A stretch of DNA of 55,032 nucleotides from a virus, in IMG/VR virus record IMGVR_UViG_3300045020_000011, positions 1 to 55,032 of that record, one strand, 5' to 3'. Positions 1-55,032 of the stretch are shown here, piece after piece. Position 1 is the first letter of the stretch. Each line of letters starts with the position of its first letter. The notes under the pieces were generated by a model that saw nothing but the letters and a program-made list of their open reading frames with translations, ran no database searches and was not told where the DNA came from. The position numbers were made by a program, and so were the translations under genes.

Positions 1-109
1 CCTGGAACAAGCCCGAAATACTGACAAAGAAACGATTGATAAAATTCTCCTGCATGTGAAGTCCATTGATGAGAACTTGAACCGATACAAGGGATTTCTT
101 GGAGCAGTT
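1..109. repeat. Left copy of 109-bp terminal repeat
   Basis: These bases recur at 54924-55032 with one difference: position 19 is T here and G at 54942. The repeat lies inside a small gene that reads through the junction, so the two ends join. It is either an assembly overlap of a circular map or a short terminal redundancy. The mismatch changes one codon (Asn here, Lys in the right copy). Confidence 0.95.
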
Positions 110-172
110 TGGTTCGTGATCTCATGTGTTGGTATCTTCTTCAGTGCATTTAAATTCTTTCATAAAGGATAA
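2..172 (+). CDS. Small XhlA/holin-like membrane protein, C-terminal part
   Basis: This is the 3' part of a gene that starts at 54895 and crosses the ends of the window. Joined, it encodes about 66 residues: a charged, coiled-coil-prone N-terminal half, then one hydrophobic segment (from about GAVWFVISCVGIFFSAF) and a short basic tail ending at TAA 170-172. One amphipathic helix followed by one membrane helix is the layout of XhlA-like and other small lysis proteins. It sits directly upstream of a three-helix holin, so a lysis role is likely. The family match is by eye. Confidence 0.65.
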   Translation: MEQARNTDKETIDKILLHVKSIDENLNRYKGFLGAVWFVISCVGIFFSAFKFFHKG

Positions 173-175
173 ATC

Positions 176-607
176 ATGGGTTTACTAGACTTAGTTACTG
201 GTCCGGTACTGGATATTATCAACAAGATTATCCCCACTCCGATGACTGCTGAGCAGAAATCACAAGCTCAACTGGCATTACAACAACTTCAACAGAACGA
301 AGAGTTCAAGCAAATGGATGATGCTCTTGCTGCTTCAGCGCAGCAAACAAACATCAACCAAGCTGAAGCTAGTAATCCAAATATGTTTGTTGCTGGTTGG
401 CGACCATTCGTTGGTTGGGTCTGTGGTGGTGGTTTAGCGTATCAATACCTAGCTGATCCGTTGCTTAGTTGGGGTGCAGCAATTGCTCATTTACCCGTTC
501 CTCCATCACTGGATATGTCTACGCTCATTACGATGCTTGGTGGACTTCTGGGTCTTGGTGGAATGCGTACATACGAAAAAATCAATAACGCACAAGGAAA
601 CCATTAA
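176..607 (+). CDS. Holin, three-transmembrane GTA type
   Basis: This 143-residue protein resembles the 'holin of 3TMs' family found in phages and gene transfer agents. An N-terminal amphipathic stretch (LLDLVTGPVLDIINKIIP) is followed by a Gln-rich helix, then hydrophobic segments at about residues 70-90 (VAGWRPFVGWVCGGGLAYQY) and 113-130 (MSTLITMLGGLLGLGG). Such holins form inner-membrane lesions that release or activate the endolysin. It begins three bases after the small membrane gene and its last base overlaps the tailspike ATG (TAATG). The endolysin lies 12 kb further along the same transcription direction. Confidence 0.8.
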   Translation: MGLLDLVTGPVLDIINKIIPTPMTAEQKSQAQLALQQLQQNEEFKQMDDALAASAQQTNINQAEASNPNMFVAGWRPFVGWVCGGGLAYQYLADPLLSWGAAIAHLPVPPSLDMSTLITMLGGLLGLGGMRTYEKINNAQGNH

Positions 608-2079
608 TGGCTGCGGGTACAAATATGACATTTACTGACTACGGTTCACCTGTACCAGCGGTATGGTTGAACGGTGTCAATAGTTTTGTTAATAGTGTAG
701 TTTCTTCGATCAGTGCTCTAGCAGCACTTGATCAAAATTACCCATTCTCAACAATTGCATTTGTATCGGGATACTACACTGCCAACGACGGTGGTGGTGG
801 TATTTACATCTACAATGCTACTATGTCTCAAACACTGGCTAATGGTGGGACGATAATCGCCTCAACTAATGGAACTGGTTGTTGGGTACTTCAATTTACC
901 AACGGTGTTTCAGTTAAGCAGTTTGGCTGTAAACTCGATGGTGTAACCAATGACTACCAGTCTTTGAATGCAGCTATTCTGGCATCGATTGCGGGTAACT
1001 TTAAGCTGACTGCTCCTGCTGGTACTTGTTTTGTTGGTACTAGCACAGTCGCTTTTCCCAATACGATGCCCCAAGGCTACACCATTGATTTCCATCCAGA
1101 CTTCATTATTCAGTACTCTGGTACGGGAAGTGCGGTTACAGTAGATTCGTGTTACAATGCCAAGCTAACTTTTGGTCAGATTGTTTGTACTGGTGGTACA
1201 TCCTGTGCTACTGCTGCCCTGCACATTGCTCCTACTAATGTTGGAGCTAACGGACAGAATGCATGTGTTGTTTCGACAATCAACTTTCAAATGGTTTCTG
1301 GTGCTCAAAATGCACTGTATCTCGATAACCATAATGGTTCGATTGCCCAATGTGATATCAATGGTGTCTCGATTATAAACGGTTATCTACAACCAGCAGG
1401 ATCGATGACTGGGAATATTGTTGCCATTCTAGTAGATGGGGTTTCTCCGAATATCTTCCAGGGTAATATAGTTAATGTGAACTATCCTCAGCCCGCTCCA
1501 GCAGCTTTTGCCGCTGGTAATTCTAATTGGGTGGGAATACAGGATGGGAGTACCACATTTGGTCCCTCGTTAAACAATGTGAACCAATATATTTATGGTG
1601 CCATTGATGGGGCTGGATGCACTACTTCTTATGGTCTGAATCTGTTTGCTGGATACAATTCGTTCACTGGACCTATTGTTGATGTACAAACCGGAGTTCA
1701 GGTTGAGATTAACTCAGTCCAGAACCTCATCATCACTGCTGATATTAATATTCTGGCTGGTGGTACATTCGTTCGCGATCTAACTAACCACACATATGGT
1801 GCCTACACTATTGTTGGTGTGCCAACTGTTGGTAGAGCATATGGAACATCTACCGTTCTGTCAGTGGCGGCGGGAGGTTCAGCAAATTACACAGTTACAT
1901 TTCCGTACCCTATTGTTGGAGGCATGGTAAACAAAGTTGGAGCGACTGTTTTTAATCCTTCTGTTTTGGGATTGGTTGTTTCGATTTCAACTCTGTCAAC
2001 AACGGGTATGATTGTTACTGTTTTTAATCCTACGGTCAGTGCAGCCACTTGCCAAGTGAGTTGGTTTGCGGGAGATTAA
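607..2079 (+). CDS. Tailspike or tail fibre with beta-helix domain
   Basis: This 490-residue virion protein has a short N-terminal attachment-like region (about residues 1-75). It is followed by SVKQFGCKLDGVTNDYQSLNAAI at about residues 100-122, the typical start of phage pectate-lyase-like right-handed beta helices. The rest is a Gly/Asn/Thr-rich series of strands, followed by a C-terminal beta-rich cap. Such proteins bind and often degrade surface polysaccharide. I cannot assign catalytic residues. The gene starts at the stop of the holin and is followed by P22-like tail accessory genes, which fits a spike on a short tail. Confidence 0.78.
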   Translation: MAAGTNMTFTDYGSPVPAVWLNGVNSFVNSVVSSISALAALDQNYPFSTIAFVSGYYTANDGGGGIYIYNATMSQTLANGGTIIASTNGTGCWVLQFTNGVSVKQFGCKLDGVTNDYQSLNAAILASIAGNFKLTAPAGTCFVGTSTVAFPNTMPQGYTIDFHPDFIIQYSGTGSAVTVDSCYNAKLTFGQIVCTGGTSCATAALHIAPTNVGANGQNACVVSTINFQMVSGAQNALYLDNHNGSIAQCDINGVSIINGYLQPAGSMTGNIVAILVDGVSPNIFQGNIVNVNYPQPAPAAFAAGNSNWVGIQDGSTTFGPSLNNVNQYIYGAIDGAGCTTSYGLNLFAGYNSFTGPIVDVQTGVQVEINSVQNLIITADINILAGGTFVRDLTNHTYGAYTIVGVPTVGRAYGTSTVLSVAAGGSANYTVTFPYPIVGGMVNKVGATVFNPSVLGLVVSISTLSTTGMIVTVFNPTVSAATCQVSWFAGD

Positions 2080-2081
2080 TT

Positions 2082-2840
2082 ATGGCTATTTCTGGGGCAG
2101 CTAACTGGAATTACACAAGAGATCAGATCGTCAATGCCGCCTATCGTAAGATAGGTATTGGTGTTGATGGTTCTACAGTAACAGCTACACAATTGACCAA
2201 TGCCCAAGAGGCATTGAACAATCTCGTCTTCTCGTTGTATGCCCAGGGTATGCCCGTCTGGGCCATGACCACGACCTACTTCAACCCTATCCAAGGGCAG
2301 GTTGCCTATCCGGTTGGGTCTGGAATTGGTACTGGTAACTTGAATATCATTGCACCGTTGAAGGTGGTACAGGCTTGGTCGAGAGATACCAACGAGTACG
2401 ATACCGATATCCCAATGAACATCTACACTCAGTACAACTACAATTTGCTGAGTACGAAGATCAACGAAGGATATCCGATTCACTTCTGGTATCAACCTGG
2501 AAATCAATCTGGTACAATCACGATCTGGCCAGCACCGGACAGCTACTCTGCTCAGTATCGTCAGATTTGGTTTGTGTACCAACGCCCGTTTGATCAGTTT
2601 AATGCTGGTACAGATACTCCTGACTTCCCTCAAGTCTGGATTGAGCCACTGATCTATTCGTTGGCTCATCGCATGGGACCGGAGTTCGGTCTACCCCTGA
2701 GTGAAATTGATAAGCTCAACGAAACAGCAAACGAACTTATTACCAATGCCTTGTCGTTCGGTACTGAAGAAGGTAGTCTCTTCATTCAGCCTGATTGGGT
2801 TGTTATGGGCATGGGGGGAGGGAATCCCTATGGTGGGTAA
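2082..2840 (+). CDS. Head-tail adaptor / tail accessory factor, P22 gp4-like
   Basis: The start is the ATG at 2082, preceded by GGGAGATT; an upstream in-frame ATG at 2049 lies inside the tailspike gene. The 252-residue product begins with a helical segment (TRDQIVNAAYRKIGI... ATQLTNAQEALNNLVFSLYAQGMPVWA) typical of P22 gp4-like factors that close the portal after packaging. The middle contains WYQPGNQSGTITIWPAP-type strands seen in the larger versions of this family. It is followed two genes later by a gp10-like protein, the expected partner in a P22-type tail. Confidence 0.72.
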   Translation: MAISGAANWNYTRDQIVNAAYRKIGIGVDGSTVTATQLTNAQEALNNLVFSLYAQGMPVWAMTTTYFNPIQGQVAYPVGSGIGTGNLNIIAPLKVVQAWSRDTNEYDTDIPMNIYTQYNYNLLSTKINEGYPIHFWYQPGNQSGTITIWPAPDSYSAQYRQIWFVYQRPFDQFNAGTDTPDFPQVWIEPLIYSLAHRMGPEFGLPLSEIDKLNETANELITNALSFGTEEGSLFIQPDWVVMGMGGGNPYGG

Positions 2841-3180
2841 ATCTAGCAAAGTTGCAATGTGGTATGCCAAGTTTCGTGGCTCGGCTGCTTTCCTCTGGGG
2901 CCTTACTGGATTCATTGTTGCTTGGCTTACGATCCATTGTATCATTAGTTGGTGGGACAAAGACCTTTCTCTTATCAATCTTCTTCTTAGCTCAGAAGCA
3001 TCGGTCTCCCTGGCTTTCTTTGCCATGATGCAGGAACAGACTGAAATGTACCATACTGAGTTGATGGAGACCATTAAGAAGATGGTCAAAGATATCAGCG
3101 AAGATGTGGATGATATCAAAGAGGAAGTAGAAGAAACTAGCGATGCTAATCGCGTTGAGGGCAACGCTCATGGCAACTAA
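2830..3180 (+). CDS. Small two-helix membrane protein, possibly low-affinity iron permease-like
   Basis: The start is the ATG at 2830, after a very G-rich ribosome-binding site (GGGGGGAGGG); it overlaps the previous gene by 11 bases. The 116-residue product has hydrophobic helices at about 17-40 (SAAFLWGLTGFIVAWLTIHCII) and 50-68, then a long acidic amphipathic tail (EDVDDIKEEVEE). The arrangement, including a MQEQTEMYHTELMETI stretch after the second helix, is reminiscent of the short 'low affinity iron permease' family (PF04120) seen in some phages, but this is only by eye. It sits between two tail accessory genes. Its role is unknown. Confidence 0.6.
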   Translation: MVGKSSKVAMWYAKFRGSAAFLWGLTGFIVAWLTIHCIISWWDKDLSLINLLLSSEASVSLAFFAMMQEQTEMYHTELMETIKKMVKDISEDVDDIKEEVEETSDANRVEGNAHGN

Positions 3181-4615
3181 TCCGTATTTTACACAATATC
3201 ACACACAACGATTCTCTTTCATTGGTTCCCCCCAACAACGGGATGGTACGTATCAGAAGGACCAACGGTTCCTCAATATGTACCCAGAACTGATCAAGAG
3301 TCCTATTAGCGATGGTAAGAAGTACTACCTCAAGAAACGACCCGGAGTCGCAGCAGGTACAACCTATTCTGGTACTCCCCAAGGGATTTTCTATTGGGCC
3401 AAACCAAATATTTATCTGGTCGCTGCTGGTGGGACATTGTACTTCAATGGTACAGCAATCCTCACCCTAGCAACCTCGACCGGTGTAGTTGGATTCACTG
3501 AGTATGACATTTCAACCGAAGATGTTCTCTTTGTCTGTGATGGAACTCAAGCATACACCATCAATGGGTCAGGCACTGTAACAGCAACGATTACATCTGC
3601 AAACGGTCTACCAAGCCCACATATTCCGGCTCCAGTATTTCTTGACGGTTACATCTTTCTGGCAAGTGCCAATAGCCAATCCATCAACAACAGTAACTTG
3701 AATGACCCCACTACATGGCCTGCGGACGGTTTCATCTATAAGGAAATGTTCCCAGATAATGTAGTATGGATGACGAAAGCACAGAACTATCTGGTTGGTA
3801 TTGGTTCAGCATCGATTGAGTTCTTCTATGACAATGCTAACTCCACTGGTTCACCGCTGTTGCCAAACGCTCCAGCAGTTGCTCAGTTTGGGTGCCCAGC
3901 CCCACAGTCGGTGGTTCAAACGGAAGTGGAAACAATCCTGATTGGATCAACAGATGCTGGTGGTCATACGGTGTGGACCATTAGTGGTTTCCAACCAACT
4001 GAGATTGCAAGTGAGCCGGTACGAGAAGCACTTGACTTGGAAGGTACGAGTCTGACTCAAGCTACTGGTTTCTGTGTTCAGTGTTCTGGTCACAAGTGGT
4101 ATGTGATGAACCTAGTTGGGAATAGCCGTACCTTCGTATATGACTTCGATGAGCAGATGTGGCACGAGTGGTCATCTGGTACGACTCAGCAGTACTTCCA
4201 GTGGGCATTTGCAGCAGATAGTGGTAATGGTTCCCCAATGCTCCTGTCAGCTACCTCTGGTCAAACTGGTGTTCTCTCACCAACTAACTACACTGATCTA
4301 GGTAACGCAATTAACTGTGAGGTTATCACCAGTAAGCTGGATTTTGATACCATCATGAGAAAGCGTATCTTCCGTCTTTCATTGATTGGGGATGCACCAA
4401 ATGCTAATAACAATGTACCTCTCACATTGAACTGGTCAGATGATGACTACAATACTTGGGTTGGTGGCTTAACAATTGAGATGAGTGGGGATTATCCCAC
4501 GGTAACACAGTTAGGTTACACACGTAGACGAGCATTCCAATTCATCTACCAGCAACCTTATCCGCTTCGACTTGAGGCATTTGAAGTAGACATTATCCAG
4601 GAGGTACGTCGATGA
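3170..4615 (+). CDS. Packaged-DNA stabilisation / tail hub protein, P22 gp10-like
   Basis: I chose the ATG at 3170, which has GAGG upstream and overlaps the membrane-protein gene by 11 bases; the ATG at 3143 lacks a site. The 481-residue product has features of the gp10 family: an early QRFLNMYPELI segment, a KKYYLKKRPG stretch, repeated beta-propeller-like strands (VFLDGYIFLAS, YLVGIGSASIEFFYDN) and a C-terminal region with RKRIFRLSLIGDAPN. P22 gp10 binds gp4 below the portal and carries the tailspikes and needle. It is translationally coupled (ATGA) to the next gene. Confidence 0.75.
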   Translation: MATNPYFTQYHTQRFSFIGSPQQRDGTYQKDQRFLNMYPELIKSPISDGKKYYLKKRPGVAAGTTYSGTPQGIFYWAKPNIYLVAAGGTLYFNGTAILTLATSTGVVGFTEYDISTEDVLFVCDGTQAYTINGSGTVTATITSANGLPSPHIPAPVFLDGYIFLASANSQSINNSNLNDPTTWPADGFIYKEMFPDNVVWMTKAQNYLVGIGSASIEFFYDNANSTGSPLLPNAPAVAQFGCPAPQSVVQTEVETILIGSTDAGGHTVWTISGFQPTEIASEPVREALDLEGTSLTQATGFCVQCSGHKWYVMNLVGNSRTFVYDFDEQMWHEWSSGTTQQYFQWAFAADSGNGSPMLLSATSGQTGVLSPTNYTDLGNAINCEVITSKLDFDTIMRKRIFRLSLIGDAPNANNNVPLTLNWSDDDYNTWVGGLTIEMSGDYPTVTQLGYTRRRAFQFIYQQPYPLRLEAFEVDIIQEVRR

Positions 4616-5097
4616 CTGCTGGTTTACCGCCGCCACCGATTAACAGCCCGGATGGTAGCTTCTACTGGATTCAGTGGTACACACAGCTTACTAACATTCT
4701 GAGTGGAACTGGCTACCCTTGGGCATCGATTAACTTTGCTGGATCAGATATCGCTAGCATCGTAACTCGTAACCATAACGAGTTGTCCAATATCCAAGGG
4801 GGTACAGCCACTGGAACCTCTCCAGGTGCAGGCGATGCATATCACATGACAGGTCGAGGGTATGTCTCTGCTGCTGGCGCTGGAACTGGTCTACCAACAG
4901 GATGGTCAGTAGCATTGACTTCCACTGGTGTCTACACCATCACTCATAATCTTGGTCTGGCTGCTCCGAATATTGGTGCTGTAGCTACGTCAAACACTGC
5001 TGGAGTTACCGTATCCTATATTGACCTATCCAGTACTACGCAAGCAGTTGTGCATCTAAGTGGTAACGGTGCTTTTACTTTCATAATTACCTCATGA
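4612..5097 (+). CDS. Putative minor tail/virion protein
   Basis: The product has 161 residues and shares an ATGA junction with the gene before and the gene after. The N-terminus (PPPPINSPDGSFYWIQWYTQLTNIL) is a short proline run followed by an aromatic helix; the remainder is Gly/Ala/Thr-rich and ends in a compact beta domain. I recognise no family with certainty. Its position after the gp10-like gene would suit a small tail-tip or needle-associated protein. Confidence 0.6.
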   Translation: MTAGLPPPPINSPDGSFYWIQWYTQLTNILSGTGYPWASINFAGSDIASIVTRNHNELSNIQGGTATGTSPGAGDAYHMTGRGYVSAAGAGTGLPTGWSVALTSTGVYTITHNLGLAAPNIGAVATSNTAGVTVSYIDLSSTTQAVVHLSGNGAFTFIITS

Positions 5098-5540
5098 TTA
5101 AAACACAACTAACTAGAGAAGATGCCCTTCAAATCTTGGAACTTGGTCGGGCTTTACACAATGAGTCCCGATTCAAGGACGAACCATTTGATACCGAGAA
5201 ATGTTGGGCAGTTCTCGATAGCACACTCCGATATCCAGATAAACGATTCATTGCCTACGATGATCAGTTTCATGGATTCATCATTATGTCAATGAATGAA
5301 GAATTCTTCAATCATGTAAAGTGGGCAGCAGATTTGTGTTTGTATGTTGCTCCAGAGTTTCGTGGTAGTTCACTAGTCATACGACTGCTTGACAGTGCTG
5401 AGAAGTGGGCTAAAGAAAATGGAGCGCGAGATATTACAATATTCCACAATACAGGAATTGATACCGAGAAAGCTCCCAAACTATTTAATAAACTTGGATT
5501 CCATATGAAGGGATATATCTTTGCCAAGGAGCTAGTATAA
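5094..5540 (+). CDS. GNAT-family acetyltransferase
   Basis: The product has 148 residues. The acetyl-CoA binding motif A is visible as VAPEFRGSSLVIRLLDSAEKWAKENGA (about residues 83-107), followed by a terminal strand/helix with PKLFNKLGFHMKGYIFAKEL, as in GNAT enzymes whose last motif is GFxxxG. It probably transfers an acetyl or related acyl group to an amine; the substrate is unknown. Its place inside the tail/ejection operon, coupled by ATGA and TAATG overlaps, suggests a virion protein or an early-infection host target. Confidence 0.8.
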   Translation: MIKTQLTREDALQILELGRALHNESRFKDEPFDTEKCWAVLDSTLRYPDKRFIAYDDQFHGFIIMSMNEEFFNHVKWAADLCLYVAPEFRGSSLVIRLLDSAEKWAKENGARDITIFHNTGIDTEKAPKLFNKLGFHMKGYIFAKELV

Positions 5541-7105
5541 TGTGTGGTGTTCTTGATGACGTTCTTCCGGTACTAGGTGGCATTGGGGGCTTCTTGCTTG
5601 GAGGCCCTGTTGGCGCAGCCATCGGGGGTGGTCTCGGTGGTGCAGTTAATGGTGGTATTCAAAGTGGCTGGAATCTCGGAGATACCCTGCTTGGTGGTGT
5701 AACTGGTGGAGTGGGTGGAGCTTTTGGGGCTGGTGGTATCGTCAACGGACTCAGTAGCCTTGGTAGTACTCTGAGCGCTGATACTCTCGGTGATCTAGGC
5801 TCAGCCGGTGGCTTTGCTGCTGGACTTGGCTCGGCTACGCCATCCACCCTTGGGGGCCTTGAATCGGCCACAGGTGGCGCTGGTTTGTTTGGTGTTGGGT
5901 CAGGTACTGGTACCGCTATTGGAGACGCTTCACAGGCTCTTGGTGGCTCTGGATTGGGTATGGCTGGTGGCGATGCTCTGTCTGGTGTTACGGGTAATTC
6001 TGCCTACCTTGGTGGCCTTGGTGGTGGAACCCAGGGAACTGGTCTAGGAACTCCAGGATCGGCACAGCTTGGCAATACCGGTATGGGCCAGTCAACTGCT
6101 GACCTCTCTGGTGCTCAATCAGCGGCAACCAACCCAATGATGGGTCCTACCAGTCCTATGCAAACCGCAGGGATTTCTGGTAGCCCTACAGTTGGTAACA
6201 ATATTGGTACTCTTAGTCAGACGAATACTCCTGGGATCACTGGTGGTGGTGCCATTCCGACTGATTCTGGCTCAACCTCCCTAGAGGGATCACAAGGTAT
6301 GGCTCCTGGTGGGGCTCCTCAGATGGCCCCTGGTGCTGATCCCTCTCAAGCAATGGCGGCAGGGGCTATGAGCCCTGGTGCAACAGGAAGCACAGGTAGT
6401 AATCTTTCAGCAATGTTTGGGCCAGACTCAACGGCTACATCTAGCCCAATGGGTCAAGCAATTTCAAACGCAGGAACTAGTTCCGTCGGAGGAGGCGGAG
6501 CGTTAGGAGAAAACATGGGTGATGATGGTAGCAGTTTCTTGAGCCAACTATTTGGCGGTGGTGGTGGCTCAGGTGGACAGGCCACTGATATCCCAGGTCA
6601 ATCGATTGGATCAAATTATGGTACAGCAGCTAACTCGGCTGCACAGGGTGGTAACTTCGGCAATACTCTCAGCAGCTTCTTTAGTGGTTTGGGGAATAAC
6701 TCAGCAAGCACGTTGTCTCCGATGGCTGGTCTGCTTCAATCTGGTCTGAATGCATACCAACAATATGCTCGGCAGAATGCGGCTAGTAACTATGCAAACC
6801 AGATTCAGCAGATCTATAGCCCGACTGGTCCCTATGCACAACAGATGCAATCGAACATTGCACGTCAGTATGCAGCGCAAGGTCGGAATGCCGAAGTTGG
6901 TCCGCAGCAAGTTCAATTGGCAGCATTGCTGGCTAACGGACAGGCTCAAGCATTGGGCGGTGCTCAGTATGCTAACGCTGCACAGAATACTTCTGGTGCG
7001 AATATGCTTAACGGCTTGTTCACGACTCCTGGTGCTATGACAGGCCTTGGTCAAGTAGCGGGCAGCGCGTGGAACGGTCTGAGCAATCTCTTTAGTGGGT
7101 TCTAA
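5540..7105 (+). CDS. Gly/Ala-rich putative internal (ejection) virion protein
   Basis: This 521-residue protein is very rich in Gly, Ala, Ser and Thr. It opens with VLPVLGGIGGFLLGGPVGAAIGGGLGGAV, a glycine-zipper-like hydrophobic stretch that could insert into a membrane. After a long low-complexity middle, residues about 400-480 form a more ordered helix region (AYQQYARQNAASNYANQIQQIY... NIARQYAAQGRNAEVG). Its position before two further large proteins and next to the transglycosylase gene matches internal proteins that build a channel during DNA ejection. This is inference from context. Confidence 0.65.
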   Translation: MCGVLDDVLPVLGGIGGFLLGGPVGAAIGGGLGGAVNGGIQSGWNLGDTLLGGVTGGVGGAFGAGGIVNGLSSLGSTLSADTLGDLGSAGGFAAGLGSATPSTLGGLESATGGAGLFGVGSGTGTAIGDASQALGGSGLGMAGGDALSGVTGNSAYLGGLGGGTQGTGLGTPGSAQLGNTGMGQSTADLSGAQSAATNPMMGPTSPMQTAGISGSPTVGNNIGTLSQTNTPGITGGGAIPTDSGSTSLEGSQGMAPGGAPQMAPGADPSQAMAAGAMSPGATGSTGSNLSAMFGPDSTATSSPMGQAISNAGTSSVGGGGALGENMGDDGSSFLSQLFGGGGGSGGQATDIPGQSIGSNYGTAANSAAQGGNFGNTLSSFFSGLGNNSASTLSPMAGLLQSGLNAYQQYARQNAASNYANQIQQIYSPTGPYAQQMQSNIARQYAAQGRNAEVGPQQVQLAALLANGQAQALGGAQYANAAQNTSGANMLNGLFTTPGAMTGLGQVAGSAWNGLSNLFSGF

Positions 7106-7107
7106 TT

Positions 7108-8133
7108 ATGCCAGCATATGTAAATGATGCACAAACACTAGCAGATGTTGTAGGGCCTGCCGCTGCTGCTAATCAGATGCAGACGCAGAATGCGGCGGCC
7201 AACGTACAACAGGATATTGCTAACCAAGTAGCGCAAGGTACGGAAGCAGCAGATATCCAGAAGCCTTATCTGCAAAACCTGTTCACACAAGCCAATACAA
7301 ACAATACCAATGCGATAGCTCTACAGAACTCTGTCAAGGGTCTTACCGATCAGGCAGAAATGCCATCGGCTATTGGTGCTGGTGTTGCAGCTAATCAAGC
7401 TAAGATGACTGCGGATCAAGTTAGTAAGATCAGTTCTCTTGGACAGCTGGTAGGTCAGGTTGCTGGTGTCATGGACAACGTACCCCCGCCTGCTCGTCAG
7501 GCAGCGATGACTGAGATTCTCCAACGGAATAATATTGATCCGAGTACAGTCGGTCCTCTGATCTCTGGTGATCCTGATACTCTTCGTAGTGTTTCACAGA
7601 AGATGATTCAAGCATCAGCATCTTACCAAACTCAGATGATGTCAGAGGAAATGCGTAACCAAGGATCAGCACAAGTTGCAACCATTGGTGCACAAAGCCG
7701 TGAGCGTGAAGCAAAGACGATTGCTCAAGGTCGTACTGATGTAGCGTCCATAAATGCTGCGCAGCGTGCTCAACAATGGAACAACCAGAAAGGCGCTCTT
7801 GCAGCTAAGGTGGCTCAAGGTACTGCAACTCCTGCTGAGCAACAGACACTCCAGTGGATGACGCAGAGTGAGCAGATGGCTCGTCAGGGCAACCCGATGG
7901 CACAATCGGCAATGGGTATCAATGTTGAACCTAACGTTCCGAATGTTCCGAACACAAGCCCACAGCAACCCGCAGCACCACAGGCTCCTCAACAAGTTCC
8001 TCCAACTCCAGCACTTCAAACCGGAGTTGAACAGAAGTGGGGTAGGGGCAGCTACGATCCTAACAAGTACACCTATGTCCTAGCAGTTAATCCTGCTACG
8101 GGAAAACCGGACCTTGGCCGTATTCCAAAATGA
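7108..8133 (+). CDS. Putative internal (ejection) virion protein, helical
   Basis: The product has 341 residues, is Ala/Gln-rich and is mostly predicted helix. It contains coiled-coil-prone segments (for example EEMRNQGSAQVATIGAQSRE at about 178-197) and a Pro/Gln-rich linker near the C-terminus (SPQQPAAPQAPQQVPPTPA). It starts two bases after the previous stop and precedes the 1600-residue transglycosylase protein. No family is recognised; the place and composition suit the second member of a three-protein ejection set. Confidence 0.62.
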   Translation: MPAYVNDAQTLADVVGPAAAANQMQTQNAAANVQQDIANQVAQGTEAADIQKPYLQNLFTQANTNNTNAIALQNSVKGLTDQAEMPSAIGAGVAANQAKMTADQVSKISSLGQLVGQVAGVMDNVPPPARQAAMTEILQRNNIDPSTVGPLISGDPDTLRSVSQKMIQASASYQTQMMSEEMRNQGSAQVATIGAQSREREAKTIAQGRTDVASINAAQRAQQWNNQKGALAAKVAQGTATPAEQQTLQWMTQSEQMARQGNPMAQSAMGINVEPNVPNVPNTSPQQPAAPQAPQQVPPTPALQTGVEQKWGRGSYDPNKYTYVLAVNPATGKPDLGRIPK

Positions 8134-8165
8134 GTCAGCGATCTGACGATCTTTTAAGGTAAACA

Positions 8166-11100
8166 ATGGCAGCTATTGACTTCGGAAATAACAGCGGCGC
8201 TCCCGATCAAGGGGGCGCTGTTTCATCTAGTGCCCTGCTTGCGCAGGATGCACTCCTTCAAGCTAAACATCCTAGCTGGCCTACTGGTGGTACGGCTGCT
8301 CAACTCGGTCAGGAGACGAGTGGATACGACAATAGTGCTGTCTCTCCCAAGGGCGCACAAGGTATTGCCCAGGTAATGCCCGATACCCTCAAATCGATTG
8401 AGGCACAGACTGGTCGTAAGTTGGACCCAAACAATGTCAATGACCAACTGTTCATTCATCGGTACATAATGGATCAGAATTTAGCCCGGTACAATGGTGA
8501 CCCGTCGGCATCTGTCGCTGCGTACAACAGCGGTACTGATCCTAGCAAATGGAACAATCCGGAGACAAACAACTATACCCGGACTTTCGATGCGAAGACC
8601 GGAATTGATGTTGATAGTCCCTACATGATGAACGCCGCTGTTCAACCGACTACCCCCCAACAGGCCCAACCGGCACAAAATAGTCAACAACCGGCTATAG
8701 ACTTTGGCCCGACAAATAGTGCTCCCCCCTCCAACGTAGATTTTGGAGATAAACCAGTCGATAATTCCCTGTGGGAAAATCTGAAGGGCTTGGGTATGCA
8801 AGCAGCCAACATCGTTGGTGGTGGTCTGGAGTCCATTCCAATTGCTGCCCATGCAGCCTATGAAGGACTTAGGCAAGGTAGCCTTGGTGCAGTGGCTCAG
8901 ACAGGTGCCCAAGATTTCAGTAAGTACAGCCCTGAATCTGGCCTCAATGCATTGGGTGTAAATACAGACGCCTTGCACAACACGGCTGGTTATCAGCTAC
9001 CTGCTCAGGCAATGAACTTCGCATTTGATACTGTCCCTGGTGTACTCGGGGAGGGATTGGCACGTACTGGTGAACTGGAGGCTGGTATGTCTCCAAGTCA
9101 GTTCACTCCAGAAGCAGCACAGCAAGGTAAGAACATTGTCCAGGCTGGTATGATCCTCAGTCCTCTAGCTGAGATTCCGCATGCGTTTGGTGCTCTGACT
9201 CATGGTGGTCCTAGCGAAGCTGAACTGGCAGCACAGAAGTTCGCTAACCATGACAATGAGCCTACTGGTATGCCTCCGGCTACTACTCCTGGTCAGATGC
9301 CGTGGGAAATGGGTCCTCAGCCGGAAGGTGGTGGTCCCCTGCAAGGCCAGCCTAACGCTGGTCCGGAGCGTCCCCCGATTGCAATGAACAGCCAGGGTAT
9401 TGGTATTGATCCCTTGCAACCGGTGACGGCAGAAATGAACGGGGCTGAACAAGCACGTAACCGTATGGGTCCGAATGAGGGTCCGCAGTTGCCAGAAGGT
9501 GTCGACCCAATGGCAGCTAAGGTTGCGGACTTCAACACGGCTGTACAGAGTGGACACATGTTCTCTCAAGGTGATTTGTTCAACGATCTGGATCAACGTC
9601 AGGTCGATCAATATGGTACGAGACAATACGATGATGAGGAATTAAAGACCCCGCCTCGTCCTTTGAACCGTGATGAATTCGATCAGACACTAGAGAATCT
9701 AGCTAGCCAAGTAGACGATCAAGGTCGCCCTAAGACTGGCTTCGAGCTACCTGAACCTGATGACCGGGATGCAGCATATGACAAGTACCTAGAAACGGTA
9801 ACTGACAAACAAGGAGGTCTATTAGACCGTCCTACCATTGCTGACAACTTCGCTAAGGCTATCGATGAATCTATTGTAGCTGAACGTGTAGCTAACCATC
9901 CGGCAGTCAAGGCTGCACAGAATGAAGTGAATCGTCTGCAAGATCAGATTGCAGCTACCCAGGGCTTTGACAAGCAGGCTCCGCTGCAACAAGCACTTCA
10001 AACAGCTAAGGATACCCTGGCTAAAGCTACGGCTAACGTTACCAAGTTCTTCAAGGATAGCTTCCCGAAGACCCAATCAGAAGATGGTATCACGTACCTC
10101 CATGCCGGGCTGCGCCCGCCTGACTGGCTCCTGAACGGTATCGGCAATATGCTGAAAGCGTTCCACGGACTTGTATTCCGTCAAGCAGCTAAGCTGATCC
10201 GTAAGCCTACCAATCTGGATTCTTTTGCTAAGATTGTACGCTCTGGTATTGCTGATCGTATCAACCGTGAAGTTAATCGTAACTGGGAAACAGAAAAGAA
10301 CGGGAATGCGGTTGACCACATTCAGAGTGGTCCTCTGGGAAAGTTCGACGCTATTAAAGAGTGGATTCCTGATGACCGTCCGTATGAAGAGTTGAAGCAG
10401 GACTTCATGGGTGCACCTGATATGGATAGCAACATGCTAACCAAGAACATGGGTGCTCAGGGTGGTCTGTGGGCGTCAGCGATCAGCAAGAACCCGATGG
10501 TTAAGTATGCGTACACCAAGATCAACGGTGCTCAGAAGGCTATTGACCTGCAAACCAAGATGCTTCTTACCGATAAGAAGACTGGTCTGCAAGCCAAGAT
10601 GCGTGCACTGACTGCTGCTGAGAAGGGTGAGATTTATGCACACATGGACTTGAACGAAGGGAAGCGGGCTTTCACGGATGCTGAACTCCAGCGTGCTGGA
10701 TTCAATGATCGACAGATTGATTACTACCGTACTCATCAAGAAGTAATGGGTAAGATACTTGATCAAGTCAATGATGCACGGTCGAAGATTGGTCTCGATC
10801 CGATTGATCCTCGTATCGCCTATATGTCTAGCCGGTTCGTTGGTGACTTCCGTTCACTGGTATACCAGAAAGGTACGGGACACATTGTGGGTTTCATCGG
10901 TCATAACTACCGGCCCGCACTACGTGCGATCATTCGCCATATTGACGAACAGAACCCTGGTAAGTATGACTTCGAGAAGCCTACACTGAACAAGCCTGAC
11001 ATGCAGCACCCGATGAATATGTTCCAAGGGTACATGAATGCTCTGGACATGCTCAGCAAGACGGACTCTGATGTTAAAGCTATTGTGGATTCGTACAGGA

Positions 11101-12968
11101 GCTATCTGACCAGCGATGCGGCCAAGATGCTTGGTGCATTGAAGCACGCGAAGGAGAAGGAAGGAATCTTTGGTGCGGAAGGGAAAAAGGCTTGGGAGAA
11201 CCAGAAGCAGAACGCTGACCAGGGGATGAAGTCCCAACTTAGCTACGCTGAGAATATGATCAAGTGGTCAAACATGCAAGATGCGGCTACTCAACTCAAG
11301 CAGATGTTGAGTGATCCTGATCTGCAAGACAAGCCCAATGCTAAGTCGTACGTCACTGACTACCTGAACAACGCTCTTGGTCATACTCGCTCAGCAATGC
11401 GCGATGCTATGAATGGGTTATTGAATGGGGTAGCTAATATAGCGGGGGTAGGTCCCAGCGTATTCCGTGGAATGAACAACTTCCAGAAGAGTGCTCTGCT
11501 TCAAATGTGGCTTGGCTTCTTCCGTATCCCCCATGCTATGCTAACGCTTACTCAGTTCTTCCAGAGTAACCCAGCGTTTGCACGGATGGTTAATGCACGT
11601 GGTATTGATGACGTTCACTTCTGGTCCAGTACCCTCAAGGGAACCAGTACAGCTTTCAAGATGATGCAGGAAGCGTTGGGTAGGCAAACCAACATGTCTG
11701 ACCGTGAGCGGGCCATCAGTGACTACAACAAGAAGAACCAAGTGTTTGCAGTTAACTTGAAGGACCATCTGTCTGACATTAACAACGAAGGTCCGATCAG
11801 TAGATTCATGCCGGGAGGCAGGTTGTGGAATGCAATCACTGAGGCTAACATCACATACCCTGAACTAGCATTGCGTTCAGTAACGTTCAGCACTTGGGCG
11901 CATGCCCTGGCTGACTCTGGTATGCCACTGAAGGAAGCACTTGGTACTGCGGAGAACTTCACACGTGGTGCCCTGGTGGACTACCGTCCTATCGAGCGTC
12001 CGTTGATCTTTGGTAAGATGGGATTCATGGGAGATATTGCATCTACCCTGACTCGCTTCAAAGCTAACCAGCTTAGCCAGCATGTGTACTTCGGTAAGAA
12101 CGCAATCAAGCAAGGAGACATTACGCCTCTGGCTACACTGCTTGGTACGTCGATTGCCTTTGCTGGTGCCAGCGGATTGCTTGGATTTGCTGAGGCTAAT
12201 GAACTCTATCGTGAGTACTCGAAGTGGATTGCTGGTAAGCCGGATACGTTGAAAGCAGTGTTCCTTCGTAACCTACCGGATTGGGCGAACTATGGACTGT
12301 TCAGCCAGCTTGGTATCAACATGCAAGGTAGCTACTCGAATGCGGATACCATCCCATCTGATCCATTGGCAGCTATGTTCCCGACGGGTTCTACCCTGAC
12401 TGATATGGCTAAGTCAGTTGGTGAGTTGGCTCTGCATCACGACAAGGCTACGGCTAAACAGGTTCTATACAACTTCTCACCCACGTCGTTGAAGGGTGTT
12501 GAAGAGAACTATATGTTCAGCCAACCTTCTGGTACGAATGGTAACGTTGAGTTCCACCGTCCTGGTACTGATGAGCTTCAATCAATCCGTAATCCTACGC
12601 AGCAGATGCAACGGAACTTCGCATTCCATCCGTTCCAAGAAGCACGGAACTACGATGTGGCGAATCAGTCGAGAACCATTGAAGGTGACTACTCTGATCT
12701 GCGTGATCTGGATATGAAGCGGTTGACTGACATTATGCAATCACGTCAGCCTACTCAAGCAGAACTCCAATCGTTCAATCAGAGTTACTTTGGTCAACAC
12801 CGGGGTACACCACAGACAATGGAAAATGATATCATGAAGTTCCGTGAAGCTCAGAAGCTGACTCAAGTACAACGAGCTTATGGCGTGTTGAATGCTAATC
12901 CGGGATTACAGGACCTGTATCGTCGTCAAGACCTACAGAATATGAAACTAAAGGATGATAACAAATGA
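8166..12968 (+). CDS. Large internal virion protein with N-terminal lytic transglycosylase
   Basis: The product has 1600 residues. The N-terminal domain (about 25-125) is a soluble-lytic-transglycosylase fold: the likely catalytic Glu is E50 in LGQETSGYD, followed by GIAQVMP (66-72) and the AAYNSG motif (118-123). It probably cleaves peptidoglycan when ejected into the cell envelope, like T7 gp16. Residues about 140-620 are Pro/Gln-rich linkers. The remaining ~1000 residues are helical, with hydrophobic stretches near 1355-1375. The ribosome-binding site is AAGGT. The stop overlaps the endolysin start (ATGA). Confidence 0.82.
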   Translation: MAAIDFGNNSGAPDQGGAVSSSALLAQDALLQAKHPSWPTGGTAAQLGQETSGYDNSAVSPKGAQGIAQVMPDTLKSIEAQTGRKLDPNNVNDQLFIHRYIMDQNLARYNGDPSASVAAYNSGTDPSKWNNPETNNYTRTFDAKTGIDVDSPYMMNAAVQPTTPQQAQPAQNSQQPAIDFGPTNSAPPSNVDFGDKPVDNSLWENLKGLGMQAANIVGGGLESIPIAAHAAYEGLRQGSLGAVAQTGAQDFSKYSPESGLNALGVNTDALHNTAGYQLPAQAMNFAFDTVPGVLGEGLARTGELEAGMSPSQFTPEAAQQGKNIVQAGMILSPLAEIPHAFGALTHGGPSEAELAAQKFANHDNEPTGMPPATTPGQMPWEMGPQPEGGGPLQGQPNAGPERPPIAMNSQGIGIDPLQPVTAEMNGAEQARNRMGPNEGPQLPEGVDPMAAKVADFNTAVQSGHMFSQGDLFNDLDQRQVDQYGTRQYDDEELKTPPRPLNRDEFDQTLENLASQVDDQGRPKTGFELPEPDDRDAAYDKYLETVTDKQGGLLDRPTIADNFAKAIDESIVAERVANHPAVKAAQNEVNRLQDQIAATQGFDKQAPLQQALQTAKDTLAKATANVTKFFKDSFPKTQSEDGITYLHAGLRPPDWLLNGIGNMLKAFHGLVFRQAAKLIRKPTNLDSFAKIVRSGIADRINREVNRNWETEKNGNAVDHIQSGPLGKFDAIKEWIPDDRPYEELKQDFMGAPDMDSNMLTKNMGAQGGLWASAISKNPMVKYAYTKINGAQKAIDLQTKMLLTDKKTGLQAKMRALTAAEKGEIYAHMDLNEGKRAFTDAELQRAGFNDRQIDYYRTHQEVMGKILDQVNDARSKIGLDPIDPRIAYMSSRFVGDFRSLVYQKGTGHIVGFIGHNYRPALRAIIRHIDEQNPGKYDFEKPTLNKPDMQHPMNMFQGYMNALDMLSKTDSDVKAIVDSYRSYLTSDAAKMLGALKHAKEKEGIFGAEGKKAWENQKQNADQGMKSQLSYAENMIKWSNMQDAATQLKQMLSDPDLQDKPNAKSYVTDYLNNALGHTRSAMRDAMNGLLNGVANIAGVGPSVFRGMNNFQKSALLQMWLGFFRIPHAMLTLTQFFQSNPAFARMVNARGIDDVHFWSSTLKGTSTAFKMMQEALGRQTNMSDRERAISDYNKKNQVFAVNLKDHLSDINNEGPISRFMPGGRLWNAITEANITYPELALRSVTFSTWAHALADSGMPLKEALGTAENFTRGALVDYRPIERPLIFGKMGFMGDIASTLTRFKANQLSQHVYFGKNAIKQGDITPLATLLGTSIAFAGASGLLGFAEANELYREYSKWIAGKPDTLKAVFLRNLPDWANYGLFSQLGINMQGSYSNADTIPSDPLAAMFPTGSTLTDMAKSVGELALHHDKATAKQVLYNFSPTSLKGVEENYMFSQPSGTNGNVEFHRPGTDELQSIRNPTQQMQRNFAFHPFQEARNYDVANQSRTIEGDYSDLRDLDMKRLTDIMQSRQPTQAELQSFNQSYFGQHRGTPQTMENDIMKFREAQKLTQVQRAYGVLNANPGLQDLYRRQDLQNMKLKDDNK

Positions 12969-13537
12969 ATCAGTCGATGACTTACTCTAACAATGGGTTA
13001 GCACTGACCCAGCACTTCGAGGGGTGTGTTCTTGAGTCGTATCAAGATATCACTGGAGTGTGGACGATTGGTTATGGACATACATCAGGCGTAACCCCTG
13101 GGATGACCTGTACCCAAGAACAAGCTACGCAGTGGTTGAGTGAAGATGTACAAGGTGCCGTGTATGCAGTCAATACGATGGTTACTGTACCTCTGAATCA
13201 GAACCAGTTCGATGCTCTTGTGGACTTCACCTTTAATCTGGGGAGTGGTAATCTCAAGTCCTCTACTCTGTTACGGTTACTGAATGCTGGTAACTACGAT
13301 GGAGCAGCAGCGCAGTTCCCCTTGTGGAATCATGCTGGTGGTGTGGTAGTTCCTGGACTCACTACTCGTCGGGATGCTGAAATGAAACTGTTCAATACCC
13401 CGATGGATGCAACAGTTACTACTCCAGTTACTACGACACCTACTGTCAGTACTGATCCTTTAGAGAGTATTGAGAAGGTGGTCGAAGACCTGGAAGCAGC
13501 CATCAAACAGCTACAAGATAAGTTCAGTAGCACATAA
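12965..13537 (+). CDS. Endolysin, T4-type lysozyme (GH24)
   Basis: The product has 190 residues. The GH24 catalytic arrangement E-8-D-5-T is exact: E19, D28 and T34, in FEGCVLESYQDITGVWTIGYGHT. The conserved NQFDALVDFTFNLGSGN (about 79-95) and TTRRDAEMKLF motifs follow. The enzyme hydrolyses the MurNAc-GlcNAc bond. There is no signal peptide, so it needs the holin. After residue 145 there is a Thr/Pro-rich linker and a 25-residue amphipathic helix (ESIEKVVEDLEAAIKQLQDK), an extension not typical of the short lambdoid enzymes, which may mediate oligomerisation. It is the last gene of the rightward arm. Confidence 0.93.
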   Translation: MNQSMTYSNNGLALTQHFEGCVLESYQDITGVWTIGYGHTSGVTPGMTCTQEQATQWLSEDVQGAVYAVNTMVTVPLNQNQFDALVDFTFNLGSGNLKSSTLLRLLNAGNYDGAAAQFPLWNHAGGVVVPGLTTRRDAEMKLFNTPMDATVTTPVTTTPTVSTDPLESIEKVVEDLEAAIKQLQDKFSST

Positions 13538-13541
13538 CAAA

Positions 13542-13563
13542 AAAGGCCCCATATGGGGCCTTT
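13542..13563. terminator. Bidirectional rho-independent terminator
   Basis: This is a perfect inverted repeat (AAAGGCCCC, a two-base AT loop region, GGGGCCTTT) flanked by A-rich sequence on the left and T-rich sequence on the right. It therefore terminates in both directions. It separates the convergent endolysin gene and the leftward operon. Confidence 0.92.
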
Positions 13564-13567
13564 CTCT

Positions 13568-13732
13568 TTAGTACCACTCATCATCCTCGTCATCAGTACC
13601 ATCATCCCATACATCACGGAACCACGTTACTCGGACGAATCCAAGATCAGCATTGATTACGAACCCAACCTCTGGGATATCTGCGTACTCAAGTCCAATA
13701 CTCAAACCATTAATTTGCTGAAATCTAAACAT
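13568..13732 (-). CDS. Small acidic protein (54 aa) coupled to the reductase gene
   Basis: This 54-codon reading frame on the minus strand starts at the ATG 13732-13730, which overlaps the reductase stop (ATG inside TGATG), and ends at TAA 13568-13570 just before the terminator. The protein starts MFRFQQINGLSIGLEY and ends in a very acidic tail (DDGTDDEDDEWY). I recognise no family. Translational coupling and its snug fit between stop codon and terminator favour a real gene over the opposite-strand frame covering the same bases. Confidence 0.72.
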   Translation of the reverse strand: MFRFQQINGLSIGLEYADIPEVGFVINADLGFVRVTWFRDVWDDGTDDEDDEWY

Positions 13733-15606
13733 CAAAGTATCTCACAGCTACCGGCGGAGCAAGCATACTCCTGGCTACCATTAGTTGTATCCTCTGCCAG
13801 TTCATAACTGTCGAACTCATTCCAATTGATGCGTGGAAAAGCCACAGCCAACCTATCATATTCATCTTTAGTTATATCCTGGTATGGTGCCTGTTGGTAA
13901 ACGTGCTCACTATGCGGAAGGAATGACACCCCTCCAATCTCATCCATATGCTTGTACACCCAAGCACCTACATCGAACCATTCGGACTCTCTAACATACA
14001 CAGTAATGCTAGGATTATGCTCGCACCAATGACGCTTAAAAAGCAGGTAATGCTCAAGCTGTTGAACAGCAGTCCGATCCCCGCGCAACACGGAACCGCT
14101 AGGAGCAGCAATGGGGAACGAGAAGACAAGGTTTGAGCCATTCGTAACATCCACTTCACACGGAACTCCCTTCTCTTTCAGGAACGTAGCCAGCGGGTCT
14201 TTAACATCGGCTCGAACAGTTCGGATATAAAATGAATTATGTCGAGGGTGAATCCCACTAGCAGAATCCACCAACTGACTGACAGTACCGGAAGGCTTAA
14301 CAGTAGTGATAGCAGCAGACTGAGCAATACCAAGTTTTTCAGCCCACTCTTTATTCGTGTTAATCGACTCATCTTTCAGAGACCGTAGTATAGTTTCCAG
14401 AGAATCGGAGGCATGATTAAGAAGGTGATTGTCCATAATACCAGTAAGACTGACACCCAGAAGTCTTTCCTCTTCAGCATTTATTTTCCACTGTTTACGG
14501 ATGTATCGGAAGTCCGTAAGAGTCGATTGAAAAGTTCCGAGGATACTTGCGATTCTAACTTTTCGTTTAAGGTCATCAACGCTGTCTGTACTTCGGACAA
14601 CAACTTCGGTAAGGTTGCAGAAACCAAAGGGTCGCAGGATGATTTCCCCACAAGGGTTTGTCCCAAACTCCCAACCCGCATCTCGGCGTCCTGTAGACTC
14701 TGCTTGACGTTTTGCAGAGACCCGATTAAAAATACCACGTTCTCCAGACTTAGATTCATAGAGTGCCGTCCATTCCTTTAGGAAGATTCCCACATCTGGA
14801 GTCTCCGTGTAGCTAACCGAATTATTAGCAAGAGCACGTTGACCGCTGGCTTCCCACCAAGCCCCATTCTTTGCATTACGCATGCGCTCGTCTGTAAGAT
14901 TAGACAGACTAATGAGAGCACTGCGTCGCACACCCCCAACCACGACAATTTGAGCAATCTTGCAAACAAGGTCATGACATTCCAGTGAGTTTAACTTTCT
15001 CCCAGCAGCCTGCCGGAAGAGGGCGGTAGTAAATCGGAAAAGGTCGGCCAGAGGATCAGGTCCCGAAGCGCGTCCACCAAACGTTCTGAGTCGTGCACCG
15101 GCAGGGCGAATTCGAGATAGATCCCATCGTGGCGCTTGACCTGTATATAGTAGTGCGAGCAGTTGTCTAAAGCCTGATGCCCAGCCTTGCTTACTGTCAG
15201 CCACAACAATGGTTGTTTCACTGTCATATATCTTCTCGGGAATCTCCGGTAGCTTATTGATGAACTGACGTTCAACTGAGAACCCAACGCCAGTGCCACA
15301 CATCAGTACAAACATCAACTCATCGAAACAACGAACGTCTTGAATCGGTAGGTAACTACAGTTGTATCCAGCGACGTTATCTCGTTCCAGAGCCGTACCA
15401 GCGGTCATCAAAGCCCGCATGGATGGCATTACTTCTAGGTTATGAATGGCACGATAGATATCGTCATATGGAAATGTATCAGGATAGCGAGTAAGCCAGA
15501 AATCACAATAACGAGCAACAGTCTCATCCCACGTCTCCCGTCGTCCCTTGTCATCTAACCAACGTGCGTACCGACTTTTATATACGTAGAACTGGAGATC
15601 ATTCAT
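13732..15606 (-). CDS. nrdJ: Adenosylcobalamin-dependent (class II) ribonucleotide reductase
   Basis: The product has 624 residues, of the monomeric RTPR type that reduces ribonucleoside triphosphates using coenzyme B12. Visible active-site residues are N317, C319 and E321 (NPCGE), the redox pair C83 (YNCSYL) and C330 (FGFCNL), and the C-terminal shuttle cysteines C616 and C621 (CSAGSC). It is shorter than the 739-residue Lactobacillus enzyme. It supplies deoxynucleotides for phage replication, and its activity depends on the host having or importing B12. It overlaps small genes at both ends. Confidence 0.93.
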   Translation of the reverse strand: MNDLQFYVYKSRYARWLDDKGRRETWDETVARYCDFWLTRYPDTFPYDDIYRAIHNLEVMPSMRALMTAGTALERDNVAGYNCSYLPIQDVRCFDELMFVLMCGTGVGFSVERQFINKLPEIPEKIYDSETTIVVADSKQGWASGFRQLLALLYTGQAPRWDLSRIRPAGARLRTFGGRASGPDPLADLFRFTTALFRQAAGRKLNSLECHDLVCKIAQIVVVGGVRRSALISLSNLTDERMRNAKNGAWWEASGQRALANNSVSYTETPDVGIFLKEWTALYESKSGERGIFNRVSAKRQAESTGRRDAGWEFGTNPCGEIILRPFGFCNLTEVVVRSTDSVDDLKRKVRIASILGTFQSTLTDFRYIRKQWKINAEEERLLGVSLTGIMDNHLLNHASDSLETILRSLKDESINTNKEWAEKLGIAQSAAITTVKPSGTVSQLVDSASGIHPRHNSFYIRTVRADVKDPLATFLKEKGVPCEVDVTNGSNLVFSFPIAAPSGSVLRGDRTAVQQLEHYLLFKRHWCEHNPSITVYVRESEWFDVGAWVYKHMDEIGGVSFLPHSEHVYQQAPYQDITKDEYDRLAVAFPRINWNEFDSYELAEDTTNGSQEYACSAGSCEIL

Positions 15607-15772
15607 CGTTAATTAGTTTTCCCTTTTGTTCAATATAGTCTTCAAGAATCTTCTGAGTCTTTGCGTTACGATGATAATTACGATCCAGGTAGTCTTTGAT
15701 TAGTTCATCAGCTTCGCTTGCATTCGCTTCACTAGCTGCCTTACGCTTGGTACGGAATTCATTCTTCTTCAT
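15599..15772 (-). CDS. Small charged protein (57 aa)
   Basis: This frame runs from the ATG at 15772 to TGA 15599-15601 and overlaps the reductase start by eight bases and the upstream small gene by 14. The product begins MKKNEFRTKRKAASEAN and is highly charged with a helical ILEDYIEQKGK end. No family is recognised. The tight overlaps with both neighbours fill what would otherwise be a gap in a fully packed operon. Confidence 0.7.
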   Translation of the reverse strand: MKKNEFRTKRKAASEANASEADELIKDYLDRNYHRNAKTQKILEDYIEQKGKLINDE

Positions 15773-15941
15773 CTGGTTCGCTCAGATACTCAATCAATTG
15801 GTCATACTTATATTCGATCTGGTCCGAAAGAAACTCAACCAGTTCTTCGCTGGTAACATCCAGCAATTCGAGGATAGTTAGTTCGTCTAGCTGTGCAAGG
15901 CGCTCCTTTAGTTCCTCAAGAGTCTTATTAGTGATTAGCAT
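15759..15941 (-). CDS. Small acidic helical protein (60 aa)
   Basis: The product has 60 residues, rich in Leu and Glu (LEELKERLAQLDELTILELLD), and ends in PDEEE. It is probably an all-helical or coiled-coil protein. It overlaps the end of the DUF4406-like gene and the start of the next small gene. No function can be assigned. Confidence 0.7.
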   Translation of the reverse strand: MLITNKTLEELKERLAQLDELTILELLDVTSEELVEFLSDQIEYKYDQLIEYLSEPDEEE

Positions 15942-16218
15942 TCAACACCTTCATTCCAAGTTGGACTGCAATGTACCATTCCAAGCTAGCTCCTTTGGAC
16001 TTCCTCCAGCCCTCTAGCATATAGACGCCATCACAATCTACCAATTGTTTAATATCTGCCCGCATGCAGTCCAACCAGTCTGCAAGGATATCAGGATTGA
16101 TACGAGCAGGGTTAATTACCTCATGTCCCATCATTACTAGTTCGTCTTCGGCTTTGAAGAATGCCGGGAAGTTCAGATCGTCGTGGCCTGTCATGGGACC
16201 AGCGATATAGATTCTCAT
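15928..16218 (-). CDS. DUF4406-like nucleoside deoxyribosyltransferase-fold protein
   Basis: I use the ATG at 16218, which forms an ATGA overlap with the upstream stop; a longer frame begins with TTG. The 96-residue product starts with MRIYIAGPMTG and has NPARINP and a D-(C)DGVYMLEGWRKSKGASLE motif. These are hallmarks of the DUF4406/nucleoside 2-deoxyribosyltransferase-like Rossmann fold common in phages. It may act in nucleotide salvage or nucleobase exchange. It sits between the reductase and a nucleotide pyrophosphohydrolase. Confidence 0.82.
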   Translation of the reverse strand: MRIYIAGPMTGHDDLNFPAFFKAEDELVMMGHEVINPARINPDILADWLDCMRADIKQLVDCDGVYMLEGWRKSKGASLEWYIAVQLGMKVLNANH

Positions 16219-16595
16219 TCCTTGGGTTCCTTCCAAAGATCATCAAGGTCGGGGCGGCGCTTCATAAAATAAGACAGAAACATCCAGCAACAGCCAACAT
16301 GATCAATATGGGGTAGGCCAGATTCGCCATCAATATACTCACCTTTCTTGATAGCCCCAATATGGCGCTCCAGAGCAGCAACCAACCGACTGTACGTAAT
16401 ACCTCCCCGCCAGTTGTGGGCAGCGTACTTCTTGGCACCAAAGGCAAGTACGGCAGCCAGCCCTTCCAGTGCCCAAGGATCGAGTAAATCCATCCGAGGT
16501 TTGTCGCTATCATACTTTAGTCCAGCGGGCTTTTTTATCAAGTCCATCAATGGGTGCATTTCATATTCCCGCATCAGTTCTTGTGTCTTGTCCAT
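16215..16595 (-). CDS. dATP/dGTP diphosphohydrolase-like protein (MazG-related)
   Basis: I start at the ATG 16595, just after the preceding stop; a longer frame overlaps the neighbour without a better site. The 126-residue product carries KYDSDKPRMDLLDPWALEGLAAVLAFGAKKYAAHNWRGG, then AALERHIGAIKKGEYIDGESGLPHIDHV, the signature of the phage family PF18909 (dATP/dGTP diphosphohydrolase). Conserved Glu, His and Asp residues should bind metal. It hydrolyses purine dNTPs to dNMPs in related phages. No PurZ homologue is present here. Confidence 0.82.
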   Translation of the reverse strand: MDKTQELMREYEMHPLMDLIKKPAGLKYDSDKPRMDLLDPWALEGLAAVLAFGAKKYAAHNWRGGITYSRLVAALERHIGAIKKGEYIDGESGLPHIDHVGCCWMFLSYFMKRRPDLDDLWKEPKE

Positions 16596-16602
16596 TCTGT
16601 AT

Positions 16603-16803
16603 TTACTCGGAAAGGATAATAGATTGATCGGGGGAAGGTGGTTCAAGTCGTGCCAGACGATCATTTAAATCCAGGATAGCGGTTGCAAGGACATGGAATA
16701 CACTAGAGTTAGCGTGTTGCCAGTCGTTCAGTTGGCCTGACATTAGATTTGACTCAGCCCCCCTTACGAGCAGGGCGAGTTCTGCGTAGTCAATACGATC
16801 CAT
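16603..16803 (-). CDS. Small protein of unknown function (66 aa)
   Basis: The product has 66 residues and is mostly helical (DYAELALLVRGAESNLMSGQ... VLATAILDLNDRLARLE) with a Pro-rich end. It overlaps the upstream small gene by 14 bases and stops eight bases before the phosphohydrolase start. No family is recognised. Confidence 0.68.
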   Translation of the reverse strand: MDRIDYAELALLVRGAESNLMSGQLNDWQHANSSVFHVLATAILDLNDRLARLEPPSPDQSIILSE

Positions 16804-16966
16804 TTATGATGTTCCATTTAAGAAATTCGAGAACTCCGATTACCGTACCCATAGGTACAGACTCATATCTATCTGAGTTAATGACTTCATAGAGTTCATC
16901 TTGCAGCTTACTGATAATTGGATTCCCTCTATGAAGGTCAATAACCTCAGCCGTCGGCTCGCTCAT
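16790..16966 (-). CDS. Small protein of unknown function (58 aa)
   Basis: An in-frame ATG at 16972 lies only two bases after the AAGGA site, whereas the ATG at 16966 has a spacing of about eight, so I chose the latter (MSEPTAEVIDLHRG). The short protein has a helical centre (ISKLQDELYEVINS). It overlaps both neighbours. No family is recognised. Confidence 0.66.
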   Translation of the reverse strand: MSEPTAEVIDLHRGNPIISKLQDELYEVINSDRYESVPMGTVIGVLEFLKWNIINGSY

Positions 16967-17099
16967 CTTCATATTCCTTTATAGCCCGCACAGCATCGAA
17001 GATCATCTGCGCTGCATACTCGAACATATATTCATATTCAGGAGCTTCGTAGATGGAGTTAATGGCTAAGGCAAGCTTGTACTCTCGTTCACTTACCAT
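16947..17099 (-). CDS. Small protein (50 aa), below usual gene-finder size
   Basis: A 50-codon frame runs from the ATG at 17099, which overlaps the phosphoesterase stop, to a TGA at 16947, 20 bases into the next small gene. The product is rich in Tyr and Glu (EAPEYEYMFEYAAQMIFDAV) and looks like a single helical unit. It fills the only gap in the packed operon. No homologue is recognised. Confidence 0.66.
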   Translation of the reverse strand: MVSEREYKLALAINSIYEAPEYEYMFEYAAQMIFDAVRAIKEYEDERADG

Positions 17100-17853
17100 A
17101 GCGACGCTCCAGGTAGTCAAGGCTCACGAACATTTCGTCAAATTCTCCATCATCAACCTCGTTAAGCACAACGACACCGCGCCAATGTTTATTTCCTTGG
17201 GGTCCCATATAGTCTTCATTATGCTCGTAACACGATCCAGCAATAATGCTTGCAATTCGTCGTCCGTCAGCACGGTATCCATATGCAACCTGTCGTCCTT
17301 GTTGGTGCCCTGCTATGCAGGACATATGCTTCTTTGTAAGAGTGAGTTGAGCGGAGCTAATAGGACGCCCGGCAACACCACTGACGAAATAGTGGCTATA
17401 AGCAACACCGTCAATAACAACAACGTCAAGATACGGGTGTACCGTCCAACCATAAGCTTCATAGTTAAGATCGCCGATTGATATAGTCCCGTCAAGCTTA
17501 GGATCACCATTAACCACCCGATCAATTCGATCTTCATGATTCCCCAGTGTCAATACCATACGTGGTTTATATTGCTTCTTACTGTTCTTACGCTGTCGTT
17601 GATTGAATTCCTCAATAGGTTCGAGCAACCGAGCCATAGCCATATGCGATGCTTCCACGTCAGCCTTATAGCGCCGACCCTCAAAAGACTTCTTACCCAC
17701 ATCATAACTTGACAGTGAGGCCATGTCGGCGAAATCTCCGATATTAACCAGTACATCAGGCTGCTGATCGACAATGTATTTGCCGATACGTTCCAGGTAA
17801 TCATAGTTTCCACCAACTTTAACTTGACAGTCAGGAATGATAAAGTGACGCAT
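17089..17853 (-). CDS. Calcineurin-like metallophosphoesterase
   Basis: The product has 254 residues. Metal-binding motifs are visible: D8 (IIPDCQ), GD at 39-40 (VNIGDFAD), GNHE at 104-107 and a late GH (SCIAGHQQG). It probably hydrolyses phosphomonoesters or phosphodiesters. In phages, enzymes of this type occur as 2',3'-cyclic phosphatases, RNA-repair or nucleotide hydrolases; I cannot say which this is. The ribosome-binding site GGAGAACAG lies at the end of the preceding gene. Confidence 0.85.
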   Translation of the reverse strand: MRHFIIPDCQVKVGGNYDYLERIGKYIVDQQPDVLVNIGDFADMASLSSYDVGKKSFEGRRYKADVEASHMAMARLLEPIEEFNQRQRKNSKKQYKPRMVLTLGNHEDRIDRVVNGDPKLDGTISIGDLNYEAYGWTVHPYLDVVVIDGVAYSHYFVSGVAGRPISSAQLTLTKKHMSCIAGHQQGRQVAYGYRADGRRIASIIAGSCYEHNEDYMGPQGNKHWRGVVVLNEVDDGEFDEMFVSLDYLERRYGK

Positions 17854-17858
17854 TTTGT

Positions 17859-18050
17859 TTACTGTTCTCCGTCAGGTAACTCGTGTATGTCATGCAGTTC
17901 ATGGGTTTGTGTACTCAAGAAGGGACTGTCGTGTGTTGCGAAGATGGCATCCAATCCACACTCGATTACAAAAGCCAACTCGGCCCCCTCAAGGATTCCT
18001 TGGAAGACTACGCTTCCGTCTGCTCGCTCAACTACCTTTTTGATTTGCAC
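17859..18050 (-). CDS. Small protein, GTG start (63 aa)
   Basis: The start codon is GTG at 18050, immediately after the TAA of the endonuclease gene (TAAGTG). The 63-residue acidic protein contains GSVVFQGILEGAELAFVIECG. No family is recognised. It lies between the endonuclease I and phosphoesterase genes in one operon. Confidence 0.66.
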   Translation of the reverse strand: MQIKKVVERADGSVVFQGILEGAELAFVIECGLDAIFATHDSPFLSTQTHELHDIHELPDGEQ

Positions 18051-18419
18051 TTATTTAAGCCACTCCGCAGGAATACCCCTCTCAAGAGTTGTCCATTCGT
18101 ATCCATGTTCTTCGGCCCACATGGCGTAGGTCGTCTTAGATACCTTATTGAGTTTCAGATTAGGGTTTTGGAATATGAAGTAGATTTTAATCTCGGGGTG
18201 TTGTTCTTTTATGTGTAGGTGCTTGGCCCTATCACTTGCCCGAAACAAACCTTTCGTTTCAATATACACGTTTTCTTTTACTTTGAAGTCAGGTGTATAG
18301 TGATGCTCTACCGTGTAGCTTATGCGGTCTGGTTCATACGTTACCTTCGGCATCAAATCCGAAGCCCGCTTCTCCAGTCCCGACCTGAAGCCGGTAGGTA
18401 CAGTTCGTCGTCGTCTCAT
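18051..18419 (-). CDS. Endodeoxyribonuclease I (Holliday-junction resolvase), T7 gp3-like
   Basis: The product has 122 residues. The PD-(D/E)xK active site is clear: E16 (RSGLEKR), D44 (HHYTPDF), E54 and K56 (YIETKG), with the same ten-residue D-to-E spacing as T7 endonuclease I (D55, E65, K67). The conserved FRASDRAKHLHIKEQHP and NPNLKLNKVSKTTYAMWAEEHG segments follow. It should resolve branched DNA before packaging and help degrade host DNA. The first 86 bases overlap the 3' end of the exonuclease gene in another frame. Confidence 0.92.
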   Translation of the reverse strand: MRRRRTVPTGFRSGLEKRASDLMPKVTYEPDRISYTVEHHYTPDFKVKENVYIETKGLFRASDRAKHLHIKEQHPEIKIYFIFQNPNLKLNKVSKTTYAMWAEEHGYEWTTLERGIPAEWLK

Positions 18420-19089
18420 CCGGTGGTTGCCACATCCTCCCTTCTTGTCGTAGGATAAATAGGAGTTGTGCGTTCAAATGCATTTCCTCAAGTCGTTCAG
18501 GCCCGTACATGGCCTTGCACACTTCGTACATATCCAATTCGGTTTGGAGATCGTTAATGGCACGGGCGGACTTTACTGGTCCGATCCCACCGATCCCACT
18601 AATATTGTCAGTAGTATCACCAGTGAGAAGGCTACGGTAGAGACTACGGAGGCCCTCCAAAGGAGAAACAAGACTGCGTTCATTCTTCCTCCAGTTATAA
18701 TGATAACCTGGAATCTGTTTTAAGTCTTTGTCGATAGAGCAGATAACAGTCGTTCCAAACTCTTCGCTACACTGTTCAATTCCAAGACGGTCATCTGCCT
18801 CGTAGCCATCAGTGAGTGTAGCTCCCCAAGCCGTGATGAGATAAGCTCTCGAATCTTCGAGGTACTGTGGCTTAACTTTATCCTTTCGGTTGGCTTTATA
18901 CTCTGGGTAGATTTCATATCGGAAGTTGTTACTGCCGGTTAGCACAGCGAGGTATGAGTCGCTGTCAGTAGTCTCGATAATACGCTTCATTAGCTGATCG
19001 ATATCTTCCTGACAAGCGGCCCATGAGAACTCGGCATTATACGCTGCGCAACTAAAGCCTACAATGTCAGCATCAATTAGAGCCTTCAA
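18334..19089 (-). CDS. 5'-3' exonuclease (FEN/T7 gp6-like)
   Basis: This 251-residue member of the flap/5'-exonuclease family shows clustered acidic metal ligands in ALIDADIVGF (D6, D8), GYEADDRLG, CSIDKDLKQIPG and LLTGDTTDNISGIGGIGPVKS, the last being the helix-hairpin-helix DNA-binding motif. It probably removes RNA primers and digests host DNA. After the family-typical MWQPP end, about 28 residues are encoded by sequence shared with the endonuclease gene. It is the first of the two nuclease genes in the operon. Confidence 0.9.
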   Translation of the reverse strand: MKALIDADIVGFSCAAYNAEFSWAACQEDIDQLMKRIIETTDSDSYLAVLTGSNNFRYEIYPEYKANRKDKVKPQYLEDSRAYLITAWGATLTDGYEADDRLGIEQCSEEFGTTVICSIDKDLKQIPGYHYNWRKNERSLVSPLEGLRSLYRSLLTGDTTDNISGIGGIGPVKSARAINDLQTELDMYEVCKAMYGPERLEEMHLNAQLLFILRQEGRMWQPPDETTTNCTYRLQVGTGEAGFGFDAEGNV

Positions 19090-19389
19090 TCATTCATCCT
19101 GGTTTATTTCAACATGCATCGGTGGAAAGGCATCACCATTGACTCCCATCTTTACATCTTCGTATGGTGCTGCCATCCTTCGGTAGAACTCCATCTTGGC
19201 ACACTCCAGAACTCCAACAGCCGAATTCATGGCGTTGTACCGTTGTGCAAATGCGGCAGACAACAGACGGGTTACGATGTAGTTACACATCCCCGCCTTG
19301 TCGTCTGGAGCCACAAATGACAATGATTGAATGAGTTCCGCGAGAGTGTCGTCTACCTTTGCACGTTCTTCACGGGCAATGTATGGCAT
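19090..19389 (-). CDS. Conserved phage protein, DUF6899-like
   Basis: This 99-residue protein has the pattern MPYIAREERAKVD, then MCNYIVTRLLSAA, then AVGVLECAKMEFYRRMAAPYED. This pattern is common in small phage proteins near replication genes; I recall it as DUF6899, from memory only. Function is unknown. It starts two bases after the next gene's stop region and abuts the exonuclease start. Confidence 0.75.
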   Translation of the reverse strand: MPYIAREERAKVDDTLAELIQSLSFVAPDDKAGMCNYIVTRLLSAAFAQRYNAMNSAVGVLECAKMEFYRRMAAPYEDVKMGVNGDAFPPMHVEINQDE

Positions 19390-19391
19390 AG

Positions 19392-19610
19392 TTACTCAGC
19401 CTTCGGTGCCTCGGCAGCAACAGGAGCAGCGGGGGCTTCAGCGGCCTTCGGAGCCGCGTCAGGAGCCGGAGTACCCGTCACAGCAGTCGTGCTATCGACA
19501 TGGGCTGAGAACAGCGTGTCGAGCTTGCTTTCGATTGCAGCAAGGCGCGATTGGAGAGCCGTGAATGCGTTCTTAACGTCAGTCTTGAAAGTCGAGAAAA
19601 AAGAGAACAT
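19392..19610 (-). CDS. Small Ala/Pro-rich protein with N-terminal helix (72 aa)
   Basis: The frame extends upstream to 19763, but that overlaps the SSB gene. The ATG at 19610 has an ideal AAAGGA site seven bases upstream, so I use it. The product begins MFSFFSTFKTDVKNAF, contains a short coiled-coil (LQSRLAAIESKLDTLF) and ends in a repetitive Ala/Pro/Glu tail. No function can be assigned. Confidence 0.7.
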   Translation of the reverse strand: MFSFFSTFKTDVKNAFTALQSRLAAIESKLDTLFSAHVDSTTAVTGTPAPDAAPKAAEAPAAPVAAEAPKAE

Positions 19611-19650
19611 GTCGTATCCTTTATAGATGATTACTAGGGTTTCAAATGTT

Positions 19651-20226
19651 TTAGAAAGGGATATCTTCGTCCAGAGATTCGATATCTTTGGAAGCAACTT
19701 CTTGACAGGAATTGCGAGTACAGCTATCCAGGACGTAACCTTCAAAATACTTTGCCAGTTCAATTATATCCTCCCGCTTCGGGGCAGTTTTGGCACCCAC
19801 GGAGAGGGTTGCCACAGCATTCGCTAGACTTGACTGACGGATGATGTACACTTGCTTCTTGGCTCGTTCCTCCGGCGTTTCCCAATTGCCCTTGGCGGGT
19901 GCAGTGCTTGCACTTGAATTGCCACGGCCAGCCGAAGAGGTAGCACCCGCGTCTGCCGCAGGCTGTGCAACTGTACCCTTCGTTACCTTTACCCAATCGT
20001 TGTACCCCGCAGTGTTCTTAACCACTTCCACATCAAAGATCGTGGTAGGTGTTGCTGTAGCCAGCGTCTTAAAAGAATCGGCCTGTACGCCGAAGTCAAA
20101 CAGCTTCTTCGACTCTACCTTGCCTTGAAAGGTCAAGTTCTTGTATGCTACTTCCAGGACTTGCATGGGCTTGCCCTTGCTGTTGGTCTGGGTCGTAACT
20201 TGGTTGCTCAAAAGTTGAATCTGCAA
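19651..20226 (-). CDS. ssb: Single-stranded DNA-binding protein, TTG start
   Basis: The product has 191 residues. The start is TTG at 20226, with AGGAG six bases upstream; no ATG is available. The N-terminal ~90 residues suit an OB fold (VLEVAYKNLTFQGKVESKKLFDFG), followed by a Gly/Ser/Ala linker and a second conserved helix region. The protein ends in DEDIPF (186-191), the acidic tip through which SSBs recruit replication partners. It has its own promoter inside the end of the polymerase gene. Confidence 0.85.
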   Translation of the reverse strand: MQIQLLSNQVTTQTNSKGKPMQVLEVAYKNLTFQGKVESKKLFDFGVQADSFKTLATATPTTIFDVEVVKNTAGYNDWVKVTKGTVAQPAADAGATSSAGRGNSSASTAPAKGNWETPEERAKKQVYIIRQSSLANAVATLSVGAKTAPKREDIIELAKYFEGYVLDSCTRNSCQEVASKDIESLDEDIPF

Positions 20227-20253
20227 TGTGCTCTCCTAGTGTTGATATATAAT

Positions 20254-20282
20254 ATCTTATGCATACTTGAAGCCTCTGTCAA
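20254..20282 (-). promoter_or_regulatory. Sigma70-type promoter for ssb
   Basis: On the minus strand TTGACA (20282-20277) is followed by exactly 17 bases and TAAGAT (20259-20254), then an AT-rich stretch. It overlaps the last codons of the polymerase C-terminal gene and lies about 30 bases upstream of the ssb TTG. It shares its -35, spacing and -10 with three other promoters in the window. Confidence 0.82.
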
Positions 20283-20988
20283 CCTTTTTCATGTTCAGCA
20301 TGTCAGGGCCGACCTTGACCTCTCCGGCCAACGGTACATTCCACCCACACTTGAACACAAGGTTGAGGTTGTCAACAAGATCGTCAAACACGTCGTACAT
20401 CAGGTCAACCACCTGTGAGACATATTTCTTTGGTGCATCTACGACAATAGAATCGTGGACGGTCGAGATTAAAAAGACCGGTAAACCAAGCGAACGAAGA
20501 CGCCTCGCGAAGCTTATGCGGGCAATCATCATAACATCGGCACCAGTACCCTGTACCGGATAGTTTGTTAGCACTGTCCACGGAATCTTTACGTTTCCCC
20601 AATTGTCCCTCCCCAGAGGTATGCTCCATTGTCTTCCGGTTGGTCCCGTAATTGGTTCACCCCGTACCACGCTTTGACTCCACGCCACATGACATTCATG
20701 AATTCCTGCGTACTTAGCAAAGAACTTACGCCCAACTTCGTCCCAGTACTTGGGGTCGGTGGAGACGTGCATAAACGCCGGATCATTTGCAAAGCTGAAT
20801 CCACTTCCTCGGAATATTGTTCGGAAGAGATATATCTTTGCAATGAGTCTAGATGGTAGTTCAAAAGCCTTTTCGTTGAGCGAGTGCGTATCTTGGCCTT
20901 GCTTAACCTCCGTGATCCCAACTTGGTCTTGGCTAAGCTGGAGGATGGTACGCCATTCGAGTTGACTTGCATCACATGCGATAAGCAT
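20257..20988 (-). CDS. Family A DNA polymerase, C-terminal palm/fingers fragment
   Basis: The 243 residues hold all three polymerase motifs: motif A ACDASQLEWR (D6, Q9, E11), motif B RLIAKIYLFRTIF (R47, K51, F55) and motif C VHDS (H178, D179, S180). The fragment is in the same frame as the preceding gene: ...FND, TAA, ATG... with no base between stop and start, so a single TAA codon breaks one polymerase gene. A weak AGTAGG lies 12 bases upstream of the ATG. Either two polypeptides assemble, or the stop is read through, or it is a mutation or sequence error. Confidence 0.85.
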   Translation of the reverse strand: MLIACDASQLEWRTILQLSQDQVGITEVKQGQDTHSLNEKAFELPSRLIAKIYLFRTIFRGSGFSFANDPAFMHVSTDPKYWDEVGRKFFAKYAGIHECHVAWSQSVVRGEPITGPTGRQWSIPLGRDNWGNVKIPWTVLTNYPVQGTGADVMMIARISFARRLRSLGLPVFLISTVHDSIVVDAPKKYVSQVVDLMYDVFDDLVDNLNLVFKCGWNVPLAGEVKVGPDMLNMKKVDRGFKYA

Positions 20989-22128
20989 TTAGTCATTGAA
21001 CCTACTTATGAAGATGTCTTGAGCGGCTCCGTCGAGATTCTGGAGGTTGGGGTTGCTGCTGCTGAGGCGACCGGTTTGTGCCACGCACTGGTTGAATTGT
21101 CCGTGCAACATTCCCTGCTCCCAGTTGCCATTGACATTTGCATTAAGTAACCCTCGATACGTCTTAGTGAGTAGAGAATCGAGTCTAACTTGTCGTTGGA
21201 TAAGCTCGATGATTCGCTTAGTAGCTCCTCGGGGACGCAGTTTAAGAAGAGTGTCTGCATTTGTCGCAAATACTCCTGGCTTTTTAAGCTCAGAACCTCG
21301 AAGGGGTTCGACCAGTCTAGGGAGTTCGTGTCCAATTTCTACCTTTTTATATTTTGGTTGTCCTGCTCGTTCACCTGTTTTGAAGAACCCAATATGCTCC
21401 TGACCTTCTGTCGTAATAGTCCCGCCATACAGAAAGGCAGACAACTGATCCCCAGACCCAAAATTAATAGGGATGCCAGGGTATATTCCAGATAGTTCAT
21501 CCGTGATCTGTTTAATCTCCTGTTCAATCTCTTGAGCGCGTTTATCACAAACCTCATGATCAAACCGAATCCCATTCCATTCCATTTCCTCAAGTATCAG
21601 TAGGTCCATGCACTGTAGGCGACACAATCGTTTCTGCTGCGGTGACATACACTCCTGTTGGCGTTGATACAAGCTCAACGTTAAGCGAGCGTCTTGTTCC
21701 GCATACTCTGCAAGTTCGTTCCAGGGTATGTCCTCCGTTTGGATTCCATTCTTCCAATACTTCTCCGCAATCACATCGATCTTGGTTCCTAAACCATAAC
21801 GTGCGCAAGATTCGTCCAGGCTTGGATATCTCCATGTTTGGTTACTCAGGATGAACTCTGCGACTTGGCAGCACCAGATTGGTTTGTCTCCCCAATCGAC
21901 TCCGAGTTTTCTAAGAACGTGGAGGTCGTATTTGAAATTGAAGCCAACGAGAATATCAGCCTGTCCAACTCGATTCGCAAGTTCAGCAATTGAGTTCTCG
22001 TCTGTCTTAGCTGCTCCCGTGTCTTTACTAGATGCCCAAGAATAGCAAATGTTTTTGAATCGTCTGTCAAAGGGATTCCCCTTATTCCATGTGTTGTTTT
22101 CAGTATCAATCGCTAGAGCATTAGACAT
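20989..22128 (-). CDS. Family A DNA polymerase, N-terminal proofreading exonuclease/thumb fragment
   Basis: The 379 residues contain a DnaQ-like 3'-5' exonuclease: D8 and E10 (AIDTEN), N64 with D68 (NFKYDLHVL) and Y142 with D146 (YAEQDARLT). They continue into the polymerase thumb and the TGRLSSSNPNLQN motif (352-364) that precedes motif A. The frame ends at TAA 20989-20991 just before motif A, which is on the next fragment. Exonuclease activity alone is possible; DNA synthesis needs the second piece. The start overlaps the upstream small gene by eight bases. Confidence 0.87.
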   Translation of the reverse strand: MSNALAIDTENNTWNKGNPFDRRFKNICYSWASSKDTGAAKTDENSIAELANRVGQADILVGFNFKYDLHVLRKLGVDWGDKPIWCCQVAEFILSNQTWRYPSLDESCARYGLGTKIDVIAEKYWKNGIQTEDIPWNELAEYAEQDARLTLSLYQRQQECMSPQQKRLCRLQCMDLLILEEMEWNGIRFDHEVCDKRAQEIEQEIKQITDELSGIYPGIPINFGSGDQLSAFLYGGTITTEGQEHIGFFKTGERAGQPKYKKVEIGHELPRLVEPLRGSELKKPGVFATNADTLLKLRPRGATKRIIELIQRQVRLDSLLTKTYRGLLNANVNGNWEQGMLHGQFNQCVAQTGRLSSSNPNLQNLDGAAQDIFISRFND

Positions 22129-22312
22129 AGTGCATGGTTACTGCAACAGAAAAGGTGATACCCTTAATCTCTCTCTCCTGCATATCAAGGTTGTACCCCT
22201 CAGCGTTACCCACAGCCGTCTCAAGGTCATCGAACACAGCGACAGGCAGAGCCGTGCCAGTTACATCATCGGTGCGCATCACCACATAAACCTGCGTAGC
22301 CTTGTAGCTCAT
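22121..22312 (-). CDS. Small protein of unknown function (63 aa)
   Basis: The ATG at 22312 is preceded by GGGAGG with good spacing and overlaps the upstream stop (ATGA); a longer frame lacks a site. The product (MSYKATQVYVVMRTDDVTG...) looks like a compact alpha/beta domain with a VFDDLETAVGNAEGY helix, similar in layout to its upstream neighbour. It overlaps the polymerase start by eight bases. Confidence 0.7.
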   Translation of the reverse strand: MSYKATQVYVVMRTDDVTGTALPVAVFDDLETAVGNAEGYNLDMQEREIKGITFSVAVTMHYV

Positions 22313-22467
22313 TGTACCTCCCACTCATGAAGTTCGTAATAGAGTCCGTCCGGTGCTTCGGCTTCCTTCGGTGCCATATATTCCTCAGCCTTGTCCTGAG
22401 TATCAAACACTGCGATGATCTCTTCCCCTTCGTAGGCATACCATTTGGTAACGATAAAGACCTTCAT
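22309..22467 (-). CDS. Small protein of unknown function (52 aa)
   Basis: The start is the ATG at 22467 with AGAAAGA upstream, in an ATGA overlap with the zinc-ribbon gene. MKVFIVTKWYAYEGEEIIAVFDTQDKAEEYM has the strand-strand-helix layout shared with the next gene (VYVV... VAVFDDLETA), so the two could be distant paralogues. Function is unknown. Confidence 0.7.
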   Translation of the reverse strand: MKVFIVTKWYAYEGEEIIAVFDTQDKAEEYMAPKEAEAPDGLYYELHEWEVQ

Positions 22468-22631
22468 AGTTCTTTCTCCTCTGTCCAGCCACAAGTTTTA
22501 CAGGTACGGCGTTGATAAATATATCCGGCACTTGGTTGCCATTGGTTGTCATTCTTAGCACCGCAATGCTCACACCTCCAAGTAAACTCTACAGGGTTAG
22601 TCTTAAATCGTTTCAGGAAATTAAAGATCAC
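22464..22631 (-). CDS. Small zinc-ribbon protein, GTG start (55 aa)
   Basis: I chose the GTG at 22631 because GGGAG lies five to nine bases upstream; the longer frame starts deep in the helicase gene. The product has CEHC (about 20-23) and CKTC (about 45-48) with a QW...YIYQRR core, a typical four-cysteine zinc ribbon. It overlaps the helicase end by 11 bases. The role is unknown; small zinc ribbons near replication genes are frequent in phages. Confidence 0.72.
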   Translation of the reverse strand: MIFNFLKRFKTNPVEFTWRCEHCGAKNDNQWQPSAGYIYQRRTCKTCGWTEEKEL

Positions 22632-23844
22632 GGTATCTCCCAACCATAGGTTCAATCAAAGTTTCCCACCGATCATGACGCTTCTGTGGGTCTGTATCTT
22701 CATCACCAGGAAGCTTGTTCTTACTCAGATGCATAAAGCGTAGATTGTCATAGCCAACATCGTTCACCTTTCCGATACCAAGAATCCAGTCCGCCTCAGC
22801 TTGTTTGCTTGTTTTGGCGTTAGCAACATTGGCCATAGATAGCCAACGCTGGCCTTCACCCGACCCATCTGCTTGGCATACCCCAATGATAGGACAATGT
22901 TCTTTCGCAAGTTCACGAGCCCAGATGTAAATGGAACCCAATCGAAGGTCTTCCCGGTCGTTATCAAACCCTTTGATCTTATCGATTTGATCGAACACAA
23001 CGAGAGACGGTTCATACTTAGCACAGAGTTTTTCGACTTGACTCTGCGTGATGCTTGCGCTGTCCACAAGTTTGATCTTACCTTGGGTTGCTTCATGATA
23101 ACGTTTCCTATTCCCTTCCAGGTCTGAGTACAGTTGAGTGAGGTCCAACCCCAAAGCTGCTTGGTAGCAGCGCAGCATTACTTCTGTTCCGACTTGCTCG
23201 TTGTTGAGCCAGAGTATTGGGCGTGCGCATTGTGAAGCCATATGAGTAACTTCACTTGCCAGGAAAGTGGTTTTCCCTGTTTCTGGTCGAGCAAATACGA
23301 ATCCAAAGTTCCCTTTACGAATGGACCCAAGAGCTTTATTGAGAGAGTTAAGACGCCATCGAAGACCTTCCACACTACGACTTGCATTAACAAGCTCAAC
23401 GAGGTCATCACTAACGAAATCAGCTTCACCTTCACCATCATCTACCTCTATTGGTTTACCTAGTTCTGTGTACTTATCCAGTATCTTTTCGACACTGGTT
23501 CGACCTTCGGCTGCTTCATATGCTTCAAGGGACAACTCACGCAGTAACCGAATCTGCCTGAGACTACCGATCAACTTCGCAATGCTTTCTTCGTTTGCTT
23601 CGTTCTTCTTGAGGTTGTCAAATACGCCTTGGAAGAACTCAAGGTCTCGCCGGTTTACAGAGAAGTACAGATTGGAAAGATCGTCTACTGACAGATCGGC
23701 ACTGTCTTCTTGCTTGAAGTGTGCGTCGATTGTACGGACGATGCCTTGGAGGTCCTTACTAAAATCAGAGACCTCTAGTTGGTTCCTGTGCTTATTGTAA
23801 TTGTCCTTGCTGAGAAGGAGTTTCAGTATGGAAATGTCCACCAT
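22621..23844 (-). CDS. DnaB-like replicative DNA helicase
   Basis: The product has 407 residues. The N-terminal ~130 residues are helical; the RecA-type motor follows. Walker A is RPETGKTT (186-193), Walker B is LVVFDQID (D285), and GVCQADGSGEGQ fits the DnaB H3/sensor region. Unlike T7 gp4 it has no fused primase; the primase is a separate gene at 26678-27439. It unwinds DNA 5'-3' at the fork. Its start is overlapped by 53 bases by an HNH gene. Confidence 0.92.
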   Translation of the reverse strand: MVDISILKLLLSKDNYNKHRNQLEVSDFSKDLQGIVRTIDAHFKQEDSADLSVDDLSNLYFSVNRRDLEFFQGVFDNLKKNEANEESIAKLIGSLRQIRLLRELSLEAYEAAEGRTSVEKILDKYTELGKPIEVDDGEGEADFVSDDLVELVNASRSVEGLRWRLNSLNKALGSIRKGNFGFVFARPETGKTTFLASEVTHMASQCARPILWLNNEQVGTEVMLRCYQAALGLDLTQLYSDLEGNRKRYHEATQGKIKLVDSASITQSQVEKLCAKYEPSLVVFDQIDKIKGFDNDREDLRLGSIYIWARELAKEHCPIIGVCQADGSGEGQRWLSMANVANAKTSKQAEADWILGIGKVNDVGYDNLRFMHLSKNKLPGDEDTDPQKRHDRWETLIEPMVGRYRDL

Positions 23845-24250
23845 ATATTTTTAATATTCCATTAGCAAATGCGATTAATTGTTCTGGTGTGGCATTTGAT
23901 TTCATCTGGTTTGCTAAATGGGAGATAATCTGAATGTTATCTCTAGTGTAAGCTTTGCTGGAATCAATACGGTCAATTGAGGCGTTAGACCACACATGCC
24001 CCCGGCCCGTGATGTTTGTCAGCTTGCAACCCAGATATGGACAGTACTCAGGAATCACAATATCCTCTTTCGTAATCTCAAAATCAATACCACGTTTCTT
24101 AGCGCGGGATTTGGCTGAGATTACCAAGCGGTTTGCTTGATCCTTTGCACGATGCTTGCGTGAAGCTATTAGATTTCTCTCTCGATACTTATCTTTATTA
24201 GCGTGATAATAATCAAGATGGTATTTTTTCTTCTTCTGTGTATCTATCAT
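23792..24250 (-). CDS. HNH-type (His-Me) homing endonuclease
   Basis: The product has 152 residues. After a basic helical N-terminus (ASRKHRAKDQANRL), the core is PEYCPYLGCKLTN, then SNASIDRIDSSKAYTRDNIQIISHLANQMK, a common phage free-standing HNH-like nuclease pattern. Its 3' end overlaps the helicase start by 53 bases. Such genes usually spread by cutting alleles that lack them. A second, degenerate HNH-like gene precedes it. Confidence 0.8.
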   Translation of the reverse strand: MIDTQKKKKYHLDYYHANKDKYRERNLIASRKHRAKDQANRLVISAKSRAKKRGIDFEITKEDIVIPEYCPYLGCKLTNITGRGHVWSNASIDRIDSSKAYTRDNIQIISHLANQMKSNATPEQLIAFANGILKIYGGHFHTETPSQQGQLQ

Positions 24251-24677
24251 CGATCAAGACCTTGTTTGTAATGAATTCTTCTAGGGCTTGTTTTACCTGA
24301 GCTTTAGTAAACTGTGCTCGTCGAACTACTTTACTCCGGTGGACTACTGGAGTGGGGTTATTCAACTTCTCGTTGTTACTCCGATAGGTTGCCAGCATTT
24401 CTCTCTGTGTTGTTAGCTTTAGATTCTCCCATTTGAGGTTAAGAGAGTTACCGTCTTTGAATCCGATTGGTTGGTCAGGTATCTCACCAGTCATGAAATA
24501 CCATGCAATTTTAGTACAGGATATTTTATAATCCTTAAATGTAACTACTCGATAACCTCTTGTTGAGGTAGTACCTGCAAGGTGTTGTCTACCTTTCTTT
24601 GCTACTAACCAAAGGAAGTTACCAGAATCAGGTTCATAAACCAACTGCTCTTTTAGTTCTTCTAAAATCTCTTTCAT
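24213..24677 (-). CDS. Degenerate HNH-like protein
   Basis: I use the ATG at 24677, the first in the frame downstream of promoters and leader; a TTG at 24710 is less likely. The 154 residues follow the layout of phage HNH proteins (LVYEPDSGNFLWL... GYRVVTFKDYKISCTKIAWYFMTGEIP... GFKDGNSLNLKWENLKLTT). However, the usual DH pair before DGN is GF here and the H of the HRLAW motif is replaced (TKIAW). It is therefore probably catalytically inactive, possibly a DNA-binding remnant. Confidence 0.7.
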   Translation of the reverse strand: MKEILEELKEQLVYEPDSGNFLWLVAKKGRQHLAGTTSTRGYRVVTFKDYKISCTKIAWYFMTGEIPDQPIGFKDGNSLNLKWENLKLTTQREMLATYRSNNEKLNNPTPVVHRSKVVRRAQFTKAQVKQALEEFITNKVLIDDRYTEEEKIPS

Positions 24678-24698
24678 TATATTTATAGATATGCAGGG

Positions 24699-24736
24699 AA
24701 GAGAAAACAAACTAAGAGAGCCTTGCGACTCTCTCT
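24699..24736 (-). terminator. Leader hairpin with T-rich tail (attenuator-like)
   Basis: Read on the minus strand, AGAGAG and CTCTCT form a stem around a loop with TCGCAAGG, followed by TTAGTTTGTTTTCT. It lies only about 15-20 bases after the expected start of the transcript from the 24758-24786 promoter and before the first gene. It may be a partial terminator or an attenuator for the replication genes. Confidence 0.6.
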
Positions 24737-24757
24737 AAAAGAAAAGAGAAGATATAG

Positions 24758-24786
24758 ATCTTATGCTATCTTAGAGGGTCTGTCAA
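24758..24786 (-). promoter_or_regulatory. Sigma70-type promoter for the replication operon
   Basis: TTGACA (24786-24781), 17 bases, TAAGAT (24763-24758) on the minus strand. The 16 bases TAAGATAGCATAAGAT ending at the -10 are identical in the 42.2-kb leftward promoter. It points into the HNH, helicase and polymerase genes. Confidence 0.88.
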
Positions 24787-24830
24787 CCCCTAGCCAGCCT
24801 AACCTCTCCTTTCCCACCTCAGTACCTAAT

Positions 24831-24859
24831 ATTCTACCACGTTCAGTCTGTCTTGTCAA
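24831..24859 (-). promoter_or_regulatory. Second, tandem sigma70-type promoter
   Basis: TTGACA (24859-24854), 17 bases, TAGAAT (24836-24831) on the minus strand, 73 bases upstream of the other promoter. Its -35 lies within the last codons of the small gene ending at 24843. Confidence 0.82.
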
Positions 24860-25097
24860 CCCCCGGTCCGTAGTGGGTCTCTTTGACTTCATGGGCCTGC
24901 TCTGCCTCTAGCCGATTCCGCTCGTTGATACACTTGCGGTTGTGCCAGAGCATTTCAAACTCAGCCTCGTCGTGGGACCAGCAATCCCCTTTGACTAGGC
25001 ACCAACCATTGTCAGTTAAGACGGACACCGACCAACGAGTAGGCTTGTCATGAACGATCTTGTACTGGTTAATCAGGGGTGTCGTTTTCAACTCCAT
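24843..25097 (-). CDS. Protein of unknown function (84 aa)
   Basis: The open frame extends to 25319, but that part overlaps the next gene in another frame. The ATG at 25097 gives an 84-residue protein (MELKTTPLINQYKIVHDKPTRW...) with a WSHDEAEFEMLWHNRKCINE helix. It overlaps the upstream gene by 29 bases. The site upstream is weak, so the start is uncertain. No family is recognised. Confidence 0.62.
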   Translation of the reverse strand: MELKTTPLINQYKIVHDKPTRWSVSVLTDNGWCLVKGDCWSHDEAEFEMLWHNRKCINERNRLEAEQAHEVKETHYGPGVDKTD

Positions 25098-25458
25098 TAG
25101 CGGGTTCGACGGGTGGGATGGGGGCATCTTTGATAATTGCCATATGCCCTTCATTACGCTCCAGAGCGATGCCACAGTGATTCTCCTGAAAGAAAGCAAG
25201 GAATGAACACATCCGACAACCACCACCCCAGGTAGGGGGCTTCTGCGCTTGCTCATATAGCTGAGCCTTCGCACAACGGCTTGAGATCGTCTCGTCAGGG
25301 TCTCCCAATGCCAGGGCATTACAGAAGCAGTCGAACGTCACCAGGACGTTTTGAATGTAGCTGTCAGCCGGGTGGTACGTGTACATCTTGATGACCGACA
25401 GGGGCATACGAACAGCCCCCAATGCAACGTTTCTTACATATTGTAACACTTTATTCAT
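25069..25458 (-). CDS. Cys-rich protein of unknown function (129 aa)
   Basis: The product has 129 residues. It contains several cysteines (TFDCFCNAL, SSRCAKAQ, GGGCRMCSFLAF, NHCGIAL) that could bind zinc or a metal cluster, and a Pro-rich acidic tail. It forms an ATGA overlap with the coiled-coil gene upstream. I do not recognise the family. Confidence 0.66.
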   Translation of the reverse strand: MNKVLQYVRNVALGAVRMPLSVIKMYTYHPADSYIQNVLVTFDCFCNALALGDPDETISSRCAKAQLYEQAQKPPTWGGGCRMCSFLAFFQENHCGIALERNEGHMAIIKDAPIPPVEPANGVENDTPD

Positions 25459-25637
25459 TTCTCAAGTTCCCTAATCTTGTGTTGAAGTTCTGCGTTGATG
25501 GCTCGAAGCATATTATATTCGACAGTCAACTCCGTATATAGCTTTTCCCAATCACGTTCCAGATATCCCGCTTCATTAAGATAAAGGTGATCGGGTAATG
25601 GATGGCCCATCGCTACGGGGGAATCATATTTAGTCAT
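25455..25637 (-). CDS. Small coiled-coil protein (60 aa)
   Basis: The start is the ATG at 25637, which overlaps the protease stop by eight bases. After MTKYDSPVAMGHPLP the protein is one long amphipathic helix (WEKLYTELTVEYNMLRAINAELQ). It ends in an ATGA overlap with the next gene. It could be a small scaffold or regulator; nothing more specific can be said. Confidence 0.7.
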   Translation of the reverse strand: MTKYDSPVAMGHPLPDHLYLNEAGYLERDWEKLYTELTVEYNMLRAINAELQHKIRELEK

Positions 25638-26325
25638 TTTCAATCGCCACAAGGTCGCTGATCGGTGTCAGGAAGCTCAGACCATAGGGTACATCTGACA
25701 ACGGGCTGGCAGGTTGCACCAGTTCGGCAGAACCGATCACACACTGGTATAGAACGTCCACAGCAGGCCCGCCACTGTTACCCGGTAGTATCTGCCCATC
25801 GAACAGCACAAAGCCTTGTGCGTACTTCTTAGGCCCTGTAATGTCCGTTAGACTCACAACCGGATTGCCAACATGCCCGAACGACACACTCTTTGACCGG
25901 CCAAGCGGACCACCCATGACGACCAATTCTTCGCCGTAAGTTGGACTGAACGGACACACATCGAATCCACCCGGCCAGTTGATAGTCCTGTCATTTGTGG
26001 TGAGTGTCATGAGGTCAGGAGCAGACCCGAAGTTCTCGTCACCTTTCTTCCGAATATGGAACGGGTGCTTCTTACCATCCCCGAAGTCCACATGCAGAGT
26101 TTCAGTACCATCACCTTTGGAACAGTGTGCTGCGGTGACAATCTCATGCGTACCCTTCTTGACCCAACCACTACAGTACGTACCATCGTCCCCGGTGATA
26201 GACACAACACTATCGAGTTGCTGGAGAAGTGACGGCGTGGTGGTTGCTTCATACGACGTGTGGCCGAAAATCAACATCAACGTAATGAACGCCAGAGCAC
26301 CCAGCGCCGAAAAAGTTTTAAACAT
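25630..26325 (-). CDS. Membrane-anchored or exported trypsin-like serine protease
   Basis: The 231-residue product has an N-terminal hydrophobic segment (residues 5-21) without a clear cleavage site, then a chymotrypsin fold with an intact triad: H67 (TAAHC), D104 (APDLMTL) and S184 (LPGNSGGPA). C51 and C68 could form the usual disulfide near the histidine. The segment predicts action in the periplasm or at the outer face of the inner membrane. Candidate targets are host envelope proteins or products of the nearby ligase cluster. Its start overlaps the upstream small gene. Confidence 0.88.
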   Translation of the reverse strand: MFKTFSALGALAFITLMLIFGHTSYEATTTPSLLQQLDSVVSITGDDGTYCSGWVKKGTHEIVTAAHCSKGDGTETLHVDFGDGKKHPFHIRKKGDENFGSAPDLMTLTTNDRTINWPGGFDVCPFSPTYGEELVVMGGPLGRSKSVSFGHVGNPVVSLTDITGPKKYAQGFVLFDGQILPGNSGGPAVDVLYQCVIGSAELVQPASPLSDVPYGLSFLTPISDLVAIEND

Positions 26326-26503
26326 TTTTTAACACCTCTTTAAGTTTGTCATCATCCATGATCGTGTTGATCATCTTGTAAGCTGCCCGAATTGACGAAC
26401 CCATCAGTTGATCCGGCGTGTACGTATTGTTCGGATTAGCAAGAGTACTTCCAAGAATACCAGAAGCATAACAGAGTAGCCTTTCCTTTTCGTTATAGTT
26501 CAT
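26318..26503 (-). CDS. Small helical protein (61 aa)
   Basis: The ATG at 26503 has AAAGGA eight bases upstream, better than the in-frame codons at 26557 and 26542. The product MNYNEKERLLCYASGIL... has a MGSSIRAAYKMINTIMDDDKLKEVL helix at its end. It overlaps both neighbours. Unknown function. Confidence 0.7.
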   Translation of the reverse strand: MNYNEKERLLCYASGILGSTLANPNNTYTPDQLMGSSIRAAYKMINTIMDDDKLKEVLKNV

Positions 26504-26681
26504 ATCTATATCCTTTCTCATATCCTTCAGTATAGCCTTCATCAAAACCTTCTCCATAATGCTCCCTCAGTTTGGGAACGATTAGGTTTGCCATACGTTC
26601 CCTCAACTGTTGAGTATCATGAAACTCCCTTGCTACTGCTGTTACTTCATTAATGAGTAATGCTATCTCATGATCGTTCAC
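26493..26681 (-). CDS. Small protein of unknown function (62 aa)
   Basis: The product has 62 residues. A helical body (HEIALLINEVTAVAREFHDTQQLRERMANL) is followed by a Gly/Glu/Tyr repeat (EGFDEGYTEGYEKGY). It joins the primase stop by an ATGA overlap. No family is recognised. Confidence 0.7.
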   Translation of the reverse strand: MNDHEIALLINEVTAVAREFHDTQQLRERMANLIVPKLREHYGEGFDEGYTEGYEKGYRYEL

Positions 26682-27439
26682 TTCACCAGGTCCCTTATTG
26701 TTTTAATATCGTGCTCCTTTGGATCAGCTTCAGTCCAAACAACCCTGGTAGTAAGACCCAGGGCTGCGCCTTGCAGTGCTATCTTGGTTGCTTCATTACA
26801 CTTATCGTGGTCCAACCAAACAACCACTCTTTCATACATCTTCGCTAGCTGTGCTAGCTTTTCTTTTGACATCGTTGCACCAAAGCAAGGTACTCCGTCG
26901 TAGCCTGCGTAGCTGACTTTGATCCCGCTAATGCAGTCTTCAACAATGCAGCACGTGTCTCGATCTTTGCCTGTACTATATTTTGCAATAACCTTTTCTG
27001 GTGAACCTCCAGTAAAGAAGCGGAGTTTATGGGTTGTTCCTCGCTTGAAGTTACGGGCTTGCCACAGGACCACATCCGTACCTGCGCCATAAAATGTATA
27101 TAAGAGCTGCTCACGGCGGGGACTCCAGTAAACGTTATGTTCCATCAAGTTCCGTGGTTCCAGATCGTACTTCGTGATCCAGTCTACTACGGGTTTTGGA
27201 TAAAAAAGTACAGCGTCATCAGGATAGGATCGTACCGAATTGCCTTCTTTACTCCCCCCCAATCGTTCTGTAACCACTGGTCGTGAATACGGGTGTTCTC
27301 CCAATATCTCTGTGGGGCGTTGGTAGTACCCGCACCCGAAACAAAAGCCTGAACCCGAAGAGTAGAGCGCCAAGTTGTCCTTTGAGCCACACTTCGGACA
27401 GGCCGTATGCTTGAGAAAATGTGATTGTACGGCATGCAT
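26678..27439 (-). CDS. DNA primase, T7 gp4 N-terminal type
   Basis: The product has 253 residues. A zinc-binding domain (C14, C17, C33, C36: CPKCGS... CFGCG) recognises the template. A TOPRIM core follows with E167 (CCIVEDCISG) and D210/D212 (VVWLDHDK). It makes RNA primers for the phage fork. Domain order matches the primase half of T7 gp4, but the helicase half is a separate gene 2.8 kb downstream. Confidence 0.9.
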   Translation of the reverse strand: MHAVQSHFLKHTACPKCGSKDNLALYSSGSGFCFGCGYYQRPTEILGEHPYSRPVVTERLGGSKEGNSVRSYPDDAVLFYPKPVVDWITKYDLEPRNLMEHNVYWSPRREQLLYTFYGAGTDVVLWQARNFKRGTTHKLRFFTGGSPEKVIAKYSTGKDRDTCCIVEDCISGIKVSYAGYDGVPCFGATMSKEKLAQLAKMYERVVVWLDHDKCNEATKIALQGAALGLTTRVVWTEADPKEHDIKTIRDLVK

Positions 27440-27441
27440 TA

Positions 27442-27753
27442 TTACCTCTTCTTCTGCTTCGGAATGTGAGTGGCATTCGGTGGTGTCACCGTGATCTTCA
27501 TCACCTTCGGACAGCTATAATAATACTGTCCATTATCCGTGTTCATATCCCGACCATTTGGAACATCTGCCGTGTGAACTTGAATCGCGTTAGGTCTCTT
27601 TGCTTTTTCAATTACCTGTTGGGCGAGGTGCATTGATTGCTCGACATTAGGACAACTACAGTTAGGATTTTCACAATAACGATTGTTTCTCCATTCCTCG
27701 TATGTGAACTTTTCATTGCATTCCTTACACCGAACCAATCCGGGCCTACTCAT
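27442..27753 (-). CDS. Zinc-ribbon protein (103 aa)
   Basis: The ATG at 27753 has GGAG at good spacing and overlaps the upstream stop; the longer frame to 27843 is in the neighbouring gene. The N-terminal CKEC (about 9-12) and CENPNCSCP (about 27-35) cysteines suggest a zinc ribbon, and a mixed tail ends with basic residues (PKQKKR). It starts two bases before the primase. The function is unknown. Confidence 0.7.
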   Translation of the reverse strand: MSRPGLVRCKECNEKFTYEEWRNNRYCENPNCSCPNVEQSMHLAQQVIEKAKRPNAIQVHTADVPNGRDMNTDNGQYYYSCPKVMKITVTPPNATHIPKQKKR

Positions 27754-27973
27754 AGTCGGCTCCAATTCCGGTATATCCAGTAAAGCCGAGATCATCGTGT
27801 TCATCATCGAGAATAGAATCATCACCAATCTCATCTGGTTCAATTACATCAGGAATATCGTCGGAGACAAAACTAAAACAGTGATCACACAGATCAATAA
27901 ATGTCCCAGACGTGCTGTACTTACGTGTTGATTCACGATCATTCAAGAGTTTGTTACAAGCAAGGCAACGCAT
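27746..27973 (-). CDS. Small zinc-finger protein (75 aa)
   Basis: Three consecutive ATGs occur; AAAGGA is best spaced for the third (27973). The product MRCLACNKLLNDRESTRKY... LCDHC has two CxxC pairs, a layout shared by many small phage proteins, followed by a very acidic tail. Function unknown. Confidence 0.75.
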   Translation of the reverse strand: MRCLACNKLLNDRESTRKYSTSGTFIDLCDHCFSFVSDDIPDVIEPDEIGDDSILDDEHDDLGFTGYTGIGADYE

Positions 27974-28008
27974 CATCATTCCTTTGTTATATTAATAGGT
28001 AGTGTCGA

Positions 28009-28587
28009 TCAACGTTCGTTCAGGTCTGGGTCGTAAAACTCAAATGGTTCCGGATTAACTTGTACCTGATTTTGATTATTACGACGAAGGCGGGCCAGTG
28101 CATCATTAATCCGGCGCTGTTGCTCATTATCAGCTTGCGGCTGAACCGGTGCTGCCTGGGCTACGCCATTACCCCATCCCTGGACTGCTGGCCAATCGTA
28201 CATCACATACTGTTGTTGAGGTGCATTGTCCACGACCTTAGCCGTGACCTTCGGCTTGGCCTTCGCCTGTTCTCTCATCTTACGTGCCGTTACTTCTGGC
28301 GGTTCGATGGAGACAACTACATCTTCTTCGGTCATCCGATCAGGAAAGTTCTTGGCCTTCTCGCTAAAGATGATGATCCGGCCATTGATCGGACTCGGGA
28401 TAGCTTCTACCCCATCATTCGTTTCAAGGACGAGCAACGGTTGCTTGAGCTTCGCCGTGCCCACGTCTGCTGGAAGTATATGGAAGCACTCGCACAGCTT
28501 CTCTTCGATACACTTCTTGGTAAATCCAATACTCATCATGCCATCTGGCTGTGTTTCACACCAGATATCACCGTAATTCGTTTTCAT
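28009..28587 (-). CDS. GcvH-like (lipoyl-carrier fold) protein lacking the lipoyl lysine
   Basis: Residues about 18-95 of 192 follow the glycine cleavage H-protein pattern: SIGFT (19-23), LPADVG (38-43), then LETNDGVEAIPSPINGRI (54-71) in register with ESVKAxSDxYxPVSG, and FPDRMTEEDVVVSIEP at the end. The lysine that carries lipoate is D58 here, so it cannot be lipoylated at the usual place. A Lys/Ala linker and Gln/Asn-rich tail follow. It sits next to the ATP-grasp gene. It may hold or present an intermediate without lipoate, or have a binding role. The fold call is by eye. Confidence 0.6.
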   Translation of the reverse strand: MKTNYGDIWCETQPDGMMSIGFTKKCIEEKLCECFHILPADVGTAKLKQPLLVLETNDGVEAIPSPINGRIIIFSEKAKNFPDRMTEEDVVVSIEPPEVTARKMREQAKAKPKVTAKVVDNAPQQQYVMYDWPAVQGWGNGVAQAAPVQPQADNEQQRRINDALARLRRNNQNQVQVNPEPFEFYDPDLNER

Positions 28588-28760
28588 TTCTTCAAGTCCG
28601 TAAGAAGAAGTTTAGCCTTCTCATATAGAGAAGTGTCCTTCGAGCCGAAACCCCCCATCAAATGGGATGCTCCAGCCGCAATGATCTGGCGAAACTCAAT
28701 AAGTTCTTCCGCCGTTTCAATAACAATTGTGACAGGTGCAAATTCTTTTGTGATCTTCAC
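28584..28760 (-). CDS. Small protein, GTG start (58 aa), between GcvH-like and ATP-grasp genes
   Basis: The start is GTG at 28760 in a GTGA overlap with the ATP-grasp stop; the TGA at 28584-28586 overlaps the next ATG (ATGA). The product MKITKEFAPVTIVIETAEELIEFRQIIAAGASHL... YEKAKLLLTDLKK is a compact strand-helix protein. It fills the gap precisely. Related short proteins are often seen in phages, but I give no function. Confidence 0.75.
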   Translation of the reverse strand: MKITKEFAPVTIVIETAEELIEFRQIIAAGASHLMGGFGSKDTSLYEKAKLLLTDLKK

Positions 28761-29584
28761 TTGAGCTTCTCCACGAACGCTTGCGCGTACTTGTCTACGG
28801 TTGTGCCTTCGAGACCAGGCGCGGTATTAACTTCAAGACAGTAACACCAATTCCGTTTGGCGTTATAAAGGAGGTCACATGCTCCGAAGTCGAGGCCCAA
28901 TTCTTGCACTGCCCGGATCGCCATCTCTCTAAGTCCAGTAGGCTCGGTAATGTCTTCACGACAATAGACCCATCCGGTGTGATGATTACGTACCTGAAAG
29001 TTGGCTTCACCTTCGTAGTCGTTCCGCTTACGCTTTTCTTGTACATCGATCACTTCTCCAAAGGCAACATGAACTCGAAATTCCTTTTGCTTCTTAACAT
29101 ACTGCACATAAAGAGGCGCAGGAACCACATCTTCCACCTTGCCAGCAAGAACAATCCCATCACCACTGTGACCACTGAGCTTAGTACGACAAACAACAGT
29201 ATGTCCGGAGTTAATCCATTGCTTAGCAACGTTATGATCGACTGTAAATTCAGGGATACGTATGCCATCCTTTCCTTTCAGGAGATTAAAAGTACTAAGC
29301 TTGTTACTTGCATTACAAACAGCTTGCGCTTTGTTTACAACTACTATGGGTTCTCGAACATCTAGGTTGTTGGAAAGCCAACTGCTGTTCCCCCAATTAA
29401 TAATTTTGTGCCACTCACGCGGAACAAACGTCGGGTTAGGCCGATCAGTGAATAGTCGGCGAACTTTGTACCCCAGGTGTTCCCCCATCTTTCTTGCTAG
29501 TTCCCTCGCTGAGTTCGACCCGATTTTGTACGGGACGATGACGCAGGGGGCTCTCCCCAGCTTCACGGGCTTGTTTGAAGGCAT
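28757..29584 (-). CDS. ATP-grasp ligase
   Basis: I use the ATG at 29584 with GGAG upstream; it overlaps the amidotransferase end by 140 bases. The 275 residues show an ATP-grasp fold: VVCRTKLSGHSGDGIVL (130-146, ATP-binding lysine and loop), YVQYVKKQKEFRVHV (159-173) and LDFGACDLLY... CLEVNTAPGLEGTT (231-262; the E251 and N253 metal ligands). Such enzymes join a carboxylate to an amine via an acyl phosphate. It is closest in layout to RimK-like and phage peptide-ligase proteins. With the two amidoligases it forms the core of the cluster. Confidence 0.88.
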   Translation of the reverse strand: MPSNKPVKLGRAPCVIVPYKIGSNSARELARKMGEHLGYKVRRLFTDRPNPTFVPREWHKIINWGNSSWLSNNLDVREPIVVVNKAQAVCNASNKLSTFNLLKGKDGIRIPEFTVDHNVAKQWINSGHTVVCRTKLSGHSGDGIVLAGKVEDVVPAPLYVQYVKKQKEFRVHVAFGEVIDVQEKRKRNDYEGEANFQVRNHHTGWVYCREDITEPTGLREMAIRAVQELGLDFGACDLLYNAKRNWCYCLEVNTAPGLEGTTVDKYAQAFVEKLK

Positions 29585-31139
29585 CTTTTTCTTCTCCTGA
29601 CAGTGCTTGTTCGACACAACTTGAACACATTAACTTAACAACGTTCTCCGGAAATGCCATTCCCTTCCCGAGAGTGGACGTGAATGATACGGAAGTGAAC
29701 TTCGGATTGGCTTCGTGCATCTTCTTGCCACACTTCATGCAGGTACAATTGCAGACACCATATCCCCATGCGGCCAACGGTATAATTACCTTGTTGTGTG
29801 TAGCAACGACGCTTGCCAATCGCATATCTGCAACGTAAACGCTAGTCCCTCCTACCGTGTTCGTAACATACAGAATGCGGCCAGTACAATACTTACCAAC
29901 CATCGCCGCAGGGTCTGCTTCATCGGGAAAGCAACCAATAACATCGACAAGAGACTCACCCGGTTCGTGCAGCTTGCCACGAAACTTGAAGTGCTGCTGT
30001 GCCAGGGTAATCTCATGAGGCTTGAACAATACCATCCGTCCTTTCATCAAGGTTGGATGTTGAATCTGAATCCGCCGCGTATTGTTCTCCGCATCTCGAT
30101 CAACTTCACTGGCTTTCTTCTTGGGAACGAGGGTAAGGCCAGACGAATTCGGTGGACTTAGATGGTTCTCGCTCTCGCTCTTGCTGCTGTCGTTCTGCCC
30201 ATCTTTTACCTGCGTGAGCGCACAACTTTTCGAGCCCATCCCCTTGGTTTCGACGGACTCTTTTATGATTAAAGGGCAGTCATCACTCGACCTCCCTTCG
30301 CTCATGTACTCCCAGTAATCTCCTTCGAGAGAATCTTCGACCAAATCTTTGGTCACGTTGTTGGGCTGAGTAACCGTTTCCTTGTAGTCCCGCCCCCACT
30401 TGCCATTCCCCTTGTACGTCGTGGAATAGCTGGAATAGGAGACGACCGGCTTCTCAAGCTTACGAGAATCCATCTTGCCCTTCTGATCGAATTCAAGCAA
30501 TTCAAATGTGGGTACTTCAACCACATTCTCGATCTTCCGGTTCTGACGGGACAACGGCAACGCCGCAATCATCGGTTCGCTCGACAACACAAACATGTTG
30601 TCAGATTCAATGATAAACAACGGACGTTCATCATTCCGTACTGCAAAGAGCTTCTGCTTCTCCGTGTCATACCACACAAGAGCATATGCCCCACGCAGCT
30701 TGGGCAATACTTCTTCGATGGGACTCTCTGACAACGCATGCGCAATCGCGTTACTGTCCACGTCAAACTGCTTGTCAGACAGCTTGCTATGGTCCCACAG
30801 AGTACCGTTGTGGACGAGAATGATGTTGTTCTCGACGAATGGGTGTGCATTCTCCGTTGTTACAGCACCCTTCGTTGCTGCGCGATTGTGCCCAATCACC
30901 AGCCGACCACGACTCACCATCGAAGTGCGAAAGTCCGCCCATTCCTTCGTGCGGAATAGATTGAACGGGTTGCTACCAAGCTTCAGCACTTCTGCTTGCT
31001 TGTTGCGGAATGTGGTAAAGACTCCCGTTGAATCCTTACCACGCAGCGAGTTGACGATCAGCAATTGCTCCAGCAAATCGGCATCACGTTGCCAGAAACC
31101 TTGATCAGTTCGAGCGATCAGTCCAATAATGCCGCACAT
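29445..31139 (-). CDS. Class II glutamine amidotransferase with C-terminal zinc domain
   Basis: The product has 564 residues. The Ntn-hydrolase domain has the nucleophile C2 (MCGI), RGKDSTG (33-39), GHNRAATKG (83-91) and HNGTL (110-114). It should release ammonia from glutamine. Neither the asparagine-synthetase nor the sugar-isomerase partner domain follows. Instead there is a low-complexity stretch (about 290-350) and a domain with CNCTCMKCG and CSSC cysteine pairs. It presumably feeds ammonia or an amide to the ligases encoded next to it. The last 140 bases overlap the ATP-grasp gene. Confidence 0.87.
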   Translation of the reverse strand: MCGIIGLIARTDQGFWQRDADLLEQLLIVNSLRGKDSTGVFTTFRNKQAEVLKLGSNPFNLFRTKEWADFRTSMVSRGRLVIGHNRAATKGAVTTENAHPFVENNIILVHNGTLWDHSKLSDKQFDVDSNAIAHALSESPIEEVLPKLRGAYALVWYDTEKQKLFAVRNDERPLFIIESDNMFVLSSEPMIAALPLSRQNRKIENVVEVPTFELLEFDQKGKMDSRKLEKPVVSYSSYSTTYKGNGKWGRDYKETVTQPNNVTKDLVEDSLEGDYWEYMSEGRSSDDCPLIIKESVETKGMGSKSCALTQVKDGQNDSSKSESENHLSPPNSSGLTLVPKKKASEVDRDAENNTRRIQIQHPTLMKGRMVLFKPHEITLAQQHFKFRGKLHEPGESLVDVIGCFPDEADPAAMVGKYCTGRILYVTNTVGGTSVYVADMRLASVVATHNKVIIPLAAWGYGVCNCTCMKCGKKMHEANPKFTSVSFTSTLGKGMAFPENVVKLMCSSCVEQALSGEEKDAFKQAREAGESPLRHRPVQNRVELSEGTSKKDGGTPGVQSSPTIH

Positions 31140-32054
31140 TTAGGCAACTCCCTGTTGGTTAGCTTGCTTCTTGAATTTGAAGAACGGTGCATCCAATGAC
31201 ACTTCACGAGCCAATGCATCCAACACATTAGGCTGGCCAAACGCGAACTTCACCATGTTGGTGGAATCCCGGATATCCACGTAGTCCATATACTTCATGT
31301 ACTGCACATCATCGCCAAAGATTTCACGCAACAACGATGGATAATCCGTTGTGTCGCCCAAAGTTGATAGTCTCTCTCGGTGCTCACTAACCGTTTTGGA
31401 ATTCACCCAATCGCACAGACGACAGATCAACCTGATCCACGTACAGACCTTGGTAACATCAAACGTGCCATGCATATGTCTGAATTCGATGGTGCCCAAC
31501 GATGACAATGGATGGATGTTGAGTCCGGTGTACTTGGACCACTGCGCTACGCGCTCAGGCAAACGTGCTCGCTCGAAGTTCGCGAGGATGTTCGACTCAT
31601 TCACGGGCACACAGTAAATGTTCTTCGCTCGACCTCGACCAGTGAACTTATAGAACAACGGTTCGAACGCTGTGTACCACATCACCAAGTTCTTGACTTG
31701 ATCGACTTGCCACTTCTGCATGTCAGCGTGAATGTGAATCGACGTGCGCGGACTGAAGCAGCACTCTTGTGACAGCAGGTTGTTCATCAAATGGTGCAGC
31801 GCAAATGGTGCCATGTCTGCCTCAATCGGCTGACTCACGAACTCTGCGCCGTTGTTGCGCAACGAACCATCATCCTTGAGATTCCACACCATCGTTGATA
31901 CACCCTGCTTCGCGGCGTAGTTCTCAACCTCAACTTCGATGCCAATCACTTGCTTCGACGGAATAACCGGCAGGTCTTTCACTGCCTTATACTTCGCCGC
32001 CATAGATGCTGGCGTTACTGCACGAAGATCAAACGTTTCCAGAATGGTTGTCAT
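31140..32054 (-). CDS. Amidoligase of the glutamine-synthetase fold (PF12224-like)
   Basis: I use the ATG at 32054 (ATGA overlap); an ATG at 32099 is an alternative. The 304 residues show family hallmarks: QVIGIEVEVENY (metal-binding glutamates), DGSLRNNGAEFVSQPI, SIHIHADM and GTIEFRHMHGTFD. Such enzymes activate a carboxylate with ATP and form an amide or peptide bond. In phages they were predicted to modify peptides or proteins (comparative work by Iyer, Aravind and colleagues, recalled from memory). It stands directly upstream of the class II amidotransferase. Confidence 0.88.
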   Translation of the reverse strand: MTTILETFDLRAVTPASMAAKYKAVKDLPVIPSKQVIGIEVEVENYAAKQGVSTMVWNLKDDGSLRNNGAEFVSQPIEADMAPFALHHLMNNLLSQECCFSPRTSIHIHADMQKWQVDQVKNLVMWYTAFEPLFYKFTGRGRAKNIYCVPVNESNILANFERARLPERVAQWSKYTGLNIHPLSSLGTIEFRHMHGTFDVTKVCTWIRLICRLCDWVNSKTVSEHRERLSTLGDTTDYPSLLREIFGDDVQYMKYMDYVDIRDSTNMVKFAFGQPNVLDALAREVSLDAPFFKFKKQANQQGVA

Positions 32055-32665
32055 AGGAAATGCTTCATCAAGAGAGGAGAATAAATCTTCTCCAGACATT
32101 GCGTGATATGACCAGTCTTGTCACACTTCGCTACCGGATGGGTGTAATGAAACACCAGATACTCAGCCTTGGCTGTAACCGGCAAACAAATGGATAGGTT
32201 ATCTTCCAATGCAACTGAACGCACTTCTCCTTTATTAAGCATCCGTACTGCGTCCGTTACAGAATATACCTTGTGTTGAAAGGCACTCTGTATCGTGTTG
32301 AAGTCAATGATGCGTACCTGTCCACCAACGCGACGCGTCGTGTCCAAGATTGCACAGTTATCAGCACAGATACCACGCCGATACTGCCGCAACGGACGAC
32401 GATGGAACAGACACGAATTCCCTTCGTGTTGAAACACTCCCGTAACAGGATAACGAAACTTGATGGCATGCCCTTCCGATCCCATATTCAAGGACAAGCT
32501 ACCATACTCCCGTGTATCCACATAGATCACCCCGAGCTTCGTGGGGTGGCTCTCGATGTTGACAACACGTGCCAACACTTCCTTCTGTTCAGCGTGGATA
32601 TCCAGCCAGACAAACGTACCGGCGTAACGCCTACGAAAGTCGGCAATGATTTGATCGTTGGTCAT
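32051..32665 (-). CDS. Unknown protein of the amidoligase cluster (204 aa)
   Basis: The product has 204 residues, mixed alpha/beta, with a Cys/Arg-rich central stretch (CLFHRRPLRQYRRGICADNCAI) and a beta-rich N-terminus. It couples by ATGA to the PF12224-like gene and begins four bases after the type 2 ligase gene, so it very probably belongs to the same pathway. No motif is recognised. Confidence 0.72.
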   Translation of the reverse strand: MTNDQIIADFRRRYAGTFVWLDIHAEQKEVLARVVNIESHPTKLGVIYVDTREYGSLSLNMGSEGHAIKFRYPVTGVFQHEGNSCLFHRRPLRQYRRGICADNCAILDTTRRVGGQVRIIDFNTIQSAFQHKVYSVTDAVRMLNKGEVRSVALEDNLSICLPVTAKAEYLVFHYTHPVAKCDKTGHITQCLEKIYSPLLMKHFL

Positions 32666-32668
32666 GGT

Positions 32669-33436
32669 TCACAGATCGAATTCGGCCTTGAGTTCGGCCA
32701 ACAGTTCCAGACTGCTACGATTGATACACGCACGAATCTTCATGCCCTGATCTTCCGTGAATGCTTCACCAGCCATCGCACGTTCCACCGCCTTGTCCGT
32801 CTGGTCCCAGACCCACGCGATAAGATCATCGTTCTCAATCCAGGCATTGGATGCCGTGCGGTACTCCACACCATACTTCTTCGGACGGAATGCACCCGGT
32901 TTGCCATACAACTTCCTCCGATCTTTGTCGTTGTCGAACTCCAACATCATGCAACCCACATACAAATCCATCCACTGCACGACGAGACACTTATCCACGA
33001 ACTCCGGTATCTCGATATGGATATGGCCTCCCGCCGAACGCAGGTTAGGATTCTGTGCTGCCGGACGCGGATTCATACGTCCACCTTCCCACGCATTATA
33101 GTCAGGCTCACAGCCGAACGTCTGCGCCGCTTCCGTTTGCAACTGATCGTCATCGAACACAGCACTGGGTTTCAACGCCACAGTAAGGCCGAGTTGCTTC
33201 GCCTTTTCGGCCAACCAATCCTTGTTCTTCCTGATGTTGTCAATAAACATTTGCTTACTGCTGCACGGCGGCGTGTTGAATTCGACAGCAACGTTGTCTT
33301 CTTGTACCGCGTTGCCAGCATCGTCGATGGGCATGGGATCATCTTTCGTACCTCCGATCAGGCCGACGGAAGAAATAAACTTGCCTTCGGCATTAACGAG
33401 AAAGACTTCGGGATCACATCCAAGGTTTGTCAACAT
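32669..33436 (-). CDS. Phage COOH-NH2 ligase type 2 (glutamine-synthetase fold)
   Basis: The product has 255 residues. Typical family motifs are GCDPEVFLVN (metal ligands), DNVAVEFNTPP, SAGGHIHIEIPE and GVEYRTASNAW. It is a second ATP-dependent amide-forming enzyme, distinct from the neighbour at 31140. The site GGAG lies upstream. An antisense open frame of 396 codons covers the gene but has no coding features. Confidence 0.88.
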   Translation of the reverse strand: MLTNLGCDPEVFLVNAEGKFISSVGLIGGTKDDPMPIDDAGNAVQEDNVAVEFNTPPCSSKQMFIDNIRKNKDWLAEKAKQLGLTVALKPSAVFDDDQLQTEAAQTFGCEPDYNAWEGGRMNPRPAAQNPNLRSAGGHIHIEIPEFVDKCLVVQWMDLYVGCMMLEFDNDKDRRKLYGKPGAFRPKKYGVEYRTASNAWIENDDLIAWVWDQTDKAVERAMAGEAFTEDQGMKIRACINRSSLELLAELKAEFDL

Positions 33437-33437
33437 G

Positions 33438-34148
33438 TCAAATCTCCAGGTATTTGCGGGTAACTTCCATGCAGTACTGCACGAACGGATCAGTCAACGG
33501 CTTGCGGTGAAACTCGGGGTGTCCTTGGATTGCAAGACCCTTGATCGTCGGGAACCACACCACTTCGGGTTCATGATGCATGTGCATCGGCTCGTAGTCA
33601 CTGTTATCGCCGACCACATACTTGTCCGACCGGCGATTGGTAGACCACGCAATCAGCTTGTGCTCCACGTCATACGGATACATCATCTGGTGATGCACCG
33701 ATGAAGTCATGATTTCACGGCCATCATCCGTTGTCATAGGATGGGAAATGCCATGATTATTGACATGCTGAATAAGAAAACCACCAGCAAGAGCACATAC
33801 AAGTTGAGCGCCTCGGCAGATTCCCAGAATTGGGATGCCTCGACTGATCGCGAACTTCGCCGCGTTGACCTCGACGCGATCACGGACTGATAGATGCTCA
33901 GTAGCACCAGTATAGGTACTAACAGCATGCCCATAAATACTAGGGCTAATGTCAGCACCACCCCAAATAACAAGTGCATCGATATCCGCACCAGCCGCAA
34001 TATCGGACGGCTCCAACTCGACGCCGTTAGGAAACACTTGATCGAATGGCTCGTGAGTGCCTGTGCCATACCCGAGATAGCCAAGCGTGAGAACTTTCTT
34101 CGGGGTACTAACATTGTTACTCTCCTTACTAACTGTAATGTCAGACAT
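33438..34148 (-). CDS. Class I glutamine amidotransferase-like hydrolase (peptidase C26 type)
   Basis: The product has 236 residues. The catalytic triad is intact: C111 (GICRGAQLV), H210 and E212 (QGHPEF). WGGADISPSIYG is typical of the gamma-glutamyl-hydrolase/PuuD branch. It may hydrolyse gamma-glutamyl amides or supply ammonia. A GATase I next to amidoligases suggests removal or trimming of glutamyl groups made by the cluster. Confidence 0.87.
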   Translation of the reverse strand: MSDITVSKESNNVSTPKKVLTLGYLGYGTGTHEPFDQVFPNGVELEPSDIAAGADIDALVIWGGADISPSIYGHAVSTYTGATEHLSVRDRVEVNAAKFAISRGIPILGICRGAQLVCALAGGFLIQHVNNHGISHPMTTDDGREIMTSSVHHQMMYPYDVEHKLIAWSTNRRSDKYVVGDNSDYEPMHMHHEPEVVWFPTIKGLAIQGHPEFHRKPLTDPFVQYCMEVTRKYLEI

Positions 34149-34523
34149 TTACTCTGCTCCATTCGTAAGAACATATGCTTCAATGGTATTACCGGTATTG
34201 GCATTAACCCACTTACCGATAAACTTAACATCAGGTTCAGCCTTGACTAACTTGCGTAAGATGTTTGCCTCATACCACAAGGTTCCCTTACGCTTAACAA
34301 AGTTAAAGATGATTGGACGAGTGCCAGTATGATAACCCTCCTTTGCTCGTTCTCGCATCTTCGCGATTGCTTTTGTCCACGCCTCATGATAAGAATCAGC
34401 ATGGACATTCTCACAACCTGACCAGTCATCAGCTTCTTCGTGCCGAAAATCACCCGACTCAAAGAAGCCACAGCAGGTTGGCAATTGATTCAAATCAAAT
34501 GAAACAACTTTCTTCTTTGACAT
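34149..34523 (-). CDS. Unknown protein of the amidoligase cluster (124 aa)
   Basis: The product has 124 residues and begins MSKKKVVSFDLNQLPTCCGFFESGDF. HADSYHEAWTKAIAKMRERAK is a helix; the C-terminal half (RPIIFNFVKRKGTLWYEANILRKLVK) is alpha/beta. GGTAAG lies upstream of the ATG. Its stop directly precedes the GATase I start. Function unknown. Confidence 0.72.
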   Translation of the reverse strand: MSKKKVVSFDLNQLPTCCGFFESGDFRHEEADDWSGCENVHADSYHEAWTKAIAKMRERAKEGYHTGTRPIIFNFVKRKGTLWYEANILRKLVKAEPDVKFIGKWVNANTGNTIEAYVLTNGAE

Positions 34524-34525
34524 GA

Positions 34526-34930
34526 TTACTTACCTACCAGACGAAGCTCCCCATTTTCATTGAACTCCTTCTCAATGACAGTGGGAACAGTTGTTTCATA
34601 TACACCGATGCACGAAAACACACCGAATGGACGACGCGGTTCCTTCTCTGCACGCTCTTTCGCCGATGTAATGGCGAAGTCCTCCGTCGTGTACGCCTTT
34701 TCAAATTGCTTGCGTGACACAGAGTCCAGATAGAATCCACGCCCCACAGGTGGCTGATTGCCAACAGGTTCTGGCGCTGCGTCAAGGTTGACCTGATTAC
34801 GACCAATGCCCCGATTACGCGGTTGAGGCGCTTCCTGAATACCCAGGTCCACTTCGGGGCCAAACTCGCCACGATTTTGATCCTGAACCAGATCAAGTGG
34901 CAACACAAACCACAATCTACGAATGGTCAT
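34526..34930 (-). CDS. Unknown protein of the amidoligase cluster (134 aa)
   Basis: I use the ATG at 34930, preceded by GGAGGATAAG; a longer frame starts at 34942. The product has a hydrophobic N-terminal strand (RRLWFVLPLDLV), a Pro/Gly/Asn-rich middle, and a C-terminal domain with KEPRRPFGVFSCIGVYETTVPTVIEKEF. No family is recognised. Confidence 0.7.
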   Translation of the reverse strand: MTIRRLWFVLPLDLVQDQNRGEFGPEVDLGIQEAPQPRNRGIGRNQVNLDAAPEPVGNQPPVGRGFYLDSVSRKQFEKAYTTEDFAITSAKERAEKEPRRPFGVFSCIGVYETTVPTVIEKEFNENGELRLVGK

Positions 34931-34931
34931 C

Positions 34932-35198
34932 TTATCCTCCAATAACTAGGTTGACCAACTCTTCTTCAATCAACTTCATTGCGTTAGGCTGATCGATCAA
35001 ATTCGAAGTGAGACAGAAGAATGGAGTTTTGGTAAACATACCAGGGAATGCCGCGTCTTGTTCCTCCACATAACGCACCACCTCGTCAACTACTTCGTCA
35101 AACGGAATCTGAAACGAGATTACCGTCACATAGGCATTACCACATACAAACGTACTCCATACGCGATAATCCGCAAATTGAGTGGTTTTGATGTTCAT
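34932..35198 (-). CDS. Unknown protein of the amidoligase cluster (88 aa)
   Basis: The product has 88 residues, alpha/beta, with IPFDEVVDEVVRYVEEQDA as its main helix. It couples to the upstream gene by ATGA and starts near the GGAGG site of the downstream gene. No motif is recognised. Confidence 0.7.
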   Translation of the reverse strand: MNIKTTQFADYRVWSTFVCGNAYVTVISFQIPFDEVVDEVVRYVEEQDAAFPGMFTKTPFFCLTSNLIDQPNAMKLIEEELVNLVIGG

Positions 35199-35755
35199 TT
35201 CATGTCTCGAACGACCTTGGCGGCCTCCGTGATATCAACGCCTTGCGCTTCCGCGATATCCAGCAGCAAATCACGGTCGAGGCAGGCATGCACCACGAAC
35301 AAATCTTCGCCCCAGGCATTTTCAAGGGGTTTCTCCGAAGAGAACCAACGAATCTGATACGGCGCATAATCCGCGCTGATACCAGGATAACGATTCAGGT
35401 GGATAATTACTCCCCATTGGTGAGGATAAAGAAACCGTACACCATTGGCCCACCGACGAGCAACAATCGAACCTTCGCCGTAACCGTGAATCTGATTACG
35501 AACGAAGTATTCTTCAACATCACTCTTCGATGGGTACTGTGAAATCTGATACTGCACTTCGATCTTGTCGCCGAATGTTTCACGGCACGACTTTGTGCGT
35601 ATCGGGCCTTTGATGCCATTGGCAGAGTCAAACACAGGATTCGGCATGGTCGTCACTGCGGGTTCTCCAATCTTGAGTACAGTCGGTTTCTCGAAGAAAA
35701 TCTTGTTCGTTTCGTCAAACGCCGGTTCTTGTTTCTCCTGTTCACGTAGTCTCAT
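35195..35755 (-). CDS. Unknown protein of the amidoligase cluster (186 aa)
   Basis: The product has 186 residues. A flexible charged N-terminus is followed by a beta-rich domain containing WGVIIHLNRYPGISADYAPYQIRW, then LDRDLLLDIAEAQGVDITEAAK. The tryptophan-rich strand layout resembles small beta-barrel phage proteins, but I cannot name the family. ATGA overlaps on both sides. Confidence 0.7.
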   Translation of the reverse strand: MRLREQEKQEPAFDETNKIFFEKPTVLKIGEPAVTTMPNPVFDSANGIKGPIRTKSCRETFGDKIEVQYQISQYPSKSDVEEYFVRNQIHGYGEGSIVARRWANGVRFLYPHQWGVIIHLNRYPGISADYAPYQIRWFSSEKPLENAWGEDLFVVHACLDRDLLLDIAEAQGVDITEAAKVVRDMK

Positions 35756-36705
35756 TTGCTATGCAATGCCTCGTTTAACTTCTTTAACATCGCAACGCTT
35801 TCAACCGTTGCTTTCGGATCACCGTCAGCATAGCCATAGGCCCTCTTGACGTAGTTGACCATCCTCTTTAATTCATCCGGCGTTGAATAACTGAGAATCT
35901 GATAAAACTGATTCAAATACCGCTCTAATTGCTTCTCCTGCTCTTGTCTCTGGAGTTCCTTTGCCCAATCCGAAAAAGCCTTGACATTGGCTCTCAGGCG
36001 TTCAAGGAGAACTACTTCCTGTTCAGCCGTCTGTTCACACCACCACAACGGATTCCACACAGGGATCGCATCACCATACCGGTTTCGTGTGATCGTCAAC
36101 TTCACAAAATTGTCAATATTCGGATTGTCCTTGAACGACAAGGCGAACATGTGAAGACTGTTCGGAGTATGGTAATAGTTGGGCCGTATGTCAATTTCCT
36201 TGGCACCCAACTTGATCAACAGATTGAGAATACGCCCTTCCGTCGTGGCGTGATGCTTCATCTGTGAAGATGAAGCAATGAAATACCAAGACAACGAATT
36301 ACCACCAACCCGCCGCAACCATATCGTAACGAGTTCTTGTTGTTGTTGCGTGGTTAGCAAGTTGCCACCATTCAAATCCATACCAGCAAGAGCACGCGCT
36401 CCACAGCAACGGAAAGGACCATAGGACAAGTCCGGTACTTCATACACGAACCTGAGCCATGAGCTATTGCTCGGGTCCCAAGGCATGAGAACATTACCTT
36501 GAAGCACAGGCTTTGCCTTCAACTGATACTTATCATTGACTTCAAAATGCATTAGCTGCTCGGGCATTTCTTTAACATCACTACGCCTAACCACTACTGG
36601 CTTTACCGTTTTCGCTGGTTGATTGGTTGTGGTAGTGGGCACAACCACTTCCATGTTGTTAAACACCTGTGCCATTTCATCAATGGCTTGAATGTTTTGA
36701 TTCAT
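35752..36705 (-). CDS. Unknown protein of the amidoligase cluster (317 aa)
   Basis: The product has 317 residues. After a Val/Thr-rich linker (residues 18-50) comes an ordered domain with PFRCCGARALAGMDLNGGNLL and SLSWYFIASSSQMKHHATTEGRILNLLIKLGAKE, then a long helical C-terminus (EVVLLERLRANVKAFSDWAK). The His pair and Cys pair could bind metal, but no family is recognised. The AGAGGGG site is at the end of the previous gene. Confidence 0.7.
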   Translation of the reverse strand: MNQNIQAIDEMAQVFNNMEVVVPTTTTNQPAKTVKPVVVRRSDVKEMPEQLMHFEVNDKYQLKAKPVLQGNVLMPWDPSNSSWLRFVYEVPDLSYGPFRCCGARALAGMDLNGGNLLTTQQQQELVTIWLRRVGGNSLSWYFIASSSQMKHHATTEGRILNLLIKLGAKEIDIRPNYYHTPNSLHMFALSFKDNPNIDNFVKLTITRNRYGDAIPVWNPLWWCEQTAEQEVVLLERLRANVKAFSDWAKELQRQEQEKQLERYLNQFYQILSYSTPDELKRMVNYVKRAYGYADGDPKATVESVAMLKKLNEALHSK

Positions 36706-36706
36706 G

Positions 36707-36967
36707 TTAACCCCTCTCCATCAAAGGTCGTCCGTCAATAATGAGGCAGTCTTCTCCGCTTCCAATGAAGACGCGCGGCTCGTGCCGTTGTTCCGAGAAT
36801 GGTACTTCTCCAGCTGCATCCTCTGTTGCGATTTGGCGAAGGAGAGCATTGACTTCATCGTAATTTTCTTCAAAGAATAACATGTCTTTACTCGAAATTT
36901 GAGAAATGTTACACCACCAACAATTAGCCCCTTCACGTTTCTGAGCAGTGCAGTTAGGACACCTCAT
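36707..36967 (-). CDS. Small zinc-ribbon protein (86 aa)
   Basis: The N-terminal MRCPNCTAQ... NCWWCN has two CxxC pairs at 3-6 and 17-20, a probable zinc ribbon. An acidic helix and a short beta segment (PRVFIGSGEDCLIIDG) follow. ATGA overlap with the upstream gene. Function unknown. Confidence 0.72.
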   Translation of the reverse strand: MRCPNCTAQKREGANCWWCNISQISSKDMLFFEENYDEVNALLRQIATEDAAGEVPFSEQRHEPRVFIGSGEDCLIIDGRPLMERG

Positions 36968-37311
36968 TCTTCAACCTCGAAGGTATGTTGACCAAGCAAC
37001 TCATAAGACGCGCTCGACATACACGGCACCGGCTCTATCGTCGACATAAATACACCTGTCGGTTTGTAACGAAACAAATACACCGTTATTTGCTTCTTGA
37101 CTGGTGCCATGAACAGGTCGCCAAGACCTACTTCCCGAGCGGCAACTTTTCCGTCTTTAAAACGGGTTCTTAGATATCCGTCCTTATCGCGAACAATCAA
37201 TTGACTGTATGGCCGCAGATTCTCATCAAATACCACTAAGAACATTGGCCGTCCGGCACGAGTTACCAACGGCTTACCAGCCAATGCTTCTTCCAGGTTA
37301 AACGGCTTCAT
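36964..37311 (-). CDS. Unknown protein (115 aa)
   Basis: The product has 115 residues. The N-terminal MKPFNLEEALAGKPLVTRAGRPMFLVVFDENLRPYSQLIV resembles a module that recurs in phage proteins of unknown function, with the pattern KPFNLEEALAGKPVxTRxG. The remainder is beta-rich (ITVYLFRYKPTGVF). GGAGAAAAGGAA precedes the ATG. Confidence 0.75.
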   Translation of the reverse strand: MKPFNLEEALAGKPLVTRAGRPMFLVVFDENLRPYSQLIVRDKDGYLRTRFKDGKVAAREVGLGDLFMAPVKKQITVYLFRYKPTGVFMSTIEPVPCMSSASYELLGQHTFEVEE

Positions 37312-37484
37312 TTCCTTTTCTCCGCTTTCAGATGGTCTTCAATCAATTGGCAGTAGGTTTCACCACCAACCAAATTTTGGAACTCCTTCGCTAAAACTAT
37401 CAGAGCCAATGCGAGTGGGGTAATCACACCCGTCTGTTCCAGTTGCTCCGCTTTCAGCAACGCTTGCGCTACGGTCATCGGCAT
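37308..37484 (-). CDS. Small helical protein (58 aa)
   Basis: The start is the ATG at 37484, seven bases after GGAG. The product MPMTVAQALLKAEQLEQTGVITPLALALIVLAKEFQNLV has two amphipathic helices. Its first 125 bases overlap the end of another small gene in a different frame. Confidence 0.66.
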   Translation of the reverse strand: MPMTVAQALLKAEQLEQTGVITPLALALIVLAKEFQNLVGGETYCQLIEDHLKAEKRK

Positions 37485-37626
37485 GATTATGCTCCACTCT
37501 AGCACTGATGGCAGCAGGATACAGCTTTTGCATGGCTTCGCCTGCCGTTTCCGCCTCGACGCGATATTCGCGAACCGTGTGCGGATGCTTGATACTCATG
37601 CACTTAACTATCCACGTGTGCAGCAT
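37360..37626 (-). CDS. Small protein of unknown function (88 aa)
   Basis: I use the ATG at 37626, which follows a strong AGGAGG with a nine-base spacing. The product MLHTWIVKCMSIKHPHTVREYRVEAETAGEAMQKLYPAA is an alpha/beta unit; the rest is disordered-looking and shares DNA with the next gene. The C-terminal part could be dispensable sequence. Confidence 0.66.
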   Translation of the reverse strand: MLHTWIVKCMSIKHPHTVREYRVEAETAGEAMQKLYPAAISARVEHNHADDRSASVAESGATGTDGCDYPTRIGSDSFSEGVPKFGWW

Positions 37627-37813
37627 TCTCTGCTTCCTCCTTTTTGGCTTCACGCGCAATACGGGCCTCTGCCTTTTGCTGAGCAACGAAACGGATATGC
37701 TCACGTTCACGTTGATTCTGATGGACTGCAATACCGAGAATCCGTTTGCCTAAATCCGTTTTTGTCGTAACGGATTCGCTTTTGACAAACGCTAATTGCA
37801 TGGCCGTCGGCAT
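37604..37813 (-). CDS. Small basic helical protein (69 aa), first gene of the cluster operon
   Basis: The start is the ATG at 37813 with GGAG seven bases upstream. MPTAMQLAFVKSESVTTKTDLGKRILGIAVHQNQ is followed by a long Ala/Lys/Glu helix (AQQKAEARIAREAKKEEAENA). It is the promoter-proximal gene of the leftward block that ends near 24.8 kb. Function unknown. Confidence 0.68.
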   Translation of the reverse strand: MPTAMQLAFVKSESVTTKTDLGKRILGIAVHQNQREREHIRFVAQQKAEARIAREAKKEEAENAAHVDS

Positions 37814-38148
37814 GATAATCTCCAAAAATGAGTTACAGAAAATGGACGAAAAATATCGTTCTGTGGGATTTACCCAAGTGAAACCACCAACCCGGAAAAT
37901 GACCCCCAAAAAATGGATAAAAAGGGGGGAGAAACGAGAAACGATTAAGCTACAACAAAGACTACTTTAAGGGGATAAAACAGATACAACAAGATACGAG
38001 AATGAGGTTAATCGTTAGATTGATTATAAACCTGGTGCTATCTCTCGCTTTTGAGGAAGAGTTGGGAAAATATAAACGCCGTGATTCAGCTCAATGAACG
38101 CAATACAAAATGACAGCATGGTACGCCTCGTTCTTTAATGTCTTATAT

Positions 38149-38170
38149 CAACGCGTAGCTCAACGCGTAG
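38149..38170. repeat. Tandem decamer CAACGCGTAG
   Basis: CAACGCGTAG occurs at 38149-38158 and again at 38161-38170 with a 12-base period. Each copy holds the palindrome ACGCGT. It may be a protein-binding site upstream of the block. Confidence 0.7.
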
Positions 38171-38270
38171 TCCTAACATCAAGAAATACTAACCCTATTA
38201 CTTTGCTTACAACTACCTTTCTAATTCTACAGCCTTTTATAGTAGCAATTGCAAAAACGGGTGAGGCAAT

Positions 38271-38297
38271 AAAAAGAGCCCCCCGTGTGTTAGGGGC
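38271..38297 (-). terminator. Rho-independent terminator, leftward
   Basis: On the minus strand a GCCCC...GGGGC stem is followed directly by TCTTTTTATT. It would stop transcripts from the 38.5-39.3 kb genes before they enter the next block. Confidence 0.75.
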
Positions 38298-38312
38298 ACA
38301 CGAGAGGCAAAA

Positions 38313-38354
38313 CCGCTAGACATAGCACCGGGGTGTGCTGAGGGCGTCTAGCGG
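38313..38354. other. Nested stem-loop (possible structured RNA)
   Basis: The outer arms CCGCTAGAC (38313-38321) and GTCTAGCGG (38346-38354) are perfectly complementary. The inner arms AGCAC (38324-38328) and GTGCT (38335-38339) pair too. It lacks a T-run, so it is more likely RNA structure or a protein site than a terminator. Confidence 0.65.
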
Positions 38355-38482
38355 GGAACGACCGTTAACACCAAGGAATGTCTTTAAAGGGCACCCATAG
38401 CCCACTAACGACCTTGGGATATATACCCGCTATCTTGTATATACGGATTTGCCAAAATCCGCGCTTTTGAATCCACATGGTA

Positions 38483-38704
38483 TTAGACAACGTGGATTGT
38501 ATTCGTTTCTGGATCATAATAGCTCTTTTGCGTTATTACAGGTTTAGCCCAAAGAGATTGACGATTCAACCACCAAATACTATTGGCTTTGTCTTCATCA
38601 TACATTTGATTAACGGCAATCTCCGTTTTAAGGATATTATCGTTAATCTCCCTGTTGGCTTGCAAGTGCAAAACCATTACCGTTCCAAACAGTACGGATA
38701 ACAT
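38483..38704 (-). CDS. Small protein with N-terminal membrane segment or signal (73 aa)
   Basis: The ATG at 38704 follows AAGGAGAAAC. MLSVLFGTVMVLHLQA is a short hydrophobic segment; the rest is soluble (INDNILKTEIAVNQMYDED...). Its stop lies in an inverted repeat (ATCCAC...GTGGAT). It may be a small membrane-anchored early protein. No family is recognised. Confidence 0.66.
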   Translation of the reverse strand: MLSVLFGTVMVLHLQANREINDNILKTEIAVNQMYDEDKANSIWWLNRQSLWAKPVITQKSYYDPETNTIHVV

Positions 38705-38732
38705 TTTGTTTCTCCTTGTTTAGAACAGGAAA

Positions 38733-38752
38733 CCCGGCAATGATCCGCCGGG
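38733..38752 (-). terminator. GC-rich hairpin between small genes
   Basis: CCCGGC (38733-38738) pairs with GCCGGG (38747-38752). On the minus strand TTTCCTGTTCT follows. It may be a moderate terminator or an RNA stabiliser between the 38766 and 38483 genes. Confidence 0.55.
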
Positions 38753-38765
38753 CTACAACTAAGGA

Positions 38766-38951
38766 TTAAGGCAGAATTATAATACCTTGTTTCTTGAATT
38801 CTACCATAATTTCTCGCCTATCCACTACAGTAAGTTTCGACAACTCCAACATGAAACCTACTGTAGTTTGCCCTGGCTGGAACCCAAAGTATTCCATTGC
38901 CGCGTCCGGAAAGGAGAGATACACCTTTTGTTGCTTTTCCTGTAGTACCAT
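38766..38951 (-). CDS. Small protein, paralogue of the 39095 gene (61 aa)
   Basis: The product has 61 residues: VYLSFPDAAMEYFGFQPGQTT, then a VGFMLELSKLTVVDRREIM helix and GIIIL end. The core matches the product of the 39095-39265 gene along its length (SFPxA, YFGF, GQ, FMxE, D-K/R-x-E-I, K-x-x-GI-x-I). This supports both being real and points to a tandem duplication. Function unknown. Confidence 0.72.
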   Translation of the reverse strand: MVLQEKQQKVYLSFPDAAMEYFGFQPGQTTVGFMLELSKLTVVDRREIMVEFKKQGIIILP

Positions 38952-38998
38952 TCGTTCAAAACCTCGTTTAAGTTACCGACTACTTATGGACTCGTCAG

Positions 38999-39090
38999 CG
39001 CACGCCTTACGTGCGGACCCCGCTCATTTAACTGACCTATGCTTACCCATAGGTTAGCGGGGTTTCGTCCTGTCCACCCGAGACCAGGAC
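38999..39090. other. Three consecutive stem-loops
   Basis: Three perfect pairings lie in a row: CGCACG/CGTGCG (38999-39004 with 39010-39015); CCCCGCT/AGCGGGG (39018-39024 with 39056-39062) enclosing CCTATG/CATAGG (39036-39041 with 39048-39053); and GTCCTG/CAGGAC (39067-39072 with 39085-39090). They fill the gap between the two paralogous genes. They could be a small RNA or a processing/regulatory leader. Confidence 0.65.
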
Positions 39091-39094
39091 AAAT

Positions 39095-39265
39095 CTAACC
39101 AGTTATGACGATGCCGTGTTCTTTCATTCCTTTGGCGATTTCTTCCTTGTCCGCAGGGGAAAGTTCACGAATCTCTGCCATGAAATCCGTTAGCCCTTGT
39201 CCTTCTTTGAATCCGAAGTAGGCACGGCATGCCGCAGGGAATGAGCGAAACGATTGATTGTCCAT
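39095..39265 (-). CDS. Small protein (56 aa), paralogue of the 38766 gene
   Basis: The start is the second of two ATGs (39265), five bases after GGAG; the stop is TAG at 39095. The product MDNQSFRSFPAACRAYFGFKEGQGLTDFMAEIRELSPADK... HGIVITG aligns with the 38766 product over most of its length. A dyad operator overlaps its ribosome-binding site. Function unknown. Confidence 0.78.
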   Translation of the reverse strand: MDNQSFRSFPAACRAYFGFKEGQGLTDFMAEIRELSPADKEEIAKGMKEHGIVITG

Positions 39266-39272
39266 CATAACT

Positions 39273-39295
39273 CCAAAGTAACAAGGTTAGTATTT
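39273..39295 (+). promoter_or_regulatory. Dyad operator, copy C
   Basis: CCAAAGTAACAAGGTTAGTATTTT on the plus strand matches the minus-strand reading of the 40432-40460 element at 20 of 23 positions. It sits directly before the small gene at 39265 and overlaps its ribosome-binding site. It is likely a protein-binding or RNA regulatory site. Confidence 0.6.
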
Positions 39296-39342
39296 TGCTT
39301 TCAACTGCATTACACTGATTATCATACAACAAAAACAGACAC

Positions 39343-39377
39343 AAAAAAAGAGCCCCGCCCAATTAAGGGCAGGACTC
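39343..39377 (-). terminator. Strong rho-independent terminator, leftward
   Basis: On the minus strand GAGTCCTGCCC...GGGCGGGGCTC forms a stem that ends in seven T residues. It stops transcription of the 39433-40341 gene. Confidence 0.88.
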
Positions 39378-39383
39378 ACGAAA

Positions 39384-39417
39384 GACTAAGGACACATGGC
39401 GGTTGCAGTCCTTAGTC
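39384..39417. other. Perfect 10-bp inverted repeat
   Basis: GACTAAGGAC (39384-39393) and GTCCTTAGTC (39408-39417) enclose a 14-base loop, between the stop of the 302-residue gene and its terminator. There is no T-run. It could be an mRNA 3'-end stabiliser or an operator. Confidence 0.7.
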
Positions 39418-39432
39418 TGGGGTACTACAGGG

Positions 39433-40341
39433 TTAATGGTGCGCTTCTTCGCGTTGCTCTGCGGTTACGGCGTTTGCCTCTGCGTCACGTAATGCCACTT
39501 CCCGCGCTTCGTCGAGCACGCCGTTTGCCGGTTCGCCTTGTTCGCCTTGGTCGTCATCATCCACCGCTTCAATGGGCAGATGTTCATCGATCCACTCGCC
39601 CAAAGCACGATAGATACGGATCAAACGCGGGCCGTCGTGTTTCGATACGAGCAATTCGACGATTGCCTTTACTGCTGCCGCTTCGTTCTCTTCACGCGCT
39701 TCCTGCACTGCCTGATTGGACAGTTCAAGAATACGTGCCAGATACGCTCCGTCGGACTCGCCCACGCCTTGCGGGTTCTCGCTCATAACTTGCGCCCGCA
39801 CGCCCGTGATCGCCTTTTGCGAGCGGGCAATCGCCTTACGCTCTTTCTCTTCGGGGGTTGCCACTTGCGCGCCGTGCCACTTAATATGTTTCGCGTCAAG
39901 AGCACGCTTAGCCAACACTTGCATTGCATTGTAGCCCGTCCGATCGTCATACCCAAGCGACTCCAACTCTTTGCGGGCGAACTTCAACGCCCCCCATGAG
40001 TTTTGAATGATGGTACGAACGTTCATTGCCTGCTGCGTCTTAGGGCCACGATAGACTTTTTCCTTACCGTCTACCGTAACCTTGTCCGGGCAACCGGCAG
40101 CCTTGTCCACTTCCTTAGCGCGTTCGATCATCTTTTCACACGCGCCGTTGATCTGGAATGCATCGGCCCCCTTGTCAACCAGGGCACGAATCGACTGCAT
40201 ACGCGTTATCTGCGTTTCGTCCGATTGCACGAAGTTTTCGTACAACCATTGACCGGTAACGAGTAGTTGCTTGGTCGGCTCTTGCTTGCCTACCGGTTCC
40301 ATCTTGCCGTCAACTACTGCGCTTGTCGCTGTGTCACTCAT
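39433..40341 (-). CDS. Unknown early-type protein (302 aa)
   Basis: I start at the ATG 40341, seven bases after AAGGGG; the upstream extension is not supported. The protein is highly charged and helical (KAIARSQKAITGVRAQVM... AREENEAAAVKAIVELLVSKHDG) with an acidic tail. GC content and codon use look higher than in neighbours. It has its own promoter, a long leader with a dyad operator, and a terminator, so it is made as a separate transcript. It could be an abundant early protein or DNA-binding regulator. Confidence 0.75.
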   Translation of the reverse strand: MSDTATSAVVDGKMEPVGKQEPTKQLLVTGQWLYENFVQSDETQITRMQSIRALVDKGADAFQINGACEKMIERAKEVDKAAGCPDKVTVDGKEKVYRGPKTQQAMNVRTIIQNSWGALKFARKELESLGYDDRTGYNAMQVLAKRALDAKHIKWHGAQVATPEEKERKAIARSQKAITGVRAQVMSENPQGVGESDGAYLARILELSNQAVQEAREENEAAAVKAIVELLVSKHDGPRLIRIYRALGEWIDEHLPIEAVDDDDQGEQGEPANGVLDEAREVALRDAEANAVTAEQREEAHH

Positions 40342-40431
40342 GATATACCCCTTGGATTGTTCAAGGAACCCGAGCACATTGCCCGTAAGAACCATTATAT
40401 ACACCCCGCAAGAGAATACAAGAACTATTTG

Positions 40432-40460
40432 AAAGTACCAACCTTGTTACCTTGGTCTGA
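40432..40460 (-). promoter_or_regulatory. Dyad operator, copy A
   Basis: The 29 bases match the 41801-41829 element at 26 positions. The core GTACCAACCTTGTTAC is an imperfect palindrome (GTA-C-CAA...TTG-T-TAC), typical of a dimeric binding protein. It sits in the leader of the 302-residue gene. Confidence 0.65.
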
Positions 40461-40525
40461 CGAAACCTCCTGCACTCAGTTGCACGCCTGGAGGTCGAAA
40501 CGCACTAGCGTGCTCATAGTCAGAC
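40455..40525 (-). ncRNA. Possible three-way-junction RNA element in leader
   Basis: GTCTGAC (40455-40461) pairs with GTCAGAC (40519-40525). Inside are CCTCC/GGAGG with a TGCA/TGCA tip (40467-40494) and GCAC/GTGC (40502-40513). The 71-base unit looks like a closed three-way junction. It is not a tRNA: no T arm abuts the outer stem. It could be a regulatory leader structure. Confidence 0.5.
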
Positions 40526-40649
40526 GAATTACGCTCACCTGCTAACCATAATTCTATACTACCTATTCTAGCTTGCTAATACTCGTTTTAAATCGATCGA
40601 TCCAGGTGATAGCCTACCCCTTCGAACACGGATTTCCTACTACAATTCA

Positions 40650-40680
40650 ATTATAGCACATTATATTAGGGCCATACCAA
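40650..40680 (-). promoter_or_regulatory. Extended -10 promoter for the 302-aa gene
   Basis: On the minus strand TGCTATAAT (extended -10; TATAAT at 40655-40650) is preceded by a TTGGTA -35-like hexamer at 40680-40675, spacing 19. The leader to the gene is about 300 bases. Confidence 0.55.
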
Positions 40681-40723
40681 CTGTTACATTTCCCATTTAA
40701 GCACTTACTTAATTCATTAGACG

Positions 40724-40747
40724 TAAAAAAAGCCGCTCTAGGCGGCT
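40724..40747 (-). terminator. Rho-independent terminator, leftward
   Basis: On the minus strand AGCCGC-CTAGA-GCGGCT is followed by TTTTTTT. It closes the 40753-41707 gene group. Confidence 0.92.
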
Positions 40748-40752
40748 AGTGG

Positions 40753-41007
40753 TTACGGTATGAACCTCAGTACCGGGTTATCCGGTTGCACGCTCTCACA
40801 CTGTTCGTATTGCTTGGACGACAGGTAAGAACCTCCATCGAAGTCGAGAGCCGCACCCAGTGCCCGCATAAATAGCGGGCCGTCTACCGTCTTTGATTCT
40901 TGTTCTCCAGACTGGCAGTCAGTCACAGTGTAGTCCGCTTGATTGTCCTTCGTGATTTGAAATTGTATGTTCAAATCTTCGAGAATGATTGATCCAACGA
41001 TTGCCAT
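40753..41007 (-). CDS. Unknown protein (84 aa)
   Basis: The ATG at 41007 follows GGAG seven bases upstream. MAIVGSIILEDLNIQFQITKDNQADYTVTDCQSGEQ is beta-rich; a helix (PLFMRALGAAL) follows. It is the last gene before a strong terminator. No family is recognised. Confidence 0.72.
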   Translation of the reverse strand: MAIVGSIILEDLNIQFQITKDNQADYTVTDCQSGEQESKTVDGPLFMRALGAALDFDGGSYLSSKQYEQCESVQPDNPVLRFIP

Positions 41008-41046
41008 GACAATTCTCCAGATGAATAAGGGAAATCCCCTAGTCCG

Positions 41047-41223
41047 TTAGCACCAAGGGTTTTGATCGGGGCCAACCTGACCATGCGCGCCGTTGCGATG
41101 CATAGCCCGGTCCTCTGCCATATCTAGCTGACCTGCCGCCATTGCTACCAACAGACCTAGCACGCTACAGCCGACCGTCAGCACGCCAACAGCAATCAAC
41201 AGCACAATGGTTACGGTATTCAT
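41047..41223 (-). CDS. Small membrane protein (58 aa)
   Basis: I use the third of three nearby ATGs (41223), six bases after GAGG. MNTVTIVLLIAVGVLTVGCSVLGLLVAMAA is one long hydrophobic helix, and the C-terminal half is polar (MAEDRAMHRNGAHG). It may be a small host-envelope or lysis-timing protein. Confidence 0.66.
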   Translation of the reverse strand: MNTVTIVLLIAVGVLTVGCSVLGLLVAMAAGQLDMAEDRAMHRNGAHGQVGPDQNPWC

Positions 41224-41231
41224 CATACACC

Positions 41232-41396
41232 TCATTGGAGGGTTATTGATGCAAGGGGAACCGTCCGACGATACACATTGCGATTCAGCCAGGGGACGTA
41301 TGTGTATTCATCATACGCGTTACTGCCAATGAACAACCAAGTGCAGAGAACATTCCTCCGACCAATGGTTGCGGTATCCAAACGATCATAGAGCAT
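41232..41396 (-). CDS. Small protein of unknown function (54 aa)
   Basis: The ATG at 41396 follows CAGGTG. The product MLYDRLDTATIGRRNVLCTWLFIGSNAYDEY... overlaps the end of the small membrane-protein gene by 11 bases. No family is recognised. Confidence 0.64.
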   Translation of the reverse strand: MLYDRLDTATIGRRNVLCTWLFIGSNAYDEYTYVPWLNRNVYRRTVPLASITLQ

Positions 41397-41496
41397 GATA
41401 CACCTGTATGAGTGATACAACAATACGAAGAATGAACAGAATGCCAGCAACGGCTACAGCACTGGCAAACAACAGATCAAAGAGAACGTCTTTCAT
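41386..41496 (-). CDS. Very small single-span membrane protein (36 aa)
   Basis: The ATG at 41496 follows GGGGAATAATC. MKDVLFDLLFASAVAVAGILFILRIVVSLIQVYHAL is nearly all hydrophobic. With the neighbouring membrane protein it makes two tiny membrane proteins in one transcript. The frame is short, so confidence is moderate. Confidence 0.58.
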   Translation of the reverse strand: MKDVLFDLLFASAVAVAGILFILRIVVSLIQVYHAL

Positions 41497-41500
41497 GTGA

Positions 41501-41707
41501 TTATTCCCCTTCCCAGTTGAAAGGACCAGCATAAACGGTCGTGACTGAACCATCATCGGATTCAGCATAGACGGTTAGCAGCGAACCCTCAGGGACACGT
41601 GCATCAAGGTTGTCAGCCGCATCGATAATCGCTTGCACCTTTGTATCACCATAACCATAGGTGACGTTAGCGAACTCCCGAAGTGTCAGCTTAGCAACGT
41701 ATCTCAT
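41501..41707 (-). CDS. Unknown protein (68 aa), first gene of the far-right leftward group
   Basis: The ATG at 41707 follows AAGGGG. MRYVAKLTLREFANVTYGYGDTKVQAIIDAADNLDARVPEGSLLTVYAESDDGSVT is a compact alpha/beta protein. It lies downstream of a dyad operator and the 42.2-kb leftward promoter. Confidence 0.72.
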   Translation of the reverse strand: MRYVAKLTLREFANVTYGYGDTKVQAIIDAADNLDARVPEGSLLTVYAESDDGSVTTVYAGPFNWEGE

Positions 41708-41800
41708 GATGTTTCCCCTTGTTAGACGGTTTATCCCGTCCATCTAGTCTAGGTGAAGAATCGACACTTGTTATTAGTGAAAACACCTACTTGTGCAGGT

Positions 41801-41829
41801 AAAGTACCAAGCTTGTTACCCTAGTCTGA
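41801..41829 (-). promoter_or_regulatory. Dyad operator, copy B
   Basis: The core GTACCAAGCTTGTTAC contains the perfect palindrome CAAGCTTG with symmetric GTA/TAC flanks. It matches copy A at 26 of 29 positions. It lies about 95 bases before the first gene of the group. Confidence 0.68.
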
Positions 41830-42089
41830 TCATTGCTAGTCTGTTGATTAGGTAACGATATATCATTATGGCTTAGAACCACATATCAAATGACCATCAT
41901 ATCATCACATCTTCACTCAATTTTTAAAACAGACCTATGTTTACGATGGGGGCAGGGGGGAAAAAGCAACGCAACGAAAAGCTCGAAACCCTCTAAACTA
42001 CGATTTTATGTACTTTTAGAAGGGTAGGGGGTATAAGTATGATGATATGAGTAGAGTAACTAGATTAGTACTCTGAAGAGGAGCTCGGC

Positions 42090-42146
42090 ATGATGAAGCC
42101 ATACCTCGCAGGGCCTGTAGGCCCAGCATACAGCTATCTTCTTTAG
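42090..42146 (+). CDS. Possible 18-residue peptide frame
   Basis: AAGAGGAG precedes a double ATG at a good distance, and the frame (MMKPYLAGPVGPAYSYLL) ends at TAG 42144-42146. No rightward promoter is obvious upstream and the region is transcribed on the other strand, so this may be chance. Confidence 0.25.
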   Translation: MMKPYLAGPVGPAYSYLL

Positions 42147-42178
42147 ACTACATAAAAGACATGGAACAGAAAGAAGAA

Positions 42179-42213
42179 ACAGAAGTACATACAATTTAAA
42201 ATATGTCTTCTGT
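42179..42213 (-). promoter_or_regulatory. Leader hairpin downstream of leftward promoter
   Basis: ACAGAAG-x-ACATA pairs with TATGT-CTTCTGT around an AT-rich loop. On the minus strand it starts about 11 bases after the predicted transcript start and is followed by TTTCTTCTTTCT. This copies the layout of the 24.7-kb promoter and hairpin, so it may be an attenuator. Confidence 0.6.
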
Positions 42214-42232
42214 AAAGAAGAAAGAACTATAT

Positions 42233-42261
42233 ATCTTATGCTATCTTAATCACTTTGTCAA
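42233..42261 (-). promoter_or_regulatory. Sigma70-type leftward promoter
   Basis: TTGACA (42261-42256), 17 bases, TAAGAT (42238-42233) on the minus strand. The 16 bases ending in the -10 (TAAGATAGCATAAGAT) equal those of the 24758-24786 promoter. It drives the rightmost group of small leftward genes. Confidence 0.87.
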
Positions 42262-42310
42262 GTACTTTGTTGTAGTTTTGGTACAACAGAGGTAGAACAG
42301 CAAATATTAC

Positions 42311-42339
42311 TTGACAAGTCCATTAAGAGTGTATAAGAT
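42311..42339 (+). promoter_or_regulatory. Sigma70-type rightward promoter of the late arm
   Basis: TTGACA (42311-42316), 17 bases, TAAGAT (42334-42339). It is the only strong rightward promoter I see. It lies about 160 bases before the terminase start and back to back with the leftward promoter. Expected start near 42346. Confidence 0.87.
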
Positions 42340-42402
42340 AGAAGGTCTGTTGTGAAAGTTGTTGACAGTTAACATCTTTTGTGGTAGTGGTTTACCACCG
42401 TG

Positions 42403-42417
42403 AAGGAGGTGATCCAA
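42403..42417 (+). promoter_or_regulatory. Exceptionally long Shine-Dalgarno-like sequence without a start codon
   Basis: AAGGAGGTGATCCAA is the full complement of a 16S rRNA 3' end (TTGGATCACCTCCTT). No ATG, GTG or TTG follows at 5-10 bases. A perfect hairpin GTGGTA/TACCAC (42381-42398) lies before it and CCTAC/GTAGG (42423-42440) after it. The next ATG is at 42447. It could hold a ribosome or 30S subunit in the leader. Confidence 0.7.
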
Positions 42418-42446
42418 TATCTCCTACTGAGGCCGGTAGGTTACCA

Positions 42447-42506
42447 ATGGCTATCGTCGTGCTGGGAGACGTTAAACCGCCCGGCGCTAACATTTCAAGG
42501 AAATAA
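42447..42506 (+). CDS. Possible 19-residue leader peptide before terS
   Basis: ATG GCT... ends with TAA at 42504-42506, directly before the terminase ATG (42507). The frame encodes MAIVVLGDVKPPGANISRK. A weak GGTAGG lies upstream. Abutting stop and start suggest translational coupling, but the frame is short. Confidence 0.35.
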   Translation: MAIVVLGDVKPPGANISRK

Positions 42507-43145
42507 ATGCTCTCTGACAACCCCAGAATGAAGTATAAACCAACGGGTCGTAGGCGAGCAGTCACTAAGTCGAAGGGGCACTGGTCAGACAGTCAAAAAG
42601 TTGAAGCAGTTCAGACTTATCTGATCCTAGGTTCTCTGAAACTGACTGCTGGTGCCCTTCGTATCCCGTTTGATACCCTCAAGGTCTGGAAACAAAGTGA
42701 ATGGTGGAAGACTCTTGTTGAGGAACTTCGCCTTCAAGAAGACCTACAACTCAGTAACCGTCTAAAAAAGATCATCACCAAGTCATATGACGTGCTTGAA
42801 GATCGTCTCGAGAACGGTGATTTTGTCTTCGACCAGAAAACGGGCGAAATGCGACGTAAACCGGTTGCAATGCGGGACGCACACAAGGTAGCAATCGATC
42901 TTGTGCAGCAGCGCCAAGACCTTGTAGATCGCCATTTAGGGGGTCAAACGGTCACGGAAGACAAAATTGAGAAAACACTTGCAAATCTGGCTGAACAATT
43001 CGCCAAAATTGCTAACCAAGTCACAAATGTCAAGCCTTCAGTAGAGGTTACTGACGTACTCTTCGGAGCAGATGCTCATTCCGAGCGCTCTGATGAGCTT
43101 TTATTTGGCCGAGAGGACGAAAACCATGCCGAGAAAGAATCCTGA
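42507..43145 (+). CDS. terS: Terminase small subunit
   Basis: The product has 212 residues. A helix-turn-helix-like N-terminus (VEAVQTYLILGSLKLTAGALRIPFDTLKVWK) is followed by a helical oligomerisation region (LQLSNRLKKIITKSYDVLEDRL... RDAHKVAIDLVQQRQDLV). It recognises phage DNA for packaging. The start follows AAGGAAATAA. It is first in the late arm, followed by HNH and large terminase. Confidence 0.85.
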   Translation: MLSDNPRMKYKPTGRRRAVTKSKGHWSDSQKVEAVQTYLILGSLKLTAGALRIPFDTLKVWKQSEWWKTLVEELRLQEDLQLSNRLKKIITKSYDVLEDRLENGDFVFDQKTGEMRRKPVAMRDAHKVAIDLVQQRQDLVDRHLGGQTVTEDKIEKTLANLAEQFAKIANQVTNVKPSVEVTDVLFGADAHSERSDELLFGREDENHAEKES

Positions 43146-43383
43146 TGGGACTAGAGACTACAGTTACGACAAGAAATACGAATCCAGCCCTAAACAACGT
43201 GCAGCCCGAGTCGAACGTGATCTCGCTAGACGAGAACTGTCGAAAGAAGGCAAGGTTTCTAAGGGCGATGGCAAGGATGTTGACCATATCAAGCCGGTAT
43301 CTAAGGGTGGTACTAACAAGCGAACCAATCTTCGAGCTATCTCCGCAAGTGCTAATCGCGCGAAGGGAAATCGCAGCAAATGA
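43126..43383 (+). CDS. HNH endonuclease next to the terminase
   Basis: I start at the ATG 43126 (MPRKNPDGTRDYSYDKKYES), since GAGAGG lies upstream. The 85-residue basic protein has DVDHIKPVSKGGTNKRTNLRAISASANRAKG, a full HNH motif (DH, N, and N). Genes like this beside terminase often assist DNA cleavage during packaging. It overlaps both terminase genes. Confidence 0.87.
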   Translation: MPRKNPDGTRDYSYDKKYESSPKQRAARVERDLARRELSKEGKVSKGDGKDVDHIKPVSKGGTNKRTNLRAISASANRAKGNRSK

Positions 43384-44897
43384 AGATCAATGCGGAAGTG
43401 GTAGCAGGCTTTGTAGGAAGCATCCTTGCTCCGACATTTGAAGATAGCTGTGCTTCCCCCGACTTTCACAAGGAAATGTGGCAACTATGCTGCTCAACCA
43501 ACAAATTTGTTGCGATAGCTGCGCCTCGGGGTCATGCCAAGTCCACTGCGGTGACTCTTGGTTACGGTCTGGCTACGCTACTCTTCCGGGAACGGAAATT
43601 TATGTTGCTGGTATCAGATACGGAAGCGCAAGCATCACTGTTTCTGGGCAACATCAAGAATGCACTACAAGAGAACACCCAACTGATCGAACTGTTCGGC
43701 CTGAAGAAGAATGATAAGGGCCTAGTCCAGTTCGTAAAAGACAGTGAAACCGATATCGTCGTGGAATTCAATGATGGTCATCGATTCCGGATCATAGCTA
43801 AGGGTTCTGAACAGAAACTTCGTGGATTACTCTGGAATAACTCCCGTCCTGACATTATCATCGGTGACGACATGGAGAACGATGAACTGGTGATGAACAA
43901 AGAACGTCGTACCAAGTTCAAGAAGTGGTTCAAGAATGCCCTTCTTCCTTGCCGTTCTGATCATGGTATTGTCCGGATTGTTGGTACGATCCTGCACATG
44001 GATGCGATGCTTGAGAACCTCATGCCCCGTCCATATGACAAGAAGACAGTTACCGAAGACCTAAAACAGTACAGTACTCGCCGTGGTATGTGGACCTCAG
44101 TTAAGTATCGTGCCCATACAGACGATTTTAAGGCCCTTCTGTGGCCTCAGAAGAAGAGTGCTGATGAGTTCAAGATGCTTCGTGATGAAGCCTTCAGAGA
44201 CGGAACACAAGATGGATACAGTCAAGAATACCTTAACATCCCTATTGACGAATCGACCACTTATTTCAGACGGGCGGATTTCCTCCCTGTTCGAGAGGAA
44301 GACCTCAAGAAACCCGTGCGGTACTATGTTACAGCCGATCTGGCTATCAGTGACAAAGAAACGGCTGATTACTCAGTATTTGTCGTTGGTGCTGTCGATG
44401 AAGATAAGAGGATTCAAATACGGAATGTCATACGTGAACGCATGGATGGTCGAGAGATTGTTGACACCATACTTGCGCTCCAGAAGCTTTACGAACCTGA
44501 GTGTATAGGAATTGAAGAAATGCAGGTCTCCAAGGCCATTGGGCCATTCCTTCGGGAAGAAATGATCAAGCATAACAACTATATTTCCCTATACCCATTA
44601 AAGCATGGTGGTAAGGACAAGATAACCAGAGCAAGATCAATTCAAGCACGTATGCGTGCGCAAGGATGTAAATTCGACAAGTCGGGTGATTGGTATCAAC
44701 CCTTCGAGGACGAATTGATGCGGTTCCCACGTGATAAGCATGACGATCAGGTGGACGCATTTAGTTACCTTGGCCTTATGCTTGATGTAGTAGTTGAAGC
44801 TCCAACGAAAGATGAACTTGAAGATGAGGCTTACGCAGAAGAGTATCAAGCCTCTGGTCTGGCCGATAAAGGCCGTAGCGAGATAACGGGGTACTAA
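43380..44897 (+). CDS. terL: Terminase large subunit
   Basis: The product has 505 residues. The ATPase has Walker A APRGHAKST (48-56) and Walker B DIIIGDDMEN (158-167). The RNase H-like nuclease shows VTADLAISDKE and, near the C-terminus, RDKHDDQVDAF. It drives DNA into the prohead and cuts concatemers. It overlaps the HNH gene (ATGA) and its stop overlaps the portal ATG. Confidence 0.95.
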   Translation: MKINAEVVAGFVGSILAPTFEDSCASPDFHKEMWQLCCSTNKFVAIAAPRGHAKSTAVTLGYGLATLLFRERKFMLLVSDTEAQASLFLGNIKNALQENTQLIELFGLKKNDKGLVQFVKDSETDIVVEFNDGHRFRIIAKGSEQKLRGLLWNNSRPDIIIGDDMENDELVMNKERRTKFKKWFKNALLPCRSDHGIVRIVGTILHMDAMLENLMPRPYDKKTVTEDLKQYSTRRGMWTSVKYRAHTDDFKALLWPQKKSADEFKMLRDEAFRDGTQDGYSQEYLNIPIDESTTYFRRADFLPVREEDLKKPVRYYVTADLAISDKETADYSVFVVGAVDEDKRIQIRNVIRERMDGREIVDTILALQKLYEPECIGIEEMQVSKAIGPFLREEMIKHNNYISLYPLKHGGKDKITRARSIQARMRAQGCKFDKSGDWYQPFEDELMRFPRDKHDDQVDAFSYLGLMLDVVVEAPTKDELEDEAYAEEYQASGLADKGRSEITGY

Positions 44898-47188
44898 TGC
44901 CAATCAATAACACGCCCGGTGGGGCTATGCAAGCAATGGCCTCCGGTGCTCAAGGCGGGGGTGTTGATCCTAACCAAGACCCATATAACCTGGGTGATGC
45001 AGCACAGATGTTGGGGCAACAGCAGCAACAAATGAATCAGATGCCACAACCTCCGCAACAGCCTGACATTCCTCATCCGGACGCTAACCCAGGTCCGGAC
45101 AATCGCTTGCGTGGCTTTATCGAATCAGTCAACATCGCTGAGAAGTTGGACGAAGACACACTGCGTAAGATTTCTAATCAGGTCTGTGAAGGTTTTGAAG
45201 TCGATCTCCAATCTCGTAAAGAATGGGAACACAAGATCGATGAGTGGACCAAACTGGCCCAGCAAGTCCAAGAACAAAAAGCATATCCGTGGCCGAAAGC
45301 CTCGAATATCAAGTATCCTCTATTGTCTACCGCAGCGATGCAGTTTGCTGCCCGTGCCTATCCTACCCTTGTACCAAGTGATGGTCATGTGGTTACTGGA
45401 CAGGTTATTGGTAAAGACCCAGACGATTCCAAGCAAGATCAAGCTGAACGAATTGGTACATATATGTCCTATGACATTATGCACCAAATGGACGGTTGGG
45501 AAGAGGGAATGGATAAGCTCCTGATCACTCTACCCATCGTTGGTACGATGTTCAAGAAGACCTTCTGGGACCCGATCAAGAAAAAGAATTGCAGCCATGT
45601 ACTGCTGCCGAAGCATGTTGTCGTCAACTATTGGGCTACTTGTCTCAAAGATTGTGAACGTATCTCTGAGATTATCCCAATGACTAAGCGGATGGTTAAG
45701 CAACGTCAGATGAGCAAGTTGTTCTGCAAAGACGTTGATCTTGGTGAACCGCCCTCGATTCCAATGGACGGTCATAATCGAAAGTCCAACTGGATGCCAG
45801 CAAATGATGAGACGACTCCGTATGAGATTGTAGAACAGCATTGCTACTACGACTTGGACGATGATGGATATGCTGAACCGTATGTGGTCACGTTTCACCG
45901 GCAGTCCCGTAAGATACTTCGGATCACTGCACGGTATGACGAAAGTACAATTCTGTTTACTGATGATGGAGAGTTGGCTGGTATTGAGCCCATTCATTAT
46001 TATACTAAATTTGGTTTCATCCCTAACCCCGATGGGTCATTTTATGACATTGGTTTTGGGATGTTGCTTGGGCCTCTTAATGAGTCCGTTAACACAATCA
46101 TTAACCAGTTGACGGATGCAGGGACTCTGAATAACCTCCAGAGTGGTTTTATAGGGAAGGGCCTTCGACTCCGTATGGGCGATCATCGCTTTATGCCGGG
46201 TGAATGGAAGGCTGTCAATGCAGTAGGGGATGATCTCAAGAAGCAGATTTTCCCGCTTCCAACTAAAGAACCTAGCCCTGTTCTATTCCAGTTGATGGGC
46301 CAATTGGTCACATCGGCTAAGGAACTGGCTTCGGTCGCTGAAATCTTCACCGGGAAGATGCCCGGTCAAAACACTCCCGCTACTACCACGATGGCTACCG
46401 TGGAACAGGGGATGAAGGTTTTCACGGCCATCTATAAGCGTATCTACCGTGCTCTGAGTGAAGAGTTCTGTAAGCTGTTCAAGTTGAACGCTACATATCT
46501 CAACCCCCAGACGTATGCGGCAGTTATTAACGAACCGGTTGGTCCAGATGACTTTGATGAAACAACGTACCGGGTTATCCCGGCAGCGGACCCGAATGCC
46601 ACTAGTGCCCAGGAGAAATTGCAGAAAGCAGAAGGACTTCTCCAGTTGCTTCCAATTGGCGTGCTTGATCCGGTACAGGTCATCACACGAGTACTCAAGG
46701 CTCAGGAACAGCCGAATTATGAGCAGCTATTTAACCAAGCTGTACAGCAAACGGGCCAGATGCCGCCGCCACCTCCTGATCCAAAGGTGCAAGAACTTCA
46801 GATGAAGTCTCAAGCACAACAGCAGGAAATGCAGTTGAAGACGGCACAGCAGCAACAGCAGATGGAGCTAGAGTCTCGTAGTAAGCAGCAACAAATGGCG
46901 ATGGAAGCGCAAGAGCATCAACAGAAGATGCAGATGCAAGCCCAGGAAGCTCAAATGGATGCCCAAGTACAGGCCCATGCAGCTAACGCCCAGATTGCGG
47001 CTGAACAGATGCAGATGCAACATCAACACCAAATGAACCAACAAGAGTTGCAAATGACGCAAGAGAGTCACAAGGCGTCACTACAACAGGGTCAAGAAGC
47101 CCATAAGGCCAAGGTCCAACAGACTAAGGAGAGCCAAAAATTACAAGCCCAACACAAATCTTCTCAGACTGGCGCAAGGAAGAAGTAA
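44897..47188 (+). CDS. Portal protein
   Basis: The product has 763 residues. The body (about 100-600) has portal hallmarks such as KAYPWPKASNIKYPLLSTAAMQFAARAYP and the long stretch DIGFGMLLGPLNESVNTIINQLTDAGTLNN. The last ~145 residues are a Gln/Met-rich helix (QQQQQM, HQHQMNQQ), likely a barrel or coiled coil reaching into the capsid as in P22 gp1. It forms the dodecameric DNA gate. Position after terminase and before scaffold agrees. Confidence 0.88.
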   Translation: MPINNTPGGAMQAMASGAQGGGVDPNQDPYNLGDAAQMLGQQQQQMNQMPQPPQQPDIPHPDANPGPDNRLRGFIESVNIAEKLDEDTLRKISNQVCEGFEVDLQSRKEWEHKIDEWTKLAQQVQEQKAYPWPKASNIKYPLLSTAAMQFAARAYPTLVPSDGHVVTGQVIGKDPDDSKQDQAERIGTYMSYDIMHQMDGWEEGMDKLLITLPIVGTMFKKTFWDPIKKKNCSHVLLPKHVVVNYWATCLKDCERISEIIPMTKRMVKQRQMSKLFCKDVDLGEPPSIPMDGHNRKSNWMPANDETTPYEIVEQHCYYDLDDDGYAEPYVVTFHRQSRKILRITARYDESTILFTDDGELAGIEPIHYYTKFGFIPNPDGSFYDIGFGMLLGPLNESVNTIINQLTDAGTLNNLQSGFIGKGLRLRMGDHRFMPGEWKAVNAVGDDLKKQIFPLPTKEPSPVLFQLMGQLVTSAKELASVAEIFTGKMPGQNTPATTTMATVEQGMKVFTAIYKRIYRALSEEFCKLFKLNATYLNPQTYAAVINEPVGPDDFDETTYRVIPAADPNATSAQEKLQKAEGLLQLLPIGVLDPVQVITRVLKAQEQPNYEQLFNQAVQQTGQMPPPPPDPKVQELQMKSQAQQQEMQLKTAQQQQQMELESRSKQQQMAMEAQEHQQKMQMQAQEAQMDAQVQAHAANAQIAAEQMQMQHQHQMNQQELQMTQESHKASLQQGQEAHKAKVQQTKESQKLQAQHKSSQTGARKK

Positions 47189-47370
47189 CCGTCGCAGTCT
47201 TTGAATACCTAAAACAACTACGTAGTAATATTCTACAAGACTTAGAATTTAACGCTGGCAAAGATGCCCTACAAGATCGATACAATACAGGTCTCCTTGC
47301 CGGTATTAATGAAGTGCTCAATATGAGAGCAGACGACATTATAGACGAGGGAGACCTAAATGACAACTAA
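47140..47370 (+). CDS. Small protein after the portal, predicted ATT start (76 aa)
   Basis: A frame of 76 codons continues past the portal stop to TAA 47368-47370. No ATG, GTG or TTG occurs in its first part, but ATT at 47140 is eight bases after AAGGAG (47126-47131). The product IFSDWRKEEVTVAVFEYLKQLRSNILQDLEFNAGKDALQDRYNTGLLAGINEVLNM resembles small phage proteins that follow the portal gene (SDWRKxExT pattern). A real gene is therefore likely; the ATT start needs proof. It overlaps the portal end by 49 bases. Confidence 0.72.
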   Translation: MTSPTQIFSDWRKEEVTVAVFEYLKQLRSNILQDLEFNAGKDALQDRYNTGLLAGINEVLNMRADDIIDEGDLNDN

Positions 47371-47707
47371 AGCCGTCATTCACCGATTGGTAGTTAAACC
47401 TGTAAAGCTTGAAGAGTATGACGATGTTGCAGCGAAGCTACATGAACTTGGTTGGGAACGTGCCGTTACTGAAGAAAGCAAGTATCAGCACACCCAGATT
47501 GACCAAGGTACGGTAATCGATATCGGACCTACAGCTTTCCTGGATTATGTAAAGAAGCATAACCTGGATATCCCTGTAAAGGTTGGCGATATGGTTACAT
47601 ATGCTCGCCACAGTGGCAAGTTTGTAAAAGACCCCTTCAACCAGGACGTTGAAGAACTTGTTGTTATCAATGATGACGACGTGATTGCGATTCACACACA
47701 GGAGTAA
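47360..47707 (+). CDS. GroES-like co-chaperonin
   Basis: The 115-residue product has the GroES beta-barrel pattern: VVKPV... then DQGTVIDIGPTAF, VKVGDMVTYARHSGKFV and the end VINDDDVIAIHTQE. The mobile-loop region is EESKYQHTQ, unlike bacterial GroES. It probably works with host GroEL to fold the capsid protein, as T4 gp31 does. It is placed between portal and scaffold genes. The ribosome-binding site is GAGGGAG. Confidence 0.85.
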   Translation: MTTKAVIHRLVVKPVKLEEYDDVAAKLHELGWERAVTEESKYQHTQIDQGTVIDIGPTAFLDYVKKHNLDIPVKVGDMVTYARHSGKFVKDPFNQDVEELVVINDDDVIAIHTQE

Positions 47708-47713
47708 GCAGAG

Positions 47714-48496
47714 ATGGCTGACACAAATAACGCACAAAACGAACAAGGAACACAGGTTCCTGGTGAAGCACTAAGTCCCGTCCAACAAGAAGCGTTGGAG
47801 CAAGGGTGGGTCCCGAAGGACCAATTTGATGGTGATCCCGAGAAGTTCGTAGATGCGGGTGAATTCCTCCGTCGTGGAGAACTCTTCCGGAAGATTGAGT
47901 CACAATCGAAGGAAATGAAGGAACTGCGCAAGGCTCTTAATGAACTTGCCAAACACAACGCCAATGTTCGCAAAGTTGAATATGAGCGTGCTGTCCAATC
48001 ACTGAAGGCTGAGAAGAAGCAAGCACTCGCAGAAGGCGATGCAGACAAAGTTGTAGAGATTGATGATCGTATCGATCTCGTGAAAGATCAACAAAAGCAA
48101 CTTCAATCTCAGGTTATTCAGGAGTCGATTCCTCAAGAAGTCCATCCGGAACTGAAGAACTGGATGAACAAGAACCCCTGGTACGAAAGCAATCGTTCCA
48201 TGCGTGGTTGGGCTGATGCCCGTGGCATTGAACTCGCAGAAGCGGGCAAGTCACCGACTGAGGTTCTCAAAGCTCTTGAAGCTGAAGTGAAGGACCGGTT
48301 TAAGGAAAAGTTCCACAATCCTAATCGCGACAAAGCTGGTGCAGTTGAGGGGAATCTTCCCCGTGGCCGTACCAAGGAAGCGGATTATGAATTGTCGGAT
48401 GTCGAGAAGACAGTGATGAAAACCCTTGTTGATGGTGGTCATATTACCAAGGATGAGTATATCAAACAACTCAAGGCCGTTAAGGGCCAAGGCTAA
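47714..48496 (+). CDS. Capsid scaffolding protein
   Basis: The product has 260 residues and is charged and mainly helical. EQGWVPKDQFDGDPEKFVDAGEFLRRGELF is a recurrent module at the N-terminus of such phage scaffolds. A long coiled coil follows (KEMKELRKALNELAKHNANVRKVEYERAVQSLKAEKKQ). The C-terminus is basic and compact (DEYIKQLKAVKGQG), as needed to bind capsid. It lies two genes after the portal. Confidence 0.8.
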   Translation: MADTNNAQNEQGTQVPGEALSPVQQEALEQGWVPKDQFDGDPEKFVDAGEFLRRGELFRKIESQSKEMKELRKALNELAKHNANVRKVEYERAVQSLKAEKKQALAEGDADKVVEIDDRIDLVKDQQKQLQSQVIQESIPQEVHPELKNWMNKNPWYESNRSMRGWADARGIELAEAGKSPTEVLKALEAEVKDRFKEKFHNPNRDKAGAVEGNLPRGRTKEADYELSDVEKTVMKTLVDGGHITKDEYIKQLKAVKGQG

Positions 48497-48516
48497 AATT
48501 CCAAGAGGATCAAATC

Positions 48517-48960
48517 ATGAATCGTAGAACTTCCAATTCCGATACCCAAGAACAAGCTGTTGGGGCAACAAGTGTCCGCCCGAAACGTGTGCCTGTAGGG
48601 ACGCGTCCGCGTTTGCATGTGTCTGGTAAGAACCCGAATTTTGAATATCGCTGGGTTAATGACACTCCGAACAACATCAATCTAATGCAACAATATGGCT
48701 GGCAACTCTGTACCAACGATGAAGTAGATGTTGGTAACTTCCGTACCGAACAAGCGTCTGGTGAAGGTTCACTAGCTTGCACGGTAGTGGATGGTGGCAA
48801 TGGTATGAAAGCGTATGTGATGAAGATTTCCAAGGAAGAGTACAAGGAAATCCAAGATGCATTCGCCGAGATTACCGACGCAAGTGAAGAGACGCTGCGG
48901 CCAAATTATAACGATGGTGAATATGGAAAAATTTCTATTGATCGATCTGGTCGTCGATAA
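48517..48960 (+). CDS. Conserved minor head-region protein of unknown role (147 aa)
   Basis: The product has 147 residues. A flexible N-terminus is followed by a beta-rich stretch (NFEYRWVNDTPNNINLMQQYGWQL, then TVVDGGNGMKAYVMKISKEEYKEIQDA). RWVN...N(I)..... YGW is often seen in phage proteins next to scaffolds, where it might be a capsid-completing factor. It lies between scaffold and head proteins. Confidence 0.7.
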   Translation: MNRRTSNSDTQEQAVGATSVRPKRVPVGTRPRLHVSGKNPNFEYRWVNDTPNNINLMQQYGWQLCTNDEVDVGNFRTEQASGEGSLACTVVDGGNGMKAYVMKISKEEYKEIQDAFAEITDASEETLRPNYNDGEYGKISIDRSGRR

Positions 48961-49007
48961 GTTCCGTGTTAGCCATCTATTATCTTAATCCAATATGGAG
49001 ATTTTAA

Positions 49008-49607
49008 ATGGCTAACGTAAGTCGTATTAATGGCTTCCGCCCGGTTAAACATATTGATGGTTCTCCTTGGAACGGCCAAGTGAACCGGTATGTTACCAAC
49101 CCGTCGGACGCAACGCCTATTTTTCAAGGCGATTTGGTAGCTCTGGCAGCCTTTACGGATTCCCCCGGTTCGACTCCCTACCAAGGGACCGTCGGTGGTA
49201 CGCAAGGTGTTACTAAAGCAACTCTCGGCGCTGCTCAACCTGCCGTTGGTGTTGCTGTCGGTTTCATGATTAATCCCCTTAACCTGAATAGCCCGCAATA
49301 TCGTCCTGCTTCGACCCAGTTGTATGTTTTGGTCGCTGACGAACCGACGGTAGTGTTTGCAGTTCAAGGTCCTAACTCGGCTAACCCGACTGACCTGAAC
49401 CAAAACGCGACGGTGACGGACAATGGTGGTTCGACTGTTACTGGCCAATCTGGTCAATATGTCAGTGCTTATCTGGGCACGGCGGCAGGACAGGTAAAAG
49501 TACTTGGCGCAGTCCAAGCGGCTGACAATGACATTACCTCGGCTAACTACAAGATTTTGGTGATGATTAACAATCACCAATATTCTGGTGGCGCTGTTGG
49601 CGTCTAA
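49008..49607 (+). CDS. Putative head decoration/stabilisation protein
   Basis: The product has 199 residues and is rich in beta strands. It starts MANVSRINGFRPVKHIDGSPWNGQ and includes a GVAVGFMINPLNLNSPQYRPASTQLYVLVADEP core. Proteins of this layout directly precede the major capsid gene in related phages. GGAG with good spacing precedes the ATG. The exact role is not proven. Confidence 0.68.
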   Translation: MANVSRINGFRPVKHIDGSPWNGQVNRYVTNPSDATPIFQGDLVALAAFTDSPGSTPYQGTVGGTQGVTKATLGAAQPAVGVAVGFMINPLNLNSPQYRPASTQLYVLVADEPTVVFAVQGPNSANPTDLNQNATVTDNGGSTVTGQSGQYVSAYLGTAAGQVKVLGAVQAADNDITSANYKILVMINNHQYSGGAVGV

Positions 49608-49623
49608 TAAGGGAGAATAAAAC

Positions 49624-50538
49624 ATGGCTGGTATTATCAATAGTTCAAGCTTTGCCAAGGCCCTCTGGCCCGGCGTAAATGCTTGGTACGGTAAGGCATA
49701 TGATGAGTATCCCGTTGAATGGGACAAACTCTTCGACAAAAACACTTCGCGTAAGCAGTACGAAGAAGACGTTGGTATTTCGTCCTTCGGTCTTGCTTCG
49801 GTGAAGCCTGAAGGTAGCCCGATCACGTATGATTCGGAACAGCAAACCTTCACCACTCGTTATACCCACATCGTCTATGCTCTTGGGTTTATCATCACCC
49901 GAGAAATCATGGAAGATGACCAGTATGACGTAGTTGGTCAGCGTAAGGCTCAAGGTCTCGCGTTCTCGATCCGTCAAACGAAGGAAGTTATCGGTGCCAA
50001 CGTTTACAATCGTGCTTTCAATAGCTCGTATGTTGGTGGTGATGGCGTGTCGCTGATTAACTCGGCACACCCGTTGTTTGCTGGTGGTACGTTCTCGAAC
50101 CAAATCTCGACGGCTGCGGACTTGTCTGAAGCTGCTCTTGAGCAGGCTTGCATCGATATTGCTAACTTCACGAACGATCGTGGTCTGCGTATCGCTGTCC
50201 GTCCTGATTCGCTTATTCTTCCGATTCAACTCGAATTTGAAGCTGAGCGTATCCTGAAGACGGAACGCCGGGTTGGTTCGAACCTGAACGACGTGAATGC
50301 TCTCAAGCAAACGGGTCGCTTCCCGAAGGGTATCATCCTTAACCATTACTTCACGAACCCGCTCGCATGGTTCATCCGCACGGACGTGAAAGATGGTATG
50401 AAGTTCTTCGAGCGTCGTGGTGACGAGTTTGAAATGGACAACGATTTCGATACTGAAAACGCCCGTTTCAAGGCAACCTCGCGTTACTCGTTCGGCTGGA
50501 CTGATCCCCGTACTCTGTACGGCAGCGCTGGCGTCTAA
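49624..50538 (+). CDS. Major capsid protein, Mu gpT-like
   Basis: The product has 304 residues. It resembles Mu gpT-type HK97-fold capsid proteins: SSSFAKALWPGVNAWYGKAYDEYPVEWDKLFD, YALGFIITREIMEDDQYDVV and, near the end, RFKATSRYSFGWTDPRTLYGSAGV. Codon use is strongly biased towards few codons, consistent with high expression. A terminator follows immediately. Confidence 0.9.
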   Translation: MAGIINSSSFAKALWPGVNAWYGKAYDEYPVEWDKLFDKNTSRKQYEEDVGISSFGLASVKPEGSPITYDSEQQTFTTRYTHIVYALGFIITREIMEDDQYDVVGQRKAQGLAFSIRQTKEVIGANVYNRAFNSSYVGGDGVSLINSAHPLFAGGTFSNQISTAADLSEAALEQACIDIANFTNDRGLRIAVRPDSLILPIQLEFEAERILKTERRVGSNLNDVNALKQTGRFPKGIILNHYFTNPLAWFIRTDVKDGMKFFERRGDEFEMDNDFDTENARFKATSRYSFGWTDPRTLYGSAGV

Positions 50539-50544
50539 TGAACC

Positions 50545-50569
50545 GGAGGGCTTCGGCCCTCCTTCTTTT
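50545..50569 (+). terminator. Rho-independent terminator after the capsid gene
   Basis: GGAGGGC-TTCG-GCCCTCC with TTCTTTT. The UUCG tetraloop makes a very stable stem. It lies right after the capsid stop and before the next ribosome-binding site, so it separates capsid from tail genes or sets their ratio. Confidence 0.93.
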
Positions 50570-50579
50570 GGAGATTTAA

Positions 50580-51041
50580 ATGGGTATTAAAAGTGTTGCG
50601 GACCTTGTTCCGCTGAATCCCGCACAGATCACCCCAATCACGCCAGAACGTAAGTCTCGTCTTGTTGTTCCATTCCAGGTTCTTCGCTCGAATACGACTG
50701 CTACTAAAGTAGCGGTACTTCCTGCTGATGCAACGATTACTGGTTTTCAGTGGTTCGTTCAGACTCCTTCGAATGCAACGACGACTGCGATTGTTACGTT
50801 GACGGGTCAAGGTGTTGGTCCCTCGGGACAGACTTTTGCGTTTGGTTCACAAAGCGTGCTGACTGCGGGTAGTGGTTGGATGAATGCTACGGCTAACATC
50901 CTGACTGGTGTGTTCAATCTGGAACGTGCTCCGGCTACGCAAACCAGTGGCGATATTATCATCTATGCAACGTATTCGGAAACGGGTAATGCATCGACGG
51001 CTGGTGGTCCTTTCTACTTCCTTATTGATTACGTGAGGTAA
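50580..51041 (+). CDS. Virion protein of unknown function (153 aa)
   Basis: The product has 153 residues, beta-rich (TKVAVLPADATITGFQWFVQTPSNATTTAIVTL), and resembles small phage capsid- or tail-associated beta-sandwich proteins. GGAG precedes the ATG. It lies just after the capsid terminator. Confidence 0.68.
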   Translation: MGIKSVADLVPLNPAQITPITPERKSRLVVPFQVLRSNTTATKVAVLPADATITGFQWFVQTPSNATTTAIVTLTGQGVGPSGQTFAFGSQSVLTAGSGWMNATANILTGVFNLERAPATQTSGDIIIYATYSETGNASTAGGPFYFLIDYVR

Positions 51042-51045
51042 TGTG

Positions 51046-51360
51046 ATGCGGCGAATTACTCAAACTGTAACAGGTGTAGGTTCTTCGCCCGTCATTCCTA
51101 TGGATTCACGGGCGCAAGTGTTTAACGTTGGTTTTGGTTGTGAAGTGAATGGTACGGCAACGTACACAGTGCAACATACGTTTGATGATATCTACAATCC
51201 AGCGATTACGCCTGTGTGGTTTCCTCACCAGTATGTAGCTGCTCAAACGACTAATCAAAATGGTAACTATGCGTTTCCGATCTCTGCTATGCAGTTGGTA
51301 ATCACTGCTGGTACAGGCTCGGTCACGATCAATATTCTTCAAACGGCAGGACAGGGTTAA
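51046..51360 (+). CDS. Virion protein of unknown function (104 aa)
   Basis: I use the ATG at 51046, after GAGGT; a GTG at 51043 is less likely. The 104 residues are beta-rich: ITQTVTGVGSSPVIPMDSRAQVFNVGFGCEVNGTATYTVQHTFDD. Such proteins are frequent next to tail fibres. No domain is certain. Confidence 0.68.
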   Translation: MRRITQTVTGVGSSPVIPMDSRAQVFNVGFGCEVNGTATYTVQHTFDDIYNPAITPVWFPHQYVAAQTTNQNGNYAFPISAMQLVITAGTGSVTINILQTAGQG

Positions 51361-51363
51361 TCT

Positions 51364-51780
51364 ATGGCAACTAATCTCAAGTATAGTGCTGTCCTTAAAA
51401 ATGCTCAGCTAAATGCGATCTCCACCACGGTGGGGACTTCGGCGTTGCTGAACATCTATAGTGGTACTCAACCGGCTAACCCGGATACTGCTGTTACTTC
51501 CCAGGTTCTACTCGCTACACTCGCATGTAGCGCCACGTTTGCTGGCTCTGCCTCTGGTGGTGTACTCACTGTGAATGCTGTTTCCAATGGTACAGGCACC
51601 GCTGGTGCTGGTGCTGGCACGACCGCAACTTGGTTCCGCGTTACGACTTCTGGTGGTACTGCTCACATGGATGGGTCTGTTGGCACATCTGGTGCTGACT
51701 TGAACCTCACTGGTTCTGCATCTATTGCTACTGGTCAAACTGTTAGCGTCACAAGCTGGACAATCTCTAGCGGGAACTAA
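51364..51780 (+). CDS. Virion protein of unknown function (138 aa)
   Basis: The product has 138 residues, Gly/Thr/Ala-rich. The start MATNLKYSAVLKNAQLNAISTTVGTSALLNIYSGTQP is a module seen in many phage tail-region proteins. A beta-rich tail follows. Function unknown. Confidence 0.7.
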   Translation: MATNLKYSAVLKNAQLNAISTTVGTSALLNIYSGTQPANPDTAVTSQVLLATLACSATFAGSASGGVLTVNAVSNGTGTAGAGAGTTATWFRVTTSGGTAHMDGSVGTSGADLNLTGSASIATGQTVSVTSWTISSGN

Positions 51781-51782
51781 TC

Positions 51783-53219
51783 ATGACCGTCGTCGTCCTG
51801 ACTTCGGGAACCTCATGGACAGTACCAACTGGCGTTACCACACTAACACTCGTCGAAGTATGGGGTGCTGGTGGTGGTGGCGCTTCTGCTAACTATACAG
51901 CAACAGGATCATGTGGTGGTGGTGGAGGTGCTTATTCTTCAGTAGCCAACGTTTCAGTTACACCAGGACAAGTTATCACTATTAACATTGGTGCTGGTGG
52001 TACTGGAGAAACAGGTTCTAAAGCTGCCATCTCGGGTGGAAGTTCCTGGTTTAACGGTACTTCTGTCACTGCCGCTACTTGTTCAGCATACGGTGGTTCG
52101 GCTCCGGCTCAGAACGGTACTACAGGAGGTGCTGGTGGTGTAGCAACTGGTGTAGGAACTACCAGTTATGCCGGTGGAGCAGGTGGTAGTGCTGGTATCT
52201 CTAATGCAGGTGCAGGCGGGGGTGGAGCAGGTACTGCGACCGCAGCGGGTGGAGCAGGGGCAGCCGGTACATCAGGTTCAGGAAAAGTTGGTGGTGTTGG
52301 TGGTTCAAGTGCTGGTGCAGGGGGTGCTGGAGGGACAAGTACTAGCACAACTGGTGGTACAGGAACTGCTAATACAAATGGGGGAGGTGGTGCAGGCGGG
52401 GGCTACTCAACCAATGGTAATGGTGGTGCTGGTGGACTTCCAGGAGGCGGAGGTGGTGGTGGTGGATCATATGCCAACTCGACCCTGGGTGGTGCTGGTG
52501 CGGGCGGTCAGATTCAGATTACCTATTCTACTGGGTCTTCTCCTGCTACTGGTACTATTGCATCTACTCAGAATGCTCAGACTGACGTTCTCTTTGGTTC
52601 AGCAGTAATTAGTGGTCCAATTGCTTCAACTCAAGACCCCAATACTGATGCAATTACTGGAGCAGTCACAAACGGTGGAGCGGGTACGATAGCTGATGTA
52701 CAGAATCCACAAGTCAACACAATGGCTGGTGCTGTTTCTCTGTCAGGAACCATTGCTTCAACGCAGATTCAAACTGACTTGATTGTGGGACTGTTAGGAG
52801 ATATGGGTACTATTGTTAGTACTCAGAACAACCAAGTTAGTACAACCACTGCGTCAGTTGTTGTATCTGGAACCATCAGTGATGCTCAAAACAATCAAAC
52901 TGATTCGTTCGCTGGTCGAGTTGTGGTCTCTGGACCAATCGCTAATACTCAGAACGCACAGACAGATGCTCTAGCTGGAATGGTGACGTCTGCTGGTAGT
53001 GGCTTCTTAGCTGACTCACAGCAACCTAATACTACGGCTGTGGCTGGAGCAATTAAGGTTTCGGGTTCTATTACGTCGGCTCAGAATAACCAATCGATGA
53101 TTGCAGTGGAACAACCTTCTGGCGAATCAACTATATCTCTTGGTCCGAATGTGACCTACTGGCAGGATGTTAATGAAGCTGACGCTATCACGAGTTGGCA
53201 CTCTATTACAAAAGGCTAA
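51783..53219 (+). CDS. Glycine-rich tail adhesin with 9 repeats
   Basis: The product has 478 residues. It starts TVPTGVTTLTLVEVWGAGGGG, typical of glycine-rich phage fibre tips. Residues about 117-243 are over half glycine, suggesting packed polyglycine helices as in phage S16 gp38-type adhesins. Residues 257-440 hold nine units of about 21 residues with consensus GTIASTQNxQTD, then a final short domain (SLGPNVTYWQDVNE). It probably binds the host surface. Confidence 0.75.
   Translation: MTVVVLTSGTSWTVPTGVTTLTLVEVWGAGGGGASANYTATGSCGGGGGAYSSVANVSVTPGQVITINIGAGGTGETGSKAAISGGSSWFNGTSVTAATCSAYGGSAPAQNGTTGGAGGVATGVGTTSYAGGAGGSAGISNAGAGGGGAGTATAAGGAGAAGTSGSGKVGGVGGSSAGAGGAGGTSTSTTGGTGTANTNGGGGAGGGYSTNGNGGAGGLPGGGGGGGGSYANSTLGGAGAGGQIQITYSTGSSPATGTIASTQNAQTDVLFGSAVISGPIASTQDPNTDAITGAVTNGGAGTIADVQNPQVNTMAGAVSLSGTIASTQIQTDLIVGLLGDMGTIVSTQNNQVSTTTASVVVSGTISDAQNNQTDSFAGRVVVSGPIANTQNAQTDALAGMVTSAGSGFLADSQQPNTTAVAGAIKVSGSITSAQNNQSMIAVEQPSGESTISLGPNVTYWQDVNEADAITSWHSITKG
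52551..53100 (+). repeat. Nine tandem protein repeats (about 63 bases each)
   Basis: Units begin at residues 257, 278, 301, 322, 342, 363, 384, 407 and 428. The consensus is G-(T/P/S)-I-A-x-T-Q-N-x-Q-T-D followed by a short strand. DNA copies have diverged, so the pattern is held by the protein. Confidence 0.8.
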
Positions 53220-53222
53220 TAA

Positions 53223-54206
53223 ATGGCAACAAACCAAAATGTAACGCAATTAACACAACAAGTTGGTAGTGCCAACACTAGCTCCCTTTTCTATGCGGCT
53301 GTTGGCTCCAACGACACAGGACTCCCACTTTCTGTATTTGTGAACAACCTTGGACTGACTGGGGTGCCAACTGCACCTACCGCAGCCGTCAATACAAACA
53401 CGATTCAGATCGCTAGTTGTGCTTTTGTGATTAATCAGGGGTATTTGACTACCTCTAGCGCAGCTTCGACCTATGCTCCAAAAGCAAATCCGACCTTTAC
53501 TGGTACTATTGGTGGTGCATCTGCCTCTATAAGTCTTGGTGGAATGGCTTCCTTTTCTTCGATTCAAAGTACTCCGATTGGTACAACGTCGTCGGCTGCT
53601 GGATCATTTACTACTCTAAGTACTACCGGTATCTATACCTCGAATAACGCGACACAATCTACTAACAGTACTACTGGTGCTATTACGACTTTAGGTGGTA
53701 TTGGAGTAACTGGTAATGCAAATATTGGTGGTGCTGTAGGTGTTGGTTCAACCCTACAAGTTGGTGGTTTAGCTACTCTGGCTGGAGGCATTCAGGGTGT
53801 TACAAATGGTAGCAACGCCGCTGCTGGTAATGTGGGCGAGTATCAATCAGTTACTGTTAGTACTGCGGTATCTTTAACAACGACTACTTATATAAACATT
53901 GCCTCACTCAGTCTTACGGCTGGTGATTGGGATGTGCAGGGAGTTGTCGATTACTTGCCAGCAGCTTCCACAGTAATAGGTGAACAAGTAGCAAGTATTT
54001 CAACTGCTTCTGCGACTACTGGTGGTCTTGGATTCACTGCTGCCATTGCTGGAGCGGTTGTAACTGGAACGGGGCATGTTATACCAACACCAGTATCTAG
54101 GCTAAGCCTTACAACTACCACAACTGTTTATCTTGTGGGTTGGGCCTCTTTTAATACTAGTACCTGTACGGCTCAGGGCTTTCTTTCCGCACGTCGTATA
54201 CGTTAA
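53223..54206 (+). CDS. Tail fibre protein
   Basis: The product has 327 residues. An N-terminal helix (ATNQNVTQLTQQVGSANTSSLF) precedes a repetitive Gly/Thr/Ser fibre region (YAPKANPTFTGTIGG is a classic phage fibre motif). A compact beta-rich head (about residues 215-327, beginning near EYQSVTVSTAVSL) ends the protein. It is probably a receptor-binding or collar fibre. Confidence 0.78.
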   Translation: MATNQNVTQLTQQVGSANTSSLFYAAVGSNDTGLPLSVFVNNLGLTGVPTAPTAAVNTNTIQIASCAFVINQGYLTTSSAASTYAPKANPTFTGTIGGASASISLGGMASFSSIQSTPIGTTSSAAGSFTTLSTTGIYTSNNATQSTNSTTGAITTLGGIGVTGNANIGGAVGVGSTLQVGGLATLAGGIQGVTNGSNAAAGNVGEYQSVTVSTAVSLTTTTYINIASLSLTAGDWDVQGVVDYLPAASTVIGEQVASISTASATTGGLGFTAAIAGAVVTGTGHVIPTPVSRLSLTTTTTVYLVGWASFNTSTCTAQGFLSARRIR

Positions 54207-54218
54207 GGAAATAGCATA

Positions 54219-54458
54219 ATGTCTACCTTTACTTCAGGTTCAGCAACAGTTATTCATGCAACCTTCCAAGGCTTAGCAACTCCTGGCGGGATTAGTATTC
54301 CCGGTCTCCTTGTTGGGGATGTGGTGGTGTCAATAATCCCCTCTCCATTCCAACCAGGATTTGAACAGATTGTGTCAGTAGCAGACCAACTCCAACAAAT
54401 TACAACTGAGAATTGGAGTACTATGAATTTTGTAGTTTACTTGATTCGTGGTGCTTAA
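54219..54458 (+). CDS. Small protein in the fibre cluster (79 aa)
   Basis: The product has 79 residues and is beta-rich (GGISIPGLLVGDVVVSIIPSPFQPGFEQIVSVADQLQQIT). AAGGAAATAG precedes the ATG. It may be a fibre-associated or chaperone-like protein, but no family is recognised. Confidence 0.68.
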   Translation: MSTFTSGSATVIHATFQGLATPGGISIPGLLVGDVVVSIIPSPFQPGFEQIVSVADQLQQITTENWSTMNFVVYLIRGA

Positions 54459-54460
54459 TT

Positions 54461-54898
54461 ATGCCGGGTAATTACTTTAAATCTGGTGAGTGGAACGTCT
54501 ACTGCATGGTCTGTAACCGGAAGATCAAATCTGGCCTCATGATGAAGCGCTGGGATGGTCTTCTGGTTTGTCCAGATGACTATGAGAATCGTCATCCAAT
54601 GGACTTTCTCCGCTCACGACAAGAGCGAATTTCTGTACCGTTTTCTAGCGATACAAGTTTTAACCAATTTACGGATGTGACATATCCAACCTATCCATAC
54701 TGTAATGCAGAAGGTTCCAGTGGTGTTCCTGCATTAGCCATTGCTGGCTGTATGAGACCTGGAGTTGGCTTCCCGAATGGACTCCCAGTCACACCTGTCG
54801 AAATACCCGACGAGCCACCGGTTACGTACTTTGAACTTATGTCTGGTGGAAACCTAAACAAAATGGATGGTACTCAACTGGTCTATGTAAGCACATGA
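54461..54898 (+). CDS. Zinc-ribbon-like virion-region protein (145 aa)
   Basis: I use the ATG at 54461; a longer frame overlaps the previous gene. Residues 15-55 read YCMVCNRKIKSGLMMKRWDGLLVCPDDYENRHPMDFLRSR, a CxxC...C pattern found in many phage proteins near tail fibres. The remainder is Pro-rich and ends in an ATGA overlap with the small holin-like gene. Confidence 0.72.
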   Translation: MPGNYFKSGEWNVYCMVCNRKIKSGLMMKRWDGLLVCPDDYENRHPMDFLRSRQERISVPFSSDTSFNQFTDVTYPTYPYCNAEGSSGVPALAIAGCMRPGVGFPNGLPVTPVEIPDEPPVTYFELMSGGNLNKMDGTQLVYVST

Positions 54899-55032
54899 TT
54901 GAAATTCACGAACGGGTGGCTGCCCTGGAACAAGCCCGAAAGACTGACAAAGAAACGATTGATAAAATTCTCCTGCATGTGAAGTCCATTGATGAGAACT
55001 TGAACCGATACAAGGGATTTCTTGGAGCAGTT
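54895..55032 (+). CDS. Small XhlA/holin-like membrane protein, N-terminal part
   Basis: ATG at 54895 overlaps the previous stop (ATGA). The protein begins MIEIHERVAALEQARKTDKE, a coiled coil, and continues at position 2 of the window, giving about 66 residues with one membrane helix near its end. See the C-terminal part at 2-172. Confidence 0.68.
   Translation, partial: MIEIHERVAALEQARKTDKETIDKILLHVKSIDENLNRYKGFLGAV
54924..55032. repeat. Right copy of 109-bp terminal repeat
   Basis: Matches 1-109 at 108 positions; the difference is G at 54942 against T at 19. Confidence 0.95.

Follow-up and report, generated by a model that had tools for sequence, protein, structure and literature searches.

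A family A DNA polymerase divided between two adjacent genes just ahead of motif A in a clade of phages

The polymerase locus and its two halves

What does a stop codon mean when it stands in the middle of an otherwise complete replicative polymerase? The window analysed here (the whole 55,032 nt of IMG/VR record IMGVR_UViG_3300045020_000011) raises this question on its minus strand, where only a single TAA, followed directly by an ATG, breaks the family A DNA polymerase that the frame from 22128 to 20257 otherwise encodes in full. The upstream gene, polN (20989..22128, minus strand), encodes 379 amino acids comprising the 3'-5' exonuclease, the thumb and the first part of the palm, and ends in the TAA at 20991-20989. 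The downstream gene, polC (20257..20988, minus strand), begins with the ATG at 20988-20986 and encodes, in 243 amino acids, the remaining palm and the fingers with motifs A, B and C. The junction (20986..20991, minus strand) thus has a spacing of 0 nt and keeps the same frame, so that the in-frame TAA followed by ATG that an earlier note had reported is indeed present at 20991-20986.

Both halves retain their catalytic motifs, as the same note had proposed. The polN product carries ExoI (D8xE10), ExoII (N64xxxD68), ExoIII (Y142xxxD146) and the TGRLSSSxPNLQN motif, and its part of the palm extends to TGRLSSSNPNLQN...ISRFND, TGRLSSSNPNLQN being a palm motif. Motif A (D386), motif B (R427xxxK431xxxF435) and motif C (H558-D559) are found in polC. 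All of these residues are invariant in a 17-row alignment in which the polN and polC of relatives were read through in-frame gaps. Motif C is read as HDS (window polC residues 178-180) as opposed to the HDE of most family A polymerases, and HDS is conserved in the clade alignment. Pfam assigns DNA_pol_A_exo1 (PF01612) and the N-terminal part of DNA_pol_A to polN and the rest of DNA_pol_A to polC, with PF00476 above the cut-off in both halves. No second polymerase A match was found elsewhere in the window record. Furthermore, pN/pS values of 0.27-0.41 in both halves against five close relatives, for which synonymous sites are near saturation, indicate that both genes are under purifying selection.

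The joint product was modelled with AF2 as a single joined chain, the stop being read as Lys for modelling only. The model (pLDDT 90.8, pTM 0.86) presents a complete Pol I/Klenow fold, with a VIA Z of 35.7 over 536 residues (4f3o) and a Foldseek match to 1kfs at 4.2e-27. The break falls in the modelled turn just before strand 380-387, which carries the motif A aspartate, and in a profile alignment the start of polC is matched with the Klenow YVIVSADYSQIE segment. The Klenow alignment and the model place the break inside the palm, and not between thumb and palm as had been suggested earlier. From fold and conservation, it seems that the two chains would come together as one Klenow-like enzyme, each contributing to its palm sheet.

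The polC 5' ends of relatives show whether polC has a start of its own. The first polC column contains 146 ATG, 8 TTG and 5 GTG codons, while most of the few other 5' ends apparently have a start codon no more than a few codons upstream. In the window, the Shine-Dalgarno-like AGTAGG (21001..21006, minus strand) lies 12 nt before the polC ATG, where it forms Ser-Arg codons near the end of polN, with a duplex energy of -5.1 kcal/mol. Pairing with the anti-Shine-Dalgarno sequence at polC starts has a median of -5.15 kcal/mol, as compared to -1.5 kcal/mol in controls (p 5e-19), and in overlapping arrangements the signal is located within the last polN codons. These data argue that the polC start is a real start. 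Ribosomes would terminate polN at the TAA and initiate polC at the adjoining ATG, a coupled translation that AGTAGG, within the last polN codons, would probably aid.

Conservation of the split and competing explanations

Relatives were collected by tblastn with the read-through protein against phage records, and IMG/VR scans added several hundred further loci. The polymerase is annotated as two genes in all five of the nearest tblastn matches (Alcaligenes phage QDWS535, MEP402, MEP401, ctOsX528 and ct2os315), among which MEP401/402 and QDWS535 are cultured phages carrying the split. A near-identity search of phage records with the middle 24 kb of the window produced no match. In every collected relative with both halves, the break falls at one and the same residue, five positions ahead of the motif A aspartate; since they all share this position, the split is not a matter of chance. 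No fused ORF was found among the 124 distinct loci with both halves in the first set, nor within the clade in the enlarged set of 202 distinct polC 5' ends. Either half alone served as a query, for which reason fused genes would have been as readily detected. Fused polymerase genes occur only in the more distant HMO-2011, HTVC033P, CRP-2, StenR_269 and SWcel-C56, and a FastTree phylogeny separates the split clade from the unsplit HMO-2011-type polymerases with a support of 0.97. The split is, therefore, old and common to a large clade of phages, MEP401/402 among them. The placement of the break just ahead of motif A, which the earlier note had described for the window, holds in the relatives too; far from standing alone in carrying a stop, the window has no unbroken counterpart among the collected loci of its clade.

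What varies is the distance between the halves. Across 150 measurable spacings it ranges from -17 to +3598 nt, with a median of 179.5; it is zero or negative in 39 of them, and exactly 0 in three (the window, L228 and L275). The window is thus among the most compact forms of a lineage-wide gene-in-pieces polymerase. In ct2os315, 3.6 kb with whole genes, including a cytosine methyltransferase, separate the halves, and in L021 and L031 a glutaredoxin-like gene lies between them. Many relatives, though not all clade members, possess a conserved small ORF of 60-90 aa at this position, belonging to one of two families that are perhaps related (for example, L125:3008-3277 and L103:8678-8878). The members scanned returned no Pfam or PHROG match, and a search of the window for a homologue of this small gene found none. 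Its product is possibly a partner of the polymerase.

These observations also bear on other explanations of the interrupted frame. Read-through or recoding at the TAA, with a single 70-kDa chain as part or the whole of the product, is suggested by the shared frame of the two halves, which only one TAA separates. However, the halves are in different frames in 36 of the 39 loci with a spacing of zero or less, whole genes are interposed in others, and polC has its start-codon column and Shine-Dalgarno signal. TAA is, moreover, an ordinary stop in this genome, as previously noted, terminating 22 of 40 long, non-overlapping window ORFs and being the commonest stop of the long ORFs there. We accordingly regard read-through, an alternative raised earlier, as improbable. 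A sequencing or assembly error, also raised before, or a decaying pseudogene might be suspected of a single metagenomic record, but such an origin is very unlikely given that the split is carried by all collected relatives, cultured isolates and 150 loci included, that every motif is intact with both halves under purifying selection, and that the record offers no other polymerase A match. It is just as unlikely that the halves work independently, as a free exonuclease and a polymerase with which it forms no complex. The exonuclease is a separable domain, and the annotation of PHROG 403 is that of a separate exonuclease subunit; yet the thumb and the palm motif RLSSSxPNLQN also reside in polN, and polC, which has neither the thumb nor the part of the palm ahead of motif A, is therefore not a complete polymerase by itself.

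An intron or intein interrupting one polymerase gene, as has been suspected for MEP401/402 (PMC10580990), is the explanation to which we attach the least credence, even though some relatives do carry true group I introns in this gene. At the gathering threshold, neither the window nor any of 12 loci gave an intron match in Rfam; the negative outcome in the loci was a consequence of that threshold, and a permissive search found group I introns (RF00028) in L206 (5.6e-10), L215 (2.3e-08) and L107 (3.5e-05). The sites, which coincide with three other conserved motifs, are at PNLQN (polN profile position 362; L107 and, more weakly, L035), after polC residue 56 (L206, L215 and, more weakly, L205) and after polC residue 146 (a weak match in L211). 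At these other sites the coding sequence is joined cleanly and continues with neither a stop nor a new start, unlike at the split between polN and polC, where the halves carry their own stop or start and the polC start column consists almost only of start codons. The window has no Rfam match and no intervening DNA, its spacing of 0 nt leaving no room for an intron, and relatives have overlapping halves or interposed whole genes, by which an intron at the window split is ruled out. A split intein was likewise rejected, there being no extra sequence, and the end of polN and the start of polC falling at conserved polymerase residues. Interruptions at polC residue 56 are also seen in L096 and L110, and at residue 146 in L210 and L216. 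Finally, L216:4786-4822 matches the abiF small RNA family (RF03085) at 48.4 bits, compared to a gathering score of 37.

We thus consider it highly probable that the window encodes a two-subunit family A polymerase: two real, adjacent genes, translated in a coupled manner, with products that would assemble, divided by an old split that likely originated from an endonuclease cassette. The analysis shows the two ORFs, the conserved split site, the start-codon behaviour, the selection on both halves and the complete joint fold. That there are two polypeptides which would have to reassemble, as the earlier note had foreseen, gains support from a split that is clade-wide and from the lack of any fused ORF among the collected loci of the clade.

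Interrupted motif A and homing endonucleases in relatives

Motif A of the window is intact. In 26 of the 202 distinct polC 5' ends, in contrast, motif A is interrupted by an indel of 1-10 nt, usually introducing an in-phase stop and almost always located between codons 8 and 12 (L114, L214, L293, L350, L031, L033, L112, L118, L210, L129, L131, L328, L004, L021, L093, L113, L022, L100, L220, L225, L240, L252, L255, L216, L007 and L137), while L215 represents a further case. The interrupted codons are read as CTT TAG CTT GAG/GAA in L114 and L350, CTT TAG CTA GAG in L293, CTT TAA CTG GAA in L214, and CTT TAG CCC GAA in L129, L131 and L328; shorter forms are CTT T GAG in L031 and L033, and CTT TA GAG/GAA in L112, L118, L210, L252 and L255. 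Among the matches of the Shine-Dalgarno analysis, no other small polC breaks were found besides those at the intron positions and an artefact of a divergent outgroup.

Taxa with an interrupted motif A are dispersed across the phylogeny. Downstream of interruptions shared by two loci, pN/pS is 0.105 (L129/L131), 0.18 (L112/L210) and 0.23 (L031/L033), pointing to strong purifying selection there. Sequencing error was rejected as the cause of most of these indels on account of their clustering at codons 8-12, their presence on unrelated branches and this downstream selection; the single-nucleotide changes of L007 and L137 could nevertheless be errors. In 20 of the 26 interrupted copies, no start codon is present in the resumed frame before Trp12, and 13 of the interrupted records, several of which are fragments, contained no second intact polC by which the broken gene would become dispensable. 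In the four clearest cases, the stop is followed by a leucine codon to which the take-off tRNA could pair again, and hopping would bring motif A back to its native length; in some copies the stop is flanked on either side by synonymous leucine codons. If they are translated, the interrupted copies are candidates for natural stop-hops or frameshifts.

An endonuclease gene or remnant ending at most 16 nt from the polC start accompanies 9 of 24 interrupted copies as compared to 0 of 157 intact ones (p 3e-9), as scored with profiles that were built partly from the motif A endonucleases themselves; a PHROG scan of ten larger gap ORFs of intact loci revealed no endonuclease. The genes directly preceding an interrupted polC are L214:3460-3972, L225:2572-2958, L100:8324-8788, L022:1580-2083, L220:27-401, L255:1435-1956, L293:2448-2906, L328:2505-2975 and L137:2567-2992. 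Several of them lie within an initial copy of motif A, and the beginning of polC is then repeated behind them. The endonuclease ORFs of L214 and L225 open with the N-terminus of polC (MAIVNADAKS and MPIINVDAKS), after which the polC start recurs with synonymous differences; L100 and L022 display the same layout of an endonuclease and then a second copy, with other junctions.

The window itself has no endonuclease gene at the junction. A free-standing endonuclease gene of PHROG 3322 (23792..24250, minus strand), the family to which several of the endonucleases directly upstream of a motif-A-broken polC also belong, is located away from the split, upstream of the gene for a DnaB-like helicase (22621..23844, minus strand), the replication-module neighbour upstream of polN. 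A second endonuclease gene, HNH_3 (24213-24710, minus strand), is adjacent to it. Elsewhere in the window, a RimK-like ligase gene (PHROG 2599; 28757-29617, minus strand) adjoins a glutamine amidotransferase-like gene (PHROG 4736; 29445-31139, minus strand), the two overlapping by ~170 nt.

Judging from the relatives only, an endonuclease cassette is the most likely origin of the split. A homing-endonuclease cassette would have inserted in the region coding for motif A and supplied a new downstream start, the intervening DNA having since been lost in the window. In relatives, the cassette would bring a new Shine-Dalgarno sequence, a start codon and about ten codons of motif A, and would end in the 1-10 nt insertion with its in-phase stop, over which the ribosome would hop (CTT TAG CTT GAG, CTT TAA CTG GAA, CTT TAG CTA GAG). 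Such hops would be natural equivalents, over a short range, of the bypass in T4 gene 60 with its mobA cassette. The insertion would also shield its carrier from its own endonuclease. Whether motif A is subject to an ongoing invasion by such cassettes, with the stops being hopped and the window representing the end state after cassette loss, is a proposal that we hold to be evenly poised. The endonuclease-linked stop insertions of the relatives are, at present, the most novel lead to emerge from this locus.

Relation to known split polymerases and genes in pieces

The 2023 description of split polymerases of the MEP401 type suggested an intron (PMC10580990). Similar to the window, the Methylophilales phages MEP401 and MEP402 and their relatives (Zobellviridae) possess one ORF for the exonuclease and N-terminal polymerase and a separate C-terminal ORF, with the split at the same residue and a similar order of replication genes. 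However, an ORF of ~78 aa lies between their halves, whereas the window has 0 nt and is devoid of this small gene. The split was consequently known in outline for such phages; the present analysis extends it and excludes an intron for the window, thereby removing the intron explanation for MEP401-type phages. Vibrio phage ICP2 (Icepovirus) also encodes its family A polymerase in two adjacent ORFs, but its break lies ~14 residues upstream, right after NLQNISN, and ICP2 branches outside the clade; its split is probably independent. The loci L010 and L011 correspond to Vibrio phages ICP2 and Saratov-12, both of which are split ~14 residues upstream and fall outside the clade.

The findings imply that an essential replicative polymerase can persist, throughout an entire clade of phages, in the form of two chains that meet within the catalytic palm. 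They also furnish a natural series of relatives with closed junctions, interposed genes, endonucleases in motif A and stop-containing copies of motif A. The insertion in T4 gene 60 carries an in-phase stop. Insertions with a stop are likewise found early in the downstream gene in relatives of the window, though these bypass candidates measure 1-10 nt as against 50 nt in T4 gene 60. In T4, a topoisomerase gene was split by an endonuclease (mobA), and ribosomes bypass an insertion located early in gene 60, the downstream part (PMC5009743, PMC2988022); the endonuclease and repeated polC start of L214, L225, L100 and L022 follow this layout. Short natural stop hops have long been presumed, with no in-frame case known according to a review (PMC5009743); if translated, the stop-bearing motif A copies would supply such hops.

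Essential replication enzymes in pieces have been tied to homing endonucleases in T4 genes 39/60 with mobA, Aeh1 nrdA with mobE and Aeromonas phage 25 gp43A/B (PMC2988022, PMC5009743). In the cases tested, the products assemble (PMC2988022, PMC5009743), and function is retained after the split in Aeh1 NrdA and in phage 25 gp43A/B (PMC2988022). The present system differs from these in the enzyme affected, a family A polymerase divided at motif A, and in a window junction that is free of an endonuclease. It also shares with them the existence of an unbroken gene in related phages, a role that is filled here by HMO-2011, HTVC033P and CRP-2, the nearest unsplit relatives, which carry the same motifs but in one ORF.
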